A stretch of 64,000 nt of DNA from Luteimonas deserti (GTDB lineage: Bacteria > Pseudomonadota > Gammaproteobacteria > Xanthomonadales > Xanthomonadaceae), in NCBI RefSeq assembly GCF_013425765.1, contig NZ_JACCJZ010000013.1:248001-312000 (forward strand), read 5' to 3'. The notes beneath the pieces are model-generated. The model ran no database searches and was not told where the DNA came from. It worked only from the letters and a program-made list of their open reading frames with translations. This document shows, in pieces, positions 1-64,000 of this stretch. A program made the position numbers and the translations under genes. The stretch's first letter is position 1, and each line of letters opens with the position of its first letter.

Positions 1-218
1 ACTGCGACGCCTGCAGGCTGCGTGCCGACGGGTTTGCGGCGGCGGGCGTCGGCGATCCGACCCGCTACGTCGCGGGCTGACTGCATCGAACGGTCCCGAT
101 TCGCAACCGGCGGTGCGGGGGGAATCGTCGGGCACGGGATGTCCGCTGTCGGCAGGGCGACGCGGTCCTCACGGGCCGTACGTAGGGTAGGCGACCTCTC
201 TCTCCGATGGAGTGCGCC

Positions 219-392
219 ATGGCCCTGAGCGACGAACAACTGCGCATCCTGCGTGCGATCGACACCACGACCGACATCAGCGAGGCGGACACCGACTGGG
301 CGGTGAATTCCGGTTTCGCCGTGCTCGCCGAAGATGGCGATATCGACCTGACCCAAAGCGGGCGCGAAGCCTTGGACGCCCGCGCGGAGTAA
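219..392 (+). CDS. Small acidic hypothetical protein (57 aa)
   Basis: An uncharacterised small protein without a recognised domain. The sequence starts MALSDEQLRILRAI and is rich in Asp and Glu with no Cys, signal peptide or membrane segment, so it is probably cytoplasmic; the pattern of a short helix, an acidic middle and a closing helix could be a small winged-helix-like fold, but this is a guess. I chose the ATG at 219 because GGAG at 209-212 lies six bases before it; the ATG at 207 overlaps that ribosome site and is less likely. It stands alone upstream of the tRNA-Lys gene. Codon use matches the surrounding genes, which supports real coding. Confidence 0.55.
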   Translation: MALSDEQLRILRAIDTTTDISEADTDWAVNSGFAVLAEDGDIDLTQSGREALDARAE

Positions 393-875
393 TCGTCACC
401 CGCATGCGCGGGCGGCGGCGCGGCCGTTGCAGCCGATGTGGATGGAAGCGGCCGTGACCGGCCGTCATCCAGGCGAACCGACGGGGGCGACGCAGTACGG
501 TGTGCCTCCGCGGAATGAGCCTGGCGTCTTGCGCCGAACGCTGGTGCACAGGCCGATCGCTGCACGAACCCAGGCTCCGGTGGCGCAGCCGAAGCGGACG
601 TGCACGCGTGCACCGGGCTGGCCGCCGCTCCTGCCGCGAAGAAATTTTTCCAGCCCCGGGTTCCGGCGCGCGCTTGGCCTCCGCGCCAGCATGTTCGATC
701 GGGGCTGCCCGCCGCGGATGTCCGAGGCCCGGATCTGGAGAGCCGTGCCTGCCCGATGCGAAATCGTTACAATGCGGCCCGTACACGCTGCAGGATCGGG
801 CGTGTCGCCGCGACGCGATCGTCGCAGGGATGTGGCGCCGCGCCGTGCGCGGTCGTGATATCCCGTCGTGTCTCC
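393..875. other. Non-coding interval before tRNA-Lys
   Basis: About 480 bases without a convincing gene; the open frames here are GC-driven and lack ribosome sites. A short palindrome (CCCGCATGCGCGGG near 400) just after the upstream stop may end its transcript. TACAAT at 768-773 resembles a -10 box and could serve the tRNA, although no clear -35 element sits at the right spacing. Confidence 0.4.
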
Positions 876-951
876 GGGTCGTTAGCTCAGTCGGTAGAGC
901 ATCGGACTTTTAATCCGCTGGTCGATGGTTCGAATCCATCACGACCCACCA
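876..951 (+). tRNA. tRNA-Lys (anticodon TTT)
   Basis: Complete tRNA cloverleaf with encoded CCA. The seven-base acceptor stem GGGTCGT pairs with ACGACCC, the D arm contains AGCTCAGTCGGTAGAGC, the anticodon loop CTTTTAA places TTT at 909-911, and the T arm reads ATGGTTCGAATCCAT. It reads both AAA and AAG codons. The outermost anticodon-stem pair (902 T with 918 C, positions 27-43) is a mismatch, whereas a wobble or Watson-Crick pair is usual there; the rest of the stem is paired, so I regard the gene as functional. Confidence 0.97.
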
Positions 952-1140
952 ACGTCTTCGCGGGCTTTGCCGCTGTGCTGTTGGCGCAGTGCAATGGAGC
1001 CGCGCGCGCTGCGCATGCGACGCGGTGCGAACTCGGCGCGCAGCGTGTCGCGCAGTGTGCCCGCACGTCGACGCCGGCGATGGCGCGCGGACGAAACCCG
1101 TCGACGACGCTCGATCGCGGTTGCTATGGTCTCATCGTCG

Positions 1141-1854
1141 ATGGGGCAGGTGACGGGACGCTGGGTGAACGAGACGAACGGTGCCGTGCGGATCGCGGTC
1201 GTGGAGGACGACGACGAGCTGCGCGAGGCGATCCTCGTGCCGTTGCTGCGCCAGGCGGGTCACGAAGTGGTGGGGATGGGATCCGCGCTGGACCTGTACC
1301 GCGATCTGGTGGCCAGCCGCTACGACCTGGTCCTGCTCGACGTGGGCCTCCCCGACGAGGACGGCGTCGCCATCGCCGGGCATCTGCGCGGGGTCGCGCC
1401 CGATATCGGACTGGTGATGTTGAGCGGCTATTGCTCCGAGGCCGATCGCCTGCGCGGCCTCGAGGCGGGCGCCGATGCCTATCTGGCCAAACCGGTCGAG
1501 TCCGGGGTGTTGCTGGCGACCATCGAGAATCTGGTCCGCCGGCTTGCGCCCCAGGCCGTACAGCCGAAGGGCTGGCGCTTCGACGAGCAGGGCTGGCGGG
1601 TCGTGCTGCCGGATGGCCGGTCGTTCGAGATGAGCCTCGTCGAACAGCAGTTGCTCCGGTGCCTGGCGGCCTCGCCGGGGAACGCGGTGCCGAGGGAGCG
1701 GATCATCGCGGCGCTGACTTCCGATCCACACGGATTCGATCCGCACAGGTTGGAGATGCTGGTGCACCGCCTGCGGCGGAAATGTCGCGACACCACCGGC
1801 GAGGAGCTCCCGCTGCGGGCTGTTCGCGGCGTGGGCTACCTGCTGGCCTGGTAG
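1141..1854 (+). CDS. Response regulator with winged-helix DNA-binding domain
   Basis: OmpR/PhoB-type transcription factor. The N-terminal receiver domain has the acidic pocket in VVEDDDEL, the phosphoacceptor Asp67 in LVLLDVGLPDEDG and the conserved Lys in AYLAKPV. The C-terminal trans_reg_C winged helix covers roughly residues 145-237 and ends in the typical AVRGVGYLLAW. The start is uncertain: ATG at 1126, ATG at 1141, and GTG at 1150 or 1165 are all in frame; the last has GGGA six bases upstream, and the receiver domain proper starts at about residue 17 from the start chosen here. No kinase is adjacent on this strand, but a histidine kinase lies 10.5 kb downstream beyond the envelope operon, which makes the two a plausible pair. 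It is the nearest regulator to that operon. Confidence 0.88.
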   Translation: MGQVTGRWVNETNGAVRIAVVEDDDELREAILVPLLRQAGHEVVGMGSALDLYRDLVASRYDLVLLDVGLPDEDGVAIAGHLRGVAPDIGLVMLSGYCSEADRLRGLEAGADAYLAKPVESGVLLATIENLVRRLAPQAVQPKGWRFDEQGWRVVLPDGRSFEMSLVEQQLLRCLAASPGNAVPRERIIAALTSDPHGFDPHRLEMLVHRLRRKCRDTTGEELPLRAVRGVGYLLAW

Positions 1855-2154
1855 CGGCGCACCTGGGCGGCCGGTCCGGGCCGTCGAACCGCGCGGATCT
1901 CGAAGTCGCCGACGGGCAATCGATCGATTCTCACCGCACGTGAGGTTTCGCAATTCTGCGTGCGTGATTCCCCCCGCTGCCACGCCGATACTGCGCGCCG
2001 CCAGTTCCGTCCGCATCGCTCGTGGTGCCGGGACACGCGCCGGGGAACGCACGCGCACGGTCGCGTGCCGTTGAACAGCGGCATCACACGGACGCGTCGA
2101 CGTCCGGAATGAGGACACGCGCCGTTTCGGACGGCCGCGGACGAGGGGTCGAAC
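1855..2154. promoter_or_regulatory. Leader region of the DUF11 envelope operon
   Basis: A 300-base non-coding gap between the response regulator and the giant surface-protein gene. It must hold the operon promoter, but I see no confident -35/-10 pair and no clear direct-repeat operator for the adjacent regulator. The downstream gene has a good ribosome site, GAGGGG, seven bases before its GTG start. Confidence 0.35.
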
Positions 2155-5100
2155 GTGATCGAGAAAACGCATTCCAGTCGCGCCCGGGCACTCATGTCCG
2201 GGCTTCTCGTCACGCTGGTGTCGACGCTGGTCGTCGGCGCGTCGCACCTCGCGCTGGCGCAGTCCGCCACCGTCACGAACGTCGCGACCGTCGCTGCGCC
2301 TCAGGGGCTCAACGACATCGATCCTTCGAGCGATACCAGCAGCGTGACGATCACGCTCTCGGCACCCGACGTCGACTTCTGCGCCGCGGGCGATATCTAC
2401 AACATCATCAACGGGGCAGGGCTGTACCGGTATTCGACCGCGCTGGGCAGCGATGCCCGTGTCGCCGCGCTGGACGTGAGTCTGGGGACCGACCTCAACG
2501 CGCTGATGATCGATCCCGGCGTCGATCGCAGCCGCCTGCTGTTCCATGCGGCCGGCACGGGCATCGTCTGGGCCTACGACCCTACGCATCCGGTCACACC
2601 GGGCTGGTACCAGACGGGCGCCGTGGTCAATGCGAACCTGCCGCGTGCGGGCATGACACGCGACGGTGTCGGTTACTTGGTCACGGCGGTGTCGGGTCCT
2701 GCGGATGCGCCCGTGGCGCAGATGTACCGGCTCGAGCGCAATGGCGCGTACGGGTACTCCATCAGCGGCCCGATGCCGCTGACCTACGACGTCAACCCGA
2801 CCGATCGCGGCTCGGGGGACATCGCATTCGACGCCCAGGGCATCGGCTGGCTGGTGGCGGGGGCCGACCTGTACCGGGTGGACGTCGCGGCCGGCACGGC
2901 CACGCGACAGCAGAACTTCAGCGGCGCCCCGGCCGGGGTGAACTACGCGGGCGCGGCCTTCGGCGCGGACGACCGCCTCTATGTGGTGGTCAATTCCAGC
3001 GGCGCCTATTACGCCATGGACCTGGCAGCAGGCACCATGACGCCTGCCGGCAGCTCCTCGAGCGGCGCGGGGCGCGATCTCGCCTCCTGCGGGTTCCCCG
3101 ATATCCAGCCCGCGCAGCTGCAGGTCGAGAAGACGCTGGCTTCGATCACCCGCGACGGCACGATCGTGGCGCCGGGCACGATCGCCGCGCCGGGCGACCT
3201 GCTGACCTACGCCATCGAAGTCCGCCATGTCGGCGGCACCCAGGCGGCGACGCTCTTCCCGGGCGCGGTGGTCGAAACGGTGCCGGCCTTCACCAGCCGC
3301 CCCGCCGCGGCCGACGACTTCACCTGCACCGGCACGGCGTGCACGAATACCCAGCTGCGCAACATTGCAGTGGGTGCCAGCACCACCTTCCGATTCTCGG
3401 TGGTCGTCGATCCGGACCTGCCCGCGACCGTCACCGAGATCGCCAACGCGGTGACCGTCACGGGGATCGACTGCACGGCGCCCGGCAACGACTGCAGCGA
3501 ACTCACGCCGGTCGATTCCAGCCCGTCGCTCGCCTCCAGCAAAACCTTGACCGCCGTCAATGGCGCGCCACCGGCCGGCCCGGTTGAGCCCGGTGACGTG
3601 CTGACCTACACGGTGGTCGCAAGCAACACCGGCAACGTGGTCCTGCCGACGGTCGTCGTCGAGGACAGCCGCATCACCCCGGCGACGGTCACCTGCGCGC
3701 CGCTCGCCCCGGGATCGGCCTGCAGCCTGGTGGGTCTCTACACCGTGACGTCCGCGGACATCGCCGCCGGCACCATCCGCAACACCGCGGTGGTCACGAC
3801 GCCCGATACGCCGTCGGTGTGCCCGGCCGGCGCGACGGATCCCGTCTGCCGTCCGGTGCTCGAGATTCCGACGGTGCCCGCGACCCCCGCATTGACCATC
3901 GTCAAGACGGCAGGCGCGCCGAGTGGCGACAGCGCTGGCAGCACGATCGACTACAGCTTCCTAGTCACCAACACCGGCAACGTCACCCTGGATGCCATCG
4001 CGATCGACGACGACCGCCTGGATGCAGCGGCCGTCTGCCCGGTCACGACGCTGGCGCCCGGCGCCACCACGACCTGCACCGGCACGCACACCATCACCCA
4101 GGCCGAAGTCGACGCCGGTGAGGTGCTGAACACGGCGACCGCCACCGGCACCACGCCGGGCGGCGGCACGACGACCAGCCCGCCTGACGACGCCGACGTG
4201 CCGCTCTCGGCCACGCCGGGTCTGAGCATCGTCAAGACGGCAGGCGTGCCGGGCGGCAACACCGCGGGCAGCACGATCGACTACAGCTTCGTGGTCACCA
4301 ACACCGGTGGGGTCACCCTGACCGGGATCGCGATCGATGACGACCGGCTCGATGCACCGGCCGTGTGCCCGGTCACGACGCTGGCGCCGGGCGCCACCAC
4401 GACCTGCACCGGCACGCACACCATCACCCAGGCCGAGGTCGACGCGGGCGAGGTGCTGAACACCGCGACCGCCACCGGCACCACGCCGGGCGGCGGCACG
4501 ACGACCAGCCCCCCGGACGACGAGAACGTGGTGCTCGAGCGGCGCCCGGCGCTGACCACCGAGAAGGCGTTGACGTCGAACGCCGACGAGGACGGCACCG
4601 GCACGGTCACGCTCGGCGACACGCTGACCTACACGGTCAGTGCGACCAACAGCGGCACGGTCACGCTGACCGATGTGGTTATCCAGGACAGCCGGATCAC
4701 GCCGGCGAGCGTGACCTGCGCCGCTCTGGCCCCGGGCGCGCGTTGCCTGCTGGTCGGGACCTACGTGGTCACCCGGGCCGATGTCGTCGCGGGCCAGGTG
4801 CTCAACATCGCCGCGGTCACGACCGGTGAGCCCGGCATCTGCCCGGCCGGCGATCCCTCGCCTGTGTGCAATCCGTCGGTCGCGATCGAGGTCGTGCCCT
4901 ACGAGATCGACGCGGTCGACGACAGCACCACGACCGGGCAGAACACCCCGGTCCGGATTCCGGTGCTGGACAACGACACGCTGAACCGCAATCCGGTCGA
5001 TCCGGACGCGGTGACGCTCGACGAGGTGACCCCGCCGACCAACGGCCGCATCACCGTCAACCCGGACGGCACGATCACCTACACGCCGGATCCGGGCTTC

Positions 5101-7209
5101 TCCGGCGAGGACCGCTTCGTCTACCGCATCTGCGAGATCGCGAACCCCGACAACTGCGACATCGCGACGGTGACGATCACCATCCGCCCGAACGTGGTCG
5201 AGGCGATCGACGACGACGCCGGCACGGTGGAGCCGGGTGTGCCGACGCCGGTGGTCGTGGTCGATAACGACCGCAGCACCGGGGCGCCGCTGGATCCGGG
5301 CTCGGTGACGATCGTCACGCCACCCGGCCACGGCACCGTGGCCTGCACGGGCGGCATCTGCACCTACACGCCGCGGTTCGGGTTCACGGGCCAGGACAGC
5401 TTCGTCTACCGCGTCTGCGATACCTCGTTCCCGGTGCCGGTCTGCGATACGGCCACGGTGACGGTGCGCGTGGAAGGCCAGGCGCCGTTGCGGGTGAGCA
5501 AGTCCGCGGCCGTGCGCGAGGTCAAGGTGGGCGATCTCGTGCGCTACACGGTGACGGTGGAGAACATCGGCAACGTCAGCGTCGCCGGCGCGCATGTCCT
5601 CGATACGCCGGCGCAGGGCTTCAGCTACGTCGACGGGTCGATCGCGTCCTCGAACGGGCGTGCGCTGACGGTCTCGGGCCACAACCCGATCCGGATCGGC
5701 AGCTTGGATCTCGCCCCCGGCGAGCGGATCGAGCTCACCTATCTGATGCGCGTCGGCGCGGGCATCCGGGCCGGCACCCATCTCAACCGGGCACTGGCCC
5801 AGACCGGCGACGGCATCGCGCTGTCCAACGTCGCCACGGCCCAGGTGCAAACGGCGTTCGATCCGCTGCTCGACGACAGCCTGGTCTTCGGCACGGTGTT
5901 CGACGATCGCAACGGCGACGGCTGGCAGGCGAGTGCGGCCATGCGCGGCGTGCACGTGCAGGGCGGATTCGCACCCGGCGCCTACATCGCCGGTTCGACG
6001 ACGGTCGACCGCGGTGCGGGGCCACAGCCGGTCGCCGATGCCAGCGCACCGTTGCTGCGCGGACTGGCGCTGGGTGAGGTGGCCGGCCGGCAATCGGCGG
6101 CCGATCCGGCCGAGGCACGCCAGGTCACGATCCGCCAGCGCCTGCGCGCAGCCGACTTCACCGGCGACTTCGTGCTGACCAGCCGCGAGGGCGTGACGCT
6201 GCGCATGGCCGCCGACGGCAGCACGCGCCTCGAACGCAGCGGAGAGGCGGCTGCGGGCCGTTCCGCCGCCGAACCCACGGTCACGCGGCGCGTGCTGCGC
6301 GATGCGGATGGCGTCGCCGTGGAGTATGTCGTCGCCAACGCGGGCATCGACGAGCGCGGCATTCCGGGCGTGCGCATCGCCGCGGTGGAGGGGCTGCTGA
6401 TCGAGACCGACCAGTACGGCCGCTACCACCTGGTCGACGTGCCCGGCGGCAACGCGCGGCGTGGCCGCAACTTCATCCTCAAGGTGGATCCTGCAACGCT
6501 GCCCGCGGGCAGTGCGTTCACCACGGCCAACCCGCTGCTGCGTCGCGTGACCCCGGGTCTGCCGGTGCGCTTCGATTTCGGTGTGCGGCTGCCGGTGGTC
6601 GAGCTGCAGGGCGGTCGGGAGACCGTGGAACTGGAGCTGGGCGAGGTGCTCTTCGAGCCCGACAGCAGCGTGCTGCGCGAGGCCCATCTGTCGGCGATCG
6701 ATGCGATGGCGGTGCAGGTGGACCGTCACGGCGGCGGCAGCGTGATCATCACCGGGGAGGGCGAACACCAGGCGCTCGCGTTCGCCCGCGCGGCGTCGGT
6801 GCGCGATGCGCTGCAGGCGCGGATCGATCCTGCGGCGGCGGCTGCGCTGCAGGTCGAACTGCGCACCCGCGTCGATGATCCGCATGCGCTCGTGGCCGGC
6901 GTCGACGCCAGCGGTGTGCTGCTCGCGAAGGTGCTGTTCGACACGGACAGGGCCGAGATCCGTCCGGAGTTCGAAGCCCTGCTCGATGCGGTGGCGCGTC
7001 GGCTCGATGCGCTCGGCGGTGGACAGGTGGGCATCGTCGGTCACACCGATGTGCGCGGTTCGCATGCCTACAACGTGGATCTCGGGCTGCGTCGGGCCCA
7101 GGCGGTCTTCGATGCGCTGTCCACGCGCCTGAGCCCGGAGGTGCGGGCGAGGGTCCGGGTGGACGCCAGCCGGGATCCGTCCGCTCCGGTCGGGGAGGCT
7201 CGGAAGTGA
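2155..7209 (+). CDS. Giant secreted DUF11-repeat protein with OmpA-like C terminus
   Basis: A 1684-residue envelope protein. A signal peptide ends near HLALAQ (about residue 36). Residues 40-320 look like a beta-propeller or WD/NHL-like region. Then come several DUF11-type beta-sandwich repeats (about 322-900) that start with signatures such as LTIVKTAG and contain paired cysteines. Two cadherin/Big-type Ig domains follow (AVDDSTTTGQNTPVRIPVLD near 919 and a second near 1016), another DUF11 domain (about 1112-1225), an SdrD-B-like segment with VFDDRNGDG near 1243, and an OmpA-like peptidoglycan-binding region (about 1490-1660, with IVGHTDVRGSHAYN). The OmpA end probably holds it to peptidoglycan; whether the repeats reach the surface is inferred. 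Start is a GTG with GAGGGG seven bases upstream. It overlaps or abuts the next gene, so the two are translationally linked. Confidence 0.85.
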   Translation: MIEKTHSSRARALMSGLLVTLVSTLVVGASHLALAQSATVTNVATVAAPQGLNDIDPSSDTSSVTITLSAPDVDFCAAGDIYNIINGAGLYRYSTALGSDARVAALDVSLGTDLNALMIDPGVDRSRLLFHAAGTGIVWAYDPTHPVTPGWYQTGAVVNANLPRAGMTRDGVGYLVTAVSGPADAPVAQMYRLERNGAYGYSISGPMPLTYDVNPTDRGSGDIAFDAQGIGWLVAGADLYRVDVAAGTATRQQNFSGAPAGVNYAGAAFGADDRLYVVVNSSGAYYAMDLAAGTMTPAGSSSSGAGRDLASCGFPDIQPAQLQVEKTLASITRDGTIVAPGTIAAPGDLLTYAIEVRHVGGTQAATLFPGAVVETVPAFTSRPAAADDFTCTGTACTNTQLRNIAVGASTTFRFSVVVDPDLPATVTEIANAVTVTGIDCTAPGNDCSELTPVDSSPSLASSKTLTAVNGAPPAGPVEPGDVLTYTVVASNTGNVVLPTVVVEDSRITPATVTCAPLAPGSACSLVGLYTVTSADIAAGTIRNTAVVTTPDTPSVCPAGATDPVCRPVLEIPTVPATPALTIVKTAGAPSGDSAGSTIDYSFLVTNTGNVTLDAIAIDDDRLDAAAVCPVTTLAPGATTTCTGTHTITQAEVDAGEVLNTATATGTTPGGGTTTSPPDDADVPLSATPGLSIVKTAGVPGGNTAGSTIDYSFVVTNTGGVTLTGIAIDDDRLDAPAVCPVTTLAPGATTTCTGTHTITQAEVDAGEVLNTATATGTTPGGGTTTSPPDDENVVLERRPALTTEKALTSNADEDGTGTVTLGDTLTYTVSATNSGTVTLTDVVIQDSRITPASVTCAALAPGARCLLVGTYVVTRADVVAGQVLNIAAVTTGEPGICPAGDPSPVCNPSVAIEVVPYEIDAVDDSTTTGQNTPVRIPVLDNDTLNRNPVDPDAVTLDEVTPPTNGRITVNPDGTITYTPDPGFSGEDRFVYRICEIANPDNCDIATVTITIRPNVVEAIDDDAGTVEPGVPTPVVVVDNDRSTGAPLDPGSVTIVTPPGHGTVACTGGICTYTPRFGFTGQDSFVYRVCDTSFPVPVCDTATVTVRVEGQAPLRVSKSAAVREVKVGDLVRYTVTVENIGNVSVAGAHVLDTPAQGFSYVDGSIASSNGRALTVSGHNPIRIGSLDLAPGERIELTYLMRVGAGIRAGTHLNRALAQTGDGIALSNVATAQVQTAFDPLLDDSLVFGTVFDDRNGDGWQASAAMRGVHVQGGFAPGAYIAGSTTVDRGAGPQPVADASAPLLRGLALGEVAGRQSAADPAEARQVTIRQRLRAADFTGDFVLTSREGVTLRMAADGSTRLERSGEAAAGRSAAEPTVTRRVLRDADGVAVEYVVANAGIDERGIPGVRIAAVEGLLIETDQYGRYHLVDVPGGNARRGRNFILKVDPATLPAGSAFTTANPLLRRVTPGLPVRFDFGVRLPVVELQGGRETVELELGEVLFEPDSSVLREAHLSAIDAMAVQVDRHGGGSVIITGEGEHQALAFARAASVRDALQARIDPAAAAALQVELRTRVDDPHALVAGVDASGVLLAKVLFDTDRAEIRPEFEALLDAVARRLDALGGGQVGIVGHTDVRGSHAYNVDLGLRRAQAVFDALSTRLSPEVRARVRVDASRDPSAPVGEARK
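3892..4551 (+). repeat. Two near-identical 330-base tandem repeats in the DUF11 gene
   Basis: Copy 1 spans 3892-4221 and copy 2 spans 4222-4551, each encoding one 110-residue DUF11 domain that begins IVKTAG and ends TTTSPPDD. The second halves are almost the same at the nucleotide level, differing mainly at third positions, while the flanking DUF11 units have diverged. This indicates a recent duplication or gene conversion and a site where domain number may vary between strains. Confidence 0.85.
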
Positions 7210-7223
7210 AAGGGAACCGGATC

Positions 7224-10200
7224 ATGAAGAGGAAGCTGCTCGACGCAGCGCTGCTGGCCGCACTGGCTGGCATGGCATCGCCGGCCACGCTGGCGCAGGC
7301 GTCCAGCGAGTCGCCAACGGCCGCAGCGGACTGCGATGCGTCAGGTTGCGACAGCAACGGGGCGCTGCTGTTCCGCCTGCGGACCCGCAGCTTCGACCAG
7401 CCGGTCACCCTCGGCACCACGGCAGGCTCGTCGTCGGAGGCACTTCAGCCCGACCGCCGCGTCAGCATCGCGCTCGATCAGCCGGGTCGCGCCACCGCGC
7501 TCGGCCGGTTCTCGGTGCAGCTACCGGGTGGCGGCATCATCTGGGCGACCGAGGATCCCGACATCGGCCTGCCGGAGCTCTCGGTCTCGGCGCCCTCGCT
7601 GGTTGCGTTCGATGGCGGCCGCATCGTCGAGCCGGTGCGCTTCGTCGCGCGCAGCAACTACATCGATTTCATCGACCGCCTCGAGGTCACCGTCTATCGC
7701 GCCGCGGATGCCGATCTCATCGAGCCGATCGCGCAATTCGAACTGCCGCGCAGCGCCGTGGCCGACACCCAGTGGGACGGCATGCTGCCGCAGGGCCGAC
7801 AGTTCCGCGCGGGCGACGAGCTGGTCTACGTGCTGCGTGCATACGATGCCAGCGGCAGTTTCGACGAGACCTATGTCCAGCGCCTGCAGCTGGTCAGCCC
7901 GGCCGAAGCCGAGCGCGGCGCGCAGACGCTGCGTCAGAGCGCCGAGCGTGGACTGGGCCTGGCCCTGGGCGCCGAGCAGGCCGAAACGCAGGCGCTGGTC
8001 GACAACGTGTTCTCGGGCAGTGGGCTGCGCCAGCAGAACATTCCCGTCTACGGCTCGCGCGTGCGCATCACCGGCCGGAACCTGCCGGAAGGCCAGTCGC
8101 TGCTGATCAATGGCGAGCCGTATCCGGTCGACCTGGAGCGCACGTTCGTCGCCGAGTATCTGATGCCGGTCGGTCAGCACCGGTTCGACATCGGCCTGCG
8201 CGGCCGTGGCGGCGAAGTCGCCACGCATGCGCTCGATGTCGACGTCAGCGGCCGTTATTTCTTCGGCGTCGGCATCGCCGATGTCACCGTGTTCCAGAAC
8301 AAGGCCAGCGGTCCCGGCCGCGAGATGGCACTGGCTGGACGCGAGAACGACATCCTCAGTGATGGCCGCCTGGCGTTCTACGGCAAGGGCAAGATCGGCG
8401 GCAAGTACCTGATCACCGCGCAGGCCGATACCCAGAACCGTCCGTTGAGTGACCTGTTCGACGGCTTCACCTCGGCCGATCCGCAGGACATCTTCCGCCG
8501 GGTCGATCCGGACCTGTACTACCCAACGTACGGCGACGACTCCACGACCTATCGTGATGTCGACACCATGGGCCGGTTCTACCTGCGCATGGACTGGGAC
8601 AAGAACCAGGCGCTGTGGGGCAACTTCTCCACCGGCCTCACCGGCACGGAATACGGCCAGTATCAGCGTGCGCTCTACGGCGCGGCGCTGGCATGGCGCT
8701 CGCGCCAGTCCAATGTCTGGGGCGATCCCGGCACCGAGCTGCGCGCGTTCGTGTCCGAGGCGCAGACCGCGCCGGGCCACAGCGAGTTCGTGGGCACCGG
8801 CACCAGCCTGTACTACCTGCGCCACACCGATGTGCTGCCCGGCTCGGAGCAGGTCGTGGTGGAAGTCCGCGATCCGACCACCGGTCGTGTCGAGGCGCGC
8901 ACCGTGTTGTTGCGCGGCGCCGACTACGAGATCAACGAACTGCAGGGCCGCATCACCCTGACCCGCGCGCTGACCCAGATCACGCGCGAGAACGTACCGA
9001 CCATCACCCGCGACGCGCCGCTCGACGGCTTCGAGCAGCGCCTGATCGTCGACTACGAATGGGTGCCGAACGGCTTCGACCCCGACGAGATCACCGCCGG
9101 CGTGCGCGGCAAGCACTGGTTCGGTGACCATGTCGGTGTCGGTGCGACTTGGGTCGACGAGAGTCGCGCGGGCGAGGACTACACGATGATGTCGGCCGAC
9201 ATCACCTTGCAGGCCGGCAAGGGCACTTATCTCAAGCTCGAACACAGCCGCACCGAAGCCACCAGTGCACCGGTGTTCTTCTCCGACAATGGCGGCTTCA
9301 CCTTCACCCAGCTCAATCCCGTCGGCCCCCGCGAAGGCGAAGCCAGTGCGGTGGAAGCCCGGGCGAACTTCCGCGAGCTGGGCTGGACGACCAGCGACTG
9401 GAGCACCGGCGCCTGGTGGCGCCGCGTCGACGGGGGCTTCTCGGTCGCGCGCTTCGACATCGGTGCCGATGTCGAGGAGTACGGGGTCGAGGTGCTCGGC
9501 GAGTTCGGTCGCGATGTCGGCGTCTACGCACGCCACAGCCGCGCCGAGCGCGGCGCCGAGACGCTGACCCAGACTCAGGCCACCACCGAATGGCGCCTGT
9601 CCGATGTCGGCACGCTCGCCGCGGAACTGCGGCGCGTGGAAGAAGGTCGCATCGGCGGCGATGCCACCGGCACGCTCGGCGCGCTGCGTTACACGCACCG
9701 CGTCGGGACCGCGCTGGATGTCTACGGCACCGCGCAGTGGACGCTCGACGACGACGGCGGCTATGTCGACAACGACGCCTACACGCTCGGCGGCCGCTAC
9801 AACTTCGCCAACCTGTCGAATGTCGGCGCCGAGGTCACGACCGGCGACCGCGGTGACGCGGCGCAGGTCAATGGCGAGTACCGCCTGACCGCGCAGCACA
9901 GCTTCTACGGTGCCTATACCTATTCGACCGACGCCACCGAGTACGACCCGCTGTTCAACCGCGCACAGCAGAACGGCTGGACGCTGGGCCAGCGCTGGCG
10001 CCTGTCGAACCAGGTCAACGTGTTCAACGAGAGCCAGTTCCTCAAGTCGCGCAACGAGTCGGGCCTGGCCCACACCTACGGCATGGATTTCTATCCGGCG
10101 GTGGGCTGGAACCTCGGCCTGACGCTGTCGGACGGCGAGCTGACCAACCGCGATGGCGGTCAGGTCGACCGGCGCGCGGTCAGCGTCTCGGGCGGCCGCA

Positions 10201-10886
10201 CCTCGGGCGCGACCGACTGGCAGAGCAAGGTCGAGTGGCGTGAGGACACCGGCGCGGAACGCCGCACGCAGTGGATCACCACCAACCGCGTGCAGCACCG
10301 CCTCAACGAGAGCTGGCGCGTCGCCGCACGGTTCAACTACGCCGACACCCAGGACGATCTGAATCCGGCCGCGAGTGCGAAGTTCATCGAGAGCAATTTC
10401 GGTTTCGCCTACCGTCCGTGGGACGGCTCGCGCTGGGGCCTGTTCGGTCGCTACACCTATCTGTACGACCTGGCGACGCTGGGCCAGATCGGCGGCGCCG
10501 ACTACGACCAGCGATCGCAGGTGCTGTCGCTCGAAGGCGTGTACCGCATCGACGACCGCTGGGAAGTGGCCGGCAAGCTCGCACGCCGCGAAGGCGAGGC
10601 GCGCTTCGGCCGCGGCACCGGCGCGTGGTTCGACTCGGCGACGACGTTCGCCGCCGGCCAGCTGCGCTACGAGCTGCTGTACAAGTGGCACGCGCTGGCC
10701 GAATACCGCTGGCTCGACGTCGACAACGGCGGCACGCGCCAGGGCTGGATGGCGGGCGTGGACCGAGACATCGGCCGCAACTTCCGCGTCGGCGTGGGCT
10801 ACAACTTCACCGACTTCAGTGACGACCTCACCGATTTCGACTACGACCACCGCGGGTTCTACATCAACTTCGTCGGCAGCTACTGA
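7224..10886 (+). CDS. Large outer-membrane beta-barrel protein
   Basis: About 1220 residues. It starts with a signal peptide (MKRKLLDAALLAALAGM...ATLAQA). The first half (about residues 30-370) looks like extracytoplasmic beta-sandwich domains. The rest is dominated by alternating polar and aromatic strands, many W/Y-rich segments, and ends in GFYINFVGSY, consistent with a multi-strand outer-membrane barrel. I do not recognise a TonB box or plug domain, so calling it a TonB-dependent receptor is not justified. I prefer ATG 7224, which has AGGGA upstream and gives a clean signal peptide; GTG 7206 overlaps the previous stop (GTGA) and would add six residues. Its position directly after the OmpA-like repeat protein suggests it anchors or exports that protein; this is inference. 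Confidence 0.8.
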   Translation: MKRKLLDAALLAALAGMASPATLAQASSESPTAAADCDASGCDSNGALLFRLRTRSFDQPVTLGTTAGSSSEALQPDRRVSIALDQPGRATALGRFSVQLPGGGIIWATEDPDIGLPELSVSAPSLVAFDGGRIVEPVRFVARSNYIDFIDRLEVTVYRAADADLIEPIAQFELPRSAVADTQWDGMLPQGRQFRAGDELVYVLRAYDASGSFDETYVQRLQLVSPAEAERGAQTLRQSAERGLGLALGAEQAETQALVDNVFSGSGLRQQNIPVYGSRVRITGRNLPEGQSLLINGEPYPVDLERTFVAEYLMPVGQHRFDIGLRGRGGEVATHALDVDVSGRYFFGVGIADVTVFQNKASGPGREMALAGRENDILSDGRLAFYGKGKIGGKYLITAQADTQNRPLSDLFDGFTSADPQDIFRRVDPDLYYPTYGDDSTTYRDVDTMGRFYLRMDWDKNQALWGNFSTGLTGTEYGQYQRALYGAALAWRSRQSNVWGDPGTELRAFVSEAQTAPGHSEFVGTGTSLYYLRHTDVLPGSEQVVVEVRDPTTGRVEARTVLLRGADYEINELQGRITLTRALTQITRENVPTITRDAPLDGFEQRLIVDYEWVPNGFDPDEITAGVRGKHWFGDHVGVGATWVDESRAGEDYTMMSADITLQAGKGTYLKLEHSRTEATSAPVFFSDNGGFTFTQLNPVGPREGEASAVEARANFRELGWTTSDWSTGAWWRRVDGGFSVARFDIGADVEEYGVEVLGEFGRDVGVYARHSRAERGAETLTQTQATTEWRLSDVGTLAAELRRVEEGRIGGDATGTLGALRYTHRVGTALDVYGTAQWTLDDDGGYVDNDAYTLGGRYNFANLSNVGAEVTTGDRGDAAQVNGEYRLTAQHSFYGAYTYSTDATEYDPLFNRAQQNGWTLGQRWRLSNQVNVFNESQFLKSRNESGLAHTYGMDFYPAVGWNLGLTLSDGELTNRDGGQVDRRAVSVSGGRTSGATDWQSKVEWREDTGAERRTQWITTNRVQHRLNESWRVAARFNYADTQDDLNPAASAKFIESNFGFAYRPWDGSRWGLFGRYTYLYDLATLGQIGGADYDQRSQVLSLEGVYRIDDRWEVAGKLARREGEARFGRGTGAWFDSATTFAAGQLRYELLYKWHALAEYRWLDVDNGGTRQGWMAGVDRDIGRNFRVGVGYNFTDFSDDLTDFDYDHRGFYINFVGSY

Positions 10887-10946
10887 TCGGGACGGTGCGC
10901 GGCACGCCGCGCGCTGATCGACGGAACGCCGCAAGGGCTTCGACTC

Positions 10947-12359
10947 ATGACCGACCATCCATGCCTGTCCCGCCGCCGGACACTGCTGACCGCCGCCACC
11001 GTTGCCGTACTCGGGCTCGCCTCCGCCGGCGCGTCCGCGCAGGTGGGCGTAGCCGCGGTGCAGCGCAGCTTCATCAACCTCAGCTTCGAGCAGCCGAACC
11101 TGCAGACGGAAGGCTGCCGGGTGTACATCGACCAGCAGTACGTCCCGGGCTGGACGACCACCCACGGTGCGTTCGGGCAACAGAACGTCGGCGATTGCGT
11201 CACCCCGCCGGGCTTCGTCGCCGGCCAGCCGGCGCCCATCATCGAACTGTGGCGAACGCCCCGGACCAACAGCGGGCTAACCGTGATCGCGCGCAGCGGC
11301 GCGCAGATCGCCGAACTCAATGCCGAGCAGCTCTCGCGGATCTCGCAGAACGTCTGCCTCGTCCCCGGCGACAACGTGCGCTGGCGCTTCAGCCACAAGG
11401 GGCGCGCGAGTCCGACGACGCAGGACCAGATGCAGTTCCTGCTGGATACCACGCCGATCGTGCAGGTGGGGACCACCAACACGGGTGATGGCGGCGTGGC
11501 CACCACGTTCGTCGGAACGGCCGGTTCGAATGCGGGGCCCAACGGCTGGCGTGACTACACCGGCGAGTTCGCGTACTCCGGAGGCGGTGGCGTCACCAAC
11601 ATCGGCTTCGAGGCGTTGTCGGGTGCAGCTACGACCGGCAACTTCCTCGACGACATCCAGGTGCTGCTCAAGCCCTTCATCGAACTGGCCGGTACCGGCT
11701 TCCAGACGGTGGAAGGCCAGGGCGTGGGCGCGCCCTCGCTGCGCATCGTGGGCACACTGGACGCGGATCTGGCCATCCTCGTCACCGTAACCGGCGGAAC
11801 GGCCCAGATCGGCGACGACTACACCACGCCTTCGGGAACCGCCGCGTTCGACGTGGTCATTCCCGCGGGCACCTACGACGGCGACGTGCTCGTGCCGCTG
11901 GGGCTCGTATCCGTGGGCAATGCCACCATCGATGGCACGCGGACGGTCGAGATTGCGCTGACGCCGAGTCCGGACGATTTCCTGCTCAGTTCGACCGAAT
12001 CCTGCGGTGGAAGCGGCATCGCGGCGGCCACGTGGACGCTGCTCGACGACGACCTCGATCTGGCGATCGAGAAGTCCGCTTCCGTCACCGATGCCAGCCC
12101 CGGTGACACGGTCACGTTCAATCTGCGCATCAGTCACCTGGACGGTGTCGCAGCGGACGGCGCCGTGGTACGCGATCCGGCGGTCGTCGGCCTGGATTGC
12201 AGCGCCGCGGTGCCGACCTGCAGTGCGACGTCCGGGGCGGTCTGCCCGGCATCGCCGACGATCGGTGCGCTGCAGGGCAGCGGCCTGGTCATTCCGACGC
12301 TGCCAGCGGGCGGCACGCTGGACATCGGCTTCAGCTGTGTGGTGACCGCAGTCCCCTGA
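10947..12359 (+). CDS. Secreted DUF11-like surface protein
   Basis: A 470-residue exported protein. The N terminus (SRRRTLLTAATVAVLGLASA then GASAQ) is a signal peptide with an Arg-rich start. Residues about 35-240 form a carbohydrate-binding-like or jelly-roll region (NLSFEQPN, VRWRFSHKG). Residues about 245-370 resemble a Calx-beta-like domain (GDDYTTPSGTAAFDV, RTVEIALTPSPDDF). The C-terminal ~100 residues are a DUF11-like repeat (LAIEKSASVTDASPGDTVTF) with several cysteines. No membrane anchor is visible. It lies 60 bases after the barrel gene on the same strand and shares the DUF11 module with the first gene, so the three form one probable operon. Its stop is 7 bases from the convergent kinase gene. 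Confidence 0.75.
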   Translation: MTDHPCLSRRRTLLTAATVAVLGLASAGASAQVGVAAVQRSFINLSFEQPNLQTEGCRVYIDQQYVPGWTTTHGAFGQQNVGDCVTPPGFVAGQPAPIIELWRTPRTNSGLTVIARSGAQIAELNAEQLSRISQNVCLVPGDNVRWRFSHKGRASPTTQDQMQFLLDTTPIVQVGTTNTGDGGVATTFVGTAGSNAGPNGWRDYTGEFAYSGGGGVTNIGFEALSGAATTGNFLDDIQVLLKPFIELAGTGFQTVEGQGVGAPSLRIVGTLDADLAILVTVTGGTAQIGDDYTTPSGTAAFDVVIPAGTYDGDVLVPLGLVSVGNATIDGTRTVEIALTPSPDDFLLSSTESCGGSGIAAATWTLLDDDLDLAIEKSASVTDASPGDTVTFNLRISHLDGVAADGAVVRDPAVVGLDCSAAVPTCSATSGAVCPASPTIGALQGSGLVIPTLPAGGTLDIGFSCVVTAVP

Positions 12360-12366
12360 GCGAGGC

Positions 12367-13731
12367 TCAGGCCGCGGCCCGTTCGGGTTCCGGCGCAGGT
12401 ACGACCGGCAGGCGCATGCTGAAGCGGGCGCCTTGTCCGGGAGCACTGTCGACGGTCAAGGATCCGCCCGCATCGGCCATCAGGCCAGCCACGACCGCCA
12501 ACCCCAACCCGGTGCCCTCGCCGGGAGGACGGGTGGTGAAGAAGGGTTCGAAGATCTGCGCCTGCAGCTCGTCCGGGATGCCGTGCCCGGTATCGACGGC
12601 ATCCAGCCGGACGTGGCCATCGGCATCGGGCGAGCCCAGCACGAGGGAGAAGCGGCCACCCTCCGGCATCGCCTGCGCCGCGTTCGCGGTGAGGTTGAGG
12701 ACGGCGAGCGCGAACTGCGCCCGGTCGAACATGATCGGCACCGCCGTATCGGGCAGATCGAGCTCCAGCGGGATCCGCGGCCCGAGCGTCTGCCGCAGCA
12801 TCGGCACGATCTCGCGCAGCGCGTCGACGGCGTCGAAGCGTTCGAGCTGGCGTGCGTCGTTGCGCGCGAACGCCAGCAGCTTGTGGGTGATCGCGGTCGC
12901 ACGGCGCACGGCCATCTCGAGGCCGCCGAGCACGGCGTCGATCTCGCTGATGTCCCGGCTGCGACGCCCCCGCTCCACGTAGCCCAGCATCAGCGTCAGC
13001 AGGTGATTGAAGTCGTGGGCGACGCCGCTGGCCATGCGCCCGACCGCCTCCACCTTCTGCGCGTGCAGGAGTTGGGCCTGCGCGCGCTCGCGCGCGACGA
13101 TCTCGTCCGAGAGCCGGCGGTTGGTGTCGGCCAGCGTGACCGCCTGGCGCGTCGCCTCCGAGAGGCTGTTGCGCAAGGCGCTCGAGGTGCGGTCGACGAC
13201 GATGGTGATCAGCAGGAACATCACGGTGCGCACGCCGACGTCTGCCATCGCCTCCGACAGCGGTTCGCCGGTCCGCGTGGCATCGCTGTGGCCGCCGAGC
13301 ACCATCGCCGCGACCAGGACCGCGAACATCGCCCACAGCGCGCGCCGGCCCACCATCATGCCCGCGACGAACAGCCACATGACCTGGATCGGCTGCTCGA
13401 AGGTATGCGACATCAGGCCCGCCATCGCATACGAGACCAGCATCATCGCGGCCACCACCACGAGCATCTGGCGGATGGCCCACTGGAAGCGTCCGCGCCG
13501 GATGAGCACCAGGGACCAGAGCGCGATCGCGCTGATGACCAGGCTCGTGACCAGGGAGGCGGTCTCGCCCGGGCGCCACGCCAGACCGCTGCCGAAGACG
13601 CGATAGGCCCACAGCAACGGCGGGATCGAGGCGAGCAGACCCAGGACCACCTGCAGCATCGGCGCATTGCGGCGGTCCACCGGATCCTGGATGCGTGGCA
13701 CATCGAGCCAGCGGGTCATTACAGAGGGCAT
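12367..13731 (-). CDS. Membrane sensor histidine kinase
   Basis: A 454-residue kinase. The N-terminal third carries about six hydrophobic segments (roughly residues 25-180) with no large periplasmic loop, then a coiled linker (about 190-228). The phosphoacceptor His239 lies in SGVAHDFNHLL, and the ATP-binding domain has the N box LTANAAQAM, G1 DTGHGIPDE, F box FEPFFTT and G2 GTGLGLAVV. The HDFNN-like H box is typical of NtrB/hybrid-type kinases. It lacks its own receiver domain, so it must phosphorylate a separate partner; the orphan regulator at 1141-1854, on the other side of the envelope operon, is the nearest candidate. The gene converges with the DUF11 operon with almost no gap. Confidence 0.88.
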   Translation of the reverse strand: MPSVMTRWLDVPRIQDPVDRRNAPMLQVVLGLLASIPPLLWAYRVFGSGLAWRPGETASLVTSLVISAIALWSLVLIRRGRFQWAIRQMLVVVAAMMLVSYAMAGLMSHTFEQPIQVMWLFVAGMMVGRRALWAMFAVLVAAMVLGGHSDATRTGEPLSEAMADVGVRTVMFLLITIVVDRTSSALRNSLSEATRQAVTLADTNRRLSDEIVARERAQAQLLHAQKVEAVGRMASGVAHDFNHLLTLMLGYVERGRRSRDISEIDAVLGGLEMAVRRATAITHKLLAFARNDARQLERFDAVDALREIVPMLRQTLGPRIPLELDLPDTAVPIMFDRAQFALAVLNLTANAAQAMPEGGRFSLVLGSPDADGHVRLDAVDTGHGIPDELQAQIFEPFFTTRPPGEGTGLGLAVVAGLMADAGGSLTVDSAPGQGARFSMRLPVVPAPEPERAAA

Positions 13732-13816
13732 CGCCTGCGTCCGTTCGATCGAGAATGCCTATCGTCGCACTCTCGACGCCACCGGTCTCCCTGGTATCGA
13801 CCCGGGGGCGGGCGGC

Positions 13817-15661
13817 TCAGTCCGCGTCCAGCACCGTTTCCAGGACCGCATCCCCATACCGCTCGAGCTTGCCGGCACCGACCCCGCCGATGCCACCGAG
13901 CTGGCCATGGCTGATCGGCCGCTGGCGGGCGATCTCGCGCAGGGTGGCGTCGTGGAAGATCACGTAGGCCGGCACGTTCTGCTCGCGCGCCAGGCGACCG
14001 CGCAGGGCGCGCAAGGCCTCGAACAGCGGCTGGTCCGCAGGTGCCAGTTCGATGTCGGCGCCGGCGCTCGAACGGGCGGTGCGTGTGCGGTCGCGCGCCG
14101 CCGACGGCTTGCGCAGCATGACCTGTGACTCGCCCTTGAGCACCGCGCGGCTGGCTTCGGTGAGGCGCAGGCCGCCGTAGCCCTCCGCGTCGACGTCGAG
14201 CAGGCCGTGGGCCACCAGCTGGCGCAGCACGCTCTTCCAGATGCGCGCATCGAGATCGGTGCCGACGCCGTAGGTGCTCAGCTGGTTGTGGCCGAACTGG
14301 CGGATGCGCTCGCTGTCACTGCCGCGCAGGATGTCGATGATGTGCGCGGCGCCGAAGCGCTGCCCGCTGCGGTAGACGCAACTCAGGGCCTTCTGCGCGG
14401 CGACGGTCGCATCCCACGCCGCCGGCGGATCGAGGCAGTTGTCGCAGTTGCCGCAGGGCTGGCCTTGGCCCTTGCCCGCGTAGTCCTCGCCGAAATTCGC
14501 CAGCAGCACCTGGCGACGGCAGCGCATGGTCTCGCAGTAGCCGACCAGCGCATCGAGCTTGCGGTGTTCCAGCCGCTTGCGCTCGTCGCCGGACTCGGAC
14601 TGCTCGATCATCTGCCGCAGCAGCACCAGGTCTCCCAGGCCGAAACACATCCAGGCGTCGGCCGGTTCGCCATCGCGCCCGGCGCGGCCGGTCTCCTGGT
14701 AATAGCCCTCGATCGATTTCGGCAGGTCCACATGCGCGACGAAGCGCACGTCCGGCTTGTCGATGCCCATGCCGAAGGCGATCGTCGCCACCACCACCAC
14801 GCCGTCACTGCGCAGGAAGCGGCGCTGGTTGGCCGCACGCAGGTTCGCGTCCATGCCGGCGTGGTAGGGGATCGCATCGATGCCCTGGCCGGCCAGGTAC
14901 TCGGCGGTTTCCTCGACCTTGCGCCGGGACAGGCAGTAGACGATGCCGGCCGCGCCGCGGTGCGCCTGCACGAAGTCCAGCAGCTGGCGCTTGGCGTTGT
15001 CCTTCTGCACCACGGTGTAGCGGATGTTGGGCCGGTCGAACGAGCTGACGAAGCGGCGCGCGTCTTCCAGCTGCAGGCGCTCGGCGATCTCGCGCTGGGT
15101 GGGCGGATCGGCGGTCGCGGTCAGCGCGATGCGCGGCACCTCGGGCCAGCGCTCGTGAAGGATCGTCAGCTCGCGGTATTCGCGGCGGAAATCGTGGCCC
15201 CATTGCGAGACGCAGTGCGCCTCGTCGATCGCGAACAGGGCGAGCGGGGCGCGGTCGAGCAGCGACAGGAAGCGCGGGGTGAGCAGACGTTCGGGCGCGA
15301 CGTAGAGCAGATCGAGCTCGCCGGCCAGCAGCTCGCGCTCCACCCGCTGCGCGGTCTCGCCGTCGAGCGTGGAATTGAGATACGCCGCGCGCACGCCCGA
15401 CTGCAGCAGCGCGTCCACCTGGTCCTGCATCAGCGCGATCAGCGGCGAGACCACGATCGCCACGCCGTCGCGCAGCAGCGCCGGGACCTGATAGCACATC
15501 GACTTGCCGCCGCCGGTGGGCATCAGCACGAGGGCATCGTGGCCAGCGGCCACATGGTCGACGATGGCGGCCTGTTCGCCGCGGAACGCGGGATGGCCGA
15601 ACACGCGCTGCAGGACGCCGAGCGCGTCGCCGGCGGTACCGGCAGGGGAAAGCGAGGACAT
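13817..15661 (-). CDS. recQ: ATP-dependent DNA helicase RecQ
   Basis: A 3'-5' superfamily 2 DNA helicase of the RecF recombination pathway. Walker A is [10 protein letters not shown] with Lys53, and the DEAH box (residues 146-149) is followed by the aromatic-rich loop [10 protein letters not shown]. The second RecA-like domain carries [13 protein letters not shown]. The RQC region has the zinc cysteines [12 protein letters not shown] and CGNCDNC, and an HRDC domain closes the protein (about residues 530-605). At 614 residues it has the usual length and full domain set. It is divergent from the symporter gene across 103 bases that must hold both promoters. Confidence 0.95.
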
Positions 15662-15764
15662 GCGCCAAGGATACCGGGTGGGGGCCGCAGCCGGCGCCGC
15701 GGCGGGCTGTCAGGCGATGCCCATGCCTTTGCTAAGCTGCCGGACCTCTGCACAGGACCCTGCG

Positions 15765-17096
15765 ATGACTTCGACCCCCGGCGCCGGCGGCATGCCGCTG
15801 CACACCAAGATGCTGATCGGGTTCGTCATCGGCACCGTGGCCGGTCTGGCCGCGAATCTGTTCCTGGCCGAGGCCGGCTGGCTGGACGGCTTCATCACCT
15901 ACGTCACCGATCCGGTGGGCCAGCTGTTCCTGCGCCTGCTGTTCATGCTGGTGATCCCGCTGGTGTTTTCCGCGCTGATCCTGGGCGTGGTGGAGATCGG
16001 AGACCCGACGTCGCTCGGCCGCATCGGCCTCAAGACCCTGCTGTGGATCCTCGTGGTGACGACCATGGCGGTCACCATCGGCCTGGTCGCGGTGAACCTG
16101 TTCCAGCCGGGCCGCGGCATCGACCCGGAAGTCGCGCAGTCGCTGCTGGCAGCCTCGTCGGATCGCGCGTCGGAGATCGCCGGCGCGCGCGAAGGGGTGT
16201 CCGGCATCCAGATCCTGCTCAACATCGTGCCGCGCAACCCGGTCGACGCCGCTGCGCGCGGCGACCTGATCGCGGTGATGTTCTTCGCGCTGATGTTCGG
16301 CATCGCCGCCACCGTGCTGCGCACGCCCGGCACGCGCAGCTTCGTCGCCGCGGTACAGGGCATCTACGACATCTGCCTGAAGCTGATCGGCTGGGTGATC
16401 GCACTGGCGCCGTATGCGGTGGCCGCGCTGCTGTTCTCGATCACCGCGCGCCTGGGCGTGGACGTGCTCATCCAGCTCGCGCGCTTCGTCGGCACAGTGA
16501 TCGCGGCGCTGGGGTTCCACTTCCTGGTGGTGATTCCGATCCTGCTGTGGGTCTTCGGGCGGATGAGCCCGCTGGCGTTCTTCCGCGGCGCCCAGCCGGC
16601 CCTGCTGACGGCGTTCTCCACGTCGTCGTCGAGCGCCACGCTGCCCACCACGCTGAAGGTCACCGAAGAGAACCTCGGCGTCCCCCGCCGGGTGGCGCGC
16701 TTCGTCTGCACGCTGGGTGCGACCGCCAACATGAACGGCACGGCGTTGTTCGAGGGCATCACGGTGCTGTTCCTGGCGCAGTTCTTCGGCGTCGAGCTCG
16801 GCATGGGCCAGCAGATCCTCATCCTGCTGCTGTGCATCCTCGGCGGCGTGGGCGCGGCCGGTGTGCCGGGCGGTTCGCTGCCGGTGATCGCGATGATTCT
16901 GGCGATGTTCGGCATCCCGCCCGAGGGCATCGGCCTGATCCTCGGCGTGGACCGTCTGCTCGACATGTGCCGCACCGTGGTCAACATCGGCGGCGACATG
17001 GCCGGTTCGGTGGTGATCGGACGCTCCGAGCCGGCCGACGCGCCTGCGGCCGAGGTCGACCCGGGCCTCGCGGAGCCGCACGGCGCCGCGCACTGA
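15765..17096 (+). CDS. Dicarboxylate/amino acid:cation symporter
   Basis: Member of the DAACS (SLC1-like, GltP/DctA) family: inner-membrane, sodium- or proton-coupled uptake of glutamate, aspartate or C4-dicarboxylates. The family marks are all present: several membrane helices, the serine-rich hairpin [12 protein letters not shown], the [11 protein letters not shown] motif (NMDGT in most relatives), [18 protein letters not shown], and the substrate-binding helix [15 protein letters not shown]. The protein has 443 residues. Start is ATG 15765 with AGGA eight bases before it; an upstream in-frame extension has no ribosome site and overlaps recQ. The exact substrate cannot be read from the sequence. 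Confidence 0.9.
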
Positions 17097-17196
17097 GCGG
17101 ACGCGGCACGGCAGCGCACCGGGCCGCGTCCGGCAGCACGGCGGCAGGCATGGGACAATCGCGGGCTCCCGTCCGCAGCCGCCCGTCCACGAGCCC

Positions 17197-19185
17197 ATGA
17201 CCACGCCGACCCGTCGCGAACTCGCCAACGCCATCCGTTTCCTCGCCATCGACGCCGTCGATGCCGCCAAGTCCGGTCATCCCGGCATGCCGATGGGCAT
17301 GGCCGACATCGCCGAAGTGCTGTGGAACGACTACCTCTCCCACAATCCGGGCAATCCGGGCTGGGTGGATCGCGACCGGTTCGTGTTGTCGAACGGCCAC
17401 GGCTCGATGCTGCAGTACGCGCTGCTGCATCTGGCCGGCTACGACCTGCCGATCGAGGAGCTGAAGAACTTCCGCCAGCTGCACAGCCGCACCGCCGGCC
17501 ATCCCGAGCGGCACGAGACACCGGGCGTGGAAACCACCACCGGGCCGTTGGGCCAGGGTCTGGCGAACGCGGTCGGCTTCGCGCTGGCCGAGCGCCTGCT
17601 TGCGCAGCGTTTCAATCGCGACGGCCACACCGTCGTCGACCACCGCACCTGGGTGCTGCTGGGCGACGGCTGCCTGATGGAGGGCATCTCGCACGAGGTG
17701 GCCTCGCTGGCCGGCACCCTGGGCCTGGGCAAGCTGGTCGCCCTGTGGGACGACAACCGAATCTCGATCGACGGCAACACCGCGGGCTGGTTCACCGACG
17801 ACACCCCGGCGCGCTTCGAGGCCTACGGCTGGCGGGTGATCCGCGACGTCGACGGACACGACAGCGAGGCGGTCAAGGCCGCGCTCGACGATGCGCTGTC
17901 GCAGGCGTCGAAGCCCACCCTGGTATGCTGCCGCACGACGATCGGGTTCGGTTCGCCGAACCGTGCCGGCAAGGAGTCCTCGCACGGCGCGCCGCTGGGC
18001 AAGGACGAATCCGAGGCCACCCGCGCCGCGCTGGGCTGGACCCACGGTCCCTTCGAAGTGCCCGAGGCGATCCGCGATGCCTGGCGCGCGACCGACGCCG
18101 GCGCCGCGCGCGAGGCCGAGTGGACCGAGCGCTTCGAGGCCTACCGCGCTGCGCATCCGGACCTTGCGGCGGAGTTCGAGCGCCGCACGCAGGGCGCGCT
18201 GCCGGAGACGTTCGTCGCCGACGCCGATGCCTTCATCGCCACGTTGCAGGACGACGGCCCGACCATCGCCTCGCGCAAGGCCTCGCAGATGTCGATCGAA
18301 GCCTTCGCGCCGCTGCTGCCCGAGCTGATCGGCGGCTCGGCCGACCTCGCGCATTCCAACCTCACCCTGTGGAAGGGCAGCACGTCCGCGGCCAGCACCG
18401 ATGCCAACGCGAACTACGTCTACTACGGCGTGCGCGAGTTCGGCATGAGCGCGATCGCCAACGGCCTGGCGCTGCACGGCGGCTTCATTCCCTTCGACGC
18501 GACCTTCCTGGTGTTCAGCGATTACGCCCGCAATGCGGTGCGCATGAGCGCGCTGATCCCGGCGCACGCGATCCACGTCTACACCCACGATTCCATCGGC
18601 CTCGGCGAAGACGGCCCGACCCACCAGCCGGTCGAGCATCTGGCGTCCTTGCGCTACATCCCGAACAACGACGTGTGGCGCCCCTGCGATGCGGTGGAGT
18701 CGGCGGTGGCGTGGAAGTCGGCGATCCTGCGCAAGGACGGCCCGAGCTGCCTGGTGTTCTCGCGCCAGAACCTGACCCACCAGCCGCGCGACGCAGCGCA
18801 GGTCGCCGCCATCGCGCGTGGCGGCTACGTGCTGAAGGATTCGGTCGGCACGCCGGAGATCATCCTGATCGCGACCGGCTCCGAGGTCGGCCTGGCGACG
18901 CAGGCGGCCGAGCAGCTGGGCGACGGCGTGCGCGTGGTGTCGATGCCGTCGAGCGACGTGTTCGACCGCCAGGACGCGGCGTACCGCGAGTCGGTGCTGC
19001 CGCACGCCGTGCGCAAGCGCGTGGCAGTCGAAGCCGGCGTCACCGGCTTCTGGCGCGCCTATGTGGGGCTGGACGGTGCCGTCATCGGCATCGACAGCTT
19101 CGGCGCCTCGGCGCCGGCCGACAAGCTGTACGTGCACTTCGGCATCACGGTCGAGGCGATCGTCGAGGCTGCGAAGGCGCTCTGA
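17197..19185 (+). CDS. tkt: Transketolase
   Basis: Thiamine-diphosphate enzyme of the pentose phosphate pathway that moves two-carbon units between sugar phosphates. The 662-residue protein has the full three-domain order. Visible marks are [18 protein letters not shown] near the N terminus, NGHGSML, the TPP motif starting GDGCLMEG (about residue 155), [15 protein letters not shown] in the pyrimidine domain, and [10 protein letters not shown]. It begins the set of carbon-metabolism genes that in this window continues with gapA about 21 kb downstream on the same strand. A strong terminator follows its stop. Confidence 0.97.
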
Positions 19186-19215
19186 CCGGCTCGCACGGCC
19201 GGTTCAAGGCATGAA

Positions 19216-19245
19216 CGAAAAAGCCCGCGAACGCGGGCTTTTTCG
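19216..19245. terminator. Bidirectional intrinsic terminator after tkt
   Basis: Perfect 14-base inverted repeat: CGAAAAAGCCCGCG at 19216-19229 and CGCGGGCTTTTTCG at 19232-19245, separated by AA. The GC-rich core with A and T tracts on both sides can stop transcription in either direction. It lies 30 bases after the tkt stop. Confidence 0.92.
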
Positions 19246-19363
19246 TGGACGGTGCGTGGCCGATGTCGACCAGCGGATCGCTGGCGCGCGGCTCCAGGCG
19301 AAGCCTGTCGGGCCGACAGCCGCGCAGGCGCGCGTGGGCGCGACGGGCATCGGCGCAGACGCA

Positions 19364-19499
19364 GCGTTCGCGCGAGCGCGCGCTCCTGCATGGCGCGTGC
19401 GGCGTATCGTGTGCCGTCTCTCGCTTGACGGAGCCGCGCATCGACACCTGTCGCAGTGCGTCCCGTGCGGCCTGTAGGCGCGCGCTTGCGCGCGGACGG
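19364..19499. repeat. Pair of inverted REP-like palindromes
   Basis: Two short imperfect palindromes in opposite orientation: 19364-19390 (reverse complement TGCAGGAGCGCGCGCTCGCG) and 19472-19499 (CTGTAGGCGCGCGCTTGCGC). Both follow the GTAGGAGCGCGC-type pattern of REP elements that are common in intergenic DNA of Xanthomonadaceae. They sit between tkt and the bolA-like gene, where 19246-19548 has no gene. Confidence 0.45.
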
Positions 19500-19548
19500 C
19501 CGTCCCGCACGTGCTTCGTCGGACATGAGCGCGCGACGAAACGGGGGG

Positions 19549-19866
19549 TCAAGCCTTCGGCAGATCGTGCTTGCTGCCGCCGCGGCAATGCGGCGAATCC
19601 GGGACCTGCACTTCCTCGGCCCATTCCTCGGGCGTGAAGGTGTGCAACGCCAGCGCATGGATCTGCTGCATCTGCGCACCGAGCGCGCGGTATACCGCCT
19701 GGTGTCGCTGCAACGCACGCTTCCCGTCGAACGCCGCGCTGACCACGACCGCCTTGTAATGCGTCTCCGACCCGCGGCTGTGCATGTGGCTCTCGTCCTC
19801 GACGTCGAGGTGGGTGGGTTGCAGCGCGGCGAGGGCCTCGCGTAGCTGGTCGGCGCGGGTGGTCAT
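19549..19866 (-). CDS. BolA family protein
   Basis: Small BolA/IbaG-like protein of 105 residues. The family core is seen in LQPTHLDVEDESHMHSRGSE, THYKAVVVSAAFDGKRALQRHQ and the closing QIHALALHTFTPEEW, including the conserved His in the RHQ segment. BolA proteins form complexes with monothiol glutaredoxins and [2Fe-2S] clusters and affect envelope genes. I chose the ATG at 19866 with GGAG upstream; nine extra residues are possible from an earlier codon. The C terminus has an unusual tail, PHCRGGSKHDLPKA, with one Cys and His that might contribute to metal binding. Confidence 0.88.
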   Translation of the reverse strand: MTTRADQLREALAALQPTHLDVEDESHMHSRGSETHYKAVVVSAAFDGKRALQRHQAVYRALGAQMQQIHALALHTFTPEEWAEEVQVPDSPHCRGGSKHDLPKA

Positions 19867-19942
19867 GTCACGGGCTCCGGATGACGGGGGCACTCGCCTG
19901 CCGAGATGGTGGCGGGTGCCGGCATTGCAACGCGTGCGCCGC

Positions 19943-21913
19943 TCATTCGGCCGCCGCCGCGCGTGTCCTGCCGGCCGTGCGGTCCAGCGCGAAGCCCAGC
20001 AGCCGCGCCATCAGCCGCTCGCGCAGCGAAGCGGGCGCATCGAGTGCCATCCGCTGCAGCGCGGGCAGGTCGCGCGCGCCTCCGTGGCGCAGCGCCGCGA
20101 CGATGGTGCGCAGCTTGCCGCGGCGCGTGGCGGTTTCGCCCTTGAGCCAGCTCAGTGCCTGGAGCAGGCGCTGCTCCAGAGGCTCGAAATCGCTGCCCAG
20201 CGGGTAGTCGGGGAGGGTGCCGTCACGGCGCAGCGGGGCGAGCGCGTCGCGCAGGTGCTGCGGGGTGTTCCGCGTCCAGGCGCCGGGGGCGACGAAGCCG
20301 GGATCGAGCTTGCGCGCGTCACGCGCGCGCGCCAGCAGTTCGGTCTGGGCGTCCGCCTCGGCGATGCGCGTCATCGCGATCACGCAATCCTCGTCGGTGG
20401 CCCCGCGGATGTCGGCGATGCCGTATTCGGTGATGTAGAGATCGCGCAGATGGCGCGGAATCGTGATGTGCCCGTAGTTCCAGCGGATGTTGGACTCGCG
20501 GCCATCGGCGGTGGGTCGGGCCGCGCGCAGCAGCAGCGCCGAGCGCGCATCGGGCAGGGCATGCCCCATCGCGACGAAGTTGTACTGGCCGCCGACACCC
20601 GAAACCACGCGGCCGTCGTCCAGGCCATCCGACACCGCCGCGCCGAGGGCGGTCGCCATCATGCAGCTGTTGAAGAAGCGCGCATCGCGTCGCTGCAGGC
20701 GCTCCAGGCCTTCGTCGAGGCCGAAGAGCTCGTTGACCTGACCGACGCGCTTCATGCCGATGCCGCGGCGCGTGCCGGGGTCGAGATCGCGCAACCAGGC
20801 GTAGAAATCCGGCGAGCCGAGATAGAAGGCGCCGTGCAGGAACTCGCCATCGCGCTCGATCAGTTCGTCGTCGAGCGCGCTCGTGGTGCCGGCGTTCGCG
20901 CGCTGCATCAGCGCCGCCTTGTCGACGACCTTACGCCGGATCACGCCGACCTCGACCAGCCGCTTGAAACCCTCGTTGATCATCTCGCTGCAGCCGTAGA
21001 GCCCGATGTCGAAGGCATCGAGTCCGCCGCTGGCGACAACCGTGGGATGCGTGGCGAGCGCCGGATCCAGCGCGTGCAGCACGCGCCGGTACGCGGCGTT
21101 GTCGGTGTGGCGCAGCGCGAGCGCGTGGCAGAGCGCATCAGCCAGCGCACCGATGCCGATCTGCAGCGTGCCGCCGTCGCGCACCAGCGTGCTGGCGTAG
21201 AAGCCGATCGCATAGTCGGCATCCGAGACCGGCTGGCGCGGCAGGCCGAACAGCTTCGGATACGGCGGTGGCGGCACGACCAGGACATCGAAGAACGCGG
21301 TATCGACGGCCGCAGTGCCGCCCAGCCACGGCAGCTCTGGATCGATCTCGCCCACCACCAGCGGCCTCGGGCGGCCGGCCGCCAGCAGGGCGTCGATCGT
21401 GTCGAACGTGAGGTCCGTGTTCGACGACAGCGAGAAACGGGTGCCGTCCTCGTTGGCCGCGACCTTCTGCACCAGCACGTTGACCCCGCGATCGGCCAAT
21501 GCCCGTGCCACGTGCGTGTAGTTGAGGCTGGCGTAGCGCCGCTGGGCCTGGCTCGAGCCGAGCATCGCGCCCGACTGCATGTAGAACTCCTCGACCGCGA
21601 TGTGCGCCGGCAGCGCGTCGCGGCGCATCGCGTCCACGTACCCGAGGCGCACGAAGTCCTCGCCGAAATGGCGCGCTGCGAACGGGCCGATGAACCGGCC
21701 TTCCAGGTCGTCGCCGCCGGACGGCGGATCCAGCGACAGCGCGGTGTAGAGCGTCATCGGCCGGGCGGGCTCGGCCAGCGCGGCGTCGTAGATCGCGTTG
21801 AGCAGCCGGTGCGGCTTGCCCAGGCCGAGCGGGGCGCCGATCCGCAGCACACCCGCCACGGACTGGCGGATGTGCCGGGTCGCCTCGGCGAGGTCGTCGA
21901 AATGCACGGTCAT
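19943..21913 (-). CDS. Acetyl-CoA hydrolase/transferase family protein
   Basis: A 656-residue member of the acetyl-CoA hydrolase/CoA-transferase family, longer than the usual ~500. The N-terminal half shows the class I CoA-transferase fold with GIGALADAL. The C-terminal half is the AcetylCoA_hyd_C domain with FNSCMMATALGAAVSDGLDD, VSGVGGQYNFVAMGHALPDA and ITEYGIADIRGATDEDC. An extra ~100 residues at the C terminus (rich in Arg, Ala and Leu) have no match that I recognise. The likely reaction is exchange of CoA between acyl-CoA and a short-chain acid; the substrate is not visible. It ends a minus-strand run with the CDF and SBP genes 9 bases upstream, so co-transcription is likely. Confidence 0.85.
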   Translation of the reverse strand: MTVHFDDLAEATRHIRQSVAGVLRIGAPLGLGKPHRLLNAIYDAALAEPARPMTLYTALSLDPPSGGDDLEGRFIGPFAARHFGEDFVRLGYVDAMRRDALPAHIAVEEFYMQSGAMLGSSQAQRRYASLNYTHVARALADRGVNVLVQKVAANEDGTRFSLSSNTDLTFDTIDALLAAGRPRPLVVGEIDPELPWLGGTAAVDTAFFDVLVVPPPPYPKLFGLPRQPVSDADYAIGFYASTLVRDGGTLQIGIGALADALCHALALRHTDNAAYRRVLHALDPALATHPTVVASGGLDAFDIGLYGCSEMINEGFKRLVEVGVIRRKVVDKAALMQRANAGTTSALDDELIERDGEFLHGAFYLGSPDFYAWLRDLDPGTRRGIGMKRVGQVNELFGLDEGLERLQRRDARFFNSCMMATALGAAVSDGLDDGRVVSGVGGQYNFVAMGHALPDARSALLLRAARPTADGRESNIRWNYGHITIPRHLRDLYITEYGIADIRGATDEDCVIAMTRIAEADAQTELLARARDARKLDPGFVAPGAWTRNTPQHLRDALAPLRRDGTLPDYPLGSDFEPLEQRLLQALSWLKGETATRRGKLRTIVAALRHGGARDLPALQRMALDAPASLRERLMARLLGFALDRTAGRTRAAAAE

Positions 21914-21922
21914 CGCCGCAGC

Positions 21923-22924
21923 CTAACCCGGCGGATCGCGGCTGTCGTCGCGCACCAGGGCGTCGCCGGCGCGTGCCGGCACGACCAGCACCTCGTCGAT
22001 CCGCCAGTGCACGGCGCGTGCGACTTCGCGCAGGGCCGTGGAGAGGTGGACGTCGACGGCACCGCTGCGCGTGGCCACCGCGAGCACGCCGCACAAGCGC
22101 AACCCTTCCTCGTGGAAACGCGCGGCGCACGACACGACATCGGGATGCCGGTTCACGGCGGCGACCACGGCGTCGGGGAGCAGATCGCGATCGCTGCGGT
22201 CGACGCGTTCCGGACGCGCATCGTGCAGGTCGCGCACGGCGCTTCGCAGGTTCCGCACGCCGTCGCGCAGCACTTCGACGGCGATGAAGATCGCCGCGGC
22301 GGCATCGGCCCACCACCAGCCCAGTCCGATCCCGAGCACGCCGACGATGCCGGCCACGGCCGTCATCCAGTCGGCCTTGTTCATGTCGGCATCGGCGTGC
22401 AGCGGCTTCGAATCGAGCGCACGCGCCAGGCGGACCTTCATCCGGCCGAGGACCAGCGGTGGCACGCAGGACAGGGCCAGGGCTGCGATCATCGTCCAGC
22501 CCTGCCACAGCACCGTGTCACCCACGGCCACGGTGCCGACCACTGGAAAGCTGCGGCTGGCCAGCACGTGCACGCCGTCGAGCACCAGCAGCGCGCCCAC
22601 GACGGTGAGCGCCACCGACGATGTCAGGAAGGTCATGTCGAACGCGCGCTCGCGCCCGTTGACGTAGGTGCCGTCCACCCCGCGTCGGCGGAAGCGCAGC
22701 GCCACCAGAAACGCCGCCGGCGGCAGCAGGCTCAGCACGTCTTCGACGAGGGCGGCCTGCATCGCCTTCGAGCCGCCCATCGCGAAGTACATCATGACGC
22801 TCACCGCACCGAGCAGGCCGATCGACCACCAGCACAGGCGCACCGCACGTTCCAGGTCATGCGCCTGCGCCGGTGGCAGGGGACTCGGCACGCGACGGAC
22901 CGCGGGAGGCAGTGCGTCGCTCAT
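21923..22924 (-). CDS. Cation diffusion facilitator (CDF) metal transporter
   Basis: A 333-residue inner-membrane protein of the cation efflux family. Six hydrophobic helices cover about residues 27-215, with an intramembrane segment HADADMNKADWMTAVAGIVG matching the helix V metal site, then a soluble C-terminal domain. In this helix, Asn stands where many zinc transporters have a second Asp, so metal preference may differ. It starts with ATGA overlapping the stop of the upstream solute-binding-like gene, so the two are translationally coupled. Its own stop lies 9 bases before the acetyl-CoA hydrolase gene. The role is probably divalent metal export; the metal is unknown. Confidence 0.85.
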   Translation of the reverse strand: MSDALPPAVRRVPSPLPPAQAHDLERAVRLCWWSIGLLGAVSVMMYFAMGGSKAMQAALVEDVLSLLPPAAFLVALRFRRRGVDGTYVNGRERAFDMTFLTSSVALTVVGALLVLDGVHVLASRSFPVVGTVAVGDTVLWQGWTMIAALALSCVPPLVLGRMKVRLARALDSKPLHADADMNKADWMTAVAGIVGVLGIGLGWWWADAAAAIFIAVEVLRDGVRNLRSAVRDLHDARPERVDRSDRDLLPDAVVAAVNRHPDVVSCAARFHEEGLRLCGVLAVATRSGAVDVHLSTALREVARAVHWRIDEVLVVPARAGDALVRDDSRDPPG

Positions 22925-23376
22925 TCGGGGGCGCGCTGCGCGTGGAGATAGCGGTCCACCTCGAGCTGCCAGGCGTTCTCGCCGGGTGGCAGCGCCCAGC
23001 GCCGCTCCACCGGATGCCCGGGGCCGGCATCGATGCGGACGCTGCGTGACCAGGCGACCCCGTCCCAGGGCGATCGTGCGCTGTGGCCCCCGGCGACCAT
23101 GTGCAGGCGGTGGTCCAGCAGCGCCTCCATCAACGCCTCGTGGCCCTCCGTCACCCACTCGATCTTCGCTCCGCGCGCAGCCGCGAACGCTTCGATCACG
23201 CGGACCTCGGCGCCGTGCGGGGCGTCGCCGGTCGCCACGTCGACATAGGGCGGGTCGTGGCTCAGGCCGACACGCAGGGTGTCCCGCGCCCGCGCGGCGC
23301 TGCCCTGTGCCTCCCGGGGAAACGGGTCGCACCCGCACGACAGTAGGACCAGCAGGTACGGCCACGTTCGGCCCAT
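22921..23376 (-). CDS. Half-size solute-binding-like lipoprotein
   Basis: A 151-residue predicted lipoprotein. The N terminus MGRTWPYLLVLLSCGCD has a lipobox-like LLSC with Cys14. The mature part resembles lobe 1 of family 3 extracellular solute-binding proteins: TLRVGLSHDPPYVDVATG, then EVRVIEAFAAARG and a short EALMEALLDHRLHMVAGG strand. Full family members have about 220-250 residues and a second lobe, which is missing here; the frame closes cleanly, so this is a short form or an old truncation. Its TGA overlaps the ATG of the CDF transporter (ATGA). No ABC permease is nearby, which suggests a sensor or metal-binding partner for the transporter; that is inference. Confidence 0.65.
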   Translation of the reverse strand: MGRTWPYLLVLLSCGCDPFPREAQGSAARARDTLRVGLSHDPPYVDVATGDAPHGAEVRVIEAFAAARGAKIEWVTEGHEALMEALLDHRLHMVAGGHSARSPWDGVAWSRSVRIDAGPGHPVERRWALPPGENAWQLEVDRYLHAQRAPE

Positions 23377-23414
23377 GAGCTCGCGCCTGCGGGCTGCGCG
23401 TTCGAGGCGGCCGC

Positions 23415-23963
23415 TCAATCGAGCATCTCCGGACGGAACAGCCGTCGGCGCGAGACCGTGGGCCCCGCCACCATGAAACGGCCGTCGCCGCAGTAATGCA
23501 CGGTGCGCGGCCGTTGCGGGCGCGGCGCCACGTGCGCCGCCACCACCCGCCACACGAACAGCGGATAGTCGCGCGTGATCCGGGTCTCGTGCAGCCGACA
23601 TTCGAAGCGCGCGTGGCACTCGCCGATCCCGGGCGCGGCCACCTCGCTGCCCGCCACCGGCGTCAGGCCGAAGCGCTCGAACTTGTCGCCTTCGTCGCTG
23701 CCGCAATTGCCGATGCGCACCACCGTGTCGAGCAGCGGTTCGGTGGGCAGATTGATCACGCATTCGCGGCTGCTGCGCGCCAGCGCGTGGCTGCGGTTCG
23801 CCGACCAGATGTAGGTGCCGACCAGGTCGTAGCCCAGCATCATGTGCCAGCCCAGGGTCATGATGCCGCGCACGTCGCGGTGCCGGGTCGACAGCAGCAC
23901 GACTGGGCCGGGTTCCAGGTAACGACGGGTCTGTTCGACCGGGACGGGGCGGGTGCGGGGCAT
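23415..23963 (-). CDS. Flavin reductase family protein
   Basis: A 182-residue FMN-binding split-barrel protein. The order GPVVLLSTRHRDVRGIMTLG, then SANRSHALARSSRECVINLP and KFERFGLTPVAGSEV matches the flavin_reduct domain, where the first two segments bind FMN. Such proteins supply reduced flavin to partner oxygenases or reduce other substrates; no partner oxygenase is beside it. It lies 38 bases upstream of the half-size solute-binding gene on the same strand and may share its transcript. Confidence 0.85.
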   Translation of the reverse strand: MPRTRPVPVEQTRRYLEPGPVVLLSTRHRDVRGIMTLGWHMMLGYDLVGTYIWSANRSHALARSSRECVINLPTEPLLDTVVRIGNCGSDEGDKFERFGLTPVAGSEVAAPGIGECHARFECRLHETRITRDYPLFVWRVVAAHVAPRPQRPRTVHYCGDGRFMVAGPTVSRRRLFRPEMLD

Positions 23964-24038
23964 GGCGTGCGGGCACGTTGGAAAGCCGGCCCCGATTAGT
24001 GCAGGCCCGCGGTGAACACGCCGTCGCCCCGGGCGGAC

Positions 24039-24842
24039 TCAGCGCTCCAGCGTCGCGTTGAGGATCGCCGCGAGCCGCGCACCCGCATCGCGCAACTGCT
24101 GCTCGGCCAGCGGCAGGTGCCGTTGGACGTAGGCCTCATCGATCCGCGCGCGGGTGGGATAGACCCCGGAGCGGGTGGCGATGCGGCACGAGGTCTCCAC
24201 CCAGGCCTCGGCGCGGGGCGGCAACACGGGCCCGCGGTCGACCGAGGGCGCGCGCGCGCGCAGCCGCGCCAGCCAGGCGTCGCCCGACAGGCCGAGGGAA
24301 TTCAGCATCCCGCTGTCCCAGAACGAATGCAGGTTGGTACCGCGCCCGCGGAAGTTGATCTGCCGGGTGTTGCCGCCGCGATCGTGCGCGTACCCGGCAT
24401 GCATCGGCTGGTGCGCATCGCCGACGAAATGCACGACGAACTTCAGCGCGTTGACCCGCTCCGCACGCGGGCGGCGGCGGTCGCCGAGGATCGCGGCCTG
24501 CGCCTTCAGCGCGCCCACCACGCAGTCGCCGTTCGCGCAGTCGCGCGCGGCATCGTAGCGGCAGCCCGACTCGCCGATGTTGACGTAATGCCACCTCGCC
24601 GAGCGGCGGCCGAGGTCCGGGTCGCGCTCACGGAGTTCGTCGGCCCAGGCCGCCACGCCCGGCAGCGTGGGCTCGGACTCGCCCGCGAGCAGCCCATCGA
24701 TCTCCGCGCGCACCTGCGGCTTGAGATCCGGCACGGCCAGCTCCGCGACCAGGCGATGCCCGGCCTTGCCCCAGGCGAACGCGGACGAGGGCAGTGCGAA
24801 CGCGGCGAGCAGGCCAGCGCAGAAGAGAAGTCGACGCAACAT
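24039..24842 (-). CDS. Secreted S1/P1-type nuclease
   Basis: A 267-residue single-strand-specific nuclease. The signal peptide (MLRRLLFCAGLLAAFALPSS, cut after FA) leaves Trp24 as the mature N terminus, which is required because its amino group binds one of the three zinc ions. Other zinc ligands are visible in WGKAGHRLVAELA, HYVNIG, HFVGDAHQPMHAGY and NLHSFWDSG. Cys pairs (CRYDAARDCANGDC) fit disulfides of an exported enzyme. It digests single-stranded DNA or RNA outside the cytoplasm, probably for phosphate and nucleotide scavenging. It stands alone, with the T4SS left border starting about 450 bases beyond. Confidence 0.92.
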   Translation of the reverse strand: MLRRLLFCAGLLAAFALPSSAFAWGKAGHRLVAELAVPDLKPQVRAEIDGLLAGESEPTLPGVAAWADELRERDPDLGRRSARWHYVNIGESGCRYDAARDCANGDCVVGALKAQAAILGDRRRPRAERVNALKFVVHFVGDAHQPMHAGYAHDRGGNTRQINFRGRGTNLHSFWDSGMLNSLGLSGDAWLARLRARAPSVDRGPVLPPRAEAWVETSCRIATRSGVYPTRARIDEAYVQRHLPLAEQQLRDAGARLAAILNATLER

Positions 24843-25287
24843 GCGGGAAGTCTACCCGCCCGAGGTGACGCCGGGGATGCGCACCGGATCGCCCACGACG
24901 ACGCGCCAGACACGGCAAGGCACGGAGGTCGCACCCGCTATCGGGCCGGGGACGCCAAGACGGCGGGAAGACACTGGCGGGCGCACGGGCGCATTCGGGA
25001 CGCGCCGACGTTGATGGTTCTCCCATTCCACCGGTCGCGAACGATGCGGGAATCGCGAAGTTCTGCACCGGTGTTGTCCTGCCGACTGCCGCCTCACGTC
25101 GTGTCGCAGCTTCGACGCCGCTGTCGGCATCTTGGCCACCCGCGGCCAGGCCCGGTCTGGCCGGAGCCGTCCGCCTCGCTGCTGAATCCTTTGGAGTTTG
25201 TTCGCGCTCCGAGCACGCACGGTCCGCAGCGTCTTCCGCGACGTGATCGAACCGTATCGGGTCGGTCACACCCATCCCGGAGGCGTG
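24843..25287. other. Non-coding left border of the T4SS locus
   Basis: About 445 bases with no supported gene between the start of the S1/P1 nuclease gene and the stop of virD4. It holds the nuclease promoter. I saw no tRNA end, direct repeat or integrase remnant that would mark an attachment site. Confidence 0.4.
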
Positions 25288-27069
25288 TTACGACTGGGGT
25301 GCGGCACGAGCCGAAGGCAGGGCCAGCGTGGAGGCAGCCAGAAGCGAGGCGGGCTTTCCTTCCGGACGGGCCGTGCCTTCGAGCGTCAGCTGTTTGACTT
25401 CGACCTTTTCAAGAAGACGTCTGGTGAAGTAGCCATCCTTGAAGTAGCGGATCTTCCTGCACAGCACCGGGTGCGCAAGGCCCTCGTAGATCACGATTTC
25501 CTTCTCCGGCCCCATCGCCTTGAGCTCCTGCGGCAACATCAGCGCCCGCTTCTCGAGCACTTCGTTGTCCGAGACGCCGCGGCCCGCGCCATGCGAGCGC
25601 GTGCGTGAACGCCGCCGGACGGTCGTGTAACCGAGCATCTCCGAATAATCGTTCGCGTCCTGCTGTTCGCGCGGCGCATAGATGATCTGGAGCGCGTGGT
25701 TGGTGATGATGGTTCGCGAGAGTTCCTTGCCGTAGACCGCATCGAGCTGCGCCATCGACTGGATGATCGGCAGGAGCCGCAGGTTGTAGCCGGCCATGTA
25801 GGCGACCGCCTTGGCGATGATGTCGACCCGTCCGATCGCGGTGAACTCGTCCATCAGCAACAGGCACTGATGCTTGAGCGAAGGATCGTTCTGGGGCAGG
25901 ACCTTGGTGTTGACGTTGATCAGCTGGCTGAAGAACAGGTTCACGATCAGCCTGCTTTCGGCCAGCTTGTTGGGCTGGATGCCGACGTAGATCGTCATGC
26001 GCTTGCGACGCACGTCGCGCAGATCGAAATCGTCGCCGCTCGTTGCGGCGTCGAGGACCGGATTGAGGAATGGATTCAGCGGCTCGCGGAACGATCCGAT
26101 GATCGAGGCGAAGGTCACGTCCGCCTGGGACAGCAGCCCGGCGAAGGCCGTCCTGCTCTGGGCACCGAGAAACGGCGCCTGCGCCAGCGTCTGCAGGTAG
26201 GGCTTGAGTTCGCCCCCGTCGCCACTCGAAACGCGGAGAATCCCGCCCAGCGTCGGTGTCTGGATGAGCGTCTCCGGCGCGCCCTGGCGACGCTGGTCGT
26301 CCCGTGCTTCGAACAGATAGAGGGCGAAGGCGAGAAACGCATTGCGTGACTGGCTCACCCAGAACTTGTCCTTGTCGTCCGCATCGGGATAGAGCATCGC
26401 CGCGATGCTCTGCAGGTCGGACACGCGGAACGCAGGATCGTCGGTGACGTACGTGAGCGGGTTCCAGCGGTGGGTGCGGCGGTCCTCCGCGAATGGATTG
26501 AACAGATAGATCTCGTGCCCGATCGAGCGCCGCCAGCCGGACGTGAGGTCGAAGTTCTCCTGCTTGATGTCGAGCACCACCGCCGATTCGCGGTAATCCA
26601 GCAGGTTCGGTATCACGATGCCGACGCCTTTGCCCGAGCGGGTGGGTGCTGCGAGGATCACGAACTGCTGCCCGGACAGGCGGATGAGCTTGCCGTTCAT
26701 CTGTCCCACGACAATGCCGGTATCCGCCGTCTTGAGCATGCCCTTGTTGGCGAGGTCGAGCATGCCCGCGAATCGCGCCCGTCCATGCAGATTGCGATGG
26801 CTGCGCAGCTTGAACAGCATGACCACGACGGCCGCCCAGACCAGCAGCATGAGACCGAACCCGAGTCCGCCGGCGGTCCAGATGCGCCAGGCGTACGGCG
26901 CGACCTGTGGATGCTGCGCGACCTTGGCATAGGTCACCCACGTCGTCATGCCGAGTGCCGCAGTGTCGAGACCGAGGAAGAGCAGCAGCAGGTAGCCGGA
27001 CAGATACAGGGCGGCCAGGGCCAGAACCAGCGTTGCAAGCGCGGCGACGGCGAGGCGGGAATTGCTCAC
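25288..27069 (-). CDS. virD4: Type IV secretion coupling ATPase VirD4
   Basis: Inner-membrane ATPase that receives substrates for the type IV secretion channel. The 593-residue protein has two N-terminal membrane helices (about 5-33 and 66-90), Walker A APTRSGKGVG at about 141-150, Walker B LLLMDEFTAIG at about 403-413, and the TraG/VirD4 pattern VVLDIKQENFDLTSGWR. In the Xanthomonadales killing system this protein recruits effectors through their XVIPCD domain. I chose GTG 27069, which has AAAGGA at perfect spacing; a TTG further upstream would add 14 residues without a ribosome site. Unlike the X. citri arrangement that I recall, it faces away from virB7, behind a 189-residue membrane gene. 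Confidence 0.95.
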   Translation of the reverse strand: MSNSRLAVAALATLVLALAALYLSGYLLLLFLGLDTAALGMTTWVTYAKVAQHPQVAPYAWRIWTAGGLGFGLMLLVWAAVVVMLFKLRSHRNLHGRARFAGMLDLANKGMLKTADTGIVVGQMNGKLIRLSGQQFVILAAPTRSGKGVGIVIPNLLDYRESAVVLDIKQENFDLTSGWRRSIGHEIYLFNPFAEDRRTHRWNPLTYVTDDPAFRVSDLQSIAAMLYPDADDKDKFWVSQSRNAFLAFALYLFEARDDQRRQGAPETLIQTPTLGGILRVSSGDGGELKPYLQTLAQAPFLGAQSRTAFAGLLSQADVTFASIIGSFREPLNPFLNPVLDAATSGDDFDLRDVRRKRMTIYVGIQPNKLAESRLIVNLFFSQLINVNTKVLPQNDPSLKHQCLLLMDEFTAIGRVDIIAKAVAYMAGYNLRLLPIIQSMAQLDAVYGKELSRTIITNHALQIIYAPREQQDANDYSEMLGYTTVRRRSRTRSHGAGRGVSDNEVLEKRALMLPQELKAMGPEKEIVIYEGLAHPVLCRKIRYFKDGYFTRRLLEKVEVKQLTLEGTARPEGKPASLLAASTLALPSARAAPQS

Positions 27070-27129
27070 GTGGGCGTCCTTTGGGGTGACTCGACGATAG
27101 GGGGATGGCAACGGCCGCGCCGGGCATGG

Positions 27130-27699
27130 TCAGGGCGCGGGTGGTGCCCGGTCGACCAGGACGTATTCGTCATTCCTCGACCAGCGACGCAGCCCGGGCT
27201 CGAGCTTGATGCAGGGCGCGCCGTCGCAGGACGTGATCGCGACCTGCTCGAGCGCCTCCAGTACTTCAGCGCGGACGTTGGCACGCTCCGCACGCTGCAG
27301 TGATTGCCGCGCGAGATAGCCGCTACTCCCGAGCATCGCCAACGCGCCCAGGGCGAGCGCCACCAGGGCGCCGCCGCCGAGCCGGCGGATCCGGGAATCG
27401 AGTCGCGCCTGTGCGTGCTCGAAGCCGAGGACGGCGGCTTGAAGCTGCCGGGCGCTCTCGCCGACGGCGCGGCTGGCAGCGTCGACCTCGCCGGCCATCG
27501 ATGTCCGCACGGCGCCATCGATCGTCTGGCGCAATGTCGCCTCGCTCTCCGCCAGCCGTTCCGCAGCGCCGGCTGCCGCTTGCCCGAGGTCGCGCGCCGA
27601 TGCTTCCTGACGTGCAGCGGCCGCTTCGCATTGCTGGGTGAGGTGGGCCGCAAGCAGGGCCGCGTTGGCGACAAAGTCGTCCAGTCTGGTCGTATCCAT
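27130..27699 (-). CDS. Coiled-coil membrane protein upstream of virD4
   Basis: A 189-residue protein that I cannot assign to a family. Residues 1-105 are Ala-, Glu- and Gln-rich amphipathic helix that should form a cytoplasmic coiled coil. One membrane helix follows (about 108-129, GGGALVALALGALAML). The last 60 residues hold the pair Cys158/Cys163 in ITSCDGAPCIKL and would be periplasmic if the N terminus is inside. It has CAGG just before its ATG and lies 60 bases upstream of virD4 in the same direction, so both share a transcript. The position suggests an accessory to the coupling protein, for example in VirD4 assembly or effector docking. Similarity to small relaxosome-type coiled-coil proteins is possible but no relaxase is present. 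Confidence 0.7.
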   Translation of the reverse strand: MDTTRLDDFVANAALLAAHLTQQCEAAAARQEASARDLGQAAAGAAERLAESEATLRQTIDGAVRTSMAGEVDAASRAVGESARQLQAAVLGFEHAQARLDSRIRRLGGGALVALALGALAMLGSSGYLARQSLQRAERANVRAEVLEALEQVAITSCDGAPCIKLEPGLRRWSRNDEYVLVDRAPPAP

Positions 27700-28180
27700 C
27701 GCGCCTGCAGTCCTTCCGGGTGAGCGGCAGCAAGCTTGCCAGAACCGCCCCTTGGGATTTTGCGCTTTAGAAGCGTAGGAAAAATCTGAAACATCGGAGA
27801 TGTCGAATTTTTATGTGGTTCGGGTCACGTTATTTCAGCCAGGTTTCAATCTGGACACACAGAGCTTCAATGTAAGGCTGCCCGAATTTTCATTTGTAGA
27901 TCAGTTGGTTGCGAGAACATGACCCGATTTTATGGATTGCTTTCTCGTGTCACGGTGGATGCGTTGACGCCTTCCGAACCACGTCGATATATTCGCTGCG
28001 CATTCTGCTCGGCGAGATTGTTCTGCCGGGGCTTCGAGAACTGGGGAATCAAGGGGCGACGCGCGAACGATGGCGTGGATGGTTGACGCCGCAAGCGCGA
28101 ATTCGATCGAGTTTCTTCAACTCCGACCTGCCGAGTGGCGGGCATGCGCGTCGTTGCGCGTCAGATGACAGGTGGATGTC
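27700..28180. promoter_or_regulatory. Divergent promoter region between virD4 and virB operons
   Basis: A 480-base gap, much richer in A and T than its surroundings between 27770 and 27960. It must drive the virD4 unit leftward and the virB7-DUF4189 unit rightward. A weak sigma70-like candidate toward virB7 is TTGGTT (27905-27910), 17-base spacer, TTTTAT (27928-27933), which would leave a leader of roughly 240 bases. Several GGA triplets occur in that leader, including ACAGGTGGATGT just before the virB7 start, which resembles a CsrA target. Any short frames here look spurious. Confidence 0.45.
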
Positions 28181-28630
28181 GTGAGCCGTAGCGTTTCGAA
28201 TCGGATGTGGTTTTGGAAGGGCGTTGCGGGGTTCGCCGTGATCGCAGGACTCGCCGGGTGCGCGACACCCGAGGCAGCGGATCCTCGCGGGCGTTGGCGG
28301 CCGATCCACCAGTACGCCGACGTGCCCCAGGCGATTCCGCTGCAGCAGGCGTACGTCTATCAGGCCTCCCCCGCGGACGGCACCTTGAGGACGCTGCTCG
28401 GACGATGGGCCAAAGACACCCGGACCACGTTGTCGTACCTGCATCCGAACGATTACACCCTGCACGCACCGGTCGCACAGGTCCGGACGGCGAGCATCGA
28501 ACAGGCGGTGGCGGCGCTTTCGGCCGCGTACGCGGCGCAGGGTGTGCGGATCTCCGCCGAGCGCGGGCAGATCGTCGTGAGCCAGCAGGCCGCTGCATCC
28601 GCGACGCCGGCCGTTCCGGTCGCGGACTGA
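28181..28630 (+). CDS. virB7: T4SS outer-membrane lipoprotein VirB7 with N0-like domain
   Basis: A 149-residue lipoprotein of the outer-membrane core complex. The signal ends in the lipobox LAGC with Cys27. After a linker that would contact VirB9, residues about 65-140 (LRTLLGRWAKDTRTTLSYLH, then a helix SIEQAVAALSAAYAAQG and strand GQIVVSQQ) have the beta-alpha-beta layout of secretin N0 / TcpQ-type domains. Agrobacterium VirB7 is only about 55 residues; the added N0 domain is the known hallmark of Xanthomonadaceae VirB7. GTG 28181 is preceded by AGGTGGA; GTG 28172 or ATG 28205 are alternatives. It is the first gene of the virB operon and ends 12 bases before virB8. Confidence 0.88.
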   Translation: MSRSVSNRMWFWKGVAGFAVIAGLAGCATPEAADPRGRWRPIHQYADVPQAIPLQQAYVYQASPADGTLRTLLGRWAKDTRTTLSYLHPNDYTLHAPVAQVRTASIEQAVAALSAAYAAQGVRISAERGQIVVSQQAAASATPAVPVAD

Positions 28631-28642
28631 CAGGCCGCCGTG

Positions 28643-29572
28643 ATGCTGGGAACCAGAAAAACCGCCACGCCCGCGATCGACGGCGCTGTCGCCCAGGGTG
28701 TGAGCTACGAGCTGACGCTGGCCGAGCGCGCGCGGCGCAGTGAGAAACGCGCGTGGGCGGTCGCCTGGTGCGCGATCGCGATGTCGCTGTTGCTGGCGGG
28801 TGGCTACTTCCTGTTCCTGCCGCTCAAGGAGCGCGTGCCTTACCTGGTGATGGCGGATCCGTACACCGGGACCGCGAGCGTCGCCAGATTGACAGGCGAC
28901 TTCCACGACCGCGATGTCACCACCGAGGAGGCGATCAACAAGAGCAACGTGGCGCAGTTCATTCTCGCCCGCGAATCCTACGATTCGGGTCTGATCGGCC
29001 AGCGCAACTGGCGGACGACGTTGTCGATGGCGGCCGCGGGTGTGGCACCGTCCTACATGAGCCTGCATTCGGACCAGAACCCGGAGCGGCCGGCGCGGCT
29101 GTATGGCGCCACGCGCTCGCTGCGGATACGAATTCTGAGCATCGTCCTGATCGGTGGAGGCGAGGGCCGGCGACCCACCGGTGCGACGGTGCGTTTTCAG
29201 CGCAGCATTTTCGACAAGTCGAACGGGCGCGCCCAGCCGCTCGACAACAAGATCGCGACGCTCGAGTTCACCTACAACGCGGACCTGCGGCTGAGCGATG
29301 AGGACCGCCTGCTGAACCCGCTCGGTTTCCGGGTCACGAACTACCGGGTCGACAACGATTTCGGCGCGGGCCCGGTGCCCGAGCGCGACGTGCCGGCCGC
29401 ATCTTTGCCCGCGGCGCCCGGGGCCGGCACGCCTCCGGCCCAGGACATGCTGTTCGACCCGGGAGCCGATGTGGGCGGCATGGCGACCGAAGGTGCCGTG
29501 CCGTGGTCTGGTGACGCGCCGCCCACCGCCCAGTCGCCCCCGGCGTCCAGTAACGGAGTAACCGAACGATGA
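28643..29572 (+). CDS. virB8: T4SS inner-membrane protein VirB8
   Basis: Bitopic inner-membrane scaffold of the secretion channel. The 309-residue protein has a cytoplasmic N terminus, one membrane helix (about 37-59, ending SLLLAGGYFLFLP) and a periplasmic VirB8 domain (about 60-230) with NKSNVAQFILARESYD. The last ~75 residues are a Pro/Ala-rich tail (LPAAPGAGTPPAQD) not found in the shorter VirB8 of conjugation systems, giving a long family member. ATG 28643 has AGG eight bases before it; GTG 28640 is also in frame. Its TGA overlaps the ATG of virB9 (ATGA). Confidence 0.93.
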   Translation: MLGTRKTATPAIDGAVAQGVSYELTLAERARRSEKRAWAVAWCAIAMSLLLAGGYFLFLPLKERVPYLVMADPYTGTASVARLTGDFHDRDVTTEEAINKSNVAQFILARESYDSGLIGQRNWRTTLSMAAAGVAPSYMSLHSDQNPERPARLYGATRSLRIRILSIVLIGGGEGRRPTGATVRFQRSIFDKSNGRAQPLDNKIATLEFTYNADLRLSDEDRLLNPLGFRVTNYRVDNDFGAGPVPERDVPAASLPAAPGAGTPPAQDMLFDPGADVGGMATEGAVPWSGDAPPTAQSPPASSNGVTER

Positions 29573-30339
29573 CGTGTTTCAGGAAGACGTGGTTCGCGCT
29601 CGTGATGTGCGCGCTCCTGTCGGCGATCCCGCTTCACGCGTCTGCGCAGGTCGTCGAGGAGTACGTCTACCGGCCCGACGAGGTGTACCAGGTGCGGACC
29701 GGGCTCGGTATCGCCACCCAGATCGAGCTCAGTCCCCACGAGCAGGTGCTGGACTACAGCATGGGATTCAGCGGCGGCTGGGAGATCAGCCGGCGTGACA
29801 ACGTCTTCTATGTCAAGCCGCGCAATGTCGACGTCGATACCAACTTGTTGGTGCGGACAGCGGCACATGCCTACATCTTCGAACTCAAAGTGGTGGCGAC
29901 GGACTGGCGCGCCCTGACCCAGGCGCGTGCGGCAGGCGTGCAGTACAAGGTCCGCTTCACCTACCCGAGCGACACCCGGTTCTCCGCCGCGAACGATGCG
30001 GCCGTCGAGGAGGTGACCGAACTCAGCACCCGGGTCCACCCCGACCGCGACTACTACTTCCAGTACGAATACACCCAGCATCGGAAGACGCCCCGCTGGC
30101 TGGTGCCGGCGACGGTGTACGACGACCGCCGTTTCACCTACATCCGCATGGGGGACCGCACACGTTTTCCCAGTGGCAACTTTCCCGCAGTCTTTGCCCG
30201 CGAGGGTGAGAACGGCGACGAGTTCGTGGTCAATTCCACGGTGGAGGGCGACACCATCGTGGTCCACGGCACATATCCGTATCTGATCGTCCGGCACGGC
30301 CGGAATGTGGTCGGACTGCGCAGGAGCCCCGAGCTGTGA
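29569..30339 (+). CDS. virB9: T4SS core complex protein VirB9
   Basis: Periplasmic component of the outer-membrane core ring with VirB7 and VirB10. The 256-residue protein has a signal peptide cut after ASA (about residue 26). The N-terminal domain includes YVYRPDEVYQVRTGLGIATQ, GFSGGWEISRRDN and YVKPRNVDVDTNLLV; the C-terminal beta-sandwich (about 160-256) carries TVYDDRRFTYIRM and the final VVHGTYPYLIVRHG, the segment that binds VirB7 in this family. It begins inside the virB8 stop (ATGA) and its own stop overlaps the GTG of virB10, so translation of virB8-9-10 is tightly linked. Confidence 0.95.
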   Translation: MTCFRKTWFALVMCALLSAIPLHASAQVVEEYVYRPDEVYQVRTGLGIATQIELSPHEQVLDYSMGFSGGWEISRRDNVFYVKPRNVDVDTNLLVRTAAHAYIFELKVVATDWRALTQARAAGVQYKVRFTYPSDTRFSAANDAAVEEVTELSTRVHPDRDYYFQYEYTQHRKTPRWLVPATVYDDRRFTYIRMGDRTRFPSGNFPAVFAREGENGDEFVVNSTVEGDTIVVHGTYPYLIVRHGRNVVGLRRSPEL

Positions 30340-31535
30340 ACGAACGTCCTTCGCCTCCCGGCGACACCGTGCAGCCGGCAGGTGCGCCTGCGGGCAATCC
30401 TTACCAGGACCGTGTGGCGCCCACGCCCGCGGATCTCGACGCCGGCGCCCCCTATCTGCAGACCGCGGAGGTGCAACGGCTCAATCGCAAGGCCCTTGTG
30501 TTCCTGGGCGCGATCGTGCTCGTGCTGGGCGCGTTTGCCGTGTGGCTGTTTTCAGGTGACAGCTCCGCGCCAGAGGCCGCACGTGCGCGTCCCCAGGCCG
30601 AGCAGATCGTCATTCCGGCGGCACCGCGTGATCTGCCCGAACTGCCTGAGGCCCGGCCGGCGCCGCCGCCGGAGTTGCCGCCACTGCCGGTCATCGATGA
30701 CGAGCGCAGCGCCGTCGCCGGGGGCGGCATGCCCGGCGCAGGCCTGGCCGGCGACATGTTCTCCGGAAGCGAGATCAGCTCGCTGCTGGAGCGTCGCATG
30801 CAGGACGCATCGATGGACCGGGACGGCGATACCGGGGCTGGCGCCGCCGGCGGAGCGAACGCCGGTCTGATGGCGGGCATGATGCCCGGGCAGATGGAAG
30901 AAAGCCGCGGGCCGCCCTCCGGGCCCACGTCCGCGCAGCCGCTCTACAACCCCGACACGCTGCTGCTGCGTGGCACGTACATCCGTTGCATCCTGCAATC
31001 GCGGGTGATCAGCGATTTCCCCGGCTACACCTCGTGCATCGTCACCGAGCCGGTGTACTCCGTGAACGGACGTCGCCTGCTGCTGCCGCGCGGCTCCAAG
31101 GTGATGGGTTACTACAACTCGGACAGCGTCATCGGTGACCGCGCCGCGATCGTCTGGGACCGCATCACCACGCCTACGGGTCTCGACGTCAACATGATGA
31201 GTCCGGGCGTCGATGCACTCGGTGCGGCCGGCAACGAGGGCCACTACACCGCGCATTGGGGCCAGCGCATCACCTCCGCGCTGCTGATCAGCATGCTCAG
31301 CGACGCGTTCAAGTACGTGGGCGCGAAGAACGGGCCGCAGTCCACCACCTTCGGGGGCGGCGGCTTCGCGGTGCAGAACCCGTACGAGAGCAACACCGCG
31401 CGCACGATGGAGCGCCTGGCCAACCTTGCCCTCGAGCGCAACATGAGCCGGCCGCCGACGGTGACCATCAACCAGGGAGCACTGCTCAACGTCTATGTGG
31501 CCCGCGACGTCGACTTCTCCGCGGTCGTGCGGTGA
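30336..31535 (+). CDS. virB10: T4SS channel protein VirB10
   Basis: Spans both membranes and lines the channel. The 399-residue protein has a cytoplasmic N terminus, one inner-membrane helix (about 53-73), a Pro-rich periplasmic linker (about 100-125, PPPELPPLPVIDDE) and the C-terminal TrbI/VirB10 beta-barrel domain (about 205-395) with LLLRGTYIRCILQSRVISDF, TEPVYSVNGRRLLLPRGSKV and NQGALLNVYVARDVDF. Start is GTG 30336 overlapping the virB9 stop (GTGA). The virB11 gene follows after 12 bases. Confidence 0.95.
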   Translation: MNERPSPPGDTVQPAGAPAGNPYQDRVAPTPADLDAGAPYLQTAEVQRLNRKALVFLGAIVLVLGAFAVWLFSGDSSAPEAARARPQAEQIVIPAAPRDLPELPEARPAPPPELPPLPVIDDERSAVAGGGMPGAGLAGDMFSGSEISSLLERRMQDASMDRDGDTGAGAAGGANAGLMAGMMPGQMEESRGPPSGPTSAQPLYNPDTLLLRGTYIRCILQSRVISDFPGYTSCIVTEPVYSVNGRRLLLPRGSKVMGYYNSDSVIGDRAAIVWDRITTPTGLDVNMMSPGVDALGAAGNEGHYTAHWGQRITSALLISMLSDAFKYVGAKNGPQSTTFGGGGFAVQNPYESNTARTMERLANLALERNMSRPPTVTINQGALLNVYVARDVDFSAVVR

Positions 31536-31547
31536 GCGCCTGAATCG

Positions 31548-32585
31548 ATGGACAGCACGCCCGCCCCGGTCGCCCAGGTCTCGAACCAGTTCCTCGAGTA
31601 CCAGTACGAGGTGCTCGGCATCGGCCGGCACATGCAGTCTTCGGACGTCACCGAGATCTGCATCAACCGTCCCGGCGAGCTGTACCTCGAAACCCGCGAC
31701 GGCTGGCAACGGATGGAAGTGCCGTCGCTGACCTTCGAGCGGGCCCGCCAGTTCTGCACATCGATCGTCAACGAGAGCAATACCGGGCAGCGCATCACCG
31801 ACGTCGACCCGATGGTGTCGCTGACGTTTCCGACCGGGCAGCGGGCTCAATTCGTGATTCCACCCGCCTGTGACAGCGGCCGGGTGTCGATCACCATCCG
31901 GCTGCCGGCGAAGTTCAGCAAGTCGCTCGAGCAGTACGACCAGGACGGCTTTTTCGACGAGATTCTCGAGCAGGCTCCGTCCATAAGCGAACACGACCAG
32001 GAACTGCTGGTCCTGCGCCGTGAGCGCAACTATGCCGAGTTCTTCCGGCGCGCCGTGCGATACCACAAGAACATCGTGGTGGCCGGCGCCACCGGCAGCG
32101 GCAAGACCACGTTCATGAAGTCGCTGGTGAACCACATTCCCGAGCAGGAACGTCTCGTGACGATCGAGGACGCGCGTGAGCTGTTCCTCACCCAGCCGAA
32201 CGTGGTGCACCTGCTGTATTCCAAGGGCGGACAGAGCGCGAGCAACGTCACCGCCAAGACCTGCATGGAGGCCTGCCTGCGCATGAAGCCCGACAGGATC
32301 ATCCTGGCCGAGCTGCGTGGCGACGAATCCTTCTACTTCATCCGCAACTGCGCCTCCGGCCATCCGGGCTCGATCACCAGCTGTCATGCCGGCAGCACCG
32401 GTCAGACCTGGGACCAGCTGGCCCTGATGGTCAAGGCGTCGGCGGAAGGATCGGGTCTCGAATTCGAAGTGATCAAGCGCCTGCTGCGGATGACCATCGA
32501 CATCGTGGTCCACATCAAGGCCCATGCCGGACGCCGCTACATCACCGGGATCGACTTCGACCCCGAGCGGAGCCTGGCGGCATGA
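31548..32585 (+). CDS. virB11: T4SS hexameric ATPase VirB11
   Basis: Cytoplasmic secretion ATPase that switches between pilus assembly and substrate transport. The 345-residue protein has the N-terminal domain (about 1-150), Walker A AGATGSGKTT with Lys186, the Asp box VTIEDARELFL, Walker B-type RIILAELRGDE and the His box SCHAGST. All catalytic features are intact. The stop codon overlaps the ATG of a 30-codon frame (ATGA at 32582-32585) that leads to virB1. Confidence 0.96.
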   Translation: MDSTPAPVAQVSNQFLEYQYEVLGIGRHMQSSDVTEICINRPGELYLETRDGWQRMEVPSLTFERARQFCTSIVNESNTGQRITDVDPMVSLTFPTGQRAQFVIPPACDSGRVSITIRLPAKFSKSLEQYDQDGFFDEILEQAPSISEHDQELLVLRRERNYAEFFRRAVRYHKNIVVAGATGSGKTTFMKSLVNHIPEQERLVTIEDARELFLTQPNVVHLLYSKGGQSASNVTAKTCMEACLRMKPDRIILAELRGDESFYFIRNCASGHPGSITSCHAGSTGQTWDQLALMVKASAEGSGLEFEVIKRLLRMTIDIVVHIKAHAGRRYITGIDFDPERSLAA

Positions 32586-32674
32586 GCGAGTTGATCGACC
32601 ACCGTTGGCCTCAGTCCGCAATGGCGGGCGCGGATGCATCCCGCAGGGCCGCACCGAGCAGGGAGGGCCGCTGA
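32582..32674 (+). CDS. 30-codon coupling ORF between virB11 and virB1
   Basis: A tiny frame that fills exactly the gap between virB11 and virB1. Its ATG overlaps the virB11 stop (ATGA), and its TGA shares an A with the virB1 start (TGATG at 32672-32676). The predicted peptide starts MSELIDHRWPQ and is Arg- and Ala-rich, with no domain. The geometry is that of a leader or relay ORF that hands ribosomes from virB11 to virB1. The virB1 site GGGAGGG lies inside its 3' end. It may have no function as a peptide. Confidence 0.45.
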   Translation: MSELIDHRWPQSAMAGADASRRAAPSREGR

Positions 32675-33510
32675 TGCTGCCAGGTCTGGAACTGATGGGC
32701 TGCACGGGGCTCGCCGTGCCCGCAGAGGTGATGCATCACGTGGTGCGCGTGGAGTCCTCCTACAACCCCTATGCGATCGGCGTCGTGGGTGGCCGCCTCG
32801 CCAGGCAGCCGCGCAGCCTCGGCGAGGCGGTCTCGACGGTTCGCATGCTGGAGCAGGGCGGCTACAACTATTCGCTCGGCCTGGCGCAGGTCAACAAACA
32901 CAATCTGGCCGCATACGGATTGCAGAACCACGAGCAGGCGTTCGATATCTGCCCGAACCTGCGCGCCGGCTCACGGATTCTGGCCGAGTGCTACGGCCGC
33001 GCCGGCCGTGACTGGGGCAAGGCGTTCAGCTGCTACTACTCCGGCAATTTCGTCACCGGCTTCCGACACGGTTATGTGCAGAAGGTGTTCGCCTCATGGA
33101 GCGCAGTCGGTGCCGCGCAACCGGGCAGCGCGGTTGCTTCTGCGATCCCCGTGATCCCTCGCGCGGCCCCGGGCAGCGTAGCGGCGGTCGCGATCGACGC
33201 GGGTGCGTCGGTCGTCGCACGCCGAATTCAGGAGGCGAACAGTCAGCGCGGTGCCGCTCCGCTGACTGCAGCGCCCGCCCCCGAGGGTGACGTCACCGAC
33301 AGCGGCGCGGGTCACGCTGCAATCGCTTCGGCGCGACCGGGGACAGCCGCGCCCTCTGACAACGCGGAGGGGCCCGTTCGCGTGCAGCTGGTATCGGCTG
33401 CGCCGCGGGCTGCGCGATCGACAGCGCCTGCTCAGCCGGCCCAGCTTCGGCGAACCGAAGCCGATTCCCAGCCGGCAGCGTCGCAGCGGGATGCGGCATT
33501 CGTGTTCTGA
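32674..33510 (+). CDS. virB1: T4SS lytic transglycosylase VirB1
   Basis: Peptidoglycan lytic transglycosylase that opens the cell wall for assembly of the machine. The SLT fold covers about residues 15-145: catalytic Glu27 in HVVRVESSYNPYAIGVV, GYNYSLGLAQVNKHNLAAYG, CPNLRAGSRILAECY and YYSGNFVTGF. The remaining ~130 residues are a disordered Ala/Pro/Ser-rich tail. No clear Sec signal peptide precedes the catalytic domain at this start (MLPGLELMGC), so how it reaches the periplasm is not evident. ATG 32674 has GGGAGGG upstream. The position after virB11 instead of at the operon front is typical of Xanthomonadales systems. Confidence 0.92.
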   Translation: MLPGLELMGCTGLAVPAEVMHHVVRVESSYNPYAIGVVGGRLARQPRSLGEAVSTVRMLEQGGYNYSLGLAQVNKHNLAAYGLQNHEQAFDICPNLRAGSRILAECYGRAGRDWGKAFSCYYSGNFVTGFRHGYVQKVFASWSAVGAAQPGSAVASAIPVIPRAAPGSVAAVAIDAGASVVARRIQEANSQRGAAPLTAAPAPEGDVTDSGAGHAAIASARPGTAAPSDNAEGPVRVQLVSAAPRAARSTAPAQPAQLRRTEADSQPAASQRDAAFVF

Positions 33511-33574
33511 CCAGGGCCACCGCGACGCCGGGTGTTCCGTCCACAGTTTTCCATCCACCACGAGGGGCAAGGTA

Positions 33575-33934
33575 ATGAAGACCACAATTCGCCGTCACCG
33601 CACCGCTGTCATCACCGCCGCGGCCACCGTTCTCGCTGCGGCGCCGATGTGGGCGCTGGCGCAGGACGGGACGGGCGCAACCGGCCGGGTGCAGACCTTC
33701 TTCACCAACATCAACGCGCTGCTCAACGTCGCCTCGATCGCGGTGGTCACCATCGCCATCATCTTTGCCGGCTATCAGATCGCCTTCAACCACAAGCGCA
33801 TCAGCGACGTCGCGCCTGTGCTGATCGGCGGATTCCTCATCGGCGCCGCCGCGCAGATCGCCAAGATGCTGCTGCCGGAGGACGTCACGTCCACGGCCGC
33901 GCTCGTCGGCCAGGCGTTGCAGCACTGTGCGTAA
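33575..33934 (+). CDS. virB2: T4SS major pilin VirB2
   Basis: Pilin subunit of 119 residues. A long signal peptide (through WALAQD, about residue 30) precedes a mature ~88-residue protein with two hydrophobic helices: ALLNVASIAVVTIAIIFAGY and the second PVLIGGFLIGAAAQIAKML, joined by the short polar loop NHKRISD. This is the VirB2/TrbC fold. GAGGGG lies before the ATG. It overlaps virB3 by 8 bases. Confidence 0.92.
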   Translation: MKTTIRRHRTAVITAAATVLAAAPMWALAQDGTGATGRVQTFFTNINALLNVASIAVVTIAIIFAGYQIAFNHKRISDVAPVLIGGFLIGAAAQIAKMLLPEDVTSTAALVGQALQHCA

Positions 33935-34244
33935 GAACGTCCTCTTCAGGGGGTGCACACGCCCGGCGATGTTCCTGGGCGTGCCGTACATGCCGTTCGC
34001 GATCGCGGCCGGCGCGTGCCTCCTGCTGACGTTCTACATCAACATGTTCTTCCTGGCCCTGCTGCCGGTGGTCATCATGGTCATGCGACAGATGGCGCGT
34101 CGCGACGAAATGATCTTCCGTCTGCTCGGGCTGCGCTGGATGTTCCGGGCCAAGGTGCGGAACATCCGGCATCACAACGGCATGTGGGTGTTCACGCCCA
34201 ACGCCTATCGCGACCGCATCCACGACGGCGCGAGGGAGTCCTGA
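33927..34244 (+). CDS. virB3: T4SS inner-membrane protein VirB3
   Basis: Small membrane protein (105 residues) that works with VirB4. It begins with a VirB3-type N terminus (NVLFRGCTRPAMFLGVPY), then a hydrophobic hairpin (about residues 22-53), and a basic cytoplasmic tail (MRQMARRDEMIFRLLGLRW). The GTG start lies inside the 3' end of virB2 and the virB4 start is 4 bases after its stop, consistent with coupled translation. Confidence 0.92.
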   Translation: MRKNVLFRGCTRPAMFLGVPYMPFAIAAGACLLLTFYINMFFLALLPVVIMVMRQMARRDEMIFRLLGLRWMFRAKVRNIRHHNGMWVFTPNAYRDRIHDGARES

Positions 34245-34247
34245 TCC

Positions 34248-36710
34248 ATGCTGGCGCCCGATATCTCGATTACCGAGTTCATTCCGCTTTCGGCCCATGT
34301 GTCGCCGAACGTGATCAAGACGACGGGCGGTGACTACCTGCTGACCTGGCGGCTCGACGGCCTGCCGTTCGTCGGCCGGGAGGAATGGGAGCTCGAGCAC
34401 CGGCACGGCACCTTCAACAGGATGCTGCAGACGTTGCGCGCACCGGACTTCGTCAACGTCGCGTTCTGGGTGCACGACATCCGGCGCCGCGGCCGGGTCA
34501 GCATGGGGGGGCATCAGCGCCAGCCTTTCAATCAGGATCTCTCGGACGCCTACCTGGCCGCCTTGTCCGCGCAGAAGATCATGCAGAACGAGCTGTACCT
34601 GACGATGCTCTACCGCCCGATCGTCAGCGGCAAGAAATTCGTCGAGAAGTCAACCAACCTCACGCGTCTGCAGGCCGAGCAGGACCAGGCGGTCGCCAAG
34701 CTTCTCGAGCTCGTGGGTAACGCGGAGGCGGTGCTCAAGGATTACGCGCCTGCGCGGCTCGGGATGTACGAGGCCGAGAACGGTGTGGTGTTCTCCGAAA
34801 CGCTGGAGTTCTTCGCCTATCTGCTCAACCGGATCCAGGAACCGGTGCCGGTCCTCAGGGCGCCGATCTGCGACTACCTGCCGGTGAGCCGGCATACCTT
34901 CTCGGCCCGGACGGGTGATTTCGTGGTCACCACGCCCGGTGGCAGCAACGAGTTCGGCGCCATTCTCAACATCAAGGAGTTCACCGACGCCACGTGGCCC
35001 GGCATCCTCAACAATCTCAAGTATCTCGATTTCGAGTACGTCATCACCCACTCGTTCAGCCCGATGGGGCGACAGGACGCACTCAAGGTGCTGGACCGCA
35101 CCAAGGGCATGATGATTTCGTCGGGCGACAAGGCGGTGAGCCAGATCGCGGAGCTCGATGGCGCGATGGACCAGGTCGCGTCCGGCAACTTCGTGCTGGG
35201 CGAGTACCACTTCATCATGGCGCTATACGCGGCCGACCAGCAGACGCTCGCCCACAACATCTCGGCGACGCGGGCCGAGCTGTCCAACGCCGGCTTCATC
35301 TCGGTCAAGGAGGATCTGGCGGTCTGCGCCTCGTTCTACTCGCAGCTCCCCGGCAACTGGAAGTTCCGTACGCGTCTGGCCAATATCAGCTCGCTGAATT
35401 TCCTCGGTCTGTCGCCCCTGCACAACTTCGCCACCGGCAAGCGCGACAACAATCCCTGGGGCGACGCGGTCACGGTATTGCAGACGACGAACGGGCAGCC
35501 GTACTACTTCAATTTCCACGCCACCCATCCGGCGGAGAATTCACTCGGCGAGAAGGCCATCGCCAACACGATGGTCATCGGCAAGTCCGGCACCGGCAAG
35601 ACCGCGCTGATCAACTTCCTGCTGAGTCAGGTCCAGAAGTTCGATCCGGTGCCCACGATCTTCTTCTTCGACAAGGACCGCGGAGCGGAGATCTTCGTGC
35701 GCGCCTGCGGCGGGGCCTATCTGGCGCTCGAGAACGGAGAGCCGACCGGTTTCAACCCGTTCCAGTGCGAGGCCACGGACGCGAACGTGCAATTCCTGGC
35801 GGGGCTGATCAAGGTCCTCGCGGGCAAGAGCCACTACTCGGCGCGCGAGGACGAGGACATCTTCCGCGCCGTGGAGAACATCCTCGACATGCCCCTGCCG
35901 CTTCGCAGCATGAGCAATTTCCAGAAGAGCCTTCCCAACATGGGCGACGACGGTCTGTATGCGCGTCTGCGCAAGTGGACCGCCGGCAATGCGCTGGGCT
36001 GGGTGTTCGACAATCCGGCCGACATCATCGATCTGGAGCGCGCGAGCATCATCGGGTTCGACTACACCGAAGTGCTGGACAATCCCGAGGTGCGGGTCCC
36101 GGTCATCAACTATCTGCTGCATCGTCTCGAAGGACTGATCGACGGGCGGCGCCTGATCTATGTGATGGACGAGTTCTGGAAGATTCTCGACGGCGGCGGC
36201 GCCTTGAAGGACTTCGCGAAGAACAAGCAGAAAACCATCCGCAAGCAGAACGGCCTGGGGATCTTCGCCACTCAGAGCCCGGAGGATGCGCTCTCGAGCG
36301 ATATCTCCGCAGCGCTGATCGAGCAGACCGCGACCCTGATCCTGCTGCCCAATCCGAACGCGGCGCGCGACGACTACATCGAAGGCCTCAAGCTTACCGA
36401 GGCCGAATTCGAGGTCGTGCGCAGCCTGGACGAGCGTTCGCGCGCGTTCCTCGTCAAGCAGGGCCATGCATCGGCGGTCTGCCAGCTCAACCTGCGCGGT
36501 ATGGACGACGTGCTCGCAGTGATCTCGTCCAGTACCGACAACATCGAGGTGATGCACCGCGTCGTCGACGCGGAGGCTGCCCGACAGGGCGTCGACCGGT
36601 CGGACCTCGCGCCGCCCGATTGGTTGCCCGCATTCTACGAGCAGCGCAAAGGCTCCGGCCGCGCACCCGCCGCCCGCACGTCCGGCGGGCGCCGGAGCGT
36701 CACCGCATGA
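34248..36710 (+). CDS. virB4: T4SS ATPase VirB4
   Basis: The largest ATPase of the secretion system; it acts at the inner membrane to power pilus biogenesis and transport. The 820-residue protein has the CagE/TrbE/VirB4 N-terminal domain (about 1-400), Walker A IGKSGTGKTALINF with Lys451, and Walker B LIYVMDEFWKIL at about 637-647, then ATQSPEDALSSDIS in the arginine-finger region. Length and motifs are standard. Its TGA overlaps a possible upstream ATG (36707) of virB5. Confidence 0.96.
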   Translation: MLAPDISITEFIPLSAHVSPNVIKTTGGDYLLTWRLDGLPFVGREEWELEHRHGTFNRMLQTLRAPDFVNVAFWVHDIRRRGRVSMGGHQRQPFNQDLSDAYLAALSAQKIMQNELYLTMLYRPIVSGKKFVEKSTNLTRLQAEQDQAVAKLLELVGNAEAVLKDYAPARLGMYEAENGVVFSETLEFFAYLLNRIQEPVPVLRAPICDYLPVSRHTFSARTGDFVVTTPGGSNEFGAILNIKEFTDATWPGILNNLKYLDFEYVITHSFSPMGRQDALKVLDRTKGMMISSGDKAVSQIAELDGAMDQVASGNFVLGEYHFIMALYAADQQTLAHNISATRAELSNAGFISVKEDLAVCASFYSQLPGNWKFRTRLANISSLNFLGLSPLHNFATGKRDNNPWGDAVTVLQTTNGQPYYFNFHATHPAENSLGEKAIANTMVIGKSGTGKTALINFLLSQVQKFDPVPTIFFFDKDRGAEIFVRACGGAYLALENGEPTGFNPFQCEATDANVQFLAGLIKVLAGKSHYSAREDEDIFRAVENILDMPLPLRSMSNFQKSLPNMGDDGLYARLRKWTAGNALGWVFDNPADIIDLERASIIGFDYTEVLDNPEVRVPVINYLLHRLEGLIDGRRLIYVMDEFWKILDGGGALKDFAKNKQKTIRKQNGLGIFATQSPEDALSSDISAALIEQTATLILLPNPNAARDDYIEGLKLTEAEFEVVRSLDERSRAFLVKQGHASAVCQLNLRGMDDVLAVISSSTDNIEVMHRVVDAEAARQGVDRSDLAPPDWLPAFYEQRKGSGRAPAARTSGGRRSVTA

Positions 36711-36745
36711 TCGTTCGCCTCTTCCAACAACCGGAGGGATGTTCC

Positions 36746-37498
36746 ATGAGCACCACCACGCCCCGTCCCGGCGCGCCCGCGCGTCTTGCCCAGGATTTCG
36801 AACGCACGTTCGGCATCAGTGCCCGCTGGCCGCGTATCGGGCGTCGCGTCTCGCTCGGCCTCGCGATCGCCGCGATACTGGCCACGGGGGCCGCCGCGGC
36901 GGCCTGGCAGGTCAACGACCAGAGGGCGGTCAGTGAGCTCCAGCGGATCCGCCAGGGCGTTGGCGGAGGAACCAGTGCGAACGCGGTGGGCGAGTTGCAG
37001 AGCCTGAACTCGAAGCTCCAGCTGGACATCCGCTCTGGCGGCGAGACGGCTGACGTGCTCGAGGCGCCGACAGGTGACGGCCGCCTCGACAGCGCCCCCA
37101 CCGCATCGATGGCCCGGATCGAGACTCTCTGCCCGACCGGCCCCTCCACCACGCTGGGCGAACAGCAACGCCTGCTCTGTCAGGAGCTCGTCCGTACCGA
37201 GCTGGCGCAGTACGCCTTCTCGATGAAGATGTTCGAGCGCGCCGCCGAACATCATCGCAAGTTGCAGGAGATCGAGCAGCGCAGGCGCGGGTTGGGCGAG
37301 AAGGACTACGGAGACCTGCAGTACAACACCAACGAATTGCTGGCGCTGACCGCGCTCATGGACAACGAGCGGGATCGCTACCAGACCTACATGCGGGCCT
37401 ACGAGGCACGCATCGCGCACATCAAGCACGCTCAGGTCGCCCTGACCAGGAACGCGTTCAAGGGTGGGGGCGGACTAACCCTGCCCGTGTCCCTCTAA
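36746..37498 (+). CDS. virB5: Probable T4SS VirB5 (minor pilus subunit)
   Basis: A 250-residue protein assigned mainly by position between virB4 and virB6. The N terminus (about 1-35, basic) is followed by a hydrophobic helix VSLGLAIAAILATGAAAAAW that is either an uncleaved anchor or a late signal. The mature part is mostly alpha helical with a Cys pair (ETLCPTGPS and RLLCQEL) and a long charged coiled coil (HHRKLQEIEQRRRGLGEKDY). VirB5 proteins are helical bundles at the pilus tip and vary widely in sequence. ATG 36746 follows GGAGGG; ATG 36707 overlaps the virB4 stop and would add 13 residues. Confidence 0.75.
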   Translation: MSTTTPRPGAPARLAQDFERTFGISARWPRIGRRVSLGLAIAAILATGAAAAAWQVNDQRAVSELQRIRQGVGGGTSANAVGELQSLNSKLQLDIRSGGETADVLEAPTGDGRLDSAPTASMARIETLCPTGPSTTLGEQQRLLCQELVRTELAQYAFSMKMFERAAEHHRKLQEIEQRRRGLGEKDYGDLQYNTNELLALTALMDNERDRYQTYMRAYEARIAHIKHAQVALTRNAFKGGGGLTLPVSL

Positions 37499-37518
37499 GT
37501 GATCACGGAGTAGAGAAA

Positions 37519-38502
37519 ATGGACGGCTTGGCTGGGTTCGTGCAATGGGCGTTCTTCTCGCTCGTCTTCGAATTTGTGAACAACCAGATCGAAGGATTCC
37601 AGTCAGGCCTGTTGCAGCGCGGGACCAAGTGGGTCAGCGGGATGGCGTTCACCCTCTGCACGCTGTGGGTCTTCATGCAGGGCTTCATGATCGTGACCGG
37701 TCGCAGCCGGGAATCGATGATCGGCCTCGTGGTGGGCTCGCTCCGGGTCTTTCTGATCGTCACTGCGGCGACCGCGATGTCGTTCGCGGGAACGGATCTC
37801 ACGAAGTTTCTCGGCGATGGCCTCCCGGCCGAGGTCAACAAAGTGGTCACCGGAACGGACGACGACCCCGCCAAATCGATCGATCGCAACCTCAAGGTCA
37901 TGGGCCTGATCTTTGCACTGATCGACCGTATCGACACCGGGCCAAGCGATCCGGTCAATGGCCAGAGCCAATCGCGAAGCATCACACTGATGGGGATCGG
38001 CATCGCCGGCCCTTCGGTCATCGGTGGTGCGATGCTCCTGCTCTATAAGATCGCGCTCGTCCTGTTCGTCGGGTTCGGCCCTTTGTTCATCCTGTGCCTC
38101 GTCTTCGATCAGACGAAGGACCTGTTCAAGCGATGGCTGTTGTACGGGGTAGGAACTATGTTCAGTCTTGCGGTGCTTTCGTTCATGGTGTCGGTCGCGA
38201 CGAAGCTCGTCGCCATCACGTCGGCAGCGCTGCTTCTCCAGTATCAGGTCGCCTCGAACATGGGGATCGATGGTGGAGGTCTGAATGCGGCTGCGATGCA
38301 GCAGGGAGGTATCGGGCTGCTGATGTCGGTATTGATGGTCATGGCCCCTCCGATGGCAGCGATGTTCTTCAATGGCACGCTTGGTCAGTTCGCAGCGAAC
38401 TCCAGCTTTGGTAGTGTCGGACGTAACAGCTCGGGCCAGGTTTCCGATTTTGAACAGAAAACAGTGCCTCGAGTAAGGCAGGATAATATCGAGACTAAAT
38501 AA
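37519..38502 (+). CDS. virB6: T4SS polytopic inner-membrane protein VirB6
   Basis: Central inner-membrane channel protein of 327 residues. Five or more hydrophobic segments are visible: about 45-62, 70-92, 160-195 (GGAMLLLYKIALVLFVGFGP), 200-235 and 275-295. The TrbL/VirB6 pattern FVGFGPLFILCLVFDQTKDLF is clear, and a long periplasmic loop lies between the second and third segments. The stop codon shares a base with the start of the next gene (TAATG), so the DUF4189 gene belongs to this operon. Codon use begins to shift to lower GC toward its 3' end. Confidence 0.93.
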   Translation: MDGLAGFVQWAFFSLVFEFVNNQIEGFQSGLLQRGTKWVSGMAFTLCTLWVFMQGFMIVTGRSRESMIGLVVGSLRVFLIVTAATAMSFAGTDLTKFLGDGLPAEVNKVVTGTDDDPAKSIDRNLKVMGLIFALIDRIDTGPSDPVNGQSQSRSITLMGIGIAGPSVIGGAMLLLYKIALVLFVGFGPLFILCLVFDQTKDLFKRWLLYGVGTMFSLAVLSFMVSVATKLVAITSAALLLQYQVASNMGIDGGGLNAAAMQQGGIGLLMSVLMVMAPPMAAMFFNGTLGQFAANSSFGSVGRNSSGQVSDFEQKTVPRVRQDNIETK

Positions 38503-39008
38503 TGAATGATAAGTGCTTGGGATTTGAAGCGGGCTGGTTTTTGTTTTCGGCGGTGGGGGCCCTCGCGGTGATGCTTGGAGGTCTCTCATTCAGTGCTTTT
38601 GCCCAGCAACCAGGGTCTAACCAATACAATACGGTTTTTCTTCCTGCACATAGCGCCGGGGATACAATCCGAGAAAATCTCGAAAGTCGGTGGGGCGCCT
38701 ACGCTCTTAGTAGTCCGGATCCGAGTACGGGTATTAGTGTTACCGGATTCGTAGCGGCTCGCGCTTCTCTCGAGGAGGCGAAAAACGCTGCTATAACTCA
38801 TTGTACCGAGCGCGGAGGTACGGATTGTGCGGTGCCGGAGGGTTATGTGTTCCGAGACACTTGCGCTGTGGCAACCACTGGGCCAGGGCGAGGCAACTTC
38901 GTTCAGGACTCCAATCTCCGCAGAGCTCGTCGCTACGGTCTTCGTTCGTGCGGTAAAGGTTGCAGAGTACTCTGGGAGGCCTGCTCGTTGCCGTCGCGCG
39001 GTGACTAA
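38502..39008 (+). CDS. Exported DUF4189 protein at the end of the virB operon
   Basis: A 168-residue protein with a signal peptide (hydrophobic stretch about 10-32, cut after SAFA). The mature part is a DUF4189 domain: RWGAYALSSPD, an AKNAAITHCTERGGTDC segment, DTCAVATTGPG and CGKGCRVLWEACS, with six cysteines that fit disulfides in the periplasm. DUF4189 has no proven function. It is joined to virB6 by TAATG, so it is co-expressed with the secretion machine. Its position, export signal and the decayed second copy next door make it a candidate immunity or accessory protein; that is inference. The base composition is less GC-rich than in the T4SS genes before it, suggesting a different origin. 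Confidence 0.8.
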   Translation: MNDKCLGFEAGWFLFSAVGALAVMLGGLSFSAFAQQPGSNQYNTVFLPAHSAGDTIRENLESRWGAYALSSPDPSTGISVTGFVAARASLEEAKNAAITHCTERGGTDCAVPEGYVFRDTCAVATTGPGRGNFVQDSNLRRARRYGLRSCGKGCRVLWEACSLPSRGD

Positions 39009-39256
39009 TTAATGTGTGGTGCGAATTAGTTAACGAAAATTGCCCTCTGTCTCCACAGCACGAGGATGAGGAAGGGCGGAGATATATAGATGGGCAGAGG
39101 AAGATAAGTTGGTGGCCTACGCGGATTGCGCGGCGCGAATCCAGACTATATATTGAAAGCGCTTTGGTCAGCGCGCTTGCTCCGTCAAGAACTAGGTGAT
39201 GTTTATCAAGACTTTGCCCGAGTCCTTCTTGGCGGATTCGAGAGAGCGGGAGTTGG
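39009..39256. other. Lower-GC interval with possible gene debris
   Basis: No intact gene. On the + strand one frame reads EEDKLVAYADCAARIQTIY before a stop (about 39098-39158), and a neighbouring frame then reads ALWSARLLRQELGDVYQDF up to about 39285. Joined by a single-base shift they would make one short protein-like stretch, so this may be a frameshifted remnant. The evidence is only that the peptide looks protein-like. Confidence 0.3.
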
Positions 39257-39530
39257 TCACCCGAGCAATGCTCTCAGCTTCATAACGTAAGCAGGCCCAT
39301 GGACCAGTGGATCGATAGCCGACGCGCCCAGCTTGTCGCCATCCAGGCGCACGGTAGCTTCAATGTCGACCCATCTGACGTCGAGTCGGAGTTGGCCGGT
39401 GCCCACCCGGATATCGATGCCGCCGTGGACCGTCATGCCCCATGAATTGCCGAGGGCGAGCCGACTGCCGGACAGTGCGCCGCGGGTATCCTCGCTGGAG
39501 AATGCGGTGTAATTGACGCCCACTCCAAGC
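39257..39530 (-). pseudogene. 3' fragment of an ompW duplicate
   Basis: The translation LGVGVNYTAFSSEDTRGAL through PAYVMKL aligns over its whole length with the C-terminal ~86 residues of the intact ompW product 800 bases downstream, in the same orientation, with about three quarters of residues the same. Homology starts abruptly at about 39530, where the sequence changes to the truncated DUF4189 gene of the other strand. There is no start codon region or signal peptide, so it cannot make a working porin. Confidence 0.85.
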
Positions 39531-39548
39531 GTCTGCCGTCCCAGGGCC

Positions 39549-39862
39549 TTGGAGATACAACGCCAAATCGACCGAAGAGGTGGGGCGCGTTTGCCGGAAG
39601 CGAATCAGATGGTGCTTCGGGGGTAGGCCTAGACAAGCGCAGTCGAGCGTCTGCGGAAAGAGCCGCGATGGCGCAGTGCAGGAATGCCGGTGGAATGAAC
39701 TGTGAAGTTTTCTTCGTATTTCTCAACCAATGTGGTGCGGTCGCGTCCACAGCTACAAACAGCACTTGGGCGCGAGGCCCAACTCTTTCTGATGTTCGAG
39801 ATCAGGCGATGAGCGGATGCAAATCCCGCGAATGCTCAATTATTTTCGAACATTGTCTGTAG
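39549..39862 (+). pseudogene. 5'-truncated DUF4189 gene
   Basis: The frame reads GDTTPNRPKRWGAFAGSESD, then AERAAMAQCRNAGGMNCEVF, FLNQCGAVAS and CKSRECSIIFEHCL, a complete DUF4189 domain that aligns with the intact copy at 38502-39008 from its GDT...RWGA segment to the end. No signal peptide or start codon lies upstream in this frame; the frame runs open into the ompW fragment on the opposite strand. The only ATG is internal at 39668 and would give a half domain. The gene has therefore lost its 5' end at the recombination joint. Confidence 0.75.
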
Positions 39863-40065
39863 TCCGACCTGTTCTTAGCGGGCAACGAACTCCTGTCCCG
39901 CAGGATCAGGTCTGGTCTCGAAGACCGCACAACGCAGCACGACCCTATGATTCAATCAGCGGGCTGACGCCCATTGAATATCGCAAATAACACGCCCGGA
40001 GTTCTACTTCTCAAGTGTGCGCTTGACGGGGAACTTCTGCAGTAGCTCGGCGGGCCGCAGCAAGA

Positions 40066-41902
<1,837 letters not shown>

Positions 41903-41926
41903 GCCGTGCCTGTGCACGCCTCGCCT

Positions 41927-41953
41927 CGAAGCCCCGCCTTGCGCGGGGCTTCG
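41927..41953 (+). terminator. Hairpin terminator after gapA
   Basis: Perfect 11-base stem CGAAGCCCCGC / GCGGGGCTTCG with a five-base CTTGC loop, starting 24 bases after the gapA stop. There is no T run, so it may act with Rho or as a 3'-end stabiliser. Confidence 0.75.
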
Positions 41954-42409
41954 TGCTAAGGCTTGCGGCTGAGAGGTGCGACAGGATCACAGCATTCGTC
42001 CCCGCGGCCCGGCTGTCGGACGGCATGACGAAACGTATCGTCGGGCAGATCGCGGCGCACTCGGCACTTAGCCGGGATGAATGACTGATGGGGCGCTATG
42101 GGCCTCACGCGAGGCCCGCTTCGATCTCCGGCGGTGCCGGTCACTGCAGCGGGTCACGCGAGAAAGTCGCTGCGTCTCGTCGGTTTTCACGGCTCGTCCA
42201 CTTTGGTGAGGACGACCACGAGCAGAGGCCACGCCTGCGATGTACCTGGTCGTGACAGAGCGACCCCGCCGGACCCGCTATGCGGGACGAGTGGGTTCAG
42301 CTCCTGCGGCGGATGTCTGGAAATGGTGTGCCTCGGTTCCTGCCGACACACGGGGTGCCAGAGTCATCCATCGCCTTGCCCCCTTTGAAATGAGGCGTCC
42401 TGGCTCACG
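41954..42409. other. Non-coding interval after gapA
   Basis: About 455 bases without a supported gene. A 7-base stem hairpin GGGCCTC-ACGC-GAGGCCC is at 42100-42117. The rest shows no promoter-like or repeat structure that I can defend. Confidence 0.4.
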
Positions 42410-43075
42410 TCAATGACGTCCTTGCCAAGAGGACAGCGTGCGCGAAGACATCGCGTAGCGAGCGAGCGAACAGAGCAGGAAGTAACACGCGCCCGCGAGA
42501 ATGAACCACCAAGGCTGGACCCAGGGGCTCTTCGGCGGCAGGCGGTCACCACTCAACAAGATGTGCGGGAGCGCAAGGTACTGCATTGCGTCATTCGTGA
42601 ACTCGCCGCGTGACACGGAGGCGGAGAAGTCCTTGGCGATCATGAAGATGGTCAAGAAGATCGTGAAATGGATCGCGAGCCTGAGCCCTTCAATGGTCCA
42701 CGTGCTGTCGCGCCGGGCAGTGGTGTAAATCAGAGCTTTGCTGACCACCATCGCTAGCATCGGGACCAATAGCAACGCACTCGGCATCGCCTGCAGCGCC
42801 TTGATCCCCATCAAACCGATGAAGTACATCGCGCAGCAGAGGAGTGCGACCGCTTTGAGCTTGTCGGTCAAAGGACGCTCCATGTGGAGCATGAACAGGC
42901 CGGACAACGCCAGTAATGCAGGTAATTCCAGCGCGATGAGCACCATGGCGGCGAATACGCTCTCCGCGCCGAACGTCAGCGGCGCTTGCCAGATCATGAT
43001 CAGGAAGGCCGCGGTGACGGCATCCGGGAAGGCGGCGAGGAGTCGATGGGCCGCAGCGCTCCGGACGATCTGCAT
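42410..43075 (-). CDS. Polytopic membrane protein of unknown function
   Basis: A 221-residue protein without a family that I recognise. Six or so hydrophobic segments are visible: about 15-33, 38-62 (AAMVLIALELPALLALSGLF), 73-92, 98-116, 130-146 and 190-208, with one hydrophilic loop (about 148-188) that contains DFSASVSRGEFTNDAMQY. Both ends are short and charged, so it is an integral inner-membrane protein. It faces gapA across a non-coding gap and is divergent from the DUF2339 gene. Codon use is ordinary for this region. A function cannot be assigned. Confidence 0.7.
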   Translation of the reverse strand: MQIVRSAAAHRLLAAFPDAVTAAFLIMIWQAPLTFGAESVFAAMVLIALELPALLALSGLFMLHMERPLTDKLKAVALLCCAMYFIGLMGIKALQAMPSALLLVPMLAMVVSKALIYTTARRDSTWTIEGLRLAIHFTIFLTIFMIAKDFSASVSRGEFTNDAMQYLALPHILLSGDRLPPKSPWVQPWWFILAGACYFLLCSLARYAMSSRTLSSWQGRH

Positions 43076-43365
43076 GTCGCGCTGTTCGCGTTGAGGGCTC
43101 GCACGTGATTAGACCATGCGTGAGCGCCCGCAGGCCTATGCGCCGTGCTGTCGAATCGATGCGAGCCGGGGTCCAAGAGGACCCTGCGGCTAAATTCCCA
43201 AGCGAAGGATAGTGAGCCGCGGGGCGGCATCGTCGCTGGCAAGCAACACCGTTGGGGGCCATCCGCGATACCCAGGCCGCCCGCTTGTGCGGAGCTCCTT
43301 GTTTTCGCGCGCGGCCCGGCTAAGGTGCACGCAGCGCGCCGGGGTGGCGTGGACAGGCCTTGACC

Positions 43366-46101
43366 GTGGAAGAGCTGTTCGTGCTGATCGGACTGGCGCT
43401 GCTGACCGTGCCGGTTCTGCTGATCGTGTGCCTGGTCATGGTGTTCGGGCTGCGTCGACGGGTCCGCGAGCTCGAAGCGGCGACGGCGGACCTGCAGGTT
43501 GCGCAGCGGAACGCATCGGCTTCATGGCAGGCCACGCCTGCGCAGACGCGAGAACAGACGCCGGGCGTGCCGGCGGTCGAACCGGTCGGCTCGACGCCGC
43601 CGCCGGCCGCGCCGTATGAAGCGCCGGCACGTGCGACGCCTGCGGCAGATGGGCTCCGGCCAGCAGTGCCGCCCCCCTTGCCGCCGGCACCATCGCGCGA
43701 GGCATGGCGCGACGCGGACGCGGACGCGGTCGCGGTCGCCCCGGCCGGGCGCGATGCCGCGTCGCCCGCGCACGGCGCCTCCGATCCGGATGCAGTGCAG
43801 CGCGGCCTGCGCCTGATCGGCAGCTGGTTCACCTCGGGCAACCTGCCGGTCAAGATCGGCATGCTGGTGCTGTTCGCGGGCGTCGCCGCGCTGCTCAAGC
43901 ACGCCAGCGACGAGGGCTGGCTGGCGGTACCGGTCGCGTTGCGGCTCGCCGGCGTGGCCGCTGCCGCGATCGGCGGCCTCCTGTTCGCGTGGCGCCGGCG
44001 CGACAGCCATCGCACGTTCGCGCTCAGCCTCCAGGGCGGGATGATCGGCGTGCTGCTGCTGGTGGTGTTCGCGGCCTATCGCGAGTTCGAGTTGCTCGAG
44101 GCCGTGCCGGCCTTTTCCGCGAGCGTGGCTCTGGTGGCCGGCGCGGGCGTGCTGGCCGTGCTGCAGAACGCACGCGCGCTGGCGGTGTTCGCGGTGCTCG
44201 CGGGTTTCCTGGCGCCCATCTGGCTCTCCACGGGCAGCGGAAATCACGTTGCGCTGTTCGCCTACTACGCAGTGCTCAACCTGGCGATCCTGTCGGTCGC
44301 GTGGTTCCGGCAGTGGCGTGTGCTGAACCTGCTGGGCTTCGTTTTCACGTTCGGCATCGGAACGCTCTGGGGCGTGCTGGCCTACGACCCGGTGCATTAC
44401 CGCAGCACCCAGCCGTTCCTGGTTCTGTTCTTCGTCATCTATCTCCTGATTCCGTGGCTGGATGCACGTCGCCGTGCGGCCGCCCCAGGCGCGCTCGACG
44501 GAACCCTGGTCTTCGGCACGCCACTGGTGGCGTTCTCGCTGCAGGCGGGACTGATGCCCGGAGAACCCTTGGCGCTGGCGCTGGCGCTGTGCGCGCTGGG
44601 TGTATCGGCGCTGTATGCGGCCCTCGCGTGGGCGCGGCTGCGGATGGCCCCCGTTGCGCTGCTCGGCCGGTCCTACGCGCTGCTGGCGGTGGGGTTTGCG
44701 ACTCTCGCGGTGCCGCTGGCGCTGACTGCCCAGGCCACGGCCTGCGTGTTTGCCCTGGAAGGCGTGGCACTGGTCTGGCTCGGCGTGCGCCAGGGGCGGC
44801 GGCTGCCGCAATTCATCGGTGCGGGTCTGCAGCTGGCGGCGGTGGTCGCCTTCGTGATCGCGGCCGACGTGCCGGCCCATCGGTTCGGCGGAGTGCGCGT
44901 GCATGGCCAGTTCGTTGCGGCGCTGCTGATCGCGTTGTCCGCGCTGGCGAGCGCTGCGGCCTGGCGTGGGGGCTCCCGGCTCGCGCTGGCACGCTGCGCC
45001 TACGGCTGGGCGCTGGCCTGGTGGCTGGGCGCATGGCTGTTCGAGTTCGCGATGCGCCTGCCCGAGCGGCTCTTCCCGGATGCGGCGCTGGGACTGCTTG
45101 CCGTGACCGGATGGCTGGCGGCGGAAGCGCATCGGCGGCGTCCCGACATCGCGACGGGGCTCACGCCGCTGGCCTTTTTTGCCGTCGCCGCGCCGCTGGC
45201 GGGCGTGCAGGCGCTCGCGCACGGCCACCCGTTCGGCGGGCGCGGCGCCATCGCCTGGGCACTGTTCGCGGTCCTGGGCGTGCGCACCCTGGTGTGCCTG
45301 CGCGGCGCGGGCGGCTGGCTCGCGTCCACGGCGCAGGGTGTCTGGTGGCTGGTCTGGGCGCTGGTGGGGTCGCTGTTGCTCCGCTACGTCGGCGAGCGCG
45401 CCGGACTCGCCGAAGGCTGGCGCCACGCGGCGCTGGTGGCGCCGTGGCTCGCGATTGCGCTCGCGGCGCAGTGGCGCTCGCGGTGGTTGGCGGCGCCGAT
45501 CGGCGCGGCGTTCGATACGGCGCGCCCGGTTCTTCAGGCGGTGGTGTGCAGCGTGGTCGTCGTGTGGTGGTGCAGCGCCATCGTGCGCGCGGGCGACAGC
45601 GCGCCCTTGCCGTGGATCGCGCTGCTGAGTCCGCTGGATGTCGCCCAGGTGGCCGCCCTGCTGGTGTGGGCCGGTTGGCTGGGATCGGGCAGCGCCGGCC
45701 CGGTGCTCGGCCGGGTACGGGCGCCGGTGCTGGCGATCGGCGGTTTCGTTCTGCTGACCGTGATCACCTTGCGCGCTGCGCACCACTGGGGCGGCGTGCC
45801 GTGGTCGGGCGAGCTGGCGTCCAGCAGCCTCGCCCAGAGCAGTCTGACTGTCGTGTGGAGCGTGCTCGGGGTACTCGGCTGGATCATCGGCTCGCGCCGC
45901 GGGCACCGGGTGCTGTGGCTCGCCGGCGCGGTGCTGATGGGTGTGGTGCTGGCGAAGCTGGTGCTGGTCGACCGCGGTCATCTCGGCAATCTCTGGGGCA
46001 TCGGCGCCTTCATCGCCTATGGCCTGTTGTGCACCGTCGTCGGGTTCTTCGCGCCGGCGCCGCCGAAGGCGCCAGCTGCGGCCGAACAGGTGCCCGCATG
46101 A
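43366..46101 (+). CDS. DUF2339 multi-pass membrane protein
   Basis: A ~911-residue inner-membrane protein with one N-terminal helix (about 3-25), a coiled-coil and Pro/Ala-rich linker (about 26-145), and then about 25 hydrophobic helices. The segment SWFTSGNLPVKIGMLVLFAG at the start of the helical region and RRDSHRTFALSLQGGMIGVL are typical of DUF2339. The function is unknown; it may be an envelope or transport component. I prefer GTG 43366 with AGG eight bases upstream; a TTG at 43360 would add two residues. Its stop overlaps the DUF3999 start (ATGA), the common partner gene, so the two proteins probably work together. Confidence 0.88.
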   Translation: MEELFVLIGLALLTVPVLLIVCLVMVFGLRRRVRELEAATADLQVAQRNASASWQATPAQTREQTPGVPAVEPVGSTPPPAAPYEAPARATPAADGLRPAVPPPLPPAPSREAWRDADADAVAVAPAGRDAASPAHGASDPDAVQRGLRLIGSWFTSGNLPVKIGMLVLFAGVAALLKHASDEGWLAVPVALRLAGVAAAAIGGLLFAWRRRDSHRTFALSLQGGMIGVLLLVVFAAYREFELLEAVPAFSASVALVAGAGVLAVLQNARALAVFAVLAGFLAPIWLSTGSGNHVALFAYYAVLNLAILSVAWFRQWRVLNLLGFVFTFGIGTLWGVLAYDPVHYRSTQPFLVLFFVIYLLIPWLDARRRAAAPGALDGTLVFGTPLVAFSLQAGLMPGEPLALALALCALGVSALYAALAWARLRMAPVALLGRSYALLAVGFATLAVPLALTAQATACVFALEGVALVWLGVRQGRRLPQFIGAGLQLAAVVAFVIAADVPAHRFGGVRVHGQFVAALLIALSALASAAAWRGGSRLALARCAYGWALAWWLGAWLFEFAMRLPERLFPDAALGLLAVTGWLAAEAHRRRPDIATGLTPLAFFAVAAPLAGVQALAHGHPFGGRGAIAWALFAVLGVRTLVCLRGAGGWLASTAQGVWWLVWALVGSLLLRYVGERAGLAEGWRHAALVAPWLAIALAAQWRSRWLAAPIGAAFDTARPVLQAVVCSVVVVWWCSAIVRAGDSAPLPWIALLSPLDVAQVAALLVWAGWLGSGSAGPVLGRVRAPVLAIGGFVLLTVITLRAAHHWGGVPWSGELASSSLAQSSLTVVWSVLGVLGWIIGSRRGHRVLWLAGAVLMGVVLAKLVLVDRGHLGNLWGIGAFIAYGLLCTVVGFFAPAPPKAPAAAEQVPA

Positions 46102-47444
46102 TCCGGCGCCGGGCCACGGCCGCCGCGATGGCACTCCTGGTCTCGCCGGCGCTCGCCGACGAATTCGCAGTGGGCTGGCCGCTCGTTCTCTCGGAGCCGG
46201 CCGCCGGCGCCCATCGCGTCGAGCTGGACCTCGACGTCTATCGGCATTCGGCATCCGCGTCGCTGGCGGACATCGTGGTCGTCGATGGCGACGGGCGCCC
46301 GGTGGCCGCCGCTCTCTGGAGAGACGGGTCCACCCCGCCTGCCGCGGCGGGCATCTGCGAGCTGCCCTGGTTCCCGCTGCCGGCGGCGGCCCCGGGCGTT
46401 CGCGACGATATCGCCGCGATCAGCGAGATCGACATGGATGGCCGGGTGCGCCGCGTCCAGTTGCGCCCCGGCAACGCCACTCCAGGCCTCGCGGTCCTGG
46501 TGGACGCCAGCGCGGTGGAGCGTCCCGTGCAGGCGCTCCAGCTGCGCTGGCACGACGACCAGCCGGATTTCGAACAGGCGTTCGACGTCTACGGGTCCGA
46601 CGACCTGCAGCGCTGGGAGCCCGTGCAGGCCGACGCGCGCCTGCTCGCCCTGCAGCAGGGCGGTGCGCGGCTCGACGAGCGCCGCATCGTGTTCGACCGC
46701 AGCGCCCGGTGGCGCTATCTGCGGCTGGTGCCCCGGGCGCCGGTCGCCGCCACCCTGCGCATCGCCGGCGTGTCGGCCGAGCTGGTCGCGCCGGCCGCGG
46801 CACGTCCCTGGCAGTGGCAGGCGCTCACCCCGAGCGGAACAGACGGTGCGGCGGGCATCTACACCTACGTCCTCGATGCACGGCTTCCTGTGGAGCGGAT
46901 CGACATCGTGCCGGCCGGTGCCAGCGCCGCACGCTGGAGCGTGGACGTGCGCGATGACGACGAGGCCGAGTGGCGCACGCTGGCGTCCGACCGTCTCGCG
47001 TTCCGGGTTGGCGAGGGCGCCGCCGGTGGGCACTCGCCTGCGATCGCACTCGACCGTGCGCTGCGCATGCGCCACTGGCGCCTGCGCACGGCGCCGCCGG
47101 GTCCTGCACGCGCGCCGGAGCTGCGTGTGGGCTACGTGCCCGAAACCCTCGTCTTCGTGGCGGAAGGGGATGCGCCCTACGAGCTGCGGGCCGGCAGCGT
47201 GCGGGCGCGACGCGCCGACGCGCCGGTTGCCGAGCTGGTGGCCAGCCTGCGTCGCGAGCGCACTCCCACGTGGCAACCCGCGCTCGCGACCACCGGTGAG
47301 CGGCGCGTGCTCGCAGGAGACGCCGCGCTCGAGCCGGCGCGCGACTGGACCACCTGGACACTCTGGGGCGTGCTGCTGCTCGGCGTGGGGCTGGTCGGCG
47401 GGCTCGCGATCCGACTGCTGCGGACACCCGCCGGCGGGACGTGA
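46098..47444 (+). CDS. DUF3999 envelope protein
   Basis: A 448-residue exported protein. It has a signal peptide (MIRRRATAAAMALLVSPALA), a large periplasmic region of beta-sandwich type (RWHDDQPDFEQAFDVYGSDD, RWRYLRLVPRAP), and one C-terminal membrane helix (about 420-440, WGVLLLGVGLVGGLAIRLL), so it is anchored in the inner membrane with its bulk outside. DUF3999 has no known activity; the coagulation-factor-like discoidin segments suggest ligand binding. It is translationally coupled to the DUF2339 gene, with which it nearly always pairs. Confidence 0.85.
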   Translation: MIRRRATAAAMALLVSPALADEFAVGWPLVLSEPAAGAHRVELDLDVYRHSASASLADIVVVDGDGRPVAAALWRDGSTPPAAAGICELPWFPLPAAAPGVRDDIAAISEIDMDGRVRRVQLRPGNATPGLAVLVDASAVERPVQALQLRWHDDQPDFEQAFDVYGSDDLQRWEPVQADARLLALQQGGARLDERRIVFDRSARWRYLRLVPRAPVAATLRIAGVSAELVAPAAARPWQWQALTPSGTDGAAGIYTYVLDARLPVERIDIVPAGASAARWSVDVRDDDEAEWRTLASDRLAFRVGEGAAGGHSPAIALDRALRMRHWRLRTAPPGPARAPELRVGYVPETLVFVAEGDAPYELRAGSVRARRADAPVAELVASLRRERTPTWQPALATTGERRVLAGDAALEPARDWTTWTLWGVLLLGVGLVGGLAIRLLRTPAGGT

Positions 47445-47872
47445 CCGCTCGGCTCCTGGCGCGCGCGGCGTCTGCGGCCGCGTGGCGGACGCACCGTGTC
47501 GAAGGCTGCACCGGTTTCAAGCCGCCGGTGCAGCACGCGGGTTTGCCTCGATCCTCGTGCAGGGACGACAATCGCGGGCGGCCGGTGCCGATGTCGTCCA
47601 CGGCGTCGGCAGGCCCCGGGTCCGATGGACCGGCGGATGTCGTCCGTCGCACGTGTCAGCGCCGTCCGGCATGCGCGGCGGGTGCGTCCCGTCGGCGGCC
47701 GGCGGACCCGCCCACCGGAGGTCGCCCCGCCACTGCAGCAGGCCCCTGATGCCATCGTCGCAGCGCCTCCGGACACCCGCGCCGCGTCTTCCGCGCCCGG
47801 AGCGACGCGTATCGCCCGCGCGGCGGATGGCGTGACGTCCAACTCTCATTCTTCGAAGCGAGTGCACTGCCC
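47445..47872. other. Non-coding interval before pgk
   Basis: About 430 bases with no supported gene. A 9-base stem hairpin CTGCACCGG / CCGGTGCAG at 47506-47533 lies 62 bases after the DUF3999 stop and may end that transcript. The pgk promoter must be here, but no clear box was seen. Confidence 0.4.
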
Positions 47873-49048
47873 ATGACCATCCTCCGCATGACCGATCTCG
47901 ACCTCTCCGGCAGGCGCGTGCTGATCCGCCAGGACCTCAACGTGCCGCTCGACGGTGGCCGGATCACCTCCGACCAGCGCATCACCGCCTCGCTGCTCAC
48001 GCTGAAGTACGCGCTGGAGCAGGGCGCCGCGGTGATGGTGACGTCGCATCTTGGTCGCCCGAAGGAGGGCAGCTGGAGCGAAGCGGATTCGCTCGCGCCG
48101 GTCGCGGCCAGGCTGTCCGGCCTGCTCGGCATCGAGGTGCCTCTGGTACGCGACTGGGTCGACGGTGTCGAGGTCGCGCCGGGCCAGCTGGTGCTGCTCG
48201 AGAACTGCCGCATGAACGTCGGCGAGAAGGACGACGACGAGGCGCTGTCCAGAAAGTACGCAGCGCTGTGCGACGTGTTCGTCATGGATGCCTTCGGCAC
48301 CGCGCATCGCGCGCAGGCGTCGACCCACGGCGTGATCCGCTTCGCGAAGACGGCTGCCGGTGGCCCGCTGCTGATGGCCGAGCTCGATGCGCTGGCCCGG
48401 GCGCTCGACGCGCCGAAGCGTCCGCTGCTGGCGATCGTCGCCGGCAGCAAGGTCTCGACCAAGCTCGAGCTGCTGTCGTCGCTGGTCGGAAAGGTCGACC
48501 AGCTGATCGTCGGTGGCGGGATCGCCAATACCTTCATTGCCGCCGCAGGCCATGGCGTCGGGAAGTCGCTGGTCGAGTCCGACCTGCTGGAGACCGCACG
48601 CCGGATCGATGCCGACGCGCGGGCCCGGGGCGCCGAGATCCCGTTGCCCACCGATGTGGTGGTGGCGCCCGCGTTCGCGGCGGATGCGCCGGCCACGGTC
48701 AAGGCCGTCGATGCAGTGGGCGCGGACGACATGATTCTCGACATCGGGCCCGATACCGCGCGGCGCTATGCGGGGATGATCGCCGAGGCGGGCACCGTGG
48801 TCTGGAACGGGCCGGTCGGCGTGTTCGAGTTCGACGCGTTCGGCGCAGGCACCGAAGCGCTGGCGCGCGCGATCGCGGAGTCCTCGGCGTTCTCGATCGC
48901 CGGCGGCGGCGACACCCTGGCGGCAGTCGACAAGTACGGCGTGGCCGACGGGGTGTCCTACATCTCCACCGGCGGCGGCGCTTTCCTCGAGTTCCTCGAG
49001 GGCAAGACCCTGCCGGCAGTGGCCGCGCTCGAGGCGCGCGGCGCATAA
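47873..49048 (+). CDS. pgk: Phosphoglycerate kinase
   Basis: Glycolytic kinase: 1,3-bisphosphoglycerate + ADP to 3-phosphoglycerate + ATP. The 391-residue, two-domain protein shows the substrate-binding [38 protein letters not shown] and [15 protein letters not shown] in the N-terminal domain, and [29 protein letters not shown] and [13 protein letters not shown] in the nucleotide domain. Length is standard. It is followed in the same direction by pyk and fba. Confidence 0.97.
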
Positions 49049-49458
49049 GCCGCGCGATGGCGACACGCGGGCACGCGGCTGCCCGTGTGTCGACCGGTCA
49101 CCGGGGTGCTCCGGGCGGAGGGGGCCGCACCCGCGAACGATCGAGTTCCGGCGCGGTCGGCGACACTGCCGGAGGCGCTGCCGAAGACAGGGAGCGGCGG
49201 ATGGGAACGGCCACCACGGCACGTGGTCGCCCGTAAGCCGGGCGCCGTGGTGCATCGATGGCGGGCCGTTATACGAGCGCACGTGCGGGCAGTCCCACGT
49301 CGGAACCCGCGCGTGGCGGTGCGGGCCGGAATCGATGGGCCGCGTGCACATCCGGCACGGACATCCCTTAAGCTCGAACCGTGCGCCGCGCCCGATGCAC
49401 ATCCGATGTGTTGCCTTGCAACATGCCTTTGACTACCGGTGGACACTACACTCGACCG
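49049..49458. other. Non-coding interval between pgk and pyk
   Basis: About 410 bases without a supported gene. It is long for genes of one pathway, so pyk probably has its own promoter. GTTGCCTTGCAAC (49410-49422) is an imperfect palindrome near the pyk start, but I cannot assign it. Confidence 0.35.
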
Positions 49459-50949
49459 ATGACCACGAACGAACTCGCTCCCGTCCCGGCGCATCGCCGA
49501 CGCACACGTATCCTTGCCACCTTGGGGCCCGCCACCGATCCGCCGGGCGTGCTCGATGCCCTGATCGCCGCCGGCGTCAACGCGGTGCGCCTGAACTTCT
49601 CGCACGGTGACCCGTCCTCGCAGAAAGTGCGCGCCGAAGCGGTGCGTGAGGCGGCCGACCGCGCCGGTGTCGAGGTCGGCATCCTTGCCGATCTGCCGGG
49701 GCCGAAGATCCGCATCGAGAAATTCGCCGAAGGCCGGGTGCAACTGCGTGCCGGAGCGCGTTTCGACCTGGTGGCCGATCCCGATGCGCCGCCCGGCACC
49801 GTCGACGAGGTCGGGGTGAGCTATCTCGGCCTGCCCGGCGATGTCGCGCCCGGCGATGTGCTGTTGCTCGACGACGGCCTGGTCCAGCTGCAGGTGGCGT
49901 CGGTCGACGGCGCCCGGATCGCCACCACCGTGCTCAACGACGGCGTGCTGTCCAACCGCAAGGGGCTCAACAAGCAGGGCGGTGGCCTGTCGCTGGGTGC
50001 ACTGACCGACCACGACCGTGAGCTGATCAAGGTGGCCGCCGAGATCGGTGTCGACTTCATCGCGGTCTCGTTCTGCCGCAATGCGGCCGACATGGAGGAA
50101 GCGCGCTCGATCGCGCGCGCCCACGGCAGCGATGCCGCACTGGTCTCGAAAATCGAACGCACCGAAGCGATCGACAACCTGGCCGAGATCATCGACGCGA
50201 GCGACGTGGTCATGGTCGCGCGTGGCGACCTGGGCGTGGAGATCGGCGATGCCGAGCTGCCGGGCCTGCAGAAGAAGATCATCCGCGAGTCGCTGGCCCG
50301 CAACAAGGTGGTGATCACCGCCACCCAGATGCTGCAGTCGATGGTCGAAAGCCCGATGCCGACGCGCGCCGAGGTGCTGGACGTCGCCAACTCGGTCATC
50401 GACGGCACCGACGCGGTGATGCTGTCGGCCGAGACCGCGGCCGGTACCTACCCGGTGCGCGCGGTGGAGGCGATGGCGCGCATCTGCGTGGGCGCCGAAC
50501 GTCAGTTCGCGCACGACACGGACTTCGAGAAGGCCCAGCGCAATCTCGAGCGCGCCGACCATGCCATCGCGATGGCGGCGATGTTCCTGTCCGAGCATGT
50601 CGGTGTCGGCGCGATCGTCGCGATGACCGAATCCGGCGGCACCGCGCGCTATCTGTCGCGGTTCCGCGGCGGCGCGCACGTCTACGCGTTCTCGCGCCAT
50701 GCCGATGCGCGCCGGCGCATGTCGCTGATGCGCGACGTGTTCCCGTTCGACTACGACAGCCGTGGCCAGACGCCGCGCGAAGCCGCCCGCGGCAGCATCC
50801 GCCTGCTGGTCGAGGCCGGCCTGCTGGGCGCGGGCGAGCGCGTCGTGTTCACCAGCGGCGAGCACATGGAGACGCACGGCGCGACCAACACGCTGCGCCT
50901 GTTGCGCGTCGGCGAGGACGGCCGCGCCGAGGGGCTGGGCGAACTCTGA
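49459..50949 (+). CDS. pyk: Pyruvate kinase
   Basis: Last step of glycolysis: phosphoenolpyruvate + ADP to pyruvate + ATP. The 496-residue protein has RTRILATLGPATDPPG and VRLNFSHGDPSSQK near the N terminus, DLPGPKIRI, the active-site lysine segment ALVSKIERTEAIDN, VMVARGDLGVEIG, ITATQMLQSM and ANSVIDGTDAVMLSAETAAG. The C-terminal regulatory domain is present (about 365-490). ATG 49459 gives the usual start; an ATG 36 bases upstream would add 12 non-conserved residues. Confidence 0.97.
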   Translation: MTTNELAPVPAHRRRTRILATLGPATDPPGVLDALIAAGVNAVRLNFSHGDPSSQKVRAEAVREAADRAGVEVGILADLPGPKIRIEKFAEGRVQLRAGARFDLVADPDAPPGTVDEVGVSYLGLPGDVAPGDVLLLDDGLVQLQVASVDGARIATTVLNDGVLSNRKGLNKQGGGLSLGALTDHDRELIKVAAEIGVDFIAVSFCRNAADMEEARSIARAHGSDAALVSKIERTEAIDNLAEIIDASDVVMVARGDLGVEIGDAELPGLQKKIIRESLARNKVVITATQMLQSMVESPMPTRAEVLDVANSVIDGTDAVMLSAETAAGTYPVRAVEAMARICVGAERQFAHDTDFEKAQRNLERADHAIAMAAMFLSEHVGVGAIVAMTESGGTARYLSRFRGGAHVYAFSRHADARRRMSLMRDVFPFDYDSRGQTPREAARGSIRLLVEAGLLGAGERVVFTSGEHMETHGATNTLRLLRVGEDGRAEGLGEL

Positions 50950-51008
50950 GCGCGGCCGCGACCGGCGCACGAGGCGTCGGTCGCACCGGGCCGGGCGGGC
51001 AGGGGCGC

Positions 51009-51014
51009 TATAAT
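51009..51014 (+). promoter_or_regulatory. -10 box of the fba promoter
   Basis: A perfect TATAAT, rare in this GC-rich sequence, 35 bases before the aldolase ATG. No consensus -35 is seen at 17 bases, so activation or an extended context may be needed. Confidence 0.5.
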
Positions 51015-51048
51015 CGCGCTCCTTTCCCCGTGCCCGAGCCATCGCCCC

Positions 51049-52056
51049 ATGAGCATCGAACAGCTTGCCGAAACCGCCCAGGCCATGGTCGCCCCGGGCA
51101 AGGGCATCATCGCGATCGACGAATCGACGAGCACCATCGGCAAGCGCTTCGACGGCGTGGGCATTCCGAACAACGAGGAAAACCGCCGCGCCTACCGTGA
51201 GCTGCTGCTCACCACCCCGGGCCTGTCGGACCACATCAGCGGCGCCATCCTGTTCGACGAGACCATCCGCCAGTCGACGAAAGCCGGCGTGCCGTTCGCG
51301 AAGTACATGGCCGAGCAGGGCATCCTTCCGGGCATCAAGGTCGACAAGGGGACCCACGCCCTGGCCGGGTTCCCGGGCGAGCTGGTCACCGAGGGCCTGG
51401 ACGGCCTGCGTTCGCGCCTTGAGGAGTACTACAAGCTCGGCGCGCGGTTCGCGAAGTGGCGTGCGGTGATCACGATCGGCGAGGACATGCCGTCGGGCAC
51501 CTGCATCGACGTCAACGCGCACGCCCTCGCGCGCTATGCGGCGCTGTGCCAGGAGCAGGGTCTGGTGCCGATGGTCGAGCCGGAAGTGCTGATGGACGGC
51601 GACCACGACATCGAAACCTGTTACGAGGTCACCGAGGTCACGCTGCGCGGGCTGTTCGACGCGCTTTACAGCCAGAACGTCATGCTCGAGGGCACGATCC
51701 TCAAGGCCTCGATGGTGCTGCCGGGCAAGGACAGCGACGAACGCGCCGACATCGATGAAGTGGCCGAAGCCACCCTGATGTGCCTCAAGTCGTCGGTACC
51801 GGCGATCCTGCCGGGCATCGTGTTCCTGTCCGGCGGGCAGAGCGACGAGCGGTCCACCGCACATCTCGATGCGATGAACCGCCTCGGGCCGAATCCATGG
51901 CCGCTGTCGTTCTCCTACGGCCGCGCGATGCAGCAGGCCGCGCTGAAACTGTGGTCGCAGGATCTGGTGAACAACGTCGGCAAGGCCCAGGAAACGGTGC
52001 TCGCCCGCGCACGCGACAACGGGCTCGCGGCACAGGGCAAATGGAAGAAGCGCTGA
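51049..52056 (+). CDS. Class I fructose-bisphosphate aldolase
   Basis: Cleaves fructose 1,6-bisphosphate by Schiff-base chemistry. The 335-residue protein matches the animal/plant type of class I aldolase, not the class II zinc enzyme of most bacteria: GIIAIDESTSTIGKRF, GVPFAKYMAEQGILPGIKVD, VPMVEPEVLMDGDHD, and the Schiff-base lysine Lys219 in LEGTILKASMV, followed by FLSGGQSDE. It is the last gene of the gapA-pgk-pyk-fba set and has its own likely promoter. Confidence 0.96.
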   Translation: MSIEQLAETAQAMVAPGKGIIAIDESTSTIGKRFDGVGIPNNEENRRAYRELLLTTPGLSDHISGAILFDETIRQSTKAGVPFAKYMAEQGILPGIKVDKGTHALAGFPGELVTEGLDGLRSRLEEYYKLGARFAKWRAVITIGEDMPSGTCIDVNAHALARYAALCQEQGLVPMVEPEVLMDGDHDIETCYEVTEVTLRGLFDALYSQNVMLEGTILKASMVLPGKDSDERADIDEVAEATLMCLKSSVPAILPGIVFLSGGQSDERSTAHLDAMNRLGPNPWPLSFSYGRAMQQAALKLWSQDLVNNVGKAQETVLARARDNGLAAQGKWKKR

Positions 52057-52084
52057 CCGCCTTTTAAGTAATGAAGGCAGTCAG

Positions 52085-52107
52085 GACGCCGGCCGTGGGC
52101 CGGCGTC
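52085..52107 (+). terminator. Hairpin terminator after fba
   Basis: Ten-base perfect stem GACGCCGGCC / GGCCGGCGTC with a GTG loop, 29 bases after the aldolase stop and before the convergent macro-domain gene. No T tract follows. Confidence 0.7.
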
Positions 52108-52171
52108 GTGCGTTCCGGGGCTGGCGATCCCGCCGTGCCTGCTCGCGCGATGGAGGCGCCCGACGTCCGCT

Positions 52172-52690
52172 TCACGCTGCGAGCGCGGCGCGGTAGAGCG
52201 CGAGCAACGCCGGATCGTGGCAGCAGAACAGCACGTCCATCGGCATGTCCGCACGCCACGCGCGGACCTCGGCCACCGCCACCGCCACGGCCGCCGCGTG
52301 CGGGTAGCCGAACACGCCGCAACTGATCGCTGGAAACGCGAGCGAGGTCAGTGCGTGTTCGGCTGCCAGGTCCAGGCTGCTGCGGTAACAGGCCGCCAGC
52401 AGGTCGGCCTCGCCGGACTGCCCACCGCGCCAGACCGGCCCCACGGTATGGATCACATGCCGCGCAGGCAGCCCGAAGCCGGGCGTGATCCGGGCCGAGC
52501 CTGTCGGGCAGCGGACACCGGGCCGTACGAGCGGCAGGGCGCGGCACGCCCGCAACAGGTCGGGTCCCGCCGCGCGATGGATCGCGCCGTCCACGCCGCC
52601 GCCGCCGACCATCGCCTCGTTGGCCGCGTTGACGATCGCATCGACGTCGCAGCGGGTGATGTCGCCCTGCAGGGCGGTGATGTGTGCCAT
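52172..52690 (-). CDS. Macro-domain protein (ADP-ribose deacylase type)
   Basis: A 172-residue stand-alone macro domain of the YmdB type. It binds ADP-ribose and can hydrolyse O-acetyl-ADP-ribose or remove ADP-ribose from proteins. The ligand-binding motifs are [49 protein letters not shown] and [12 protein letters not shown]. All are intact and length is normal. It is not coupled to an ADP-ribosyltransferase gene. It converges with fba and is divergent from the next small gene. Confidence 0.93.
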
Positions 52691-52774
52691 GCCGGCAGTG
52701 TCGCACCGCCGCCCACCGTGCCGTCACCGGGGGCCCGGCAGACTGCCCGGCCGTTCCACAATCCGGAGTCCGCC

Positions 52775-53257
52775 ATGTCCGCGGTGAACCACGCCGGCCG
52801 GCTGCACGTGCCCCTGACCGTCCACGATGCGCTGCGGCGCGGCAAGCCGGACGAGGCCGTCCGCCTGTTGCGCACCGCCAACCCCTCGCTCGACGCCTCG
52901 GGCGCGCGCGACGCGGTGCAGCGGCTGGCTGCGAACCCGTCCGATCCGCTCGATGACGACGACGCCTACCGCCCCGCGGGCGCCGACGTGCCCACCGCCA
53001 CCGACACGCTGCCGACCGAGGTGGCCGCGAAGATCGCCACCGGCAATACCGTGGACGCTGCGCGCCGGCTGCGCGATGCCAAGCCGGGGCTGAGCGACGC
53101 CGAAGCGCGCGAGGCGGTGGCCCGGCACGGCTCGCCCTTACTCAGCGAAGCACGCGACGAGACGGTGGTGCGCGGCGACAGCGGCCGCTACGGCTGGGTG
53201 GGCTGGGTGCTGGCGATCGTGATCGTGGGCGGCGGTCTGGCGGTGTGGCTCGGCTGA
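52775..53257 (+). CDS. Small membrane protein with two L7/L12-like repeats
   Basis: A 160-residue protein. Two copies of a ~35-residue motif are visible: GKPDEAVRLLRTANPSLDAS followed by GARDAVQRLA (about residues 22-55), and GNTVDAARRLRDAKPGLSDA followed by EAREAVARHG (about 93-125). Each resembles the C-terminal domain of ribosomal protein L7/L12, where the pattern is G-K-I-x-A-I-K-x-L-R and ends LKEAKDxVE. A single C-terminal helix (about 140-158, GWVLAIVIVGGGLAVWL) anchors it to the membrane. The ATG has GGAG seven bases upstream. The function is unknown. Confidence 0.75.
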   Translation: MSAVNHAGRLHVPLTVHDALRRGKPDEAVRLLRTANPSLDASGARDAVQRLAANPSDPLDDDDAYRPAGADVPTATDTLPTEVAAKIATGNTVDAARRLRDAKPGLSDAEAREAVARHGSPLLSEARDETVVRGDSGRYGWVGWVLAIVIVGGGLAVWLG

Positions 53258-53288
53258 TCGCGCCGGCCGCCCGCCGTCGGCCCCGGGA

Positions 53289-54248
53289 TCAGGGCAGGCC
53301 GGCCAGCCAGTCGTCGTCGGAGCCTTCGTTGATGTCGGCGAACAACGGCGTGGAGAAGTAGCGCTCGCCGGTGTCGGGCAGCATCGCCAGGATGACGTCG
53401 CCGTCGCGTGCGGTCTTCGCCACCTCGAGCGCCGCGGCGAGCGTACCGCCGGCCGAGATGCCGGCGAAGATGCCTTCCTCCGCGGCCAGCCGGCGCGCGA
53501 TTTCGATCGAGACCGCATCGTCGATCGACAGCACCTGCGCGGCGATCTCCCGGTTGAGCACCTCGGGCACGAAGTCGGGCGTCCAGCCCTGCACCTTGTG
53601 CGGCGCCCACGCCTGCCCCTGCAGCAGGGCCGCACCGGCCGGTTCGCAGGCGGTCACCTTCACGTCCGGGCGCGCGACCTTCAGGACCTCGCCCACGCCG
53701 GTGAGCGTGCCGCCGGTGCCCCAGCCGGTGACGAAGTGATCGAGCCGGCGACCGGCGAAATCGCGCAGGATTTCCGCTGCGGTGGTACTGCGGTGGTAGG
53801 CCGGATTGGCGGGATTGGCGAACTGGCTGGCCAGGAACCAGCCGTGCTGCTCCGACAGCTCCCGGGCCTTGCGCACCATCCCGCTCCCGCGCTCGGCCGC
53901 CGGGGTGAGGATCACCTTGGCACCGTAGGCCCGCATCAGCTTGCGCCGCTCGATCGAGAACGTCTCGACCATCGTGGCCACGAACTTGTAACCGCGCGCG
54001 GCGCAGACCATCGCCAGCGCCACGCCGGTGTTGCCGGAGGTCGCCTCGACCACCGTGTCGCCCGGTTTGAGCAGGCCCTTGGCCTCGGCGTCGAGAATGA
54101 TCGCGAGCGCGAGCCGGTCCTTGACCGAGCCTCCGGGATTGAAGGACTCGACCTTGACGTAGAGTTCGACGTTGGCTGGCGACAAGCGGTGGAGGCGGAC
54201 GATCGGGGTGTGACCGATGGTGTCGAGGATGCTGTCGTAGAGGGCCAT
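53289..54248 (-). CDS. cysK: Cysteine synthase A (O-acetylserine sulfhydrylase)
   Basis: PLP enzyme that makes cysteine from O-acetylserine and sulfide. The 319-residue protein has the PLP lysine Lys43 in NPGGSVKDRLAL, the substrate loop EATSGNTGVALAM, the phosphate-cup GTGGTLTGVG and FAGISAGGTLAAALEVA. The C-terminal region is complete. The sequence fits CysK better than CysM, as the CysK-type ERRKLMRAYGA loop is present; the split is not always clear. It is divergent from the RND efflux genes. Confidence 0.93.
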   Translation of the reverse strand: MALYDSILDTIGHTPIVRLHRLSPANVELYVKVESFNPGGSVKDRLALAIILDAEAKGLLKPGDTVVEATSGNTGVALAMVCAARGYKFVATMVETFSIERRKLMRAYGAKVILTPAAERGSGMVRKARELSEQHGWFLASQFANPANPAYHRSTTAAEILRDFAGRRLDHFVTGWGTGGTLTGVGEVLKVARPDVKVTACEPAGAALLQGQAWAPHKVQGWTPDFVPEVLNREIAAQVLSIDDAVSIEIARRLAAEEGIFAGISAGGTLAAALEVAKTARDGDVILAMLPDTGERYFSTPLFADINEGSDDDWLAGLP

Positions 54249-54420
54249 TGGGGGGACTCGGCGGGCGCTCGTCGCGCGGTGCCCCAGACTGGGCCATAAC
54301 GGACGAGCGTGCCAGCGGTTGACGTGGAACGCTGTTTTTTCATCCCCATCCGATGGCACGGTCGGCGTCACGGCACGACGGGTAAGATCGGGCGGTTTTC
54401 CCGTTTGCGCAGGCCGTCCC

Positions 54421-55545
54421 TTGCTCCAGTCACGTCCCCGTCTCCGCCCGTCCCTCCGGCGCGCGTCCCTCTGCCTCGTCGCTGCCGTCGCCGTGCTGGT
54501 GGCCGGCTGCGGAGGTGCCGCGCAGGAGTCGCCCCGCGGAGAACCGCAGGCGGTGCCGGTGACCACCGCGGTGGTCGAGTCGCGACCGTGGAACGACACC
54601 GTCGCGGCCCTGGGGACGGTGAATGCGCGCGAGTCGGTCACCGTCACCGCGAAGGTCAGTGAGATCGTCCAGCGCGTGCATTTCGACAGTGGCGACGAGG
54701 TGGCCGCCGGCTCGGTGCTGGTCACCTTGTCGGGCAACCAGCAGCAGGCATCGCTTCGCGCCGCCGAGGCCGCGGCCAACGAGGCCGAGCAGCAGTACCG
54801 CCGCGGCAGCGAGCTCGTCGAGCAGCAGTTGATCGCCCGCGCCTCGATCGACACCCTGCGGGCGACCCGCGACGCGGCCCGCGCCAACGTCGCGCAGACC
54901 CGCGCCGACATCGGCGACCGCACCATCCGGGCACCCTTCGCCGGCGTGCTCGGCCTGCGCCAGGTCAGCACGGGCGCGCTGGTGACCCCGGGCACGGCGA
55001 TCGCCACGCTCGACGACATCGGTGCGGTCTACGTGGATTTCCCGGTGCCCGAGACGCGCCTGTCGGTGGTCGCACCGGGACAGCGCGTGGCCGGGCGCAG
55101 CGCGGCCTATCCCGACGTCGATTTCGAAGGCACGGTGCAGACCATCGATGCCCGGGTGGATCCCGACACCCGCGCAGTCCTCGTGCGCGCCACGTTCGCC
55201 AATCCCGAGCGCCAGCTGCGGCCGGGCATGCTGATGCAGGTGCGCCTGGAACAACGCTCGCGCACAGCCTTGCTGGTGCCGGAGATCGCGGTGATCCAGG
55301 TCGGCCGGGACACGTTCGTCTACCGGGTCCGCGAGGACGAGACGGTGGAGCAGGTCCCCGTGGTGATCGGCGTGCGTGACGGCGGCCTGGCCGAGATCGT
55401 CGAAGGCCTGGCGTCGGGAGCACGGATCGTCGTCGACGGCACCGGCAAGCTGCGGCCCGGCATGCGCGTGGTCGAAGGCTCGGTGCAGGAAGTGAAGTCC
55501 CAGTCCGGCGACGCGGTCGAGCCGGCAGGAGCGCCTGCGTCATGA
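54421..55545 (+). CDS. RND efflux membrane-fusion lipoprotein
   Basis: Periplasmic adaptor that links an RND pump to the outer membrane. The predicted 374-residue protein has a lipoprotein signal (VAAVAVLVAGCGG) and the order of a HlyD/AcrA-type adaptor: lipoyl half GTVNARESVTVTAKVSEIVQ, a short helical hairpin (about 105-150), second lipoyl half RTIRAPFAGVLGLRQVSTGA, beta-barrel and membrane-proximal domains. The start is a TTG: TTG 54421 gives a signal peptide of normal length; another in-frame TTG at 54319 would add 34 basic residues. Its stop overlaps the start of the pump gene (ATGA). Confidence 0.9.
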   Translation: MLQSRPRLRPSLRRASLCLVAAVAVLVAGCGGAAQESPRGEPQAVPVTTAVVESRPWNDTVAALGTVNARESVTVTAKVSEIVQRVHFDSGDEVAAGSVLVTLSGNQQQASLRAAEAAANEAEQQYRRGSELVEQQLIARASIDTLRATRDAARANVAQTRADIGDRTIRAPFAGVLGLRQVSTGALVTPGTAIATLDDIGAVYVDFPVPETRLSVVAPGQRVAGRSAAYPDVDFEGTVQTIDARVDPDTRAVLVRATFANPERQLRPGMLMQVRLEQRSRTALLVPEIAVIQVGRDTFVYRVREDETVEQVPVVIGVRDGGLAEIVEGLASGARIVVDGTGKLRPGMRVVEGSVQEVKSQSGDAVEPAGAPAS

Positions 55546-58500
55546 AGATGTCCGACGTCTCGATCAAGCGGCCGGTATTCGCGGTCGTCATCAGCCTGTT
55601 GCTGGTGGTGCTGGGGATCATGTCCTTCAGCCGCCTCACGCTGCGCGAGCTGCCGAACATCGACCCGCCGATCGTGTCGGTCACCGTGAGTTATCCGGGT
55701 GCGTCGGCCGCGGTGGTCGAGACGCGCATCACCCAGATCCTCGAGGACGCGTTGTCGGGCATCGAGGGCATCCGCACCATCGAGTCGCGCAGCCGCAACG
55801 GCCGCTCCGACGTCACCATCGAGTTCAACCTCACCCGCGACATCGAGGCGGCGGCCAACGACGTGCGCGATGCCATCAGCCGCGTCGCGGACCGGATGCC
55901 GGTCGAGGCCGATCCGCCCGAGATCTCGAAGGTGGAAGCCGACGCCGACGCGATCCTCTGGCTCAACCTGCGTTCGAGCACGATGGACACGCTCGAGCTG
56001 ACCGACTACACCGATCGCTACATTCTCGACCGGCTGTCCTCGCTCGACGGCGTGGCCCGCGTGCAGCTCAGCGGCGGCCAGCGCTATGCGATGCGCATCT
56101 GGCTCGACCGCAATGCGATGACCGCCCGCGGCATCACCGCGGTGGACGTGGAGTCGGCACTGCGGTCGGAGAACATCGAGCTGCCGGCCGGGCGCATCGA
56201 ATCGGCCACGCGCGATTTCACCCTGCGCGTGGAGCGCGGCTACCGCGAACCGGCGCAATTCGCGCAGATCCCCGTGCGCCGCGGCGACGACGGCTACGTG
56301 GTGCGCATGGGCGACGTGGCCACGGTGGAACTGGGCTCGGCCGAGCGCCGCTCGTACATGCGCAGCAACTCGGTGCCCAATGTCGGGCTCGGTATCGTGC
56401 GCACGTCGACCGCGAATGCACTCGACGTGGCCCGGGCGGCGCGGTCGGAGGCGGAGCGCATCCAGGCGACGCTGCCCGAAGGCACCGAGATCTTCGTCGC
56501 GGCCGACAACACCGTCTTCATCGATGCGGCGATCACCCGGGTCTACTGGACGCTGTTCGAGGCCATGGCCTTGGTGTTCGTGGTGATCTGGCTGTTCCTC
56601 GGCAGCCTGCGCGCGGCGATCATTCCCGCCGTCACCGCGCCGGTCTGCCTGATCGCGGCGTTCACCGCGCTGTATGCATTCGGCTTCTCGATCAACCTGC
56701 TGACCCTGCTCGCGCTGGTGCTGTGCATCGGCCTGGTGGTGGACGACGCCATCATCGTGCTCGAGAACGTGCAGCGCCGCGCGGATCTGGGCGAACCGCC
56801 GCTGGTCGCCGCGCGCCGGGGCACGGCGCAGGTGGCGTTCGCGGTCATCGCGACCACCGGCGTGCTGGTCGCGGTGTTCCTGCCGGTCGGTTTCATGGAG
56901 GGCAATTCCGGCCGGCTGTTCCGCGAACTCGCGGTGACGCTGGCCTGCGCCGTGGCGCTGTCGGCCTTCATCGCGCTGACGCTCACGCCGATGATGTGCT
57001 CCAAGCTGGTCCGCAAACAGGAAAAGCCGCGCGGACTCAATGCCTGGATGTCCCGCAGGCTCGACCAGCTCGGCACCGGGTACGGTCGCCGCGTGGAGCG
57101 CCTGGTGGCGATGCCGGGCAAGCGGCTGATGCTCCTGCTCGCACTGGCGATCACCGGGCTGATGGCCGCGGCGCTGCTGCTGTTCTGGCGCGTGCCCAGC
57201 GAGCTGTCGCCGGCCGAGGACCGCGGCCGCTTCTTCGTCGGCGTCGACGGACCCGAGGGCGCCGGCTACGACTACACCGTGGCGCAGATGCAGCAGGTCG
57301 AGCAGATCTTCGCGCGCTACGTCGGCGAGGACCAGCCGATCCAGCGCGCCAACTCGCGCGTGCCGCGCGGCTGGGGCGGCAGCGAGGACATGCACACCGG
57401 ACAGGTGATCGTGTTCCTGCAGGACTGGCGCGATCGCAGCGTGCCGACCAGCGACGTGGTCGCGAGCCTGCGCGCCGAGTTCGCCCAGCTTCCGGGCGTG
57501 CAGGTGCGCGCCAACGTGCCTGGCGGTCTGGTCAGCAGCCGCGGGCAGCGCTACCAGCTGGTGCTCGGCGGCCCGGATTACGCGGAGATCGCGCAGTGGC
57601 GCGACCGCATGCTGGCGCGCATGCGCGACAACCCGGGGATCATGGATCCGGACTCCGACTACAAGGAGACCCGCCCGCAGATGCGCGTCGACATCGACCA
57701 CGCGCGCGCGTCCGACCTGGGCGTGTCGGTGCAGGAGATCGGGCGCACCCTCGAAACGATGATGGGCTCGCGCCAGGTCACCACCTTCGTCGACAGCGGC
57801 GAGGAATACGACGTGCTGCTGCAGGCCGGTCGCGAGGCGCGCATGTCGCCCTCGGACCTGTCCGACACCTACGTGCGCGGCCGTGACGGCACGCTGGTGC
57901 CGTTGTCCAACCTCGTGACGCTGAGCGAGATCGCCGAGCCCGGCAGCTTCAACCGCTTCAACCGGCTGCGCGCGATCACCATCGCGGCCGGGCTCGCCCC
58001 CGGTTACACCATGAGCGAGGCCCTCGAGTGGACCCGCCAGGTCGCCGCCGAAGAACTGCCCGACTACGCCCAGATCGACTGGAAGGGCGAGAGCCGCGAG
58101 TTCCAGGAGGCCGGCGGCGCGGTCCTGCTGACCTTCACGATGGCGCTGCTGATCGTCTACCTGGTGCTGGCCGCGCAGTTCGAAAGCTTCATCCATCCGC
58201 TTTCGATCATGCTCACCGTGCCGCTGGCGGTGCTCGGCGCACTGGTCGGGTTGTGGGCGACCGGAGGCACGCTGAATCTCTTCAGCCAGATCGGCATCGT
58301 GATGCTGATCGGGTTGGCGGCGAAAAACGGCATCCTGATCGTCGAGTTCGCCAACCAGTTGCGCGACGACGGGCGCAGCGTGCGCGAAGCCATCACCGAA
58401 TCGGCGACGGTGCGCCTGCGCCCGATCCTGATGACGGCCGCCGCCACCGTGGTGGGCGCGGTGCCGCTGGTGGTGGCGGGAGGGCCGGGTTCGGCCAGCC

Positions 58501-58676
58501 GGGCCACGATCGGCGTGGTGATCATCTTCGGGGTGCTGTTCTCGACGCTGCTCTCGCTGTTCGTGGTGCCGGCGTTCTATGCGCTGCTCGCGCCGTTCAC
58601 GCGCTCGCCGGAAGCATTGGCGCACGAACTGGAAACGCTGGAAGCGCAGACCCCGGCCGTGGGCGGCCATGCCTGA
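55542..58676 (+). CDS. RND efflux pump (HAE1-like inner-membrane transporter)
   Basis: Proton-driven inner-membrane pump of 1044 residues, a normal length. It begins MKMSDVSIKRPVFAVVISLL. Twelve membrane helices lie in two groups (helix 1, 2-6 about 340-545; helix 7 and 8-12 about 860-1030) with two large periplasmic loops. The proton-relay Asp pair Asp401-Asp402 is in LCIGLVVDDAIIVLENVQRR. The segments VGFMEGNSGRLFRELA and GLAAKNGILIVEFANQLRDD fit the AcrB/MexB superfamily. The drug spectrum cannot be read. No outer-membrane channel gene is adjacent. It is coupled to the adaptor by ATGA and overlaps the acetyltransferase gene by 8 bases. Confidence 0.95.
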   Translation: MKMSDVSIKRPVFAVVISLLLVVLGIMSFSRLTLRELPNIDPPIVSVTVSYPGASAAVVETRITQILEDALSGIEGIRTIESRSRNGRSDVTIEFNLTRDIEAAANDVRDAISRVADRMPVEADPPEISKVEADADAILWLNLRSSTMDTLELTDYTDRYILDRLSSLDGVARVQLSGGQRYAMRIWLDRNAMTARGITAVDVESALRSENIELPAGRIESATRDFTLRVERGYREPAQFAQIPVRRGDDGYVVRMGDVATVELGSAERRSYMRSNSVPNVGLGIVRTSTANALDVARAARSEAERIQATLPEGTEIFVAADNTVFIDAAITRVYWTLFEAMALVFVVIWLFLGSLRAAIIPAVTAPVCLIAAFTALYAFGFSINLLTLLALVLCIGLVVDDAIIVLENVQRRADLGEPPLVAARRGTAQVAFAVIATTGVLVAVFLPVGFMEGNSGRLFRELAVTLACAVALSAFIALTLTPMMCSKLVRKQEKPRGLNAWMSRRLDQLGTGYGRRVERLVAMPGKRLMLLLALAITGLMAAALLLFWRVPSELSPAEDRGRFFVGVDGPEGAGYDYTVAQMQQVEQIFARYVGEDQPIQRANSRVPRGWGGSEDMHTGQVIVFLQDWRDRSVPTSDVVASLRAEFAQLPGVQVRANVPGGLVSSRGQRYQLVLGGPDYAEIAQWRDRMLARMRDNPGIMDPDSDYKETRPQMRVDIDHARASDLGVSVQEIGRTLETMMGSRQVTTFVDSGEEYDVLLQAGREARMSPSDLSDTYVRGRDGTLVPLSNLVTLSEIAEPGSFNRFNRLRAITIAAGLAPGYTMSEALEWTRQVAAEELPDYAQIDWKGESREFQEAGGAVLLTFTMALLIVYLVLAAQFESFIHPLSIMLTVPLAVLGALVGLWATGGTLNLFSQIGIVMLIGLAAKNGILIVEFANQLRDDGRSVREAITESATVRLRPILMTAAATVVGAVPLVVAGGPGSASRATIGVVIIFGVLFSTLLSLFVVPAFYALLAPFTRSPEALAHELETLEAQTPAVGGHA

Positions 58677-59211
58677 GCCCGCGCGCTGGGACGGTGTGGA
58701 GCTCCGCGGCGAGGGCTTCGTGCTCCGCCGCTGGCGCGGTGCGGATCTCGATGCCCTGCTTCGTCATGCCGACGACCCGCTCGTCGTCCGGGGTCTCAGC
58801 GACCGCTTCCCGAGCCCGTATACGCGGGCCGATGGCGAGGCCTTCCTGGCCGGCGAGGTGGTGGACTTCTCGGCGCCGGTGCTGGCGATCGAGTGCGGCG
58901 GCGAGGCCTGCGGCGGGATCGGTGTTCGCCACGCGGCGACGGGCGAGCGCGGGCATTCGGCCGAACTCGGTTACTGGCTCGGCCGCGCGCACTGGAACCG
59001 GGGCCTGATGCGCCGGGTCGTGGCCTGCTATGCACCCTGGGTGATGGACGCGCTGGCGCTCGAACGGCTGCAGGCCAACGTGCTCGCGGCCAACCCGGCG
59101 TCTGCGCGGGTGTTGCTGGCGAACGGCTTCATCGAGGAGGGCTGCCTGCGTCGCGCGGTGCGCAAGCCCGACGGCCTGCACGACCTGCGCGTGTTCGCCC
59201 GCCTGCGCTGA
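58669..59211 (+). CDS. GNAT family N-acetyltransferase
   Basis: A 180-residue acetyl-CoA-dependent acetyltransferase of the RimJ/RimL type. It opens with LRGEGFVLRRWRGADLDALL, has the AELGYWLGRAHWNRGLMRRV acetyl-CoA loop, and closes with LQANVLAANPASARVLLANG and FIEEGCLRRAVRKPDGLHDL. The likely substrate is a protein N terminus or a small amine, which cannot be told apart here. Its ATG is 8 bases inside the end of the RND pump gene, so it is co-expressed with the efflux pair. Confidence 0.88.
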   Translation: MPEPARWDGVELRGEGFVLRRWRGADLDALLRHADDPLVVRGLSDRFPSPYTRADGEAFLAGEVVDFSAPVLAIECGGEACGGIGVRHAATGERGHSAELGYWLGRAHWNRGLMRRVVACYAPWVMDALALERLQANVLAANPASARVLLANGFIEEGCLRRAVRKPDGLHDLRVFARLR

Positions 59212-59292
59212 GCCCGGGGCGTTTCGCGTTTCGGCGCGCTTGGTGGAGAATCGGCCCGCGACGCCGGCGTCGCGACCATCGGGGAGCACTGC

Positions 59293-60729
59293 GTGGAAAC
59301 CTTCGTCAATACCCTCAACGGCATCGTGTGGAGTCCGCCGCTGGTGTGGTTGTGCCTCGGTGCGGGTCTGTACTTCTCGATCCGTACGCGCTTCGTGCAG
59401 ATCCGGCAGTTCGGCGAGATGATCCGGCTGATGCTGGCCGGCGGCAAATCCGACGCCGGTGTCTCGTCCTTCCAGGCGCTGGCGATGTCGCTGTCCGGAC
59501 GGGTGGGTATCGGCAACATCGCCGGCGTCGCGACGGCGATCGCCTTCGGCGGTCCCGGAGCGGTGTTCTGGATGTGGGTGATGGCCTTCCTCGGCGCATC
59601 GACCGCGTACATCGAATCGACGCTCGCGCAGATCTACAAGGAGAAGGACGACAGCGGGCGCTACCGCGGCGGGCCGGCGTACTTCATCGAGAAAGCGATG
59701 GGCCAGCGCTGGTATGCGTGGATCTTCGCCATCGTCACCATCGTCGCGGCCGGCTTCCTGCTGCCGGGCGTGCAGGCCAACGGCATCGCGGCGGCGGCCG
59801 GCAACGCCTGGGGCCTGGCCCCTGCGGCGACCGCGTCGATCGTGGTGATCGGCCTGGGCTTCATCATCTTCGGCGGCGTCAAGCGCATCGCGCGCTTCGC
59901 TGAGATCGTGGTGCCGTTCATGGCGCTGGCCTACATGCTCATCGCGCTGGTGATCATGATGCTCAACGCCGACGCGTTGCCCGAGATGTTCGGGCTGATC
60001 CTGCGCAGCGCGTTCGGGCTGGAGGCGGGCGTCGGCGCGGTGCTCGGTCTGGCGATCGAGTGGGGCGTCAAGCGCGGCATCTATTCCAACGAGGCGGGGC
60101 AGGGCACCGGGCCGCACCACGCGGCCGCAGCCGAGGTCTCGCACCCGTCCAAGCAGGGCCTGGTGCAGGCGTTCTCGGTGTACGTGGACACGTTGCTGGT
60201 GTGCTCGGCGACCGCCTTCATGATCCTTTCCACCGGCATGTACAACGTGCTGTCGCCCGCCGGTGAGCTTCTCTACGAGGCCCTGCCGGGCGTCGCGGTC
60301 GGCCCGGGCTTCGCGCAGGCCGCGGTGGAGTCGGTGCTCCCCGGCTGGGGTGCGAGCTTCGTCGCGCTGGCGCTGTTCTTCTTCGCCTTCACGACCATCA
60401 TCGCGTACTACTACATGGCCGAAACCAACATCGCCTACCTCAACCGGAAGATGCATCGGCCGTGGATGATCTACGCCCTGCGCTTCGTGCTGCTGGCCGC
60501 GGTGACCTTCGGCTGCATCCGCACCGCCGAGATGGCTTGGACGCTCGGCGACATCGGCGTCGGCCTGATGGCGTGGCTCAACATCGTCGCCATCCTGATC
60601 CTGCAGAAGCCCGCACTGCTTGCCCTGCGCGACTACGAGGCGCAGCAGAAGCTGGGCATCGATCCGGTCTTCGATCCCGACAAGCTCGGCATCCGCAACG
60701 CGGATCTGTGGCGGACGATCAACCGATGA
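59293..60729 (+). CDS. Sodium:alanine/glycine symporter (AGCS family)
   Basis: Inner-membrane sodium-coupled amino acid importer of 478 residues. The family signature is GRVGIGNIAGVATAIAFGGP; other marks are NGIVWSPPLVWLCLGAGLYF, SNEAGQGTGPHHAAAAEV and about ten hydrophobic helices. Alanine or glycine is the usual substrate. GTG 59293 has GGGGAG seven bases upstream. Its stop overlaps the RNA methyltransferase start (ATGA). Confidence 0.95.
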   Translation: METFVNTLNGIVWSPPLVWLCLGAGLYFSIRTRFVQIRQFGEMIRLMLAGGKSDAGVSSFQALAMSLSGRVGIGNIAGVATAIAFGGPGAVFWMWVMAFLGASTAYIESTLAQIYKEKDDSGRYRGGPAYFIEKAMGQRWYAWIFAIVTIVAAGFLLPGVQANGIAAAAGNAWGLAPAATASIVVIGLGFIIFGGVKRIARFAEIVVPFMALAYMLIALVIMMLNADALPEMFGLILRSAFGLEAGVGAVLGLAIEWGVKRGIYSNEAGQGTGPHHAAAAEVSHPSKQGLVQAFSVYVDTLLVCSATAFMILSTGMYNVLSPAGELLYEALPGVAVGPGFAQAAVESVLPGWGASFVALALFFFAFTTIIAYYYMAETNIAYLNRKMHRPWMIYALRFVLLAAVTFGCIRTAEMAWTLGDIGVGLMAWLNIVAILILQKPALLALRDYEAQQKLGIDPVFDPDKLGIRNADLWRTINR

Positions 60730-61607
60730 GCCGCCCACCGTACGGGCCGAAGCGTGGCGGCCGCGAGGCACCGGACCGGCGCGAGGGCCGCGTGGCGGTG
60801 GACTCGCCCTGGGCACGTCGCAGCGCATCGGCCCCGGTGCCCGCACCCGCGCCGCCGGCCGATGAAGACGAGGCCGCGCCGCGCGAGCTGCGCATCTACG
60901 GGCGCAACGCCGTGGATGCGGTGTTCGCGCACCGCCCGGAGGCGATCCGCAAGCTCTACCTGCTCGAGGCGCGCATTCCGCAGATGCAGCCGCTGCTCAA
61001 ATGGTGCGCAGCGAATCGCATCGGCTACCGCGTTGTGGCCGAGGACGATCTGCGCAGGCTCGCGGCCAGCGCCCACCACGAGGGCATCGTGGCCGACGTT
61101 CTGCGCGCGCCACCGCTGGCGCTCGGCGCCTGGCTGCAGGGTCTGCCTGCAGGCCCCCAGTGCGCCCTGTGGCTGGACGGCGTCGGGAATCCGCACAACC
61201 TTGGCGCGATCCTGCGCTCGGCCGCGCATTTCGGCGTCGCTGCGGTGCTGTTGCCGCGCACCTCGCCGCTGGCCCTGTCCGGCGCCGCGGCACGCGTGGC
61301 CGAGGGCGGCGCCGAAGCCGTGCCGTTCGTGCGTCTGGGACGCGACGACAATGCACTGGCGCAGCTGCGTGCGGCCGGCTTCACCCTCGCTGCGACCGTG
61401 GTGCGCGGCGGCGAGGACCTGTTGACCGCACGCCTGCCCGAACGCCTGGTCTATGTCCTCGGCGCAGAGGGCGCGGGCATGGACGCCGAGCTCGCGAACG
61501 CCTGCGACCTGCGCCTGGGCATTCCCGGCAGTGGCAGGGTCGAAAGCCTCAACGTGTCCGCGGCGGCCGCCGTACTGCTGGCGCAGTGGTGCGCACGATC
61601 GCGTTAG
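60726..61607 (+). CDS. TrmH-type (SPOUT) RNA 2'-O-methyltransferase
   Basis: Adds a methyl group to the 2'-OH of an rRNA or tRNA nucleotide. The 293-residue protein has a long basic, Pro-rich N-terminal extension (1-50), a SpoU substrate-binding domain (about 55-130, IYGRNAVDAVFAHRP) and the SPOUT knot with the three motifs LDGVGNPHNLGAILRSAAHF, YVLGAEGAGMDAEL and RVESLNVSAAAAVLLAQW. The N-terminal domain makes an RlmB-like role plausible, but the exact target is open. It starts at an ATGA overlap with the symporter gene, and the next methyltransferase gene begins 19 bases before its end. Confidence 0.9.
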   Translation: MSRPPYGPKRGGREAPDRREGRVAVDSPWARRSASAPVPAPAPPADEDEAAPRELRIYGRNAVDAVFAHRPEAIRKLYLLEARIPQMQPLLKWCAANRIGYRVVAEDDLRRLAASAHHEGIVADVLRAPPLALGAWLQGLPAGPQCALWLDGVGNPHNLGAILRSAAHFGVAAVLLPRTSPLALSGAAARVAEGGAEAVPFVRLGRDDNALAQLRAAGFTLAATVVRGGEDLLTARLPERLVYVLGAEGAGMDAELANACDLRLGIPGSGRVESLNVSAAAAVLLAQWCARSR

Positions 61608-62413
61608 AACGCAGCGGCTGGGCGCAGCACGCGGCCTGGCAGGAGGCCGCGCCGCAGGCCTTTGCTGCCGACGTCGAGCCGGGATCCGAAGGGCGCATCG
61701 ATGGACGCTGCGATGCCTGCGGCGCCACGCGCGGATTCCATGGTTTCGTGCGGCCGGCGGGTACCCGGGAGGGCATGCAGTGCCTGGCCTGTGGCTGCAT
61801 GGCGCGCCAGCGCGCGGTCGCGAGGCTTCTTGCTGCGACCGGTCTCGACACGCGTGCCCGGGTCTATCTGACCGAGCAGGCCAGTCTGCTGTATCTCGCG
61901 CTACGCCGACGCTTTCCGGCGCTGATCGGTTCCGAGTACGTCAACGGGTGGCTTCGCCGCCTCCGCCTGACAGTTTGGCTCTGGCGACAGCGTGTCTACT
62001 GTCGCGTGCGTCGGGAAGATGTCACCCGGCTCGGCGTCGCGAACGGCGCGCTGGACGCGGCGCTGAGCCTCGATGTGCTGGAGCACGTGCCCGATGCCGA
62101 TGCGGCATTCCACGAATTGGCGCGCGTGTTGCGGCCGGGCGGCTACCTGATTGCGACCGTCCCGTTCTACCAGGATGCACCGGACAGCGAGCGCATCGCC
62201 TCGCTGGAGCCGGAAGGAACGGTGATCCATCACGGCGCTCCCGAGTTCCATGGCGATCCGCTCGGCGGAGGGGTCGTGTGTTTCCATCACTTCGGCTGGG
62301 ATCTTCCCGCGCGCGTGGTGGAGGCGGGGTTCTTGCAGGCGAAGATGCACTACGTCCAGGATGCGACGCGCGGACTGCCGCGCGGCATCTGGGTGCTGGT
62401 CGCGCGCCGCTGA
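61589..62413 (+). CDS. Class I SAM-dependent methyltransferase with N-terminal zinc ribbon
   Basis: A 274-residue methyltransferase. Residues about 35-75 carry a CxxC...CxxC pair (GRCDACGATRGF, then MQCLACGCMARQRA) that looks like a zinc ribbon. The C-terminal half holds a Rossmann methyltransferase fold with LSLDVLEHVPDADAAFHELA, LRPGGYLIATVPFYQ and FHHFGWDLPARVVEAGF. The substrate is unknown. The start is a GTG at 61589 inside the 3' end of the TrmH-type gene; the ribosome site is weak, consistent with coupled translation. The zinc ribbon may bind RNA or a protein. Confidence 0.78.
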   Translation: MRTIALERSGWAQHAAWQEAAPQAFAADVEPGSEGRIDGRCDACGATRGFHGFVRPAGTREGMQCLACGCMARQRAVARLLAATGLDTRARVYLTEQASLLYLALRRRFPALIGSEYVNGWLRRLRLTVWLWRQRVYCRVRREDVTRLGVANGALDAALSLDVLEHVPDADAAFHELARVLRPGGYLIATVPFYQDAPDSERIASLEPEGTVIHHGAPEFHGDPLGGGVVCFHHFGWDLPARVVEAGFLQAKMHYVQDATRGLPRGIWVLVARR

Positions 62414-62417
62414 TCCG

Positions 62418-63836
62418 TCAGGGCACACTCTTCGGCGCGCTGCCGAAGCCGCCGTCCGCCTCCGCCGCGAGCCAGGCGAATACCGCATAGGCGGCGGTGT
62501 TCTGTGCGACGGCGTCGGGATCGACCTTGTCGAGGGTGTCGTCGGCGTTGTGGTGCAGGTCGAAGTAGTCCGTGCCGTCCTGGCCCAGCCACCCCCACGC
62601 GCCGCCCTTCGCGGCCAACGGGGAAATGTCCGGGCCGGGACTGCCCTTGTCCTGCAGATAATCGATACCGAGCGGTCGCAACACTTCGGCGATCGCATCG
62701 CTCGTTGCACGCTCGCCCGACGGTGCACTGGTGTTGAAGCCGTAGATGCGCCCGGCGCCGAAGTCGCTTTCCGCGCCGATGACGTGCCTGGCGATGACAT
62801 CGGGGCCGCCGTAGGCGTCGGCATAGGCGCGCGCGCCGATCAGGCCCTGCTCCTCGTTGGCGAAGGCCACCACGCGCACGGTGCGACGCGGCCGCTGCGG
62901 CAGCTGCGCGATCAGGTGACCGGCGGCCATGGTGATGCCCACGCCGGAGGCATCATCGACGGCGCCAGTGCCGAGATCCCACGAGTCCAGATGCCCGGCG
63001 ATCAGTACGATCTCGTCCGGCGCCTCGCGACCGGTGAGTTCGGCGATGACGTTCTGCGAGGTGTATTCGCCGTTCCAGCCCACATCGAGTGCGAGGCGTA
63101 CCTGGACCGGCCCGCGCTGCAGCAGACGGGTGAGCTGGTCGGCGTCGGGCAGCGACATCGCGGCCGACGGGATCGGCGTGACACCGGCATCGAAGCGGGT
63201 GATGCCGGTGTTGGCGACGCGGTGCGGGCTGGTGCCGATCGACCGCATCAGATAGCCGGACGCGCCCTTGCGGGCGGCGATCGACGGCCCGCGACTGCGC
63301 ACCGGGCCGGCCGCGCCGTAACCGCTGCCGTCGCGCGAACGCGCCATGGGCACGTCGACGAACGCCAGCTTGCCGCGCAACGTCGCCGGATCGGCCGCCT
63401 CCAGCGCGGCGAGGCTGTCGAATCGCACGAGCTCGGCCGTCACCTCGCCACCCGGGCTGCCGCCGAGCGCAGTGATCACCAGCGGCTGCGCATGCACGCC
63501 GACCACCGCGGCATGTTCACTGCGCCGCTCCCATTTCGGAAACGTCACCGGCTCGGTCCAGACCTTGTCGTAGCCCAGGGCCTCGAACCGGGCCTTCGCC
63601 CATGCGACCGCGCGTGCATCGGCTTCGCTGCCCGGCAGGCGCGGTCCGATCTCGGTGGTCAGCGATTCGATCAGTGCATACGCGGTCCCGTCGCCCGACG
63701 CGCGCTCGCGCAGCTCGACGGCCGCGGCGAGGCTCGCCGGCGACAGGCCGGTCGCCGATGCCTGCGAGGCGGTGGCCAGCAGCAGGCCGGAGGCGAGCGC
63801 GGTGGCGAGACGTGCGAACAACGGGGTGGTGCGCAT
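62418..63836 (-). CDS. Secreted M28 family zinc aminopeptidase
   Basis: A 472-residue exported metallopeptidase. The signal peptide is MRTTPLFARLATALASGLLL, cut near ASA. A PA domain lies between about residues 130 and 245. The M28 catalytic part has zinc ligands and catalytic residues in IAGHLDSWDLGTGAVDDASG, AFANEEQGLIGARAY, GAESDFGAG and the final DYFDLHHNADDTLDKV. It removes N-terminal residues from peptides in the periplasm or outside. It converges with the methyltransferase gene with a 4-base gap. Confidence 0.93.
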   Translation of the reverse strand: MRTTPLFARLATALASGLLLATASQASATGLSPASLAAAVELRERASGDGTAYALIESLTTEIGPRLPGSEADARAVAWAKARFEALGYDKVWTEPVTFPKWERRSEHAAVVGVHAQPLVITALGGSPGGEVTAELVRFDSLAALEAADPATLRGKLAFVDVPMARSRDGSGYGAAGPVRSRGPSIAARKGASGYLMRSIGTSPHRVANTGITRFDAGVTPIPSAAMSLPDADQLTRLLQRGPVQVRLALDVGWNGEYTSQNVIAELTGREAPDEIVLIAGHLDSWDLGTGAVDDASGVGITMAAGHLIAQLPQRPRRTVRVVAFANEEQGLIGARAYADAYGGPDVIARHVIGAESDFGAGRIYGFNTSAPSGERATSDAIAEVLRPLGIDYLQDKGSPGPDISPLAAKGGAWGWLGQDGTDYFDLHHNADDTLDKVDPDAVAQNTAAYAVFAWLAAEADGGFGSAPKSVP

Positions 63837-63925
63837 GCGCGATCTCCGGTCGGGTTGAAACAGGGCCGCTGCGGTGTCGCGCGCGGCCCGTCGGCGCGCG
63901 CTGCGAGTGCAGGGGCCGCAGCTGG

Positions 63926-64000
63926 TCAGAGCGGCGGCGCGCCGGGGCGCTTGAGCGCATCGCGGATCTCGCGAAGCAGCTTCACTTCCTCGCTGGACTC
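63926..64000 (-). CDS. mscL: Large-conductance mechanosensitive channel MscL (C-terminal end only)
   Basis: The window edge cuts this gene; only the last 24 codons and stop are present. The translation ESSEEVKLLREIRDALKRPG matches the C-terminal cytoplasmic helix of MscL, where the pattern EEVLLREIRDLLK forms the pentamer bundle. The channel opens under osmotic downshock. The remainder lies beyond the window on the same strand. The assignment rests on this short helix, so it is less certain than the rest. Confidence 0.75.
   Translation of the reverse strand, partial: ESSEEVKLLREIRDALKRPGAPPL

What the first reader, a model, noticed from the sequence alone, without database searches (positions are those of the whole stretch)
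38502..39008. DUF4189 gene fused into the virB operon
The gene starts within the virB6 stop (TAATG), is exported and Cys-rich, and has a lower GC content than the T4SS genes before it. A second, decayed DUF4189 gene lies just behind. Repeated gain of such genes at the operon end is what one expects for immunity or antagonist-blocking proteins, so this is a candidate periplasmic immunity or accessory factor.
Basis: partly seen in the sequence, partly recalled or inferred. Interest (0 to 1): 0.6.

Follow-up and report, generated by a model that had tools for sequence, protein, structure and literature searches.

The report
Hypervariable immunity-like gene behind virB6
Bacteria of the Xanthomonas order that carry a bacteria-killing secretion machine nearly always keep, directly behind one machine gene, a small exported and very variable protein whose copies are swapped and stacked between strains, which makes it a strong candidate for the unknown factor that stops siblings from killing each other.

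Summary
A DUF4189 protein (38502-39008) starts on the last base of the virB6 stop codon, and a 5'-truncated second DUF4189 follows (39560-39862). It is no local oddity: of 398 genomes of the order, DUF4189 occurs in 107 of 114 with this kind of T4SS (X-T4SS) and in 8 of 284 without, and 124 of 138 full-length virB6 genes read have it directly behind. It is among the most variable genes of the operon, stands in arrays (up to 11 matches per locus), and many array members follow a 3' fragment of virB6. Array members are under purifying selection, and one allele can be first in one genome and interior in another. In a same-genus genome the only copy, right behind virB6, is the relative of the window's decayed second copy (89%); the first copy is a newcomer. 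It does not track the effector behind it and tracks VirB6 only loosely. Best reading: a periplasmic self-protection protein of the killing machine, working like entry exclusion in conjugation. X. citri has an acknowledged, unexplained protection from siblings, and its unnamed gene XAC2611 holds this slot. Function is inferred; rivals are a wall-hydrolase inhibitor and a machine accessory.

The parts
38502..39008 (+). D1: DUF4189 protein, 168 aa, N-terminal export signal, overlaps the virB6 stop by one base
   Evidence: ORF and sequence; Pfam PF13827; AF2 core residues 61-168 with block means of pLDDT 90-98; best PDB match 7NHZ, Z 11.4
38691..38984 (+). DUF4189 domain of D1 (aa 64-161)
   Evidence: Pfam
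39560..39862 (+). D2: 5'-truncated second DUF4189, no start or signal sequence, domain otherwise open
   Evidence: the genome search own; translation; 89% aa identity over 104 aa to the only D of same-genus genome G391
39257..39523 (-). remnant resembling the 3' part of the ompW-like gene at 40066-41001, lying between D1 and D2
   Evidence: translations compared by eye; no blastn match at 1e-5
37519..38502 (+). virB6
   Evidence: Pfam TrbL/VirB6
36746..37498 (+). virB5 (named by position; a profile from this ORF finds the gene between virB4 and virB6 in related operons)
34248..36710 (+). virB4
   Evidence: Pfam; 70-86% identical in the other X-T4SS genomes counted
28640..33510 (+). virB8, virB9, virB10, virB11, virB1
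   Evidence: Pfam

Best explanation
D1 is a small, disulphide-stabilised, exported protein of the bacteria-killing X-T4SS that most likely protects the cell that carries it from the X-T4SS of its siblings, working like an entry-exclusion protein of conjugation: when a neighbour's machine docks, a D protein of the matching type in the target periplasm blocks completion of the channel or delivery through it. Shown: location directly behind virB6 and near-universal presence in X-T4SS operons of the order; hypervariability, with close alleles under purifying selection; swapping and stacking of alleles with virB6 fragments as the likely recombination arms; an association of missing D with few recognisable effectors (confounded with phylogeny). 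Inferred: periplasmic location, disulphides, block of delivery, and the partner on the attacker (VirB6 loops and VirB5 are the candidates). In the window, a newcomer D1 took the place behind virB6 and the older D2 lost its start.
For: (1) DUF4189 in 107 of 114 X-T4SS genomes (VirB4 at least 70% identical) and 8 of 284 others, of 398 (Fisher 1e-77, genomes not independent). (2) 124 of 138 full-length virB6 followed within 800 bp on the same strand, median gap between the two domains 245 bp; in further named loci 38 of 45; gap from virB6 stop to D start median 14 bases, 36 of 151 touching or overlapping. (3) Arrays: 285 of 287 D matches on the strand of virB6; 32 of 36 5'-truncated virB6 fragments that reach the C-terminus are followed by a D. 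Of 28 such fragments with a full virB6 in the same locus 25 are at least 80% identical to it, while their D are 36-68% identical to the locus's first D. (4) Of 37 listed D pairs from different loci at 0.90 identity or more, 15 are first in one locus and not first in the other, dN/dS 0.04-0.49 (many pairs come from four Stenotrophomonas loci). (5) Median distances: VirB5 0.79, D 0.70, VirB6 0.53, VirB4 0.19; D follows VirB6 beyond four backbone genes (partial Mantel 0.30, p 0.002; 68 loci). With VirB4 at least 0.93, loci alike in VirB6 and VirB5 share a D (0.7 or more, anywhere in the array) in 14 of 21 pairs, VirB6 only 3 of 15, VirB5 only 1 of 10, neither 19 of 210. (6) virB5-virB6-D stands without any other recognised virB gene at 19 fetched sites. 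(7) Conjugative entry-exclusion genes lie beside virB5/virB6-like genes (PMC8923210, passages). (8) X. citri lacking nine effectors and eight of the immunity loci is not killed by wild type; the authors call the protection still to be characterised (PMC10933484 sections 7 and 12). (9) XAC2611 lies between virB6 and XAC2610 on one mRNA (PMC7286519, passages), the slot of D: in X. prunicola the gene behind D is an XAC2610 homologue (4QTQ, E 1e-133). XAC2611 expression was kept in planta while the T4SS genes and the other hypothetical ORFs near virB fell (PMC3953393, passages).
Against: D is not tightly matched to VirB6 or VirB5: L110/L243 have VirB6 1.00 and VirB5 0.93 identical, but the one D of each locus is 0.42 (G101 has a second D elsewhere); the two tandem copies in L075 have identical VirB5 and VirB6 and D 0.39; 7 of 21 pairs alike in both share no D. 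The VirB6 signal for the best-matching D falls to 0.09 among the closest loci (VirB4 at least 0.96, 169 pairs), and D also correlates with VirB4 given the other backbone genes (0.23). Adjacent genes recombine together, so correlation with VirB6 may be linkage. Seven X-T4SS genomes have no D and two of them hold several XVIPCD matches (G231 4, G346 3), so D is not indispensable. Stop-bearing DUF4189 genes in two genomes without the machine (G219, G278) speak against its being kept as free-standing immunity, though stops also occur in single copies of genomes with the machine (G061, G140). The Eex proteins read about are membrane proteins or lipoproteins; a lipobox-like motif occurs in 35 of 310 D. 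No sequence kinship with Eex families was found.
Confidence: 0.42

Rival explanations
1. D is a periplasmic inhibitor of peptidoglycan hydrolases (X-T4SS effectors of rivals, or VirB1), an orphan-immunity repertoire like those described for T6SS.
For: In the Xanthomonas loci read, the repeated unit is virB6-D-likely lipoprotein-effector; the four effectors of these units put to Pfam have XVIPCD and peptidoglycan-binding domains, and one lipoprotein is of the lysozyme-inhibitor LprI family. Genomes with more XVIPCD matches have more DUF4189 matches (Spearman 0.56, 73 genomes; partly phylogeny). Close alleles, array members included, are under purifying selection. All 10 module pairs with D at least 0.8 alike also have like effectors (0.87-0.98), which linkage would give too.
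Against: Effector N-domains at least 80% identical stand behind D of median identity 0.42 (90 pairs); in the units read a likely lipoprotein inhibitor gene already precedes the effector; stops in DUF4189 of two genomes without the machine do not suit protection from rivals.
Confidence: 0.25
2. D is an accessory subunit or assembly factor of the machine (partner of VirB6/VirB5, gate or pilus-tip factor), with extra copies as by-products of recombination.
For: Place behind virB6 in 124 of 138, near-absence from genomes without the machine, travels with virB5-virB6, partial correlation with VirB6.
Against: Seven X-T4SS genomes lack it; in five of them all eight virB genes looked for are recognised, while G125 has a stop in virB4 and at the G225 locus virB8-B11 were not recognised. 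A subunit would not be expected to be 39-45% identical between loci with near-identical VirB6. Array copies look selected and are exchanged.
Confidence: 0.2
3. D is a surface or secreted factor diversified by phage or other pressure on the T4SS pilus.
For: Hypervariability shared with the pilus protein VirB5; exported.
Against: D does not follow VirB5 once VirB6 is allowed for (partial 0.06, p 0.11); among close alleles selection is purifying.
Confidence: 0.08

Closest known systems
XAC2611 of the X. citri virB operon (hypothetical protein)
   Same: Same slot: virB6-XAC2611-XAC2610-XAC2609 on one mRNA (PMC7286519); X. prunicola has virB6-D-XAC2610 homologue-XVIPCD effector with a GH19-like match below Pfam's cut-off
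   Different: The XAC2611 sequence itself could not be fetched, so its DUF4189 nature is inferred from position
Conjugative entry-exclusion proteins (TrbK of RP4, Eex of IncN plasmids, TraS of F)
   Same: Gene beside virB5/virB6-like genes (TrbK, Eex), not needed for transfer itself (PMC8923210 passages); TraS acts against the donor's VirB6-like TraG (PMC12624023 passages)
   Different: No detectable sequence kinship; those are inner-membrane proteins or lipoproteins; D looks soluble and Cys-rich and stands in arrays, and the cargo is protein toxins, not DNA
X-Tfi immunity proteins (XAC2610, LprI type)
   Same: Exported protein encoded in X-T4SS loci in front of effectors
   Different: D is not a lipoprotein as a rule, does not follow the effector type and is tied to virB6
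Rv1813c (DUF4189, PDB 7NHZ)
   Same: Same domain fold, Z 11.4 over 95 residues
   Different: Secreted mycobacterial protein (PMC10269737, passages); no T4SS context is mentioned there; nothing to carry over on function
Orphan immunity arrays of T6SS and CDI/Rhs systems (recalled; PMC12247911 and PMC10539506 seen only as listings with the start of the abstract)
   Same: Stacked, diverse, exchanged immunity-like genes
   Different: The repeated gene fragment in front is a machine gene (virB6), not a toxin gene

Membership tests
DUF4189 (PF13827) | scores above the curated cut-off | tested here: met
   40.4 bits against 25; D2 68.4 bits
DUF4189 (PF13827) | fold of the solved member 7NHZ | tested here: met
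   VIA Z 11.4, rmsd 2.6, 95 residues; Foldseek rank 1, E 0.014
Conjugative entry-exclusion proteins (works-like claim) | gene adjacent to virB5/virB6 in the machine operon | tested here: met
   124 of 138 full-length virB6
Conjugative entry-exclusion proteins (works-like claim) | membrane protein or lipoprotein facing the periplasm | tested here: inconclusive
   export signal likely; lipobox-like motif in 35 of 310; motif counts only
Conjugative entry-exclusion proteins (works-like claim) | sequence family of TrbK/Eex/TraS | tested here: not met
   Pfam gives DUF4189 only; NCBIfam gives sub-threshold matches of the signal region; PADLOC gives none
Conjugative entry-exclusion proteins (works-like claim) | allele-specific match with a donor machine component | tested here: inconclusive
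   shared D in 14 of 21 pairs alike in VirB5 and VirB6 against 19 of 210, with clear exceptions
Conjugative entry-exclusion proteins (works-like claim) | its presence in the recipient lowers transfer | not testable with these tools
   needs a killing assay
X-Tfi immunity proteins | pairs with and follows one effector type | tested here: not met
   median D identity 0.42 over 90 pairs with effector N-domains at least 80% identical
Orphan immunity arrays | diverse copies exchanged between strains and kept by selection | tested here: met
   exchange inferred from position differences between loci
Orphan immunity arrays | copies inhibit effectors of rivals | not testable with these tools
   no assay

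The most novel reading that the evidence does not exclude
X-T4SS DUF4189 proteins are the exclusion factors of an antibacterial type IV machine: a self-recognition system at the level of the machine rather than of single toxins, whose types are gained and switched by recombination using virB6 itself as the homology arm, so that cells collect exclusion types like a repertoire. This would explain why X. citri siblings lacking effector-specific immunity are not killed.
Probability: 0.38. Interest if true: 0.87.

Novelty: new variant of a known kind. Interest (0 to 1): 0.7.

Why it matters
PMC10933484 (sections 7 and 12) reports that wild-type X. citri does not kill siblings stripped of eight effector/immunity loci and calls the mechanism still to be characterised. 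A single, nearly universal but hypervariable gene in the operon is a concrete candidate and can be tested by one deletion and one expression assay. If right, kin recognition by T4SS weapons and entry exclusion in conjugation share a logic, and the D types a strain carries would help predict which strains can kill which.

Tried and rejected
D as partner of the neighbouring effector: rejected (77 of 92 effectors fall into one loose family there, so the test rests on the pairs at 80% or more). D matched one-to-one to VirB6: my first idea, because fragments of virB6 precede array copies; weakened because most fragments are near-identical to the locus's own VirB6 while D differs, so they look like recombination arms; some fragments are short and lie in the conserved C-terminal part, where high identity says less. 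D matched to VirB5: the partial correlation vanishes once VirB6 is included, although pairs alike in both share D most. A different gene filling the slot in D-less operons: none seen in the part of the output shown. D beside virB6 in other orders: DUF4189 in 16 of 369 genomes of the class, two of them (G000, G023) of this order; around the other 14, searched about 1.5 kb each side, no VirB6 of this kind. Foldseek and VIA matches other than 7NHZ are at Z 4.5 or less and were not used. Few effectors in D-less genomes (p 0.0026) is confounded with phylogeny: eight of nine genomes with VirB4 83-100% identical to the window's, the window's own among them, have D but no XVIPCD match; all nine carry a lipase-like effector-type gene which the two D-less X-T4SS genomes of the genus lack.

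Rows dropped before counts: 34 of 114 X-T4SS genomes, all with D, were not in the effector search. Loci without recognised virB4, B5, B6 and B11, or with less than 3.5 kb behind virB6, were left out. In one search, 88 loci with all genes were reduced to 68 by VirB4 identity. In one search, 26 of 75 named loci were duplicates of loci already held. The place lists were cut by the tool ('more matches are not listed'); the 140 loci are the listed VirB6 places, several per genome, fragments inside a fetched stretch not repeated; one listed partial match on a contig of its own (G262:C18) was not fetched. A broken gene can count as more than one match in arrays.

Full report
What is there. The window holds an X-T4SS operon (virB8, B9, B10, B11, B1, B4, B5, B6), followed by an ompW-like and a GAPDH-like gene (both named by eye). 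Directly behind virB6, overlapping its stop codon by one base, lies D1, a 168-aa protein with an N-terminal helix and a DUF4189 domain. Behind it comes what looks like a remnant of the end of ompW, then D2, a DUF4189 domain without start and signal sequence. These are the only two DUF4189 matches in the genome.

How common it is. Of 398 genomes of the order, 115 have DUF4189 and 123 a relative of this VirB6. Taking VirB4 of at least 70% identity as the mark of an X-T4SS gives 114 genomes, of which 107 have DUF4189; of the 284 others, 8 have it. I fetched 140 loci around the listed VirB6 places and mapped them with profiles built from the window's genes. 138 full-length virB6 were found; 124 have a DUF4189 gene within 800 bp on the same strand: 101 of 108 in operons with virB4 and virB10, 20 of 21 where virB5 but not both of these was recognised, 3 of 9 where virB6 stood alone. 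In 49 further named loci 38 of 45 full-length virB6 are followed by a D; the seven that are not include one at a contig end (L297), three Luteimonas and one Lysobacter with full operons (L261, L275, L290, L271), and two virB6 without the rest of the operon next to them (L299 and the second virB6 of L267).

Arrays and exchange. The number of D matches per locus ranges from 0 to 11. 36 virB6 fragments lack their 5' part but reach the C-terminus; 32 are followed by a D. Of the 28 that can be compared with a full virB6 in their own locus, 25 are at least 80% identical to it, yet the D behind them are only 36-68% identical to the first D. The fragments therefore look like arms of homologous recombination through which new D genes came in. 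Among 37 pairs of D from different loci listed at 0.90 identity or more, 15 are first in one locus and not first in the other; dN/dS lies between 0.04 and 0.49 (up to 0.60 in pairs down to 0.72). Many of these pairs come from four Stenotrophomonas loci (L137, L276, L282, L292). Interior copies are thus kept by selection. In the Xanthomonas loci read, the repeated unit is larger: virB6 fragment, D, likely lipoprotein, XVIPCD effector.

The window as an example. In the same-genus genome G391, whose VirB6 is the closest found, the only D, right behind virB6, is 89% identical over 104 aa to the window's decayed D2, whereas D1 is 31% identical to it. VirB4 is 84%, VirB6 67% and VirB5 49% identical between the two. 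The stretch from ompW onwards aligns at 82%; it begins about 0.2 kb behind D2 in the window but about 5.9 kb behind D in G391, and a lipase-like effector-type gene lies in between there (G391:C14:144639). In the window that stretch is missing; a relative of the gene, with a likely lipoprotein gene in front, stands on another contig (C18:134656). So a new D1 took the place behind virB6 and the older D2 lost its start.

What D varies with. Mean column entropy is 2.5 bits for D, 2.8 for VirB5, 1.6 for VirB6 and VirB10, 0.9 for VirB9, 0.5 for VirB4 and VirB11. D correlates with VirB6 beyond four backbone genes (0.30, p 0.002) but not with VirB5 once VirB6 is included (0.06, p 0.11); it also correlates with VirB4 given the other backbone genes (0.23). 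In the larger set the partial correlation of the best-matching D with VirB6 is 0.36 over all pairs but 0.09 among the closest loci (VirB4 at least 0.96). Loci alike in both VirB5 and VirB6 share a D anywhere in the array in 14 of 21 pairs, against 3 of 15 (VirB6 only), 1 of 10 (VirB5 only) and 19 of 210 (neither), all with VirB4 at least 0.93. Clear exceptions exist: L110/L243, and the tandem copies in L075 with identical VirB5 and VirB6 but D at 0.39. D does not follow the effector behind it: median identity 0.42 in 90 pairs with effector N-domains at least 80% identical; the 10 pairs with D at 0.8 or more do have like effectors. The most variable stretches of VirB6 are hydrophilic loops near columns 85-150 and 230-250; the loop between its helices 2 and 3 is described as large and periplasmic in relatives (PMC6536674 section 10).

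Genomes without D. Seven X-T4SS genomes have none. None of 10 D-less loci with enough of the operon and enough sequence behind virB6 has an XVIPCD ORF in the stretch fetched, against 90 of 127 loci with D. Over whole genomes the seven have 0, 0, 1, 1, 1, 3 and 4 XVIPCD matches, median 1, against a median of 6 in 73 genomes with D (80 of 114 genomes searched). Phylogeny confounds this: of nine genomes with D and VirB4 83-100% identical to the window's, eight have no XVIPCD match and one has one. All nine carry the lipase-like gene, which the two D-less X-T4SS genomes of the same genus lack. Where DUF4189 occurs without X-T4SS, two genomes (G219, a draft in many contigs, and G278) have copies with stop codons; of the other six, two match weakly (G199, G317), one has two domains in one frame (G362) and three have short frames of 130-148 aa. 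Outside the order, DUF4189 was found in 14 other genomes of the class, not beside a VirB6 of this kind.

Structure. AlphaFold2 on 110 family sequences gives mean pLDDT 83, with block means of 90-98 over residues 61-168. The only convincing match is 7NHZ, the DUF4189 protein Rv1813c (Z 11.4), described as two beta-beta-alpha-beta lobes with two disulphides and a fold new at the time (PMC10269737, passages). The fold does not tell the function.

Literature. A search for DUF4189 together with 'type IV secretion' found no paper and DUF4189 alone found three, none on X-T4SS by title; XAC2611 occurs in two papers, as a hypothetical gene. PMC7286519 (passages) shows that virB7 to XAC2609, XAC2611 included, are on one mRNA, and that virB6, XAC2611, XAC2610 and XAC2609 did not rise significantly with the rest when the leader was deleted. 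PMC3953393 (passages) reports that T4SS genes fell in planta and the hypothetical ORFs near them too, XAC2611 excepted. PMC10933484 (abstract, sections 7 and 12, passages) shows that X. citri without nine effectors and eight immunity loci is not killed by wild type and calls the protection still to be characterised. PMC8923210 (passages) places eex between virB5- and virB6-like genes and trbK between trbJ and trbL. PMC10432156 (section 15 and passages) notes a broken chromosomal cluster in X. euvesicatoria with four copies of virB6, which cassette arrays like those seen here would explain; I did not test that genome. Further searches for exclusion or sibling protection in X-T4SS brought no other paper on this gene (searches list only the best of 271 and 91 papers).

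Reading. A gene that is nearly always behind virB6, exported, strongly diversified with close alleles kept by selection, exchanged and stacked, all but confined to genomes with the machine, and independent of the effector type fits protection at the level of the machine. Entry exclusion is the known process that looks most like this. The step from pattern to function is inference, and the loose match to VirB5 and VirB6 is the main weakness.

Noticed in passing
L067, L121, L180, L185 and 15 other loci listed: virB5-virB6-DUF4189 trios with no other recognised virB gene in the stretch fetched (about 9 kb each side, less at contig ends), several in genomes that also have a full operon: possible exchangeable pilus-tip/channel modules.
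   Followed up: partly
L075: Tandem copy of a 3' piece of virB4 plus virB5-virB6-D, with VirB5 and VirB6 100% identical between copies but D only 39%.
   Followed up: partly
L187, L194, L195: In genomes of the same genus the X-T4SS, or only a virB6 piece with a stop (G329), sits before nuclease-, ompW- and GAPDH-like genes as in the window; there without DUF4189.
   Followed up: partly
L322 806-2709 (G000:C18, around 134656): The window's genome carries a likely lipoprotein gene plus a lipase-like effector-type gene on another contig; relatives stand close to the X-T4SS in other genomes. No XVIPCD profile match was found in this genome, so a diverged secretion signal is possible.
   Followed up: partly
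L064 about 12997-13351, L180 from about 10756, L081 17049-17414 of the reversed locus: Another small exported gene with a shared DPFVFCT-like motif recurs in these loci near effector genes; not identified.
   Followed up: no
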